NCBI GenBank assembly: GCA_021815645.1
Contig: JAKBAB010000012.1
Coordinates: forward strand, 1 to 35,254
DNA length: 35,254 nt
Direction: 5' to 3'
Source of the DNA: Actinomycetes bacterium
GTDB lineage: Bacteria > Actinomycetota > Acidimicrobiia > Acidimicrobiales > RAAP-2
Positions 1-35,254 of this stretch are shown here, piece after piece (within the stretch, counting starts at the first letter, position 1; each line of letters opens with the position of its first letter). Below the pieces are notes generated by a model, which ran no database searches, was not told where the DNA came from, and was given only the letters and a program-made list of their open reading frames with translations. Position numbers and translations under genes: made by a program.

Positions 1-518
1 GCGTACACGCCGAGTGCGTGTTCCGCACTCTTACGGGCGCAAAAGAGCATCCGTTCGAGTGTTACTAGGTCTACCGGTTTAGTCGGGATTACCAGTTGCT
101 GGATGAAAGTAGGTTCCGACGCACGCGACGAAGGACCGAGCAGCGAACTGTCGACGGGCACCTCACGCCAAGCGTGAGTGCGAAGTCCCATCTTTGCGAA
201 ATGTGCCTCGAGAGCGGACGATCGGTTGCCGGCGCAAGAATCTGGAGGAACCATCCACTGCGCGAGGCCGTAACCACCAAGACCGGGCACTTCCGGTCCA
301 AATTGAGTGCGCACGAACGAGTCGGGCATTTGAATCAAGATGCCCGCTCCGTCTCCGGAGTCGACGTCCGAGCCCGTAGCGCCACGGTGTTCGAGGTGCT
401 CGAGAATCGTGAGCGCGTCGTCGACGGTACCGTGGGTTGGCGTGCCTCGAAGGTCGGCCACCATCCCAACTCCGCACGCATCGTGCTCAAACGCGGGGTC
501 GTAGAGTTCTTTGGTCAT
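1..518 (-). CDS. gltB: Glutamate synthase large subunit (N-terminal part, cut by the window edge)
   Basis: This is the first ~172 codons of the large (alpha) subunit of NADPH-dependent glutamate synthase, which transfers the amide nitrogen of glutamine to 2-oxoglutarate. It belongs to the class II glutamine amidotransferases. After ATG at 518 the protein reads MTKELYDPAFEHDACGVG; Cys15 in the DACGVG motif is the expected catalytic nucleophile, exposed after removal of a short propeptide. The segment ALTILEHLEHRGATGSD and the following GDGAGI are diagnostic for GltB. The frame stays open to base 1, so the FMN and Fe-S parts lie outside. It is divergent from thiO, with a probable TATAGT -10 box at 554-559. 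No strong Shine-Dalgarno is visible, and plus-strand ORFs over this stretch are shadows. Confidence 0.95.
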   Translation of the reverse strand, partial: MTKELYDPAFEHDACGVGMVADLRGTPTHGTVDDALTILEHLEHRGATGSDVDSGDGAGILIQMPDSFVRTQFGPEVPGLGGYGLAQWMVPPDSCAGNRSSALEAHFAKMGLRTHAWREVPVDSSLLGPSSRASEPTFIQQLVIPTKPVDLVTLERMLFCARKSAEHALGVY

Positions 519-553
519 GGCGTCGCTCGTCGGGGCAACGCTGACCCACTCTC

Positions 554-559
554 ACTATA
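554..559 (-). promoter_or_regulatory. Probable -10 box of gltB
   Basis: TATAGT on the minus strand matches TATAAT at five of six positions. It would start transcription near 547, giving a leader of about 30 bases before the gltB ATG. A GATTGA hexamer lies 17 bases upstream as a weak -35. Confidence 0.5.
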
Positions 560-585
560 ACGAAGTAGCACGCCTCTCAATCTTC

Positions 586-591
586 TACGCT
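586..591 (+). promoter_or_regulatory. Probable -10 box of thiO (leaderless)
   Basis: TACGCT is followed by six bases and then GTG at 598. Transcription would begin at or very near the start codon. The same spacing recurs at trpC, the DUF512 gene, the HD gene and trpS. Confidence 0.5.
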
Positions 592-597
592 GGCCAC

Positions 598-1668
598 GTG
601 GGTACCGGTCACGGCAATGCTCTCGTCGTCGGGTCTGGCGTTGTCGGCGCGACGTGCGCTTTTCGTCTCGCGCGCCACGGCTGGCGTGTGACGGTTTTCG
701 ACCCACTCCCCGGGCGGGGTGCGACTTGGGCGGCCGCCGGGATGCTCGCACCGGGCGCCGAGATTGCTCCCGGCGAAAAGGAGAATTATCACAGCCAGTG
801 CGGCGCACTCGAGTCGTGGCGAGCCCTTTCTAGTGAATTGTCGCAGTTGACTCATGAGCAACTGGGCCTCTACGACACCGGAACATTGCTGGTGGGACTC
901 GACGCGAGTGATCGCGCCCTGGTCACCCAGTTCCAGTCGGTGGCCCAGGAGTACGGGAGCGACGTACGACTCGAAACCCGCGAATCGAATCCGGACTATT
1001 TCGTTGGCGTCTCCCCCCGAGTTCGCGAGGGGCTCTTCGTCGCGGGCGACGGCTGGCTCGACCCAGATCAGGCCATGTCGATACTCGCCGTCGCCAACGA
1101 CGCCCTCGGCGTGCAATACGTCACCCGGGAGGTCTTAGAAATCTCTCGTACGGGCAATTCGGTGGGCGCATCCACCGGTGACGAGACCTTTCGGGGCGAC
1201 GTGGGGATTTTGGCGACGGGTGCGCGACCCTTACCGGCCGGAGTTAGGGGTGACTCTCCGCGCTCAGTAAGACCCGTTAGGGGCACGACTCTTCGCGTTC
1301 ATGGACTCGACCGCTCACCCGCGCCCACCCTTCGCGCATTCGTCCACGGACGTGCGTTCTATATGGTCAGTCGCCCCGGTGGGTACTGCGTTCTGGGCGC
1401 CTCCTCGGATGAACGGAGCGACGCGACCGTGGAGGTGGGCGAGTTGTCTCGAATGCTCCGTGACGCCTTGGAACTGGTGCCCGACCTCGACTCGGCGGCC
1501 TTCGTCGAAGTGCGTCAGGGACTGCGACCGGCTACCCACGACCATCGCCCGTTCTTCGACGTGCTCGAAGAACGGTGGGCGTGGTTGAGCGGACACTATC
1601 GACACGGCGTTACTCTCGCACCGCTCGCGTCGCTCGAAGCCCTCGAATTCGCTAATCGGTTCTCGTGA
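598..1668 (+). CDS. thiO: Glycine oxidase, thiamine thiazole biosynthesis (ThiO family)
   Basis: FAD-dependent oxidase of the DAO superfamily. It oxidises glycine to the imine (dehydroglycine) used to build the thiazole ring of thiamine. The N-terminus carries the dinucleotide-binding motif VVGSGVVGA (about residues 10-18) followed by VTVFD, and then a GATWAAAGMLAP segment typical of ThiO. The C-terminus has the family pattern GLRPATHDHRPF...LSGHYRHGVTLAP. Length is 356 residues, normal for the family. GTG at 598 is preferred because it lies just before the FAD fold and six bases after a TACGCT -10 box; the frame is open further upstream to a TTG at 511, but that would overlap gltB. The stop codon overlaps the start of thiS, which strongly supports the thiamine assignment over another DAO oxidase. 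No TPP riboswitch is visible upstream. Confidence 0.88.
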   Translation: MGTGHGNALVVGSGVVGATCAFRLARHGWRVTVFDPLPGRGATWAAAGMLAPGAEIAPGEKENYHSQCGALESWRALSSELSQLTHEQLGLYDTGTLLVGLDASDRALVTQFQSVAQEYGSDVRLETRESNPDYFVGVSPRVREGLFVAGDGWLDPDQAMSILAVANDALGVQYVTREVLEISRTGNSVGASTGDETFRGDVGILATGARPLPAGVRGDSPRSVRPVRGTTLRVHGLDRSPAPTLRAFVHGRAFYMVSRPGGYCVLGASSDERSDATVEVGELSRMLRDALELVPDLDSAAFVEVRQGLRPATHDHRPFFDVLEERWAWLSGHYRHGVTLAPLASLEALEFANRFS

Positions 1669-1859
1669 TTTACGTCAACGGCGTCGAGGAGTCGTTTCGA
1701 GACGAGTCCATCACCTCTCTCCTTAAACGCAGGAGCGTCAGCGAACGCGGCGTCGCGGTGGCGCTCAACGGAGAAGTAGTGCACCGTGGACAGTGGCCGA
1801 GTACCGTGGTGGGTGACGGAAGTTACGTCGAGATCGTAACGGCCGCGGCGGGTGGTTAG
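1665..1859 (+). CDS. thiS: Sulfur carrier protein ThiS
   Basis: A 64-residue ubiquitin-fold sulfur carrier. It starts MIYVNG and ends in the obligatory Gly-Gly (AAAGG), whose C-terminal carboxylate is adenylated and thiocarboxylated to donate sulfur to the thiazole. The segments VALNGEVV and VEIVTAAAGG are typical of ThiS. GTG at 1665 overlaps the thiO stop by four bases (GTGA), implying translational coupling. ThiG, the usual next gene, is not here; it must lie elsewhere in the genome. Confidence 0.92.
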   Translation: MIYVNGVEESFRDESITSLLKRRSVSERGVAVALNGEVVHRGQWPSTVVGDGSYVEIVTAAAGG

Positions 1860-1864
1860 GAAGA

Positions 1865-2020
1865 GTGGACACGGAGAAGCTGCTCGAGGCAATCGAGATT
1901 CGGATTCTGGAGGCTCTCACGGCCAAGGCCACGGGTGAGACGATTGCGTACCTATGCGAGGCCCGCGCCTGGCTCCTAGACCCCTCTCAGCCCCACGGGG
2001 GAAATCGAGCCGGGAACTAG
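1865..2020 (+). CDS. Small hypothetical protein, 51 residues
   Basis: Unrecognised small ORF five bases after the thiS stop, in the same direction. It starts GTG (VDTEKLLEAIEIR) with AGGA immediately upstream. The protein is predicted by eye to be helical, with an acidic, leucine-rich first half (EKLLEAIEIRILEAL), one Cys and one Trp, and no membrane segment. The tight spacing behind thiS and the clean amphipathic pattern favour a real gene, perhaps co-transcribed with thiO-thiS. The start is unsure because the Shine-Dalgarno is only about three bases from GTG. No function can be assigned. Confidence 0.5.
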   Translation: MDTEKLLEAIEIRILEALTAKATGETIAYLCEARAWLLDPSQPHGGNRAGN

Positions 2021-2026
2021 TCCGAC

Positions 2027-2032
2027 TAGAAT
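2027..2032 (+). promoter_or_regulatory. Probable -10 box of tRNA-Pro
   Basis: TAGAAT (five of six consensus bases) lies ten bases upstream of the mature tRNA 5' end, the right place for a dedicated tRNA promoter. No convincing -35 was seen. Confidence 0.5.
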
Positions 2033-2042
2033 CGTTCCTTCA

Positions 2043-2121
2043 CGGGCTGTGGCTTAGTTTGGTCTAGAGCGCTCGGCTGGGGGCCGAGAGATCGGGAGTT
2101 CAAATCTCCCCAGCCCGACCA
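2043..2121 (+). tRNA. tRNA-Pro, anticodon GGG
   Basis: The cloverleaf can be drawn in full. The 7-bp acceptor stem is CGGGCTG with CAGCCCG. The D arm is GCTT/GAGC around a loop with GG. The anticodon stem is CTCGG/CCGAG around loop CTGGGGG, giving anticodon GGG, which reads the proline codons CCC/CCU. The T stem is GGGAG/CTCCC with loop TTCAAAT. The discriminator is A and the 3' CCA is genome-encoded. All seven acceptor pairs are Watson-Crick. Confidence 0.95.
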
Positions 2122-2145
2122 AGTCGGAGTGCGCGGTGCCCCACC

Positions 2146-2177
2146 GGCGCAACTGCGCCAAGTACCACGGCGCCGTG
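2146..2177 (+). terminator. Possible hairpin terminator after tRNA-Pro
   Basis: GGCGC-AACT-GCGCC (2146-2159) is followed by the perfect 12-base palindrome CACGGCGCCGTG (2166-2177). They lie 25-56 bases after the tRNA. There is no T tract, so termination is only suggested. The remainder of the gap to the exonuclease (2178-2302) holds only a weak CCCC/GGGG hairpin at 2249-2266. Confidence 0.3.
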
Positions 2178-2302
2178 CGTAGTTCCGGCGGACGTCGTAG
2201 TCCCCTTAGAAGCGTGAATCGATACGGCGGTTGTGAATCGCTCGCCCTCCCCGAAATCTTGAGGGGTGTTCTCGACTCTGTTTGGCGTACCGGTGGACTG
2301 AC

Positions 2303-2998
2303 TCACTCGCGCGCGTGAATCGGCCACTCGAATTGACCGTCGGCGATGGGGGGCTCCCCCGTGCGAATCCGGTGTTGCGAGAAGCTACTCAACCAGTCGC
2401 GGTACCAGCCGCCCACGGTGTCGTTGCACTCGCTGTGCGATAGCTCACGCAACTGGGGGTAGCGGACATATAGAGCACGGAGAATCTCGAGGGAGGCCCG
2501 CGCGTCATCGACCGCGCGATGGGCGTTCACGACGTCCACCCCGTAGACGGCACAAAGTGCGCCTAACGTCCGCCGACCCCGGCGGAATCGGTCGACGTGA
2601 CGGTCAAGTACGAGGACATCTATGACTGGCCCCAGTTCCTCAGAGTCGAGTTTTCCGTGGCCGAGCCGAACGTTGAGTGCATCGAGCATCGTCAGGTCGT
2701 AGGAAACGTTCATGCCCACGACCACACCACCGGCGCGCCACGTTGAACGCAGAACTTCGATAAGGCGTGGGACCTCCTTCGCAACGCTGGGTGCGCTCAA
2801 AACCATCTCATTGGTTATTCCGTGAATGGCGCTCGCGGCGGCGGGAATGGGTACCCCGGGATTGATGTAGCCACTTTCGCAATCGACGGCCCCGCCCTCG
2901 TCCGTCAGCCCCTGGCGGACGATTCCGTAAGAAACGGGACAGTCGACGTGAGGATTGACTCCCGTGGTTTCGAGGTCGAAACTAAGCAGCTCTGGCAT
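2303..2998 (-). CDS. DnaQ-like 3'-5' exonuclease (DEDD family)
   Basis: A 231-residue exonuclease of the epsilon/RNase T superfamily. The first motif is LLSFDLETTG (Asp8, Glu10); the second Asp is in NVSYDLTMLDAL; the last motif is NAHRAVDDA with the His and Asp of the DEDDh subfamily. Those four acids would bind the two metal ions for hydrolytic removal of 3' nucleotides. The TLGALCAVYGV segment ahead of motif III is typical of the DnaQ-like proteins that follow DNA polymerase III epsilon. The protein is a stand-alone exonuclease with no GIY-YIG or polymerase part; its substrate (proofreading, RNA or repair) cannot be told. ATG at 2998 has AGGTGG eight bases upstream; an in-frame GTG at 3010 would sit inside that site. 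It converges on the tRNA gene. Confidence 0.88.
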   Translation of the reverse strand: MPELLSFDLETTGVNPHVDCPVSYGIVRQGLTDEGGAVDCESGYINPGVPIPAAASAIHGITNEMVLSAPSVAKEVPRLIEVLRSTWRAGGVVVGMNVSYDLTMLDALNVRLGHGKLDSEELGPVIDVLVLDRHVDRFRRGRRTLGALCAVYGVDVVNAHRAVDDARASLEILRALYVRYPQLRELSHSECNDTVGGWYRDWLSSFSQHRIRTGEPPIADGQFEWPIHARE

Positions 2999-3119
2999 AG
3001 TTCCAACCACCTACTCGCACGCGGACCACACTAGCCAGAGCGGACCGGGCGAGGGGTATCCGAAGCCTGAGTTCCACGCTCCCCAGTAGCGACCGTTTCT
3101 TTGGAAGGCGGCGTTCGCC

Positions 3120-3269
3120 CTAGGGCTCGACCATCGTCTTTCGAATGGCCCCGCGGGCGTCGATGACCGCGGCGACTGGCTCGTCACTTTGGTTTTTGGG
3201 GCCGCCACCGAAGGGTGTTTTCCGAACCTCAATCGAGGCAATCCTTCGCGGGAACCGGACGTGCGACAC
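3120..3269 (-). CDS. Doubtful small hypothetical ORF, 49 residues
   Basis: Reading frame GTG (3269) to TAG (3120): a basic first half (SHVRFPRRIASIEVRKTPFG), a glycine turn, then a regular-looking segment DEPVAAVIDARGAIRKTMVEP. The last part resembles protein-coding sequence rather than shadow. There is no Shine-Dalgarno; a TGTACT hexamer sits six bases before the GTG, matching the leaderless spacing seen elsewhere but with G instead of the important A at position two. It lies upstream of, and facing away from, the FAD oxidoreductase. I do not recognise it. The stretch 2999-3119 next to it holds nothing I can name. Confidence 0.35.
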   Translation of the reverse strand: MSHVRFPRRIASIEVRKTPFGGGPKNQSDEPVAAVIDARGAIRKTMVEP

Positions 3270-3277
3270 CGAGCCAG

Positions 3278-3283
3278 TACAAT
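3278..3283 (+). promoter_or_regulatory. Probable -10 box of the FAD oxidoreductase gene
   Basis: TACAAT (five of six consensus bases) predicts transcription from about 3290, so the mRNA would have a leader of about 95 bases before ATG 3385. The -35 region is not recognisable. Confidence 0.5.
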
Positions 3284-3289
3284 GAACCC

Positions 3290-3384
3290 TAGAGGCCGAG
3301 GTGAAAGTCGGCGTTCGCGCGGTGGAATCCCGCGAAAAATGTCGTGCCAGGAGAGGGTGATTCCAACCAACGGTTGGTCACAGT
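3290..3384 (+). promoter_or_regulatory. Structured 5' leader of the FAD oxidoreductase mRNA
   Basis: Three hairpins follow each other. H1 pairs GCCGA (3295-3299) with TCGGC (3308-3312). H2 pairs TTCGCGCGG (from 3314) with CCCGCGAA (to 3336), eight pairs with one bulge. H3 runs 3357-3381: GTGA..CCAACC pairs with GGTTGGTCAC around loop AAC, with a TT bulge. An excellent Shine-Dalgarno (AGGAGAGG, about 3349-3356) lies between H2 and H3, but 28 bases from ATG; folding H3 would bring it within a few bases of the start. I could not match it to glycine, guanidine, SAM, SAH, glutamine, ZTP or other riboswitch consensus sequences I know. Confidence 0.4.
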
Positions 3385-4797
3385 ATGGAGAAGAAGGACC
3401 CCTTCGTCTTACGCCACCTCGCCGAAGTTCAACCGCAGCTGTGGTGGCTCGACTCAGACCCCTTAGAGCCCGATTCGCACCCGGCCCTTATTGGTGACGT
3501 CGGGGCTGACCTCTGCGTCGTGGGAGCCGGATACACCGGTCTTTGGACGGCGCTGCTCGCCAAGGAGCGAGACCCCCACCGGGACGTGATCGTACTCGAA
3601 CAGTACGAAACGGGGGCGGGGGCGTCGGGACGAAACGGGGGGTTCTGCTCGGCGTCGCTCACGCACGGGTTCGCCAATGGTATGCGCCGTTTCCCCCACG
3701 AGATGGAAACCTTGGAGCGACTCGCCCGGGAGAATCTCGACGAGATCGAGGCAACGATTTCCCGCTACCAGATTGAGTGCGATTGGGAACGCACGGGCGA
3801 GTTGCGCGTTGCGGTCGCTCCGTGGCAATTCGACGGAATGGTCGAAGAGGCGCGACTGCGAAACGAGATGGGCGACCACGTCGAAGTACTAAGCCAGGAC
3901 CAGGTGCAGGCAAGAATTCACTCCCCCTCATACGTCGGCGCCCTATTCGACCACGACGGCAACGCGTTGGTGGACCCGGCCCGCCTCGTTTGGGGACTCG
4001 AAAGGGCCTGCCTGTCGCTCGGCGTGAAGATATTTGAGAACTCCAAGGTGGAACGGCTCGAAGACGTACACGACGCCGTGAGAGTTCACACACCCTACGG
4101 TGCCGTAACGGCCGCGAGAGTGGCTCTCGCGACGAACGTCTTTCCCTCCCTCATCCGACCGGCCCGAAAGTACGTCGTACCGGTTTACGACTACACCCTG
4201 GTTACTGAACCTCTTACGGAGGGTCAATTAGCCAGCATTGGCTGGCAGGGCCGCGAGGGAGTGGCCGACTCGGGCAACCAGTTCCACTACTACCGCCTCA
4301 CCAAGGACAATTCAATCCTCTGGGGCGGCTACGACGCCATCTACAACTTCCGGGCCAAGGCTCACCGCGAGTACGAATTCAACGCCGAGACCTACGCCAA
4401 ACTCGCCGGACACTTTCTTAAGACTTTCCCTCAACTCGCCGGGGTGAAGTTCACTCACGCGTGGGGGGGCGCTATCGATACCTGTACTCGGTTTTCGCCC
4501 TTCTGGGGTACTTCGCACGAGGGCAAGATTGCCTACGTAATGGGATTTACCGGGCTCGGCGTGGCCTCCACCCGTTTCGGTGCGGCGACCATGCTCGATC
4601 TACTCGACGGTATCGATAGTGAACGCACTCGCCTAACAATGGTACGAAAAAAACCGATGCCCTTCCCGCCCGAACCACTGCGCTGGCTATTCATCCGGCT
4701 CACCCAGCGAGCTATTCGCCGTGCCGACGAGAATTTCGGCCAGCGGAATCTCTGGCTGCGAGTGCTCGATCTCTTTAACTTAGGCTTCGATTCCTAA
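3385..4797 (+). CDS. FAD-dependent amine/amino-acid oxidoreductase (DadA/OrdL-PuuB-like)
   Basis: A 470-residue flavoprotein of the DAO superfamily. The N-terminal FAD site is LCVVGAGYTGLWTALLA (GxGxxG at residues 47-52) with the ribose-binding acid in VIVLEQ. GAGASGRNGGF (residues 77-87) is the loop seen in gamma-glutamylputrescine oxidases, sarcosine oxidases and related OrdL proteins. The C-terminal half has HAWGGAIDTCTRFSPFWG and a closing FAD-contact region GFTGLGVASTRFGA. It probably oxidises a C-N bond of an amine or amino acid, releasing an aldehyde or keto acid; the substrate cannot be read from sequence. It stands alone, with no aminotransferase, ligase or dehydrogenase partner nearby. 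ATG 3385 is the only sensible start in frame. It converges on acs with six bases between the stops. Confidence 0.82.
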   Translation: MEKKDPFVLRHLAEVQPQLWWLDSDPLEPDSHPALIGDVGADLCVVGAGYTGLWTALLAKERDPHRDVIVLEQYETGAGASGRNGGFCSASLTHGFANGMRRFPHEMETLERLARENLDEIEATISRYQIECDWERTGELRVAVAPWQFDGMVEEARLRNEMGDHVEVLSQDQVQARIHSPSYVGALFDHDGNALVDPARLVWGLERACLSLGVKIFENSKVERLEDVHDAVRVHTPYGAVTAARVALATNVFPSLIRPARKYVVPVYDYTLVTEPLTEGQLASIGWQGREGVADSGNQFHYYRLTKDNSILWGGYDAIYNFRAKAHREYEFNAETYAKLAGHFLKTFPQLAGVKFTHAWGGAIDTCTRFSPFWGTSHEGKIAYVMGFTGLGVASTRFGAATMLDLLDGIDSERTRLTMVRKKPMPFPPEPLRWLFIRLTQRAIRRADENFGQRNLWLRVLDLFNLGFDS

Positions 4798-4803
4798 CTA
4801 GCC

Positions 4804-6774
4804 CTACTCTTCGTCCCCGCTGCTCTCGCTCATCAGCACCGCAATCGAGTTCACTACCGTGGGGTCCATCAGAGTCGTAACGTCCCCCAGGGGGCGATTC
4901 TCGGCGACGTCTCGCAAGAGCCGTCTCATGATCTTGCCCGAACGAGTCTTGGGTAGTTCGGGAGTGAGAATAATTTGGCGAGGTTTAGCTATGGGACTAA
5001 TCGTTCGCGAAACGTGCTCTCGAAGTTCGCTAATAACGCCCGCCTGGTCCTTTTGCGCGTCCTCGGCGGACAGTTTCAGCGTAACGAAGGCCACGATGGC
5101 CTGTCCGGTCGTTTCGTCGGTCGCGCCCACCACGGCCGCTTCGGCCACGGCGCGGTGGCCCACGAGAGCGTGCTCCACTTCGGTCGTGGAGAGTCGGTGT
5201 CCCGAGATGTTCATCACGTCATCAATTCGACCCAAGAGCCACAAGTCCCCGTCGGCGTCTCGCTTCGCCCCGTCTCCCGCGAAGTAGACCCCCGGAAAAC
5301 GTGACCAGTATGTCTCCTTGAACCGCTCCGGGTCGCCGTAGATACCCCGAGTCATCGAGGGCCACGGGTGAGTTATGACGAGGTACCCACCTTCACCGTT
5401 GCCCACCGATTTGCCCTCATTATCGACAACGTCCACTTGTATTCCGGGTAGCGCGCGCATCGCCGCGCCGGGCTTCGTCGAAGTGATTCCGGGCAGTGGC
5501 GAAATCATTATTGCCCCGGTCTCGGTCTGCCACCACGTGTCAACAATCGGACAGCGGCCGGATCCGATGTGTTCGCGGTACCACATCCACGCCTCGGGGT
5601 TTATCGGTTCGCCGACGGTTCCGAGCAACCGCAGAGACGATAGGTCGTGAGCGGCCGGGTGTTGGTGACCCCACTTCATTAGAGTACGAATGGTCGTGGG
5701 CGCGGTGTAGAGGATGGTGACTTTATTTTCCTCAATAATCTTCCACCAGCGGTCACGTCCACCGGAGTCGGGTAGTCCCTCGTACATCACGGACGTCACA
5801 CCGTTGACGAGGGGGCCGTAAACGATGTAACTGTGTCCAGTAATCCACCCAATGTCGGCGGCGGTCCAGCACACGTCGGTCTCAGCCTTAACGTCAAAGA
5901 TGTTGTAGTGGGTCGTAGCGACCTGAGTGAGGTAGCCACCGGTGGTGTGGAAAATACCTTTCGGCTTGGCGGTCGTACCTGAGGTGTACATAATGAGCAA
6001 CGTCTGCTCCGCGGGGAAAGACTCGTAGGTGTGGGTGTCGCTCTGTCGTTCCACGAGGTCGTGCCACCAGTGATCTCGGCCATCTACCCAGGCCACGTCA
6101 CCGCCGGTACGCCGAACTACGAGGACGGCACGAACGTTGGGGCAAGACTCGAGGGCTTCGTCCACCGCGGGCTTAAGCGGCGCCGCGGCGCCGCGTCGAA
6201 AGGCTCCGTCGGCGGTCACGACCACTTGGCAGTCGGAGTCGAGGATTCGACTCGCGAGAGCTTCCGCGGAGAAGCCCGCGAAGATAACTGAATGCACGGC
6301 GCCGAGACGGACAATGGCGAGCATCGTCACGACGGCCTCGGGAATCATGGGCATATAGACCGCGACGCGATCTCCCGCCTTAACACCTATTTCGCTCAGA
6401 GCGTTCGCCGCTTGGGCGACCATCTTTTGCAAATCGGCGTAGGTAATCGTCCTCGACTCGCCCTCGGCGTCGCCGACCCAGTGGTAAGCGACCTTTTCGC
6501 CGCGTCCGGCCTCGACGTGGCGATCTACGCAGTTGTAGGCCGCGTTCAGCGTCCCGTCACCAAACCACTTAGCGAAGGGGCGGTCCCACTCCAGAGTCTT
6601 GGTGGGCGCCTTGGTCCAAGTCAGGCGATCGGCCTGCGTTCGCCAGTACGCGACAGGATCGGCGGCCGCGTCGACGTAGATTGACGGCTGCGCGTTCGCG
6701 CTGGCCGCGAACTGTTGGCTCGGTTCGAAACTTCGTGTCTCGTCCAACCACGCTTCTAGGCGCGCTTCACTCAT
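4804..6774 (-). CDS. acs: Acetyl-CoA synthetase (AMP-forming)
   Basis: A 656-residue ANL-family enzyme that activates acetate with ATP to acetyl-AMP and then forms acetyl-CoA. The ATP P-loop is MYTSGTTAKPKG; WWQTETG and the YGDPERF region follow; the hinge and C-terminal lid are GRIDDVMNISGHRLSTTEVE; PKTRSGKIMRR carries the C-terminal Lys that in this family catalyses adenylation and is regulated by acetylation. The long N-terminal region (PVAYWRTQADRLTW..KWFGDGTLNAAYNCVDRHV) identifies acetyl-CoA rather than other acyl-CoA synthetases. ATG 6774 has GGGGGAG five bases upstream; the longer open frame to 6804 lacks such a site. It lies downstream of the acetate transporter on the same strand, 169 bases apart, with a strong hairpin between them. 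Confidence 0.97.
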   Translation of the reverse strand: MSEARLEAWLDETRSFEPSQQFAASANAQPSIYVDAAADPVAYWRTQADRLTWTKAPTKTLEWDRPFAKWFGDGTLNAAYNCVDRHVEAGRGEKVAYHWVGDAEGESRTITYADLQKMVAQAANALSEIGVKAGDRVAVYMPMIPEAVVTMLAIVRLGAVHSVIFAGFSAEALASRILDSDCQVVVTADGAFRRGAAAPLKPAVDEALESCPNVRAVLVVRRTGGDVAWVDGRDHWWHDLVERQSDTHTYESFPAEQTLLIMYTSGTTAKPKGIFHTTGGYLTQVATTHYNIFDVKAETDVCWTAADIGWITGHSYIVYGPLVNGVTSVMYEGLPDSGGRDRWWKIIEENKVTILYTAPTTIRTLMKWGHQHPAAHDLSSLRLLGTVGEPINPEAWMWYREHIGSGRCPIVDTWWQTETGAIMISPLPGITSTKPGAAMRALPGIQVDVVDNEGKSVGNGEGGYLVITHPWPSMTRGIYGDPERFKETYWSRFPGVYFAGDGAKRDADGDLWLLGRIDDVMNISGHRLSTTEVEHALVGHRAVAEAAVVGATDETTGQAIVAFVTLKLSAEDAQKDQAGVISELREHVSRTISPIAKPRQIILTPELPKTRSGKIMRRLLRDVAENRPLGDVTTLMDPTVVNSIAVLMSESSGDEE

Positions 6775-6866
6775 AACACTCCCCCACTTTCTGTAACTCA
6801 CCACGACGCCGTCTAAGTGCGTCTACGCGGACTCTCTGTGAGAGTAGTGCTGATTCACCCGTAGAT

Positions 6867-6906
6867 GCCAACAGCGCCCGATCCTTTCGGAACGGGCGCT
6901 GTTGGC
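6867..6906 (-). terminator. Strong 14-bp inverted repeat between satP and acs
   Basis: GCCAACAGCGCCCG (6867-6880) pairs perfectly with CGGGCGCTGTTGGC (6893-6906); the 12-base loop can add TCC/GGA. It lies 38 bases after the transporter stop and about 90 bases before acs. No U run follows on either strand, so it may act as a terminator, a partial terminator tuning acs expression, or an RNA 3'-end stabiliser. Confidence 0.6.
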
Positions 6907-6943
6907 GGTTGGGTCCGGTGGCGAGCCACCAGTGACCCCTACG

Positions 6944-7507
6944 TTAGCCGCGCGGACCGACGGGCAGTACCACTTTTCCGTGGGTGGCGTTGACCACCCC
7001 GGCTGCGGACGCGTACCAGGCGGCAATGGCGGTCGCAATACCCGTCCAACCGCCAATGTGCACGATCGATGCGTGTCCCGTACCCCAGTTGCCAATTGTC
7101 AGGAAAATAAAGGTAATTGACAGGAGGACAAAGACGACGAGAATGGCGTTAGACGTCTTCAACGCCGCCAGAGTCATGTACAGGGTGAAAATGGTCCACC
7201 CCAGCAAGAAGATTCCGACGGTGTCGGTCCCTCCCCCGGGAATATTGAACTTCTCTAACGCATAAAACGCCAGCCAGAACGCTCCGTACGACGAGAAGGC
7301 GACGGCGGCGAAGGTGTTCTTGCGAACAAACTCCCACATTCCCGCCAGCAACTGAATGCTTCCCCCGTAGAAGAACGCGAGGGCGAGTGCCGCAGCGACG
7401 CCCGCTCCCTTCCAGAGGTTGGCGTTCGCGCTACTGAGGCAGAACGTCGTCATAGCGAACCCGGCTAGTCCCAAAGGACCGGGATCCGCAACTCTTTCTT
7501 CGGCCAT
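6944..7507 (-). CDS. satP: Acetate uptake transporter, SatP/YaaH (GPR1/FUN34) family
   Basis: A 187-residue membrane protein of the AceTr family, which takes up acetate (and often succinate) with protons or as a channel. About six hydrophobic segments can be seen: LGLAGFAMTTFCL, VAAALALAFFYGG, FAAVAFSSYGAFWLAFYAL, VGIFLLGWTIFTLYMTLAAL, NAILVVFVLLSITFIFLTIG and GIATAIAAWYASAAGVV. The N-terminal ADPGPLGL matches the family signature (usually NPAPLGL), with Asn replaced by Asp. SYGAFWLAF and NWGTGHASIVHIGGWTGI are also typical. ATG 7507 has GGGGGGAA upstream. It precedes acs on the same strand, so the pair imports and activates acetate. Confidence 0.92.
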   Translation of the reverse strand: MAEERVADPGPLGLAGFAMTTFCLSSANANLWKGAGVAAALALAFFYGGSIQLLAGMWEFVRKNTFAAVAFSSYGAFWLAFYALEKFNIPGGGTDTVGIFLLGWTIFTLYMTLAALKTSNAILVVFVLLSITFIFLTIGNWGTGHASIVHIGGWTGIATAIAAWYASAAGVVNATHGKVVLPVGPRG

Positions 7508-7599
7508 GTAATTCCCCCCACTCGTGATTCATTGAGGACCACCAAGGTAGCGGCCCATATATGATTTAACACCCTTTTGACGCTCGCGCTGGGGATTGT

Positions 7600-7637
7600 C
7601 GCCCGCCCAAGGACTCCGGGGTCGCCGAGGGCGGGCG
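7600..7637 (-). terminator. Hairpin after trpA
   Basis: CGCCCGCCC (7600-7608) pairs with GGGCGGGCG (7629-7637), nine G-C pairs, 22 bases after the trpA stop. There is no clear U tract. The remainder of this gap up to the SatP start contains AT-rich sequence around 7555-7575, the likely satP promoter area. Confidence 0.5.
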
Positions 7638-7658
7638 TAGCGTCGAAGAGTCGCGGCG

Positions 7659-8429
7659 CTACTCGTCGAGTGCGTCGCGAAAAGACCGAACGAATGACTC
7701 CGTGTCGGCGACGTTCGAGCCCCCGATGATTCGCTCTACGAGCGCCGAACCGACGATAACTCCGTCGCTCACTTTCGAAAGCTCTTGGGCCTGAACCGGC
7801 CGCGAGACGCCAATACCCACGTAGACCGGGATGTCGCTGGCCTCGCGAATCGTGGCTACGACGCGCGCCGCGTCCCCGTCGTCTCGCGCCACTCCCGTCA
7901 CCGCCATTCGCGCGGCGGCGTACGTGAAACCTTCGGACGCCTGGGCCAATCGGTGCGCCCGGTCCGCGGGCGTCGACGGCGCCACCAGCAAAATTGTGGC
8001 TAGGTCTACGGCGCCCGCGCTCTCTCGCCAGGGATTGCTCTCTTCCATGGCGAGGTCGGGCAAAATAGCCCCGAGCACCCCCGCCGCTCGAAGACGTCCG
8101 GCCGCTCTTTCGAGTCCGTGATGCAAGAAAACGTTGTAGTAGGTCATCGCGATTAGCGGCACGTCGACGTCAAGAGTCTCGAGTTCCCCACAGACCGATT
8201 CGAATGTCGTCGAACGCTCCAGCGCGATCTGGGCGGCCGCTTGAATGACGGGACCGTCCATCATGGGATCGGAAAAGGGGATGCCTATTTCGATTGCGTC
8301 GGCGCCACCGAGCACCGCCGCCTCCACGTGACGTACCCACTGATCAGTTGACCCCGCGACCAGATAGGGCACAAGGGCCTTTCGGCCGGAGTCGCGTAAT
8401 GCGCGAAGCTGAGTTTCTAGCGCTCTCAC
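7659..8429 (-). CDS. trpA: Tryptophan synthase alpha chain
   Basis: 256-residue TIM-barrel subunit that cleaves indole-3-glycerol phosphate to indole and glyceraldehyde 3-phosphate. [18 protein letters not shown] holds the catalytic Glu47 and Asp58. [14 protein letters not shown] and ILPDLAMEE are the usual loops around the substrate tunnel, and [10 protein letters not shown] with GVIVGSALV forms the phosphate site. GTG 8429 overlaps the trpB stop by four bases (GTGA), so the two chains of the complex are translationally coupled. It is the last gene of the trpC-F-B-A unit. Confidence 0.96.
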
Positions 8430-9607
8430 GACGGCGAAAGCATCGCGCGCACTTGGGCGACGTCCTTATCTCCGCGACCGGAGAGGTTTACTAGAACGGT
8501 GGCGTCCTTCGGCAAAAGTCCGCCGGCCTCTCGCGCAATCCATGCGATCGCGTGGGCCGTCTCGAGAGCCGGAATGATGCCTTCGCTCTCGCTCAACAGT
8601 TTCAGGGCTCCGATGACGTCTTCGTCACCGATGGCGTAGTACTCGGCCCGACCCACTTCAGCGAGGTGCGCGTGCTCAGGACCGATCCCCGGGTAATCGA
8701 GACCGGCCGAAATAGAGTGAGCTTCCTCAATCTGGCCGAACTCGTCTTGGAGGAGAAGGGATCTCATGCCGTGCAGGACTCCCGGTGAGCCCGAGCGCAC
8801 AGCGGCGCCGCCAGCGGCCTCCACGCCCACTAGGCGGGCCGAGGAGTCCGCGAACCCGGCGAAGATCCCCGCCGCGTTGGACCCACCACCAACGCACGCG
8901 ACCACGAAGTCAGGTACCCCCACGGCCAACTCTCGCATCTGACGCGCGGCCTCGTTACCGATAACGCTCTGGAACTCCCGCACCATCCAGGGAAACGGGT
9001 GCGGTCCCATGACCGACCCGAGACAGTAGTGGGTGTCACTCACGCACGTCACCCACTCACGCATCGCTTCATTGACTGCGTCCTTCAAGGTTTTGGACCC
9101 CGAAGTGACGCTCACCACCCGGGCACCGAGAAGCTCCATCCGAAACACATTCAACTCTTGTCGAACGGTGTCGACCTCGCCCATAAATACGGTGCACGAC
9201 AGACCCAATCGAGCGGCGGCGGTCGCGGTGGCTACTCCGTGTTGGCCGGCCCCGGTTTCGGCTATAACCCGAGTCTTACCCATACGTTTGGTGAGGAGAG
9301 TCTGCCCAACCACGTTGTTAATTTTGTGGGATCCGGTGTGGGCCAAATCTTCACGCTTGGCGAAAATGTTCAAGCCCAACTGTTTCGAGAGTCGGCGAAG
9401 CGGGGTTATGGGCGTCGGTCGCCCGCCGAACTGTCGCAGAACGCTCTGAAACTCTTCGACAAACTCTTCGTCGGCCCAGGCCTCGCGAAAGGCGCTTTCG
9501 AGTTCTAAACACGCGGGCACCAGAGCTTCGGGGACGAAGCGACCACCGAAATTGCCGAATCGTCCCCTTTCGTCGGGTGTGTCCATGACCCGGGCGGCGT
9601 TGTTCAC
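8426..9607 (-). CDS. trpB: Tryptophan synthase beta chain
   Basis: 393-residue PLP enzyme that condenses indole with serine. HTGSHKINN carries the PLP Schiff-base Lys95. [17 protein letters not shown] holds the catalytic Glu of TrpB1-type enzymes; [15 protein letters not shown] is the phosphate loop. [14 protein letters not shown] at the N-terminus is the usual TrpB1 opening. GTG 9607 follows GGGAGGGAGAG at good spacing and lies one base after the trpF stop. It works as the alpha2-beta2 complex with trpA, which overlaps its stop. Confidence 0.97.
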
Positions 9608-9608
9608 G

Positions 9609-10244
9609 TCACTCTCCCTCCCCGAAACCCCTACGGGCGTTCTTCACAAAACTGTTCACGAGCGCCATGTCCTTACGCCCCGGCGACGACTCCACACCCG
9701 ACGAGCAGTCGACCCCCCACGCGTTTGTCTCGGCGACTACGTGCGCCACACTATCGGGCGTTATTCCTCCGGCCACGATGACCGGTACCGCGAACTCTCT
9801 TTCCGCTAGTGGCGCCCACGAGTGGGGAACCCCCGAACCGGGTTGCGGACCATCGATCAAGACCGCGGCGACGCGGGGATCATCGAACGTGTAGAACTCA
9901 CTCGATCCGATCGTCAAAGCCCGAATCGTTCTTAGGCCGTGTTGGGATATCTCGTCGACTAAGTCACCGTCGTAGACCCCGTGCAGTTGAACCAGATCGA
10001 CCTCGAGGTAACTGAGTGCGTCTAGGACTTCCTCGGACGGAGCGTGGCGAAAAACGGCGAATCGAAGTGCGGTCCCGGCTACGGCGTCGCAAATCTCGCG
10101 TGCGCGATCCGCCGTGACCCGTCGGGGGGAGTCGGCGAGGATGAGTCCCACCCCATCCGCACCGCCCGCGACGGCGCCCTGGGCCTCTTCGACCGTAGAT
10201 ATTCCGCAGATCTTTACGAATCCGCGGCTCCACCCCCTAGCCAC
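9609..10244 (-). CDS. trpF: Phosphoribosylanthranilate isomerase
   Basis: 211-residue TIM barrel catalysing the Amadori rearrangement of phosphoribosylanthranilate to Cd[12 protein letters not shown] contains the general-base Cys13; VDLVQLHG and [10 protein letters not shown] with GVDCSSGVE (usually GVDVSSGVE) bind phosphate. The expected general acid is the Asp in AVLIDG. The frame stays open far upstream (to 10559), but that part is a shadow of trpC. GTG 10244 has GGAGG five bases upstream and overlaps the trpC stop by eight bases. Confidence 0.94.
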
Positions 10245-11034
10245 GTCGCCTCCGCGCAACTTGAGCGAAGTCCCTAACCACCGTTGCGGGACTGTTCGAA
10301 GTAACGAAGGCTTCACCGACGAGGACCGCGTCGAAGCCACTGGCCGCGGCCCGTTTAACGTCCGCCGTGGTGGCCACGCCCGACTCGCAGACCGTGACGC
10401 ACGTTGGCGGAATCGATTCAACGAGGGCGGCGGCGTGCTGCGGATCGACCTGAAACGTATGGAGATTGCGCTGATTAACGCCCACGATTCGTGCGCCCAC
10501 GTCGAGGGCCCGCGACACTTCGACGCTTTCGTGAACCTCCACCAGGGCTTCGAGGCCACAGCGCGCCGTCAACTCAATGAGACCGAGCAACTCGTCATCA
10601 CCGAGAGCCGCCACGATCAGTAGTACGGCGGCCGCTCCGGCGTCCCGGGCGTCCAAAACGTCGTTTTCGCATACCGTGAAGTCTTTACGCAAGAGTGCGA
10701 GCGGCACCTCACGGTGGATGGCCTCTAGGTCGTAGAGACTTCCGGCGAAGTGTTCGGCATCCGTCAAAACCGAGATCGCCCCCGCCCCCGCGTCACAATA
10801 CGTTCGGGCCAGGGCCACCGCATCCAGGTCCTTATTGAGCCAACCCTTTGCCGGCGAGCGCCGCTTTATCTCCGCGATTACGGTCACGTAATCACTACCT
10901 TCGCCACGCAATACGTCGTAGAGAGACGGACCGACATAGGTCGGGGCGTCCAGTCGATCTCGCCAAGGTCGTTGGTCACGCTCGGCCCGGCGACGATGGG
11001 CGTCGAGAATCGCTCCCAGGTACGTTGACGTCAT
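10237..11034 (-). CDS. trpC: Indole-3-glycerol phosphate synthase
   Basis: 265-residue TIM-barrel enzyme that closes the indole ring from CdRP. VIAEIKRRSPAKG gives the catalytic Glu55 and Lys57; LLRKDF holds the general-acid Lys; VNQRNLHTF the Asn; VCESGV the second Glu; LVGEAF the phosphate loop. ATG 11034 is preferred: a TACGCT -10 box lies exactly six bases upstream, and MTSTYLGAILDAH is the normal IGPS beginning. An in-frame start at 11124 would run into the divergent trpD promoter region. It is the first gene of trpC-F-B-A. Confidence 0.95.
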   Translation of the reverse strand: MTSTYLGAILDAHRRRAERDQRPWRDRLDAPTYVGPSLYDVLRGEGSDYVTVIAEIKRRSPAKGWLNKDLDAVALARTYCDAGAGAISVLTDAEHFAGSLYDLEAIHREVPLALLRKDFTVCENDVLDARDAGAAAVLLIVAALGDDELLGLIELTARCGLEALVEVHESVEVSRALDVGARIVGVNQRNLHTFQVDPQHAAALVESIPPTCVTVCESGVATTADVKRAAASGFDAVLVGEAFVTSNSPATVVRDFAQVARRRRG

Positions 11035-11040
11035 CTCGAA

Positions 11041-11046
11041 AGCGTA
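11041..11046 (-). promoter_or_regulatory. Probable -10 box of trpC (leaderless)
   Basis: TACGCT on the minus strand, six bases before ATG 11034, identical in sequence and spacing to the thiO box. Confidence 0.5.
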
Positions 11047-11073
11047 GTAGTACCCGCGACATCGCGACACGGC

Positions 11074-11079
11074 TAGCGT
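11074..11079 (+). promoter_or_regulatory. Probable -10 box upstream of the trpD unit
   Basis: TAGCGT is followed by exactly six bases and then GTG at 11086, which opens a 10-codon ORF ending on the trpD start. It is back to back with the trpC box, 27 bases apart; the bases between hold the direct repeat CGCGACA/TCGCGACA, a possible shared operator. Confidence 0.45.
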
Positions 11080-11085
11080 GACCCT

Positions 11086-11118
11086 GTGCGATTGGAAAAG
11101 GGAGTGCGCCCGAATTGA
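11086..11118 (+). CDS. Possible 10-codon upstream ORF coupled to trpD
   Basis: GTG at 11086 opens MRLEKGVRPN and stops at TGA 11116-11118. The stop overlaps the TTG start of trpD (TTGA). The GTG lies six bases after a TAGCGT -10 box, so a leaderless transcript would start with this ORF. It contains GGGAG, which could serve as the trpD ribosome site. It has no Trp codon, so it is not a classical trp leader peptide. Very short ORFs occur by chance; the exact promoter spacing and the overlap are what make it credible. Confidence 0.4.
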   Translation: MRLEKGVRPN

Positions 11119-12131
11119 ACTCATTCGCCCTCGACGTGCTTAATCCCCTAGTAAGGGGTACGCCCCTCGAGCGTTCCGCGGCGCACGACGCGTTACGCGA
11201 AATACTGGAGGGCCGCGTCGATGACGTGCTTATCGCGGGCTTTCTTACGGCCCTGACGGCGAAGGGTGAATCGGCCGAGGAAATGGCCGGTTTCGTCGAC
11301 GCCATGATCGGAGCCGCGAACACGTTCGACGGCGGGGCGCAAGCAATTGACATTGTGGGAACCGGTGGCGACCAACTCCACACGGTCAACGTCTCGACCA
11401 TGGCCGCCCTCACCGTCGCCGGCTGTGGGGTGCCCGTCGCGAAACACGGTAACCGGGCGGCCTCGTCGTCGGTCGGTTCGGCCGACTTGCTCGAAGCCCT
11501 CGGGGTGCGCATTGACGCACCCGAAGCGGTCGTACGAAGGTGCGTAGCCGAAGCGGGAATCGGCTTCTTGTTCGCTCCGGTTTTCCACCCCGCCCTCGGC
11601 CGCCTCGGACCGATTCGTCGGGCACTGGGCTTTCGAACCGTCTTTAACGTACTGGGTCCGTTGGCCAATCCCGCACTCGTGCGACGCGCCTTCATTGGTG
11701 TCGCGCCACTCGCGCTGCTCGATCCCATGGCGAGAGTAGTTCACGCTCGTGCGACGACCGAAGCCATACTGGTCCACGCCGACGACGGACTTGACGAACT
11801 TTCTCTCGGAACTACTTGCACGATGTACCACGTGACTGCGGAGAACGTCACAATCACACGGCCTGATCCCGGAGCACAGCTGGGGCGTCGTCACGACGCG
11901 GTGAGCTTGCGCGGGGGTGACCGAGACGAGAACGTGGCGGTCGTGCGTTCCTTTCTCGAAGCCCGTCCCGGGGCGGTCTTTGACGTCGTGTGCGCGAACG
12001 CGTCCGTGGCACTCATCTTGGCCGGGCGCGCGAGTGACCTTTCCGAAGGTTTCGCACTAGCCAGTGCGAGCGTTTACGACGGGCGTGCCGCCCGAGCGCT
12101 CGAACTGTTGATCGAAGTTTCGAACTCCTAA
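11115..12131 (+). CDS. trpD: Anthranilate phosphoribosyltransferase
   Basis: 338-residue enzyme joining anthranilate to PRPP, the step before TrpF. The PRPP-binding loop is DIVGTGGDQLHTVNVSTMAA; the KHGNRAASSSVGSADLLEALG motif and HPALGRLGPIRRALGFRTVFNVLGPLANPA are family hallmarks. No fused TrpG glutaminase is present, and trpE/trpG are not in the window. Start TTG 11115 is preceded by GGGAG about ten bases upstream, inside the proposed upstream ORF; GTG 11136 is an alternative. It is divergent from trpC, so the pathway is split between two facing promoters. Its end overlaps the carbonic anhydrase gene by four bases tail to tail. Confidence 0.95.
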   Translation: MNSFALDVLNPLVRGTPLERSAAHDALREILEGRVDDVLIAGFLTALTAKGESAEEMAGFVDAMIGAANTFDGGAQAIDIVGTGGDQLHTVNVSTMAALTVAGCGVPVAKHGNRAASSSVGSADLLEALGVRIDAPEAVVRRCVAEAGIGFLFAPVFHPALGRLGPIRRALGFRTVFNVLGPLANPALVRRAFIGVAPLALLDPMARVVHARATTEAILVHADDGLDELSLGTTCTMYHVTAENVTITRPDPGAQLGRRHDAVSLRGGDRDENVAVVRSFLEARPGAVFDVVCANASVALILAGRASDLSEGFALASASVYDGRAARALELLIEVSNS

Positions 12132-12643
12132 AGCGCGCGAAGTTCCAATCGATATCGCCGAGCGTTCGCTACGTAGAGGGCTGCGGCCGCGACTATGTGT
12201 TCTTGATTGCTCGCGTTGAGTTTGACCGTGGCGGGAACCCCCACGGCCAGCGCCCCCTCTGGAATCACGGTGCGATTAGTCACGACCGCTCCCGCCGCGA
12301 CCGTCGCACCGGTACCCACGACCACTTCGTGCATGACAATCGATCCGCTACCCACTAGGGCGCGGTCGTGCACAACACAACCTTCTAAGTGGGCGATATG
12401 GCCGACGACGCACTCGTTGCCGACGACCGTCGGATAGTCAGCGACCGCGTGAATGACCGTTCCATCTTGAATTGAGGAACGTTCGCCGACGATAACGGTG
12501 CCGTAGTCACCGCGTAGTACGGCGCCCGGCCATACGGACGAGTCGGCGCCCACGTGTACATCACCGATGATGACGGCGTCGGGGTGAACGAAAGCGTCGG
12601 GGTGCAAAGTGGGCACCCGGTCCCCTAGTGCGTAGATGGGCAC
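12128..12643 (-). CDS. Gamma-type carbonic anhydrase family protein (left-handed beta helix)
   Basis: 171-residue hexapeptide-repeat protein (YrdA/PaaY/Cam group). Repeats such as VIIGDVHVGADSSVWPGAVLRGDYGTVIVGERSSIQDGTV build a left-handed beta helix. The zinc ligands expected for gamma carbonic anhydrases are present as the His in TVIHAV and the two in VVGHIAHLEG. A C-terminal helix (NQEHIVAAAALYVANARRY) packs the trimer. Whether it hydrates CO2 or acts on another substrate cannot be told, since many of these proteins are inactive as anhydrases. It is the last gene of the DUF512-der unit, nine bases after the zinc-ribbon gene. Confidence 0.88.
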   Translation of the reverse strand: MPIYALGDRVPTLHPDAFVHPDAVIIGDVHVGADSSVWPGAVLRGDYGTVIVGERSSIQDGTVIHAVADYPTVVGNECVVGHIAHLEGCVVHDRALVGSGSIVMHEVVVGTGATVAAGAVVTNRTVIPEGALAVGVPATVKLNASNQEHIVAAAALYVANARRYRLELRAL

Positions 12644-12652
12644 GTCAACCTC

Positions 12653-12835
12653 CTAGTGAGCTAGCCACGAAACTAACTGATAGATCCGCCACCCGACGTA
12701 GACGATCGTCACGACGATGAAAAACCGCCACCGCCACGGGACGGGCTGACGAACGACTTCGGCCACCTCGTCACCACAGATCTCACAAGTCGAACCGTTT
12801 ACCGGTCGATCGCAGTTCTCGCACCAGGTAGCCAC
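12653..12835 (-). CDS. Small zinc-ribbon, single-pass membrane protein
   Basis: 60 residues. The N-terminus has CENC (Cys5, Cys8) and CEIC (Cys17, Cys20), a compact zinc ribbon, followed by a hydrophobic helix FFIVVTIVYVGWRIYQLVSWL (about residues 38-58) flanked by WRWR. It would sit in the membrane with the zinc ribbon in the cytosol (basic WRWR side). The GTG start shares one base with the der stop (TAGTG) with GGCGGAG just upstream, so translation is probably coupled to der. I know no characterised homologue; a role next to ribosome assembly or membrane targeting would be speculation. A longer open frame upstream (to 13231) is a shadow of der. Confidence 0.72.
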   Translation of the reverse strand: MATWCENCDRPVNGSTCEICGDEVAEVVRQPVPWRWRFFIVVTIVYVGWRIYQLVSWLAH

Positions 12836-14136
12836 TACTCCGCCCGTACGCGAACCCTGATCGGCGAGGCGCCCAGGGCGAAGCGTTCCCGGAGAGTTCG
12901 CTCGACGTACCTCAAGTACGTCGCGGAGAGTTGTCCGGCCACGAAGAGGGTAAATGTGGGGGGCTCGGTGGCCCCTTGCACCGCGTAACGGATCTTGCCC
13001 CGTGGCGCCGGGTGGCGATTCTGTAGATCCCGCACCGCGCGGTTCAGAGCGCCAGTCGGTACCCGTTTGACGTAATTTTCCGCGGCCGTAGCTAGGGCGG
13101 GGAGGAGTCGGTGTACACCACGACCCGACAGTGCGGTGATCTTCAGTACCGGGGCGTCGCCCAAAAATGCCAACTTGTCGCCGACCGAGTTCAGTACGTC
13201 CTCTCGCCGGTCCGTCTCGACGAGCTCCCACTTGTTTAAAACCACAATCGCGGGACAGCCCGCCGCGGAGATACGTTCCGCCAGTCGTTGGTCCTGGCTG
13301 GTTGCGCCGTCGGTGGCGTCGACGACCAGAACCGCAATATCCGCTCGCTCGAGCGCGTCGAGGCTCCGCAGGACCGAATACGTCTCCAGTCCCGGTTCGG
13401 TGCGCGCCCGGCGTCGCATTCCGGCGGTGTCGATAAATCGTACGACCCCCACACTCGTGTTCACTACGGTGTCAATGGCGTCGCGAGTAGTGCCCGGCAT
13501 GTCGTGCACGACCGATCGTTCTTCGCCGATTAAATGGTTAAATAGCGTGGATTTGCCCACGTTCGGGCGACCGACGATTGCTACGGCGAGTTCGTCGTTC
13601 TCGTCGTCGATATACGTATCTTCGACGACGTCCCGGGGCACGCTCGACAGCTTCGCCACCACCGCGTCCAATAAGTCACCGGTTCCTCGGCCGTGTTGGG
13701 AACTAACGGCGAAGGGATCACCCAACCCCAACCCGAGAAACTCCCAGGCGCTCGCTTCATGAATCGGATCGTCGACCTTGTTGACCACCAGCAGCACGGG
13801 CCGCTCGCTTCGCCGTACCCATCGGGCCGCGTGGGAGTCTTCGTCGACGGGCCCGGTAAGGGCGTCCACCACGAGTAGAACCACGTCGGCGCTGGCTAAC
13901 GCCCGTTCAGCCTGGCGCGAGACCTTCGACTCTAGGTCGTCACCCGATTCGAGCCAACCACCGGTGTCAATCAAGTCGAAGCTCACTCCGCTCCACTCAG
14001 CCTCGACGGCCTTGCGATCGCGGGTGACTCCTCGTTGGTGTTCGACGACGGCCACCCGTTTGGCGGCCAGTCGATTGACGAGTGAGCTCTTGCCCACGTT
14101 GGGGCGCCCGACTACGACAACTTGCGGTCTCGTCAC
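12835..14136 (-). CDS. der: Ribosome-associated GTPase Der (EngA)
   Basis: 433-residue protein with two tandem GTPase domains followed by a KH-like domain; it assists 50S ribosomal subunit maturation. The first P-loop is VVGRPNVGKSS (residues 9-18) with DTGG and NKVD; the second is IVGRPNVGKST (about 188-198) with DTAG and NKWE. The C-terminal region (KRVPTGALNRAVRDL...ATEPPTFTLFVAG) is the Der KH domain. Start GTG 14136 overlaps the upstream DUF512 gene stop by four bases (GTGA); the open frame continues to 14283 but would lie inside DUF512. In mycobacteria der follows cmk; here plsC, a glycosyltransferase, the HD gene and ispH intervene. Confidence 0.96.
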   Translation of the reverse strand: MTRPQVVVVGRPNVGKSSLVNRLAAKRVAVVEHQRGVTRDRKAVEAEWSGVSFDLIDTGGWLESGDDLESKVSRQAERALASADVVLLVVDALTGPVDEDSHAARWVRRSERPVLLVVNKVDDPIHEASAWEFLGLGLGDPFAVSSQHGRGTGDLLDAVVAKLSSVPRDVVEDTYIDDENDELAVAIVGRPNVGKSTLFNHLIGEERSVVHDMPGTTRDAIDTVVNTSVGVVRFIDTAGMRRRARTEPGLETYSVLRSLDALERADIAVLVVDATDGATSQDQRLAERISAAGCPAIVVLNKWELVETDRREDVLNSVGDKLAFLGDAPVLKITALSGRGVHRLLPALATAAENYVKRVPTGALNRAVRDLQNRHPAPRGKIRYAVQGATEPPTFTLFVAGQLSATYLRYVERTLRERFALGASPIRVRVRAE

Positions 14137-15503
14137 ACGCTCACCGCGACCCGAGATCTCTCGAGAGCTCGCCGCAAATCGACTCCGGTCGTAACGACGG
14201 GCGTAATGGGCCGACTGAGGTCGTCGAGAGAGACTCCGTCGAGAAAACGACCCTCCGAAAGACACACGTCGGGAATCAAGCACGAGTGAGACAGTGGTAC
14301 TGAGCTAAGAGCTTCTTCGAGGTCACGACCCGTCATTAGACCGGCCACTTTGATATTGCCCCCGAAGTAGGTATTGGGAACGGCCAGAACCTGAGCGTCG
14401 TCAAAGCCGTAGTCGTCGAGCAGTCGACGGAGCAGCGGTGCGGCGTATTCGCCGGTCAAGATCGTCACTTGACCGGGGTGAAGCGACGTGCGTTCACGGA
14501 CCCGCGGTGCGCGATACCCCAAGGCGGGTGCTCCGTCGACGGATTGAAAGAACCCCGAACCGAGCTTGTCCATGGGCCGCCGTTGAGCGAAACTCTCGCG
14601 AAAGGCCGCTACCAGTCCGACCCCATTTTCAACCTCCTCGAGGGAGTCGTAGTGGGTGACCGCTGGGGTCTTCGCGCCAGCGATGAGGTAAAACTCGTCG
14701 CTGGCGTATATGAGTTTACGACCCAGAACGGCCTGTCCCATCGCCTGAAACCGTTCGACCAGGGCGAGGACATTTGAGGCCTCGAGCGAGCTGTGAGGTC
14801 GCATCGAATGTTCCAAGTTGAATTTGGAGACTCCCACCGGCACCAGCGCCAGGGAGCGTAAATCCGGGTAGAGGGTCAGAACGTCCGTGAGGGTCCTCTC
14901 CAATTCCTCACCATCGTTTACGCCGGGACACACGACGACTTGGCCGTGAACGACTACGCCGGCGCGTAGGAGTTCACGCAGCCAACGGAGGCTCGTGGCC
15001 CCCCGGGGGTTTCGCAACATCTCCGCACGCAGTGCGGGATTCGTAGAGTGAATTGATACGTAGAGCGGTGACAGCCCTTCGTCCACGACGCGTTCCAGGT
15101 CAAATTCGGTAAAGCGGGTAAGTGTCGTGAAGTTGCCGTAGAGAAACGAAAGTCGAAAGTCGTCGTCTTTTACGTACAGCGATCGGCGCATACCCTTGGG
15201 GAGTTGGTAGATAAAACAAAACGAGCAGTGATTGTCGCAAGTACGAATCCGGTCAAAGACGGCCGAATCGATGCCGAGGCCGAGGGGTTCACCCTCGCCC
15301 TTGGTAACAGTTACCTTTCGCGAAAGGATCTCCCCGGGACGGCGCACGACGAGCGTTACGACGGCGCCGTCAATGAGTTGTTGGTACTCGATTATGTCCG
15401 TTGGCTCTCGTCCGTTAATCGTTATCAGTTCGTCACCCTCCGCGAGCCCCCGATCGGCCGCCGGCGAGCCCGCGCTTATAGAGGAAATTCGGGCGCCGGA
15501 CAT
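14133..15503 (-). CDS. DUF512 protein: PDZ plus radical-SAM-like Fe-S domain
   Basis: 456 residues. The N-terminal part (residues 1-70: SISAGSPAADRGLAEGDELITING) is a PDZ domain. It is followed by CDNHCSFCF (Cys89, Cys93, Cys96), a CxxxCxxC motif expected to hold a [4Fe-4S] cluster as in radical SAM enzymes, then the conserved LPKGMRRSLYVKDDDFRLSFLYGNF. The C-terminal DUF512 region includes VPNTYFGGNIKVAGLMTGRDL and LIPDVCLSEGRFLDG. The function of this widespread family is not firmly known; its placement beside der recurs across bacteria. ATG 15503 lies exactly six bases after a TAGGCT -10 box, which suggests a leaderless mRNA and fixes the start. Confidence 0.9.
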   Translation of the reverse strand: MSGARISSISAGSPAADRGLAEGDELITINGREPTDIIEYQQLIDGAVVTLVVRRPGEILSRKVTVTKGEGEPLGLGIDSAVFDRIRTCDNHCSFCFIYQLPKGMRRSLYVKDDDFRLSFLYGNFTTLTRFTEFDLERVVDEGLSPLYVSIHSTNPALRAEMLRNPRGATSLRWLRELLRAGVVVHGQVVVCPGVNDGEELERTLTDVLTLYPDLRSLALVPVGVSKFNLEHSMRPHSSLEASNVLALVERFQAMGQAVLGRKLIYASDEFYLIAGAKTPAVTHYDSLEEVENGVGLVAAFRESFAQRRPMDKLGSGFFQSVDGAPALGYRAPRVRERTSLHPGQVTILTGEYAAPLLRRLLDDYGFDDAQVLAVPNTYFGGNIKVAGLMTGRDLEEALSSVPLSHSCLIPDVCLSEGRFLDGVSLDDLSRPITPVVTTGVDLRRALERSRVAVSV

Positions 15504-15509
15504 GACTCC

Positions 15510-15515
15510 AGCCTA
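15510..15515 (-). promoter_or_regulatory. Probable -10 box of the DUF512-der operon (leaderless)
   Basis: TAGGCT on the minus strand, then GGAGTC, then ATG 15503. The spacing is six bases. GGAG within the spacer is too close to act as a Shine-Dalgarno. Confidence 0.5.
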
Positions 15516-15540
15516 GGGACTGAACGGCGAGTGGGATTAC

Positions 15541-15546
15541 TAGGCT
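15541..15546 (+). promoter_or_regulatory. Probable -10 box of ispH
   Basis: TAGGCT, the same hexamer as on the opposite strand at 15510-15515, lies seven bases before the ispH GTG at 15554. Confidence 0.4.
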
Positions 15547-15553
15547 ACTGAAG

Positions 15554-16591
15554 GTGAAGGTGGACCAGGTAGTGCTCGCGGCCCCCCGAGGTTTTTGCGC
15601 CGGCGTTGAGAAGGCGATTAAGGCTCTCGATTGGATGACGCGGGTCTTCGAGCCACCGGTTTACTGCTACCACGAAATCGTCCATAATCGATTCGTCGTC
15701 GACTACTTCGAGTCTCTGGGGGTCGTTTTCGTCGACGACGTCGAGTCGGTGCCGCCGGGAGCGCCGGTAATGTTGAGCGCTCACGGCTCCCCGCCGGCCG
15801 TCGTGGAAGCGGCCCGCGCCAGTGGGGGGGCCGTCGTTGATGCAGTTTGCCCTCTAGTAACCAAAGTCCACCACGAACTCAAAGTTCGCGCCGCCAAGGG
15901 CTACACGATTTTATACGTCGGTCACGAGGGCCACGAAGAGGCCATCGGCACCATGGCGGTCGCTCCCGAGTCGGTGCATCTCATCCAAACTCGCGAGGAC
16001 ATTGACGGGCTCGGCAGCGTCAGTGGTCCGACCGCGCTCCTGAGCCAAACCACCCTCAGCTTCGACGAGTGGCGAGACCTCCGAGAACACGTCACGGAGA
16101 AATTCCCCCACGTCTGGACGCCTACGCGTAGTGACCTCTGCTTCGCGACGACCAATCGTCAAGCGGCGCTTAGGGAAGTTGCGCGAGAGGCCGACTCGGT
16201 AATTGTCATAGGATCAGCGAACTCCTCCAATACCGTCGCCCTAACGAAGGTCGCCGAGTCGTCCGGCTGCGAGAGAGTATTTCGTGTTAACGGCGCCCGA
16301 GAGCTCCCCGATGACCTCAGTGGAACGGTGGCGGTAACCGCCGGAGCATCAGCACCAGAGTCGCTCGTTAATGAAGTACTCGAGCGACTCAACCCTCGTC
16401 ACGGCGTTCGAGTCAGTACCGTCGTCGTCGAAGACGAGTACTTTCCACCACCGCCCGAGCTGAGAGAGATCCTGCGCACGTTGTGCGCAGTCGTGGACCG
16501 AATTCTTATGGCGCCCGCAGCGTCGAACGTCGATCCTTCCGCTGACCGCGATTTTACGGCCGCGCAGGTTCTCGCCGCCGCGAGCCGATAA
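15554..16591 (+). CDS. ispH: 4-hydroxy-3-methylbut-2-enyl diphosphate reductase
   Basis: 345-residue [4Fe-4S] enzyme for the last step of the MEP isoprenoid pathway, giving IPP and DMAPP. The three cluster Cys are at APRGFCAGV (Cys15), DAVCPLVTKVH (Cys99) and DLCFATTNRQ (Cys196). Substrate His residues occur in YHEIVHN, SAHGSP and GHEGHEE; the proton-relay Glu is Glu129, although the neighbouring position that is usually Pro (HPE) is Glu here. GSANSSNT is the diphosphate site. GTG 15554 is probably leaderless (TAGGCT box seven bases upstream); GTG 15560 is an alternative. It is divergent from the DUF512 gene and first of three plus-strand genes. Confidence 0.96.
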   Translation: MKVDQVVLAAPRGFCAGVEKAIKALDWMTRVFEPPVYCYHEIVHNRFVVDYFESLGVVFVDDVESVPPGAPVMLSAHGSPPAVVEAARASGGAVVDAVCPLVTKVHHELKVRAAKGYTILYVGHEGHEEAIGTMAVAPESVHLIQTREDIDGLGSVSGPTALLSQTTLSFDEWRDLREHVTEKFPHVWTPTRSDLCFATTNRQAALREVAREADSVIVIGSANSSNTVALTKVAESSGCERVFRVNGARELPDDLSGTVAVTAGASAPESLVNEVLERLNPRHGVRVSTVVVEDEYFPPPPELREILRTLCAVVDRILMAPAASNVDPSADRDFTAAQVLAAASR

Positions 16592-16611
16592 CCCAAAAGG
16601 GGTCTAGCGAG

Positions 16612-16617
16612 TAGTAT
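16612..16617 (+). promoter_or_regulatory. Probable -10 box of the HD-domain gene (leaderless)
   Basis: TAGTAT (five of six consensus bases), six bases before GTG 16624; no Shine-Dalgarno is present. Confidence 0.55.
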
Positions 16618-16623
16618 TTCGGC

Positions 16624-17169
16624 GTGAGTTCCTTCACCAGTATGGACACGTCGACGCGCGAACAGTGGGCGGAGATCGTCGATAAAACCGTGGCGGCCCA
16701 ACCTCGAGTGGCCCAACGGTTGCTCGACATGGTGCGGGGACTAAGTGAGATCTCCGACGGTTTCTCAGTGGACCAACTGCGTCACGCTCTACAGACTGCG
16801 ACCCGCGCTGAGCGTTCCGGCGCCGACGAGGAGGTCGTCGTCGCCTCGCTCCTGCACGACGTGGGCAAACTCATATCAGTCGCCAACCATCCCCGCATCG
16901 CGGCGGAGATTCTTCGGCCCTACGTTCGTCACGACGTCTACTGCATGGTCGCGTTCCACCAAGACTTCCAGGGCCGCTATTACTACGAATACTTAGGTAT
17001 GGATCCCAATCTCCGAGACCGCCATCGCGGCGAAACGTGGTACGAACTCGCCGAGCGCTTCGCTGACGAGTGGGACCAAAGGGCCTTCGATCCCGACTAC
17101 GACTGCGAGTCACTCGAACACTTCGAACCGATGGTGATCTCCGTGTTCGCCCGGGCGAAGTCACTCTAG
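16624..17169 (+). CDS. HD-domain protein related to PhnZ/MIOX-type oxygenases
   Basis: 181 residues. DQLRHALQTATRAERSGADEE (His54) and VVASLLHDVGK (His78-Asp79, Lys82) are HD-superfamily metal motifs in the arrangement of PhnZ, the diiron oxygenase that cleaves 2-amino-1-hydroxyethylphosphonate. The C-terminal DQRAFDPDYDCESLEHFEP also resembles that group. The protein could therefore be a mixed-valent diiron oxygenase rather than a phosphohydrolase; the substrate is unknown and no phosphonate gene (PhnY, PhnW) lies nearby. GTG 16624 is probably leaderless. It ends nine bases before the glycosyltransferase gene, so the two are likely co-transcribed. Confidence 0.75.
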   Translation: MSSFTSMDTSTREQWAEIVDKTVAAQPRVAQRLLDMVRGLSEISDGFSVDQLRHALQTATRAERSGADEEVVVASLLHDVGKLISVANHPRIAAEILRPYVRHDVYCMVAFHQDFQGRYYYEYLGMDPNLRDRHRGETWYELAERFADEWDQRAFDPDYDCESLEHFEPMVISVFARAKSL

Positions 17170-17178
17170 GAACTCAGC

Positions 17179-17979
17179 GTGGCCAAGGACGACCTCGAGA
17201 GGCGACGGCTTGCGCGCCTAAGGGAGTTCGCGTTAGCGCAGGCCACGCGTCGTTTCGAAGACGACTATCCGGCCTTTACCCCCGAGGCGACTGTGGCTTC
17301 GATCTGCGCCTACGAAGAGGCCGGAAACATCGGTGACGTCTTGGCCAAAATGCCCGATTCGCTGGACGGAATGCCCTACACGACCCTCGTCGTCGTTGAT
17401 GGTGGCGAAGACCAGACGGCCGAAATTGCTCGCTCGTTTCCCAACGTCAAAGTAATCGAATTTCCCGTCAATCTTGGTCACGGTGTGGCGCTGCAAACGA
17501 CTTACCGTTACTGCATCAACCACGGCGTCACCTACGTCATCACCCTCGACGCCGATGGCCAGAACGACCCCGCCGAGATTCCCAACATACTGGCGCCACT
17601 GCTGCGCGACGAAGCCGACTTCGTGGTTGCTAGTCGCGTACTGGGAGTCGATAAGACTTCGGATGTAGTAAGAAAGAGTGGAGTTAGGTTCTTCTCTTTC
17701 ATAATGAACCGAATGACCGGAGCCAATCTGACCGACACGTCGACGGGCTATCGGGGCCTACGCGTGACCATGTTGGCCGATGTTGTTGACCGACTAGCGC
17801 AGCCCCAGTACCAAACCGCCGAACTTCTAATTACTTCGCTCAAGCGGGGGTGGCGGGCCGCCGAAGTGCCGACCGTGTGGTACCCGCGCGCATCGGGAAC
17901 TACCAAAAAGGGCAAGAACTGGCTGTTCGGTTTTCGTTACGCTCGGGTCGTTTTTGGCACGTGGTGGCGCGAACGCTAG
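17179..17979 (+). CDS. Family 2 glycosyltransferase (dolichyl-phosphate mannosyltransferase-like)
   Basis: 266 residues with a GT-A fold: nucleotide-sugar binding at VASICAYEEAGNIGDVL and VVVDGGEDQTAE, then the metal motif ITLDADGQNDP, FVVASRV and the acceptor region DTSTGYRGLRV. This layout is that of polyprenyl-phosphate sugar transferases and glucosyl-3-phosphoglycerate-type enzymes; no C-terminal membrane helices are present, so the protein is cytosolic or peripheral. The donor is not deducible. GTG 17179 has TAGGA upstream. The stop converges on plsC, with a shared hairpin at 17987-18009. Confidence 0.85.
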   Translation: MAKDDLERRRLARLREFALAQATRRFEDDYPAFTPEATVASICAYEEAGNIGDVLAKMPDSLDGMPYTTLVVVDGGEDQTAEIARSFPNVKVIEFPVNLGHGVALQTTYRYCINHGVTYVITLDADGQNDPAEIPNILAPLLRDEADFVVASRVLGVDKTSDVVRKSGVRFFSFIMNRMTGANLTDTSTGYRGLRVTMLADVVDRLAQPQYQTAELLITSLKRGWRAAEVPTVWYPRASGTTKKGKNWLFGFRYARVVFGTWWRER

Positions 17980-17986
17980 GGAGCTA

Positions 17987-18009
17987 GCTCAAAGCGCAAG
18001 ACTTTGAGC
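17987..18009. terminator. Bidirectional hairpin between the glycosyltransferase and plsC
   Basis: GCTCAAAG (17987-17994) pairs with CTTTGAGC (18002-18009) around a seven-base loop. It overlaps the last codons of plsC and starts eight bases after the glycosyltransferase stop. No T tract follows on the plus strand. Confidence 0.4.
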
Positions 18010-18648
18010 GTAGACGGCTTCGAGTGCTCGGCGAAGTTCCTCGGACTTGCTCGAAACCTTGGAGCGCGAAAGGCGCCCTTCGCTCGTCGGCGGCGATATG
18101 GGCGGACCAACGACCACGTTCACCTTCGCGAGCCTAGGGAGCCGGGCCCCCACGGGCATTGCTCGGTCACTCCCCGCGATACCCACGGGCACGACGGACG
18201 CACCGGTGCGCCCAGCGACAAACATTGCCCCGTCGTGCAGAGGTTCCACAGCTCGACCCTCCTTCCTCGTGCCCTCGGGGAACATAACGAGCGCGTGGCC
18301 CCGCCTAAGTACTTCTTCGGCGAGACGAAGTGACTCACGATCAGCGCTCGAACGGTTTACCGGAAACGCGCCTAAACGTGTGAGTAAGGGTCCCAATAGG
18401 GGTACGGCGAACAGTCCGTCCTTCGCCATAAAGAAGACCTTGCGCGGCGAAATAAACAAGGTGAAAGCAAAATCTACGTTGGAACGATGGACTGGGGCAA
18501 TCAGCACGGGTCCCTCGAGCGGAATGTGGTGTGCTCCCTCCACGTGAGGTCGAAACAAGATCGCGGCGAGACCGGACACGATCGCGGCGCACACCCGGTA
18601 CGTGAGCGTTTTGGCGGGATTTAAGACGAGATCTTCGTGTTCAGACAT
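17989..18648 (-). CDS. plsC: 1-acylglycerol-3-phosphate acyltransferase (PlsC family)
   Basis: 219 residues. HRSNVDF gives the HxxxxD catalytic dyad (His54, Asp59), VMFPEGTR (123-128) the acyl-acceptor phosphate motif, and VVPVGIAGSD the fourth motif. An N-terminal hydrophobic stretch (VCAAIVSGLAAILF) would attach it to the membrane. It acylates lysophosphatidate to phosphatidate. ATG 18648 overlaps the 3' end of cmk by 28 bases; the cmk-plsC order is common in actinobacteria. It is the last gene of the long scpA-to-plsC run. Confidence 0.9.
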   Translation of the reverse strand: MSEHEDLVLNPAKTLTYRVCAAIVSGLAAILFRPHVEGAHHIPLEGPVLIAPVHRSNVDFAFTLFISPRKVFFMAKDGLFAVPLLGPLLTRLGAFPVNRSSADRESLRLAEEVLRRGHALVMFPEGTRKEGRAVEPLHDGAMFVAGRTGASVVPVGIAGSDRAMPVGARLPRLAKVNVVVGPPISPPTSEGRLSRSKVSSKSEELRRALEAVYAQSLAL

Positions 18649-19250
18649 TCGACTATCTCCTCGACGACGTTGGCGACATCTCGCCCCGTTGTGTCTATCA
18701 CGATGGCCTCGGCGGCTTGACGCAGGGGCGATACCGCCCGCGTCGTGTCCGCCACGTCGCGACGGGCGATGGAGGACTCTCCCTCATCACCTCGCCGTCG
18801 CGCTCGCTCGGCGAGCGACGCCGTTAGATAGACCTTCAATGTGGCGTCGGGAAAGACAACGGTGGCGATGTCGCGGCCCTCCACGACCGTACCGAGAGGC
18901 TGCACGCTCGCGAAGCGTCGTTGTCGCTCAACCATATGGCGACGCACCTGCGGGTTAGCCGCGACCGCCGACACGGCCTCGTTGACGCGCTCGCCACGGA
19001 GGTCGTCTTCGACGTCGCGGCCGTTCACACTGACTCGCGGAAGTGTTTCTATAGCTAATGAACCGGCCATCCGACCGACAGCGTCATAGTCTTCGACGTC
19101 GAGATCTCGCCGTAGGGCTTCCACCGTCACGGCGCGGTACATCGCTCCGGTGTCCAAAAAGGACCAACCCAATACGGTCGCCAGAGTTTTCGCGACGGTG
19201 GATTTACCCGAGCCCGCGGGCCCGTCTATGGCCACGACGAGGTCACTCAC
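18621..19250 (-). CDS. cmk: Cytidylate kinase
   Basis: 209 residues. The P-loop is AIDGPAGSGKST (8-18), and LDTGAMYRAVT is the CMP-site signature. VVEGRDIATVVFPDATLKVYLTAS and RRGDEGESSIARRD form the NMP-binding and lid parts. It phosphorylates CMP and dCMP. Start GTG 19250 overlaps the aroA stop by four bases (GTGA); the aroA-cmk pairing is widespread in bacteria. Confidence 0.96.
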   Translation of the reverse strand: MSDLVVAIDGPAGSGKSTVAKTLATVLGWSFLDTGAMYRAVTVEALRRDLDVEDYDAVGRMAGSLAIETLPRVSVNGRDVEDDLRGERVNEAVSAVAANPQVRRHMVERQRRFASVQPLGTVVEGRDIATVVFPDATLKVYLTASLAERARRRGDEGESSIARRDVADTTRAVSPLRQAAEAIVIDTTGRDVANVVEEIVECLNTKISS

Positions 19251-20530
19251 GCGAGTTGGCCGAGGTCGGTGAAGAAGTTGGGATACGACGACGACACCGT
19301 TGACGCACCTACGACGGTTCCGCCGCGCCCGGCCGTCGCCGCGACCGCGGCGGCCATGACCATTCGGTGGTCGAGCCCGGCGTCGAGGGAGAACTCCTGA
19401 AACCTCTGAGCTTCGCCCAATCCCTCGATGAAGAAATCATTCCCGTCGGACCACGCGCGGCAGCCCAAAGAGCGAGCGAGCGAAAGGGAGCCGGCAAATC
19501 TATCGGACTCCTTTAACCGCAGCTCCGCCATATCGCGGAAACGAGTGACTCCGCTCGCGGCGCAGGCCGCAACGGACAAAATGGGAACCTCATCTACCGA
19601 AGGCACTTCCCGAGCGTGAATTTCAGTCGCCACGAGGTGTGATGACCGAGAACTCAAGGCGTACCAGTCACCGTCACGGATTAGAACAACCTGCGCTCCC
19701 ATGCGCGCCAGAACGTCAACGAAACCCGTTCTCTCCGGCGCGGCGTCAATACCGGAAACCTGAATCGTCGCGTCTCGGTGTAGGGCACCGAGAACAGCGA
19801 AGAAAGCTGCCTGCGACGGGTCCCCCGGTATCGACCAGTCGTGGTGGAGGGGTCGACCCGGTGTCAACGTGACGACACGGCCATCGTCGCGGTCGCGCAA
19901 AGAAATATTTACCCCGGCGTCGCGGAACATGTCTTCCGTCGTCGTCCTGGTACGCACGGTCTCGGTCACGGTAGTCGGGGATCGCGCCGCGAGACCCGCG
20001 AAGAGCACGGCCGATTTAACTTGCGCACTGGCTTCGGGTACCTCGTAGTCGATCCCCTCGAGCGACGAGCGTCCGGTTACTTCGAGGGGTGGAAAGAGGC
20101 GCTCACCACGCCCGACTACGTGCGCACCCATCCGTCGAAGCGGCACGGCTATCCGGTCCATCGGTCGTCGGTTCAAAGACTCGTCACCCACCAATTCGTG
20201 TCGACCCTCAATCGTGGCCACTACGCCGGCCATGAGGCGAATGGTCGTTCCCGAGTTCTCGCACTGCAGTGGTCTGTCAACTCCCCTCAACCCCCCGTTC
20301 GCGCCTGTGACGTAGAGGATCGACCCCTCTTCGTGCACGGCGACGCCGAGGGCTTCCACGATGCCACGAGTAGCACGAACGTCGTGGCCTTCGGAGATTC
20401 CAGAGATCGTGCTGACACCGTCGGCCAGCGCGCTGATCATTAGCGCCCGGTGCGAAGCGCTCTTGTCCCCAGGTACTCGGATCGTTCCCGCAAGTTGGCG
20501 GAGGGATTTTACGTGCACCGCCTCGTTCAC
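19247..20530 (-). CDS. aroA: 3-phosphoshikimate 1-carboxyvinyltransferase (EPSP synthase)
   Basis: 427-residue enzyme of the shikimate pathway, transferring enolpyruvate from PEP to shikimate 3-phosphate. GDKSASHRAL holds Lys23 and Ser24; NSGTTIRLM, RRPMDR, EASAQVKSAVLFAGL, PSVDEVPILSVAA (catalytic Asp) and RLKESDR (Lys, Glu) follow in order. The pair RRPMDR and SAQVK matches published class II motifs rather than the plant/E. coli class I type. GTG 20530 overlaps the tyrA stop (GTGA); the open frame continues to 20572 inside tyrA. It supplies chorismate for the tryptophan and tyrosine/phenylalanine genes in the window. Confidence 0.96.
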   Translation of the reverse strand: MNEAVHVKSLRQLAGTIRVPGDKSASHRALMISALADGVSTISGISEGHDVRATRGIVEALGVAVHEEGSILYVTGANGGLRGVDRPLQCENSGTTIRLMAGVVATIEGRHELVGDESLNRRPMDRIAVPLRRMGAHVVGRGERLFPPLEVTGRSSLEGIDYEVPEASAQVKSAVLFAGLAARSPTTVTETVRTRTTTEDMFRDAGVNISLRDRDDGRVVTLTPGRPLHHDWSIPGDPSQAAFFAVLGALHRDATIQVSGIDAAPERTGFVDVLARMGAQVVLIRDGDWYALSSRSSHLVATEIHAREVPSVDEVPILSVAACAASGVTRFRDMAELRLKESDRFAGSLSLARSLGCRAWSDGNDFFIEGLGEAQRFQEFSLDAGLDHRMVMAAAVAATAGRGGTVVGASTVSSSYPNFFTDLGQLA

Positions 20531-21597
20531 TCGACCCCCACCTGGTAACCGCGCTCCGTCAAGGTTCGGCAAAAGAGCTCGACGTGACGAGCGTCTACCG
20601 CGAGCAGAAGTGTGCCACCGGTTCCCTCGATGCCGTGGGCAATCTCAATGTCAAAAATGTTCACCGAAACCTCTGACGCGGCGGTCGTCACCGATGCGAG
20701 TACTCCGGGCTGGTCCGACACGTTCACGCGCAAGTAGGCCAAATTGTCTGAATCGAGAGCCCTTCCCGGGAGTTCGCGGCGGGCCTTAGCGGCCCGAGTG
20801 AGCTCTTCGGCCACTAGGTCTTGGTGCGAATTCTCGAGTGCTCCCCGCAGCGCGGCGAGTCGTGCCTCAATGGCGAGAAGTGACTGGGTGACCGCCGCTC
20901 GATTCTCGAAGAGAACGTCCGGCCAAATGGTGGGGTCACCCGCTGCGACTCGCGTCATATCTCGAAAACCCCCGGCGGCCAGACGAAGGAGTACCGCGTC
21001 ATACTCCGCCACGCGTGACGCCTCGTTCATGAGTGCTCCGGCCAATAAGTGGGGCACGTGGCTCGCAATAGCCACGAGTCGATCGTGGTCACTCGCACTG
21101 ACCGCTACCACGTTGGCCCCGAGCTCTCGTAACACCCCGTGAAGTTCGCTGTACGTTGCGGGCTCCGTCGACGCCGTGGGCGTCAATACCCAGGTACAAC
21201 CCCGAAACAAATCGGCCCGCGCGCCCGCCATGCCCCGCAACTCGGACCCGGCCATGGGGTGGCCGCCTACGAATCGGGGATCGAAGACGCGCGCCGCAAT
21301 CGAACCCTTAACTCCCGCGACGTCGGTGACGATCAAATCGGTCCGGTCATGTTTTTCGAGGAGTTCGTTAACTACTTTCGCGACGTCCCCCGCCGGGGTC
21401 GCTACCACCACCAAACGATGCGACTCATCGAGCGTGCTCGACGTTACTACCCCGAGTTCGAGAGCGCGCTCGGTAACCGACTCGTCACGGTCCGTTCCGC
21501 TTACGATCCACCCCGCCTCGCGCAAGGCGAGTGCGGCGGACGCCCCAATGAGGCCCAGCCCTACGATGAAAGCGTTGCGATTACTCGACGATGTCAT
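20527..21597 (-). CDS. tyrA: Prephenate dehydrogenase with C-terminal ACT domain
   Basis: 356 residues. The NAD(P) fold is AFIVGLGLIGASAAL (GxGxxG at 13-18) and SGTDRDE; FVGGHPMAGSE is the prephenate signature with the catalytic His. HVPHLLAGAL and the FRDMTRVAAGDPTIWPDV segment complete the dehydrogenase. The last ~75 residues (LRVNVSDQPGVLASVTTAASEVSVNIFDIEI) are an ACT domain, likely giving feedback control by tyrosine or another aromatic amino acid. ATG 21597 overlaps the end of the chorismate mutase gene; GTG 21600 directly before it is an alternative. Confidence 0.94.
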   Translation of the reverse strand: MTSSSNRNAFIVGLGLIGASAALALREAGWIVSGTDRDESVTERALELGVVTSSTLDESHRLVVVATPAGDVAKVVNELLEKHDRTDLIVTDVAGVKGSIAARVFDPRFVGGHPMAGSELRGMAGARADLFRGCTWVLTPTASTEPATYSELHGVLRELGANVVAVSASDHDRLVAIASHVPHLLAGALMNEASRVAEYDAVLLRLAAGGFRDMTRVAAGDPTIWPDVLFENRAAVTQSLLAIEARLAALRGALENSHQDLVAEELTRAAKARRELPGRALDSDNLAYLRVNVSDQPGVLASVTTAASEVSVNIFDIEIAHGIEGTGGTLLLAVDARHVELFCRTLTERGYQVGVE

Positions 21598-21952
21598 CAC
21601 GCAACGACTGGGCGTCTCGAAGGTACACGTGTCGGATCTCCGCCCGTGACCGGCTGGTGTAGGCGTGCATGAGCACGCGCACGGTCAAGGGCATCGCTCC
21701 GGGAACAGCGATTTCACTCGCGCAAAGTAACGCCACGTCACCAAAGCCGATTCCCCTTGCGGCGGTCGCAGGAAAACCCGCGGTCAGGTCCGGCGTCGTT
21801 GTAAATAGGATGCTGACCACGTCGTCGTGTTCGATTCCATTTCTTTCGAGCAGGGCGCACACCAACTCTTGAGTCACTTCGTATATCTCTTCTTCGCTGT
21901 CGCGCGCGCAGCGTGAGGCACCCCGTATCCCCCGGACCCGTGCTTCGGTCAT
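21581..21952 (-). CDS. aroH: Chorismate mutase, AroH type
   Basis: 123 residues, the trimeric Bacillus-type mutase that turns chorismate into prephenate for the adjacent tyrA. It aligns by eye with B. subtilis AroH: VRGIRGA (active-site Arg), EEEIYEVTQEL, TTTPDLTAGFPA, CASEIAVPGAMPLTVRVLM (the active-site Glu and second Arg) and RHVYLRDAQSLR (Tyr). Its ATG overlaps the rluB stop (ATGA) and its end overlaps tyrA by 17 bases, so the two chorismate-using steps are tightly coupled. Confidence 0.95.
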   Translation of the reverse strand: MTEARVRGIRGASRCARDSEEEIYEVTQELVCALLERNGIEHDDVVSILFTTTPDLTAGFPATAARGIGFGDVALLCASEIAVPGAMPLTVRVLMHAYTSRSRAEIRHVYLRDAQSLRDDIVE

Positions 21953-22689
21953 GAGGGCATCGTAGAGGTCAGTTCGTCACTCATTCCTACGGCCTGCATA
22001 AGGCGGCGAACTTCGCTCAGTGAGAGCTGTCGCGACGAACCGGGGGTGAGGGTCGGATCTTGAAGTGGTCCAATTCGAGTTCGCACCAGCCGGGTAACTT
22101 CGTGCCCAACAGCTGCGCACATTCTGCGCACCTGGCGATTACGACCTTCGTGGATCACGATCCTTAATAGTCCTTCGCTCACTCGGGAGACTTGCGCGGG
22201 AGCAGTCACCCCGTCGTCGAGTTCAACGCCGTCGCGAAGTCGACGTAACGCCCCGGGTGAGGGATCTCCCTCAACCCGAACGACGTACTCCTTGGCGATG
22301 CCCGAGCTAGGGTGCGTCACCAGGTGTGCCAAACGGCCGTCGTTCGTTAAGATCAACAGGCCCTCGGTGTTCATGTCCAACCGACCAACTGGAAAGACCC
22401 TCACCGGTGATTCAACTAGATCGAGGACCGTTGAGCGGCCCTGGGGATCGAAGACGGTGGTGACGACACCGTCGGGCTTGTTTAAGAGGTAGTACACGTT
22501 AACTTGGCTCGTCGGCGCTAATTTGCCATCTACGCAGATTACCTGGTCATCAGGATGAACTCGTTTACCAATCAACGCGACCTCACCGTCCACGGTGACC
22601 CGCCCTTCAAGAATCAAACTCTCGCACGAACGCCGCGAACCGTAACCCGCGCGCGCTAGAGCTTTTTGCAACCGCTCGCCCTCGGGCAC
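21949..22689 (-). CDS. rluB: 23S rRNA pseudouridine synthase RluB family
   Basis: 246 residues. The N-terminal S4 RNA-binding domain is ERLQKALARAGYGSRRSCESLILEGRVTVDG. The pseudouridine synthase core has VGRLDMNTEGLLILTNDG with catalytic Asp105, KEYVVRV, and HEGRNRQVRRMCAAVGHEVTRLVRTRIG near the C-terminus. Expected substrate is a uridine in the peptidyl-transferase region of 23S rRNA. GTG 22689 directly follows the scpB stop (TAGGTG) with GGAGG upstream. Confidence 0.93.
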   Translation of the reverse strand: MPEGERLQKALARAGYGSRRSCESLILEGRVTVDGEVALIGKRVHPDDQVICVDGKLAPTSQVNVYYLLNKPDGVVTTVFDPQGRSTVLDLVESPVRVFPVGRLDMNTEGLLILTNDGRLAHLVTHPSSGIAKEYVVRVEGDPSPGALRRLRDGVELDDGVTAPAQVSRVSEGLLRIVIHEGRNRQVRRMCAAVGHEVTRLVRTRIGPLQDPTLTPGSSRQLSLSEVRRLMQAVGMSDELTSTMPS

Positions 22690-23277
22690 CTAAGAAACCT
22701 CCGTGACGTCAAACCGTTGCTGAAGTTCATTCGCCAGTTGCTGTGCCGTTTCGACGGGAGCCATGAACTGCTCAATCGCCGGCAACTCGTCGAGGCGAGA
22801 AAGCCCCAGACGATCCAGAAAAAGCTCCGTGGTTCCAAACAAGGTCGGCTGACCGGGCCCCGCGGAGCGGCCGCGTGCTTCGATGTAACCACGCTGTTCT
22901 AAGAGTCGCACGACTCCGTCGACGTTCACCCCCCGTATCGAAGCGATCTGTGCCCGCGACACGGGTTGGCGATACGCAACTATGGCCAAGGTTTCCAGCG
23001 CCGCGGAACTCAGACGGTGCGACACCTCTCGATTGGCGAAACGAATAACCCACGGCGCGACGTCCGGAGAAGACTGCATGACCCAACCGCTGGCCAACTC
23101 GACGAACTGAAAGCCCCGCCGGTCGCCCATGTACTCTCGACGAAGTTCGTCGAGTATGGCCGAGACTTCGTCGACCCCACTTTCGACGACGTCCGCGAGT
23201 TCCTCAGCGGATATAGGTTCTAGGGCCACGGTCAGCAATGCCTCGACCTTCTGCTCGAGAGTGAGTTCACCCCTCAT
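22690..23277 (-). CDS. scpB: Segregation and condensation protein ScpB
   Basis: 195 residues of two winged-helix domains. EQKVEALLTVALEPISAEELA is the first; ALETLAIVAYRQPVSRAQIASIRGVNVDGVVRLLEQRGYI is the diagnostic ScpB segment. It binds ScpA in the Smc-ScpAB complex that organises chromosomes. ATG 23277 overlaps the scpA stop by 11 bases; a TTG at 23295 is possible but less likely. Confidence 0.95.
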   Translation of the reverse strand: MRGELTLEQKVEALLTVALEPISAEELADVVESGVDEVSAILDELRREYMGDRRGFQFVELASGWVMQSSPDVAPWVIRFANREVSHRLSSAALETLAIVAYRQPVSRAQIASIRGVNVDGVVRLLEQRGYIEARGRSAGPGQPTLFGTTELFLDRLGLSRLDELPAIEQFMAPVETAQQLANELQQRFDVTEVS

Positions 23278-24052
23278 AGGCGTCAACTTTCTCAAACGTA
23301 AGGTCGTCGAGAGAGGAAATCCACCTGATCTGCACGTCCGCGAAAGTTCCGCCTTGACCGAGCTCCACGTGGCCTAGCTTGCACAACTCCAGTAATGCCA
23401 GAAAGTGAACAATCACCTCAATCCGGGTAAGGAGGTCCGCGGTTAGTTCCCGGAAGGAGAGGCGGCCCACGAAGGGCAGGCGGCGAGACAGTTCGGCGAC
23501 GGTCTCGGCGACGGTCACCGCGTCGACCGTAACGTGGTGAAGGCGCACGGCGGGAACTGATCGCTCGGCGAGCGCTCGCCCGTAGGCGGCGGCTACGTCC
23601 GATGACGTGACGCCGGCGAGTAAGTCCGGGGGCGCTACCACAACTCCGTCGTCCACGCCGACGGCCCGGGGCAGCGCGAGACCGGCCCGTTCAAATAGCG
23701 ACACGAAGGAGTCAGCGAGTGACGCGTAGGTTCGCAGTTCTAAAAGTCGAGCGAGCAACACGTCGCGCTCTTCCCAGCCAATAAACTCTTCGTCGAGATC
23801 TCGCTCGTCGGGCCCGGGTAGTAGGCGCTGGCTCTTCATATCGACTAAAACCGCTGCGATCAGGAGAAACTCAGATAGTTCGTTCATCTCTAGCTTCGTC
23901 GTGGCTTCGAGCATCACCGCCACGAAGGAGTCAACGATCGGCGCGAGTGGCACATCCCAAACGTCCAGGTCGTGGTTCGCGATCATCTGCATCAACAGAT
24001 CTAAGGGGCCGTTGAAAGACGGCGTCGTCACGACGAAGGTCACGCTCTCCAC
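23267..24052 (-). CDS. scpA: Segregation and condensation protein ScpA
   Basis: 261-residue kleisin. The N-terminus FNGPLDLLMQMIANHDLDVWDVPLAPI is the Smc-neck-binding helical domain, followed by SEFLLIAAVLVDMKSQRLLP. The C-terminal winged helix is VIVHFLALLELCKLGHVELGQGGTFADVQIRW. GTG 24052 (or GTG 24043) starts it. It heads the eight-gene run down to plsC and is divergent from trpS by 43 bases; parA, which often precedes scpA in actinobacteria, is absent here. Confidence 0.95.
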   Translation of the reverse strand: MESVTFVVTTPSFNGPLDLLMQMIANHDLDVWDVPLAPIVDSFVAVMLEATTKLEMNELSEFLLIAAVLVDMKSQRLLPGPDERDLDEEFIGWEERDVLLARLLELRTYASLADSFVSLFERAGLALPRAVGVDDGVVVAPPDLLAGVTSSDVAAAYGRALAERSVPAVRLHHVTVDAVTVAETVAELSRRLPFVGRLSFRELTADLLTRIEVIVHFLALLELCKLGHVELGQGGTFADVQIRWISSLDDLTFEKVDAYEG

Positions 24053-24083
24053 ACTACTTCTCTTGAAGACAGTCGCTCTCCTC

Positions 24084-24089
24084 TACGAT
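24084..24089 (+). promoter_or_regulatory. Probable -10 box of trpS (leaderless)
   Basis: TACGAT, six bases before GTG 24096, with no Shine-Dalgarno. It identifies the trpS start inside a longer open frame that begins at 23901. Confidence 0.5.
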
Positions 24090-24095
24090 TGGATC

Positions 24096-25064
24096 GTGAG
24101 AGTTCTCTCGGGCATGCAACCATCCGGCGCTGCGCATCTAGGTAACTACCTCGGCGCCCTGCGACCTTGGGTGGACTCCCAGAGCCCGGACGCTTTCTAC
24201 TGCGTCGTTGACCTGCACGCACTCACCCTCGATATGTCACCGGCGGACCTTCGGCGTCAGACGGTAGAACTTCTGGCGACCATGATCGCGTCGGGACTTG
24301 ATCCGGAGTTGTGCACGGTATTTGTTCAAAGTCAGGTGCCGTACCACGCACAATTGAGTTGGTTGCTCGAGTGTGTCGCCACCTACGGAGAGCTGACGAG
24401 AATGGTGGCGTTTAAGGAAAAGTCTCAGCGCTCCCAGGGGTACCGAGTGGGGCTCTTGACTTACCCGGTGTTGATGGCCGCTGACATTTTGCTCTACGAG
24501 ACGGAGTGTGTACCCGTTGGAGACGATCAGAGACAGCATCTCGAACTCTCGCGAAACATCGCCGAGAGATTCAACGCGAGATACGGCGAGACGTTTCGGG
24601 TACCGAAGGGAATCCAGCCCGTAGTCGCCGCGCGCGTCATGGACCTTCAAGATCCGCAGCGCAAGATGTCTAAGTCCCTGGCTAGTCCATTGGGCACTAT
24701 TTATTTGACGGACGAACCAGCCGATCTTGAACGGAAAGTCAAGCGGGCCGTTACCGACACGGACGGTTCGGTCCGTCTCGACTGGGAGAAGAAGCCCGGC
24801 GTTTCTAACTTGCTTGAAATTTTCGCCGGCCTATCGGGCGAGCGCCCCGACGCGGTTGCGCAGCGCTACTCGAGTTACGGTGACTTGAAACGAGATCTCG
24901 CGGCGTTACTCATCGAAACCCTATCCCCTATCCGGCGCCGTTACTACGAACTTATGACCGATCCCGAAGAGTTGAACTTGATCGCGACCGAGGGCGCCCG
25001 ACGAGCGTGCGCAGTAGCCGGCGACGTTTACGATCGCGCCGCGCGCGCGGTGGGCATCGCTTAA
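24096..25064 (+). CDS. trpS: Tryptophanyl-tRNA synthetase
   Basis: 322-residue class I aminoacyl-tRNA synthetase charging tRNA-Trp. VLSGMQPSGAAHLGNYLGAL contains the HIGH-like motif, VPVGDDQRQHLELSRNIAERFN is the adenylate and Trp pocket, and MDLQDPQRKMSKSL the KMSKS loop. Length is that of bacterial enzymes. The frame stays open upstream to 23901, but this is a shadow of scpA; GTG 24096 matches the usual N-terminus and the leaderless promoter. Its stop overlaps that of the M50 protease gene tail to tail. Confidence 0.96.
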   Translation: MRVLSGMQPSGAAHLGNYLGALRPWVDSQSPDAFYCVVDLHALTLDMSPADLRRQTVELLATMIASGLDPELCTVFVQSQVPYHAQLSWLLECVATYGELTRMVAFKEKSQRSQGYRVGLLTYPVLMAADILLYETECVPVGDDQRQHLELSRNIAERFNARYGETFRVPKGIQPVVAARVMDLQDPQRKMSKSLASPLGTIYLTDEPADLERKVKRAVTDTDGSVRLDWEKKPGVSNLLEIFAGLSGERPDAVAQRYSSYGDLKRDLAALLIETLSPIRRRYYELMTDPEELNLIATEGARRACAVAGDVYDRAARAVGIA

Positions 25065-25684
25065 CTACCCAGAAGGTGGTTGAGCCACCACGTCTCCAAA
25101 TCGTTTAAGAAGTTCGTTCCCACGTGCAGAAACGAAAAATCGACGATGATAAAGAGAAAGAAGAATGGCAGGGCTCTCGCGCGAAACTGGTAGTACCGCG
25201 GCAGTGAACGAGTCGGGAGAAAACGCTCGATCATTGCCGAACCGTCGAGGGGGGGAATTGGCAATAGATTAAATACCGCCAAGACCAAATTCACGAGGCC
25301 GAAGGCCACACCGAAGGTGAGCAGTTCACTACTGTGCGCGACGTGAATTGCGTATTCGCCAATCTCGTAACCAATGAACGAAAGCACCACGTTGACCGCG
25401 GGGCCGGCCAGGGCCACCCACAGGGCCTGCTGCCGTGGACGTCGGAGACGACCGAGCGACACCGGGACGGGCTTCGCGTAGCCAAAAGCCGGGAGCCCGG
25501 ACAGTACAAGCAGTCCGGGCATCAGGATTGTTCCGAACAGGTCAATGTGGCGAAGTGGGTTCAGGGTGAGCCGGTGTTGCTCTTTCGCCGTGGGATCGCC
25601 AAAGTAATTCGCCACCCAGCCGTGACTGACCTCGTGCACCACCACCGAAGGCACGAGCGATATGAAATAAAACCATAGAAACAC
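25061..25684 (-). CDS. Site-2-protease-like (M50) membrane metalloprotease
   Basis: 207-residue polytopic protein. VVVHEVSHGWVANYFGD carries the zinc motif HEVSH (His17, Glu18, His21), and FNLLPIPPLDGS the third ligand Asp147, both in membrane segments. LALAGPAVNVVLS-type sequence (ALAGPAVNVVLSFIGY) is typical of the short M50B group without PDZ domains. Substrates of this group are mostly unknown; intramembrane cleavage of an anti-sigma factor or other membrane protein is possible. GTG 25684 lies 11 bases after the xerD stop, so it is likely the last gene of the ppnK-to-xerD unit. Confidence 0.9.
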   Translation of the reverse strand: MFLWFYFISLVPSVVVHEVSHGWVANYFGDPTAKEQHRLTLNPLRHIDLFGTILMPGLLVLSGLPAFGYAKPVPVSLGRLRRPRQQALWVALAGPAVNVVLSFIGYEIGEYAIHVAHSSELLTFGVAFGLVNLVLAVFNLLPIPPLDGSAMIERFLPTRSLPRYYQFRARALPFFFLFIIVDFSFLHVGTNFLNDLETWWLNHLLGS

Positions 25685-25695
25685 TCTCGCCTACC

Positions 25696-26587
25696 TCAGT
25701 CGTGCGCTCGGGGGTGTGCGTCGTCGTACTCACGGCGCAACGTGGTGGCGGACACCGCCGTGTAAATTTGCGTCGTCGCTATCGACGAATGACCCAATAG
25801 CTCTTGCACCACTCTAATATCCGCACCGTGGTCGAGCATGTGCGTGGCGCAGCTGTGGCGAAAAACGTGAGCACTTACGCGACTGCGCTCCACACCGGCG
25901 TTCAACGCCCTTTTTTGGACGATGAGGGCCACGCCCTGGCGCGAAAGTGAACCACCGCGGGCGTTCAGAAAGAGTCGGGTAGAGGCGCGCGCGCCCTCAA
26001 TTGAACCTCGACCCCCAGCGCTCAGATAGGAGATTAACGCCGCCTTTAGGGCGGTACCCATCGGGACGAGTCGCTGCTTTGACCCCTTGCCGGTCACTCG
26101 TATAAGTTCCTCGTCGAAATCGAGGTCCGAAAGGTCGAGGGCCGTCGCCTCGCTGACTCGCGATCCCGTCCCGTAGAGGAGTTCGAGTACCGCTCGGTCC
26201 CGCCTATCTAGGGGATCAGTGCCGCTAATCGCGTCCAACATAGAGACCACGTCGCCTTCAGGCAGGGGTTTGGGGAGTGTTCGACCCCGACGACCTCCTC
26301 GAAGTTTGCTCGCTGGGTCGCTCACCAGATGTCCTTCATCTAGGAGAAAACTAAAAAAACCCCTCGTAGCGGCGATGGCGCGAGCGACGGAACTCGAAGC
26401 GTTCTGTGCCCGCCGGCGGGTGTTGAAGTATCGTTCGAGGTCGCTTTCGCGTAGTCGCAAAAGGTCGAGCTCTTCCGCCGCCACCCACGACTCCAGCGCC
26501 GTTAAGTCTCTCCGGTAGGCCGCTACGGTCGTGCGTGCGCGGCCCTTCTCGATGGTCAACCACTGGAGGTACTCGTCGACCCACGAA

Positions 26588-26595
<8 letters not shown>
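25696..26595 (-). CDS. xerD: Tyrosine recombinase XerD
   Basis: 299 residues. The N-terminal core-binding SAM-like domain starts VDEYLQWLTIEKGRARTTVAAYRRDL. All catalytic residues are visible: Arg146 (YGTGSRVSEA), Lys170 (VTGKGSKQR), His243 and Arg246 (HVFRHSCATHML), His269 (LLGHSS) and the nucleophile Tyr278 (TQIYTAV). It resolves chromosome dimers with XerC at dif. Its place after pyrG and the Nudix gene is the chromosomal xerD position in actinobacteria, which argues against a mobile integrase. ATG 26595 overlaps the Nudix stop by eight bases. Confidence 0.94.
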
Positions 26596-30425
<3,830 letters not shown>

Positions 30426-30433
<8 letters not shown>

Positions 30434-31235
30434 GACCTTCTCGGAGGCTTCGACGAAGCCTCGCCGAGAGATCAAAGCTACCGGTCGCCACCACCCGAAC
30501 CGGAGAGGGATTGCGCCGTACCTCTACTCCGTCGCCCGGTTGGATTGTGGCGATAGATACGCCATCGGCGACGAGCTCCGCGGGATTGTCCACGACCTCA
30601 AGTCGCACCAGCGACGTTGCGCTGACCACAATGGAGCGGTCGATCGTAAAGTGAGGGGCTATGGGAGTGAGAATCATCAGGGCCAGCGACGCTTCGACTA
30701 CGGGACCGCCCGCGGAGAAGTTGTAGCCCGTCGAACCGGTTGCGGTAGCGACCATGACTCCGTCGGCCGAATAGGTCAGATACTCGTCCCCGTCAACGTA
30801 CGTACGCACTTTCACCATGTGTCCCGGACTAGCACGCTCCACGACAACTTCGTTTAACGCGAAATCTTCGGCGATAGACCCGCTTCGGGTGATGCTGAGG
30901 GCTAACCGCTCGTCGACGACATCACTGCTCAGGGCGCGACGGACGTGGGCCGCTACTTCCGTTGACGCCACGTTGAGCAGAAATCCAACTTGGCCCAGAT
31001 TTACGGCGACCACGCGAGCTCCCGCACCGTGGGCCAGTCGAGCGGATCGTAGGAATGTCCCATCTCCGCCCAAACTCACGACCAACGATGTCGAGTCGAG
31101 CACCGGCAGCAGCGGACCGTCGAGCAGGTGAACACTCGACGTAGCTCCGTCTTGCTCGAGTTCAGAACCAATGTCGCGCGCGAGGCCGAGTGCGTCCTGG
31201 CGATTACTGAACGCGGTAAACACGATGTGTGTCAT
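30426..31235 (-). CDS. ppnK: NAD kinase
   Basis: 269-residue ATP/polyphosphate-NAD kinase that makes NADP. VVSLGGDGTFLRSARL holds the GGDGT motif (56-60) with the catalytic Asp; ALNEVVVER and the VATATGSTGYNFSAGGPVV segment bind NAD. ATG 31235 follows AGGGAGA at three bases; a longer frame to 31262 is not needed. The start is unusually close to a CATAAT -10 box at 31249-31254, so the leader would be only a few bases. It opens the ppnK-recN-pyrG-nudix-xerD-M50 run; tlyA, the usual upstream gene, is absent here. Confidence 0.94.
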
Positions 31236-31248
31236 GGTCTCCCTAGAA

Positions 31249-31254
31249 ATTATG
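31249..31254 (-). promoter_or_regulatory. Probable -10 box of the ppnK operon
   Basis: CATAAT on the minus strand, with TTGGTC 16 bases upstream as a weak -35. It lies 13 bases before the ppnK ATG. The neighbouring gap to 31348 shows nothing else I can name. Confidence 0.4.
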
Positions 31255-31348
31255 GTACTCACAACGGCCAGACCAATGGATTACTCAAAGGTGGGCGAGC
31301 CGTTGAGTTCACGGAGAGTTGGTCGCTATTGCGGTAGTGCGCAACCGG

Positions 31349-31891
31349 TTACTGTCCGTCTACGTGCCGCTCGTAGGAGGCGACGATGACGGCGCGCGCG
31401 ATGGCGTGAGAGTAGAGGTTAAAACCCAAATAGGCGGGAGTCGCGGTCGCCGGAAGGTTGAGACGGGCGACCGATAGGGCGTGAACCGCCACGTAGTAGT
31501 AGTGGACACCGTGTCCCGGGGGCGGCGCGGCCCCGACGTACCGACGTAAAGATGCGTCATTTGCTAGCTGTAGCGCCCCGGGCGGAAGGCCCGAGCCGTC
31601 GTCGTTTCCGGCTCCGGCCGGCAGCGAAGTCGTGCTGGCCGGTAAGTCGGCTACGGCCCAGTGCCAAAACCCCGACGCCGTTGGGGCGACCGGATCGTAA
31701 ATGGTCACCGCAAAACTCTCGGTGGAGCTAGGAAACCCGCTCCACGAAAGTTGTGGCGAAGTGTCCGATCCGCCAGCGCCCATCATGCCACTCACTTGGG
31801 CGAGGGCGAAAGGCTGGCCGTCCTCAAAATCCTCCGAGGTGAGAATAAACGGCGTAAGGGCGGGTAAGTCACTGTAGGGGTCGCGCGACAC
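31349..31891 (-). CDS. YbhB/YbcL family Raf-kinase-inhibitor-like (PEBP) protein
   Basis: 180-residue bacterial PEBP. The sequence runs [19 protein letters not shown], then [42 protein letters not shown], whose DPxAP and GxxHW motifs form the anion-binding pocket, then [22 protein letters not shown]. No signal peptide is seen. The biochemical role of the bacterial family is not established. GTG 31891 ([16 protein letters not shown]) is the conventional beginning; the frame is open to 31957. It is followed by ppnK on the same strand but with its own 113-base gap. Confidence 0.88.
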
Positions 31892-31999
31892 GTCACACTC
31901 TTTTCGCTCAATCTCGTTCACCGGACGGCAAACTGCACTTCCGGTGACTCTACACACGTTTCTGAGCCCGGGCGCAGAAGTACCGGCGTCTATTCTCGG

Positions 32000-32005
32000 T
32001 ACACT
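32000..32005 (+). promoter_or_regulatory. Possible -10 box of the DMFA2-like gene
   Basis: TACACT about 40 bases before GTG 32045. The gene also has GGAG eight bases before its start, so this would be a normal leadered mRNA. Confidence 0.35.
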
Positions 32006-32044
32006 CGAAAAGGCAGCCGCATCGAAGGGATTTGGAGCAAACGA

Positions 32045-33706
32045 GTGTATTCACGACGCGCGCGTCACTCGCTGAAAAGGCGAAGAACGGGCGTGGTCTC
32101 CCTGGCGACCGCGTTGGTGCTCATCGGGCTTTCGGTGGCCGCGTACGCCACTACCCGCACCAACGCACCGAGCCCAAACGCGACCACAACTATTTCCCCG
32201 CGTCCGCGCACTCTCGCTGGAGTCGACGGAGTCCAGTCTCCGCAAATTATCGCCGAAAATCTCCGTCCGGGCACCACCGCGTGGCGGATCCCCGCGAATG
32301 ACAACCCAAACGTCATTCAAGGTTTCGCGAACACCACTTACGCCAGTAGCGGGCAAGGCGTCAAGTTTTACGTCTCGAGCCACAGCGTCAGGTACCGGAT
32401 CGTCGCTTACCGAATGGGTTGGTACCAGGGTTTAGGTGCGCGTCAGATCTGGTCGTCACCGAGAGAAGTCGGGCGAGTTCAGCCGATGTGCCCCGTTGCG
32501 CACTCCACCAATATGGTGAGCTGCACCAACTGGAAGCGATCACTCACCGTTACGGTGACTCCCCAGTTCATTCCCGGTGACTACCTCTTCAAGCTCATCG
32601 CCGGTCCTCGGGCCGCGAGTTACGTCCCGCTAACGATATGGGACCCGCAAAGCACCGCTACCTACGTGGTGATGAACCGTTCGTTCGTCGAGCAGGGCTG
32701 GAACGCGTACGGCGGCTACTCCTTCTACCAGGGCGTAGGTCCGTGCATCCTTGACTCGAATACGTACCCGCCGTGCAATCGAGCTCGTGTCGTTTCATTC
32801 GACCGCCCCTACAACACTGGTTTCGGAGCGTCCGACTTTATAGCCAATGAGTATCCCCTCGTCCAACTCATGGAGCGAGAGGGGCTGAACGTCACCTATA
32901 TCACGGACGTTACGCTCAGCGAACACCCACAACTACTTCAGTCACACCGGGTTCTACTATCGCTCGATCACGACGAGACCTGGACGTACTCGGAGAGGGC
33001 GGCCGTCGCGCGCGCGGTGGCCGGCGGCATGAACGTCGTTTACTTCGGTGCGGCGGCCATGGTACGCCACGTCCGGCTCCAGCCTTCCCCCTTCGGTCCA
33101 GACAGCGAAGAGGTCGATTACCGAAACGCTCTCGAAGACCCCCTTAACGGAGTCGCGAGTCCGCTCCAGGTCACCGGGAACACCTGGGACAGTCCCCCAA
33201 CAAACTGGTCGCCAATTCCCCAAATCGGCGTCCAGTACAGTGGCTACCTCACTCCGGGTGCGAGCGCAGCGATGGTGATTTACGCACCGTCTTCGTGGGT
33301 TTTTGCCGGAACCGGGCTACGTAAGGGCACGACTTTGCCGGGAGTCATTGCCTCGGACTTCGACCACGTCATCAGTTCAACCCTCACCCCTTCTAACCTA
33401 GAAGTGCTGGCGCATTCCCCTATACCAATTAACTCAGCAACCGTCAGCGGCTCCACGTGGGGTGGTGTGAGCTACTCCGACATGGTGTACTTCACCAACC
33501 CGCGTAGCGGCGCTGGCGTCATCGATACGGGCAACAACGTATGGATCGGCGACCTCCACGCCTGCCCGGCGTCGAACCGACACTGCCCCTCCCCCGTATT
33601 GGTTGCGATAACAAACAACATTCTGCGCCTATTCGGCCGGGGACCGGCCGGACACTTCGAACCAGCTCGCTCAAATCTCGGCACCCTAAAACCATTGGGC
33701 TCGTAA
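32045..33706 (+). CDS. Membrane-anchored N,N-dimethylformamidase-large-subunit-like protein
   Basis: 553 residues. A basic start ([13 protein letters not shown]) and one hydrophobic helix ([19 protein letters not shown], about 18-36) form a signal anchor or uncleaved signal; a Thr/Pro-rich linker follows. The rest resembles the C-terminal domain of the DMFase beta subunit: [50 protein letters not shown], and a class I glutaminase-like core ([33 protein letters not shown]). Stand-alone extracytoplasmic members of this family are common in actinobacteria and have no proven activity that I know. Amidase activity is only inferred from the name-giving enzyme. Six Cys in the exported part may form disulfides. 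Confidence 0.75.
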
Positions 33707-33718
33707 CTTTCAGGGTTT

Positions 33719-33730
33719 AGCGGTACCGCT
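33719..33730 (+). terminator. Palindrome between two plus-strand genes
   Basis: AGCGGTACCGCT is a perfect 12-base palindrome 13 bases after the stop of the DMFA2-like gene and 21 bases before the next start. It may be a weak terminator or a binding site. Confidence 0.25.
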
Positions 33731-33750
33731 GACGACGCCGGAATGCATAC

Positions 33751-34314
33751 ATGAGTCCTGAGAAACTCAGCGCTACACTCCCCTTCAAGACTGAGAGGTT
33801 CTTCTTTGACCGTCGAAGTGATTTGCGGGTCGTCATGACTAACCGCCGTTGTGAGGCGAGGCTCCGTGACGGGGAAAGCGGTGTGTCCATGGTGGCCACC
33901 CTGGTGGTCGTAATCATTTTGGGAACGATGCTGACACTGGTTTTATCCCACTCGCCCTCCCCCACGACGAATCCGGTAGTCCCGGGCGGTACTTCCGAGC
34001 CCATTCCCGCGCCCTCAACTCCCGCCACCGCCAATCGCGTCGCGGCTGTCGCCGCGTGTCGAGTCGACTACGCAGAGGTTCTAACCGCAATCTCCGAGTA
34101 CCGAGCGACGCACGGCAGTGCGCCCCCCAGTGGAACGGCCTGGGCGACTAGCGGAACTTCGACAACTCGATTTTTGCAGTCGTGGCCCACGGACGCGCGC
34201 CTCTTCTCACTCGCTTGGAACGGAACCTCCTTGAACGTGATTCCATTTCACGGCACAACCTCAGTCGCGTCTCCGGGCAGTCCCTCGACGAAGTCGGGGT
34301 GCTTCGCAATCTAA
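33751..34314 (+). CDS. Pilin-like exported protein with one N-terminal membrane helix
   Basis: 187 residues from ATG 33751 (GGAA seven bases upstream), or 159 from ATG 33835. GESGVSMVATLVVVIILGTMLTLVL (about 41-65) looks like a type IV prepilin N-terminus: a short basic leader, a Gly (residue 44) that could be the peptidase site, then a hydrophobic helix. The usual Glu at +5 is Ala here. After a Pro/Thr-rich linker comes VAACRVDYAEVLTAISEYRATHG, resembling the alpha1-C region of actinobacterial pilin-like proteins, and a C-terminal Cys (SGCFAI) that could pair with the first. No pilus machinery genes are nearby. A lipid-free membrane-anchored surface protein is the alternative. Confidence 0.6.
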   Translation: MSPEKLSATLPFKTERFFFDRRSDLRVVMTNRRCEARLRDGESGVSMVATLVVVIILGTMLTLVLSHSPSPTTNPVVPGGTSEPIPAPSTPATANRVAAVAACRVDYAEVLTAISEYRATHGSAPPSGTAWATSGTSTTRFLQSWPTDARLFSLAWNGTSLNVIPFHGTTSVASPGSPSTKSGCFAI

Positions 34315-34480
34315 ATTCTTCTCAATTTTTCGTTCGACTTCGCATTGATTAAAATTTTGCGAGCGACGACCACAGAAAAATATTTGTGCGCGCGGGATAC
34401 AGGAATGTGGCGTGTGACATCACTTCCTCGATGAACGTAACTTTTCATAAATTGTTCACCTCGTTACTTTGTGAAACCCT
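34315..34480. other. AT-rich gene-free stretch before the Rpf-like gene
   Basis: No ORF of substance. Compared with the rest of the window it is clearly AT-rich, with runs such as AATTTTTCG, TTAAAATTTTG and AAAAATATTTG between 34315 and 34390, then ACTTTTCATAAATTGTTC. This is the kind of sequence expected around regulated promoters or for nucleoid-protein binding. Confidence 0.5.
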
Positions 34481-34486
34481 TATATT
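34481..34486 (+). promoter_or_regulatory. Probable -10 box of the Rpf-like gene
   Basis: TATATT (TTATAT overlaps it by one base) in the AT-rich stretch. It would start a transcript near 34493, giving a leader of about 210 bases. Confidence 0.45.
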
Positions 34487-34492
34487 GTGGTC

Positions 34493-34706
34493 TTTTTCCC
34501 GGTTCACTCCGACTTGGCCGACTCTCGTGAACTGACCCTTAGGCTGTAGATAGCGGACAGAGCCGCCCTATCGCCCCACAAGTCCGTGGAATCGGCGAAC
34601 AACCCACTCAAACCTTCGTGGGTAAACAGCCCAGCCGAATGACGGTGCACGTCTTGAATAAGTCGCACACACTTTCGGCGTGAATGCTCAGTTTAAGGAG
34701 AACACG
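34493..34706 (+). promoter_or_regulatory. Long structured 5' leader of the Rpf-like gene
   Basis: A closed multi-branch fold can be drawn. P1 pairs GGCTGT (34542-34547) with ACAGCC (34626-34631). Inside it, P2 is GATAGCGG (34549-34556) with CCG..CTATC (34563-34572); P3 is CCAC (34576-34579) with GTGG (34586-34589); P4 is CCCAC (34603-34607) with GTGGG (34618-34622). That is a four-way junction about 90 bases long, followed by a 75-base linker with the Shine-Dalgarno AAGGAG. Rpf and other wall-hydrolase genes in actinobacteria often carry c-di-AMP (ydaO) riboswitches, but I cannot find that class's conserved blocks (for example AGCTAACC) here. Confidence 0.35.
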
Positions 34707-35123
34707 GTGCGCAAGTTCCTCGGTCTATCCCTAGTATCCCTCGGCCTGTCGTCATTCCTCGCCGCAACGCCGGCGGGTGCTCCTACGGTGCCCGCCGCGG
34801 CGGTGGCGCCACACCCAGTTCGAACCGCTGACCGACTTCGATCGGTGCTCGTTCGAGAGGCTCGCGTTCGCGGCATCTCCCTCGTTCATCTCAGATCGGA
34901 GTGGCAGCGGGTGGCCGTTTGCGAGGTCGGTGGAAATTGGGCCATGGTTGGCCCCTCGTACTCTGGCATTGGCTTTTTGAACACGACCTGGCGTCAATTC
35001 GGCGGACTGCTGTACGCTCCCTACGCGGGCCAGGCAACTCGCGACCAACAGATCTTCATTGGCATGCGCGTTACCCAAGGCTGGATTCCCGATCAGTACG
35101 GATGCTCACCCACAGGTTGGTAA
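34707..35123 (+). CDS. Secreted Rpf-like transglycosylase-family protein
   Basis: 138 residues. MRKFLGLSLVSLGLSSFLAATPAGA is a signal peptide with a probable AGA cleavage site at 23-25. The C-terminal ~75 residues match the resuscitation-promoting-factor domain: EWQRVAVCEVGGNWAM with catalytic Glu73, then SGIGFLNTTWRQFGG, YAPYAGQATRDQQIFIGMRV and a closing YGCS. Cys72 and Cys133 would form the disulfide known from Rpf proteins. It would cleave peptidoglycan glycan strands outside the cell. No LysM, G5 or DUF348 domain is attached, so this is a minimal Rpf. GTG 34707 is preceded by AAGGAG at ideal distance. Confidence 0.85.
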   Translation: MRKFLGLSLVSLGLSSFLAATPAGAPTVPAAAVAPHPVRTADRLRSVLVREARVRGISLVHLRSEWQRVAVCEVGGNWAMVGPSYSGIGFLNTTWRQFGGLLYAPYAGQATRDQQIFIGMRVTQGWIPDQYGCSPTGW

Positions 35124-35130
35124 AACGCCA

Positions 35131-35148
35131 GGAGACACACGAGTCTCC
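35131..35148 (+). terminator. Hairpin after the Rpf-like gene
   Basis: GGAGAC (35131-35136) pairs with GTCTCC (35143-35148) around loop ACACGA, seven bases after the stop. There is no T tract. From 35149 to the window end I see no convincing gene; an ATG at 35191 opens a frame to the edge that is too short to judge. Confidence 0.4.
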
Positions 35149-35254
35149 GGATAGGCGGTCCTCTCGCTTAGGAACTTCGGTACGAGAATATGGAGCGACA
35201 CGCCTCTTCGGGCGTTCGGCCACAACACGCCGCCGTCAGCAATGATCCGGCGCG

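Follow-up and report, generated by a model that had tools for sequence, protein, structure and literature searches.

The oxidase gene and its leader

The window, by which we mean the whole stretch of 35,254 nucleotides analysed (contig C20), belongs to an actinobacterial source assembly of 1.9 Mb with a completeness of 86.5%. It carries a gene for a DAO-family FAD oxidoreductase of 470 residues, preceded by a structured leader (Table 1). The top NCBIfam models score far under their cut-offs, with 250.8 of 632.8 for aminophosphonate oxidoreductase and 129.6 of 600 for L-pipecolate oxidase. Downstream of the oxidase, the opposite strand carries the next long frame, and the gene is therefore probably monocistronic in the window. 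Its named relatives (the best 80 of 380 confirmed relatives, at 70-88% protein identity, whose upstream regions were read) come nearly all from metagenome-assembled genomes, many of them Acidimicrobiaceae or Actinomycetes whose isolate names include palsa, bog and fen.

Table 1. Positions of the leader elements and of the oxidase gene in the window.
Feature	Position	Strand	Basis and remarks
-10-like box TACAAT	3278..3283	+	Sequence; aligned orthologues carry the same box or TAGAAT, TAGACT, TAGGCT
Hairpin 1, GCCGA-GGTGAAAG-TCGGC	3295..3312	+	Fold of 3278-3400; closer clade only
Hairpin 2, TTCGCG...CGCGAA	3314..3336	+	Fold of 3278-3400; closer clade only
Extended Shine-Dalgarno AGGAGAGGGTGAT	3349..3361	+	Sequence and aligned orthologues
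In-frame TGA	3358..3360	+	Sequence; rules out any earlier start codon
Hairpin 3 (spacer hairpin) CCAACC-AAC-GGTTGG	3363..3377	+	Fold and comparison; between Shine-Dalgarno and ATG
Linker TCACAGT	3378..3384	+	Sequence; TCAC able to pair with the Shine-Dalgarno GTGA in the window
DAO-family FAD oxidoreductase, 470 aa	3385..4797	+	PF01266, 203.6 bits

Several neighbours were recorded. A second DAO-family oxidoreductase is encoded upstream in the window (511-1668, + strand). An AMP-binding, acetyl-CoA synthetase-like gene (4804-6804, - strand) adjoins a GPR1/FUN34/YaaH family gene (6944-7507, - strand), and the two look like an acetate-use pair; a cluster whose representative resembles, by eye, the AMP-binding gene of the window is present at 60 of the 80 named loci. 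At 29 of these loci a co-directional Oxidored_FMN (NADH:flavin oxidoreductase) gene lies 5′ of the DAO gene (cluster 2; for example L173:1829-2893), and a search of the window for a homologue at E 1e-20 returned none.

The elements named in the original prediction are all present: the TACAAT box, from whose position we place the transcript start near 3290, three hairpins in the fold of 3278-3400, and a motif, AGGAGAGG, that ends at 3356, exactly 28 nt upstream of the ATG at 3385. The sole plausible Shine-Dalgarno (SD) of the leader is the longer AGGAGAGGGTGA, which ends at 3360 and leaves 24 nt to the ATG. The 3′ end of bacterial 16S rRNA, AUCACC, is complementary to the GGTGAT of this SD, AUCACCUCC being the 16S 3′ end presumed for this genome, and GGTGA (3356-3360) shows no variation across 30 aligned orthologues. 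Hairpin 3 was said to fill almost all of the distance between SD and ATG, which overstates its share, 15 of 28 nt. The GTGA of the SD (3357-3360) can pair with TCAC at 3378-3381 in the window, extending hairpin 3 over part of the SD; this GTG/CAC pairing with the bases after the hairpin is predicted in the closer clade and, by eye, is not kept in divergent leaders.

ATG 3385 is the only ATG, GTG or TTG start downstream of the in-frame TGA. At 16 of 30 loci the stop-to-stop frame is 478 residues long against a protein of 470. An upstream start codon is ruled out by the same TGA, and a leader peptide was rejected as well, with the GTG at 3357 out of frame with ATG 3385 and the frame relation differing among orthologues. 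A blastn search of the own genome found no second copy of the leader; the string GAGAGGGTGA is not special on its own, occurring at 7 places in that genome against 5 for a reversed control.

The leader has no gathering-level match in Rfam, which agrees with the earlier failure to recognise a known riboswitch family; at E values up to 10, only Ms_AS-8 and sR47 were returned, far below gathering and at chance level. As a single sequence, the window leader (3278-3400) folds no better than chance (z -0.37, with 69 of 200 shuffles equally stable), and the finding therefore rests wholly on comparison.

Comparison of orthologous leaders

All 80 named relatives carry a GGTG far from the start, with 20-25 nt between the two, counted from the fifth base position of GGTG. 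An uninterrupted spacer hairpin of at least 5 bp is found in 78 of the 80 and one of at least 6 bp in 71, whereas the same hairpin search in shuffled spacers gave 26% and 8%, respectively. The looped-out SD geometry put forward originally is thus general among these relatives; the exceptions, L176 and L178, have a stem of 3 bp only and, by eye, a second GGTG nearer the start. The arrangement is also seen at 30 of 30 same-genus loci found by protein (L002-L031) and at 61 further loci (91 of 91 in total), those 61 having been fetched because R1, a covariance model of the SD-hairpin module, matched them.

The spacer stem occurs in 27 arm combinations (such as CCAACC/GGTTGG, CCAGCC/GGCTGG, CCGGCG/CGCCGG, GTCTGGCC/GGCCAGAC and CCAGTC/GACTGG), and on the DAO tree of the 80 named relatives at least 41 pair changes are counted over seven positions. 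Both counts lean towards pairing because the hairpin was picked in each sequence for best pairing, a bias that the shuffles share. The loop sequence also varies among orthologues, and there is no constant loop.

Covariation in orthologous upstream regions, the absence of which had been named as grounds for dropping the original prediction, was looked for and found. With a fixed three-hairpin structure, 94.3% of the cells pair in an alignment of 23 sequences and 10 of 16 pairs have changed in both arms, a result exceeding every one of 500 shuffles. In a 44-sequence alignment, whose leaders were chosen for having all three hairpins and which was fitted to the model, the values are 94.9% and 14 of 16, with 0 of 500 shuffles as high. 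Both-side changes affect 6 of 6 modelled pairs in hairpin 1 and 3 of 4 in hairpin 2. For hairpin 3, a 30-sequence alignment, with misalignment in some of its divergent rows, gives paired cells and a covariation score above all 500 shuffles; weaker are the number of pairs changed on both sides (3 of 6; 42 of 500 shuffles as high) and the further pair types, no more numerous than in shuffles (441 of 500). Hairpins 1 and 2 are missing, by eye, in several divergent orthologues that retain hairpin 3 (L179, L183 and the L143/L148/L158 group). We regard them as a genuine addition, specific to one clade, with a possible role in tuning how accessible the SD is.

That hairpin 3 acts as a spacer is argued most strongly by the folded spacing, which matches that of relatives lacking the hairpin. 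When hairpin 3 is left out, GGTGA lies 4-11 nt from the start in the 80 named relatives, with a mode of 7. The comparison set consisted of 50 class matches at 44-56% identity, of which the 17 with loci (51-56%) were checked: GGTG stands 3-9 nt before a start in 15 of the 17 (L206 and L216 have none near), and the distant-SD hairpin is absent from all 17 save for a chance stem in L222. One of these hairpin-less orthologues, L207, reads GAGAGGGTGATTCCC-ATG. At 43-52% identity, L190-L193 have neither a near GGTG nor a distant-SD hairpin, and L205, from another genus of the same family (68%), reads AAGGGGGCTGATCCCGGCACCGGCCGGATCTCATG, in which, by eye, a hairpin follows an SD-like run.

Comparison shows, at the level of sequence, that the SD lies beyond the normal distance, that a covarying hairpin stands between it and the start, and that the folded spacing falls within a functional range and matches that of hairpin-less orthologues. 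We therefore consider it probable that the leader is a split ribosome-binding site in which hairpin 3 is a structural spacer needed for initiation. The 30S subunit would pair with the extended SD, the folded hairpin would remove 15 nt from the path, shortening the gap in the window from 24 to about 9 nt, and the ribosome would initiate while the hairpin stays folded. The hairpin may have been inserted into an ancestral ribosome-binding site of normal spacing. A structural spacer is the simplest reading of the leaders compared, and it may or may not be regulated.

Leader hairpins commonly serve as sites for repressor or activator proteins or as mRNA-stability elements, a role that would make the distant SD incidental and would fit the finding that strong model matches occur solely before the DAO gene. 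For hairpin 3 we hold this to be very unlikely, given that its stem and loop sequences both vary while the effective spacing stays within 4-11 nt; the variability points to geometry rather than sequence recognition.

As to specificity, 99 genomes of the genus, the own one among them, were searched with R1, and 71 of these contain a single match at E<1e-4, in every case beside the DAO gene; at L094 this placement comes from tblastn only. R3, a model of the whole leader, had one match each in 66 of the 99. The search filters lose weak matches, and R1 overlooked some true cases, such as G011/L029, a row used in its training. From the weaker R1 matches listed, ten were examined. Two of them (L097 and L099, in G120 and G112) are DAO leaders; a DAO gene is lacking at the other eight (L098 and L100-L106), which were put down to chance. 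Among these, the ATG of L106 is preceded, at 3 nt, by a normal SD, and L105 (G027:C32:34524-34563) shows a short GC hairpin directly before the ATG of a 486-residue frame, which resembles PEP carboxykinase by eye and has an SD-like stretch, GTTGA; it too was taken as chance. The second R1 match of the own genome lies on C23 (E 0.36). With ten of the weak matches examined, specificity of the module for the DAO gene is supported but not proved by these searches.

Predicted folding and the question of a switch

In the original prediction, unfolding of hairpin 3 would turn translation off. Of 64 window-type leaders modelled with ViennaRNA, 50 form hairpin 3 with a probability exceeding 0.8 (the window has 0.93, L167 has 0.0). 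The models therefore do not point to a simple unfolding switch, and they make the folded spacer the most likely state. The hairpin energies in the 64 leaders range from -13.4 to -5.0 kcal/mol (mean -8.4), with the window at the weak end (-5.0). A heat-labile switch was also rejected, because ViennaRNA still gives the hairpin of the window -3.9 kcal/mol at 50 °C, which makes simple melting unlikely. The SD itself is predicted to be mostly paired, with an unpaired probability of 0.17 in the window, a mean of 0.33, and values above 0.5 in just 4 of the 64 leaders; the folded leader is therefore not simply an open ribosome-binding site, and partial occlusion of the SD by the folded leader is possible according to the models.

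These results bear on a metabolite riboswitch, in which hairpins 1-3 would form or adjoin an amine aptamer and the folding and unfolding of hairpin 3 would switch translation of the oxidase. The covariation of all three hairpins and the single leader match per genome are what such an element would produce, and the amine gene context in the relatives described below would suit it. The ligand aptamer that it calls for does not emerge from the comparison, however. Hairpin 3 has no conserved unpaired core, no conserved aptamer core was found in the window lineage, and several divergent orthologues keep hairpin 3 where hairpins 1 and 2 are, by eye, missing. Together with the missing Rfam match and the predicted folding of hairpin 3, this makes a riboswitch unlikely, and we retain the split ribosome-binding site with a folded spacer as the preferred reading.

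Freshwater relatives and a possible polyamine connection

Thirteen of the loci (L168-L172, L175, L177, L180-L182, L184, L186 and L188) belong to a clade with small, partly lake-derived genomes, which by inference is probably Nanopelagicales. Here the DAO gene sits in a potA-potB-potC-DAO-agmatinase operon at 10 of the 13 loci, L182 having an extra gene between DAO and agmatinase; at L168 and L172 the part of the operon covered by the fetched stretch is present, and L188 has none of it. A GABA transaminase gene is nearby at five of the loci. NCBIfam cut-offs are passed by PotA and agmatinase (both in L181) and by GABA transaminase (L184), with PotB and PotC below theirs. The oxidase gene, called an orphan at the outset, is thus one within the window but not in these relatives, and the amine link that had been suspected is supported by their polyamine-uptake and agmatinase genes. 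Elsewhere, putative pot genes at L156 were rejected, NCBIfam pointing instead to a Drr-type ABC transporter. A tblastn search of L241-L246, around orthologues of 52-68% identity, found no polyamine operon; it gave an agmatinase-like match at L245 (47% identity, the frame over it without an NCBIfam match at E 1e-30) and a weak PotA-like match at L246 (37%).

The freshwater leader, about 120 nt long (for example L168:2882-3003), differs from that of the window and ends in the same SD-hairpin-ATG module. Compensatory changes are frequent in its P1 and P2 stems, affecting 12 of 14 pairs across 27 sequences, which renders a DNA operator at these palindromes unlikely. A core, CTCCGGAGGACCCGGG, is kept in 26 of the 27, with one first-base change by eye, and is followed by an SD around GGGGTG, hairpin 3 and the ATG. 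Hairpin 3 hardly covaries among the 27 leaders (1 of 6 pairs), CCGG being nearly fixed. R2, a model of this leader, matches in 26 of 60 relatives of G395; in 26 of 27 loci re-examined the leader lies directly before a DAO gene, and for L262, a short stretch, no DAO gene could be located. Carriers beyond the 13 loci are L223 and L248-L273. Against the window and 36 window-type named loci, R2 found only a 24-nt piece in L119 (E 0.51). It found nothing in 396 genomes of the phylum, a result that shows little because the sample held no genome known to carry the freshwater leader. An Rfam scan of 8 freshwater and 2 other loci at the gathering threshold returned only tRNAs. On these sequence comparisons, the freshwater leader is a candidate regulatory RNA of the polyamine operon.

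In RNAalifold models of 13 freshwater sequences, the core pairs with the SD and the 5′ arm of hairpin 3, to the exclusion of hairpin 3. This nearly invariant core speaks for the riboswitch reading in so far as it could sequester the SD. Of the ten alternative pairs, nine do not vary among the 13 sequences and one differs in a single sequence; because these bases hardly vary, the alternative pairing is a hypothesis beyond the reach of covariation support.

A further explanation needs no aptamer: polyamines might non-specifically stabilise the GC-rich spacer hairpin and so raise, in a feed-forward manner, translation of the oxidase, which would itself degrade polyamines. One class of the E. coli polyamine modulon has an SD that is poorly recognisable or lies far from the AUG, and polyamines change the local structure there (PMC4405209); the SD of the window is likewise unusually far from its AUG. 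The operon context of the freshwater DAO gene and an agmatinase gene above cut-off on another contig of the window's genome would also agree with such a role. However, the published effects are 2.9- and 3.5-fold and concern a spacing of 10 nt (SoxR and EmrR), against 24-28 in the window, and no conserved hairpin is described in the part of that account used here (PMC4405209). The oxidase's best NCBIfam match, aminophosphonate oxidoreductase, is far under cut-off, the window yielded none of the polyamine genes sought, and the PotB/PotC-like permeases on other contigs of its genome score below cut-off, with the PotC family scoring in 14 of 14 control genomes. Polyamine control of the oxidase is possible by analogy; stabilisation of this modulon type we consider quite unlikely. 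Similarly improbable, in our judgement, is a combined scheme in which the split site would be an aptamer-less polyamine sensor and, in the freshwater clade, the module joined to an SD-sequestering core would form a two-state switch, an RNA class with no Rfam match.

Known systems offer partial parallels to the split ribosome-binding site. In the E. coli thrS leader, a hairpin lies between a distal single-stranded domain and the SD region. Its split site indicates that the ribosome accommodates a folded hairpin inside the initiation region (PMC3936740); the window hairpin differs in separating the SD from the AUG. Closer are genes 25 and 38 of phage T4, where a mutation-tested hairpin cuts the SD-AUG distance from 27 to 11 nt and from 22 to 5 nt, respectively (PMC3014915). 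In the window, too, the SD is too far from the AUG and an intervening hairpin would restore a functional distance. Unlike the gene 25 site, which according to the same source is kept only in close T-even phages, the present element is chromosomal, has a long extended SD, occurs in two actinobacterial lineages and has covarying hairpins upstream. On sequence grounds, the finding is best placed with the T4-type split sites, of which it would be a conserved variant on a chromosome. The spermidine riboswitch, another polyamine-linked leader RNA, is a SAM-I variant that stops transcription of biosynthesis genes (PMC10853860); the present leader matches neither SAM-I nor another riboswitch, and that riboswitch acts on transcription. 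No title among the entries listed on structured RNAs in these groups concerns this element, by which we do not claim its absence from print.

Gene prediction and models of translation both use the distance from SD to AUG as a standard rule. A conserved chromosomal hairpin that supplies this distance would provide natural test material, in dozens of covarying versions, for the tolerance of the 30S subunit towards structure in the spacer. If its folding is regulated, the module would be a very compact device for translational control, possibly serving amine catabolism.
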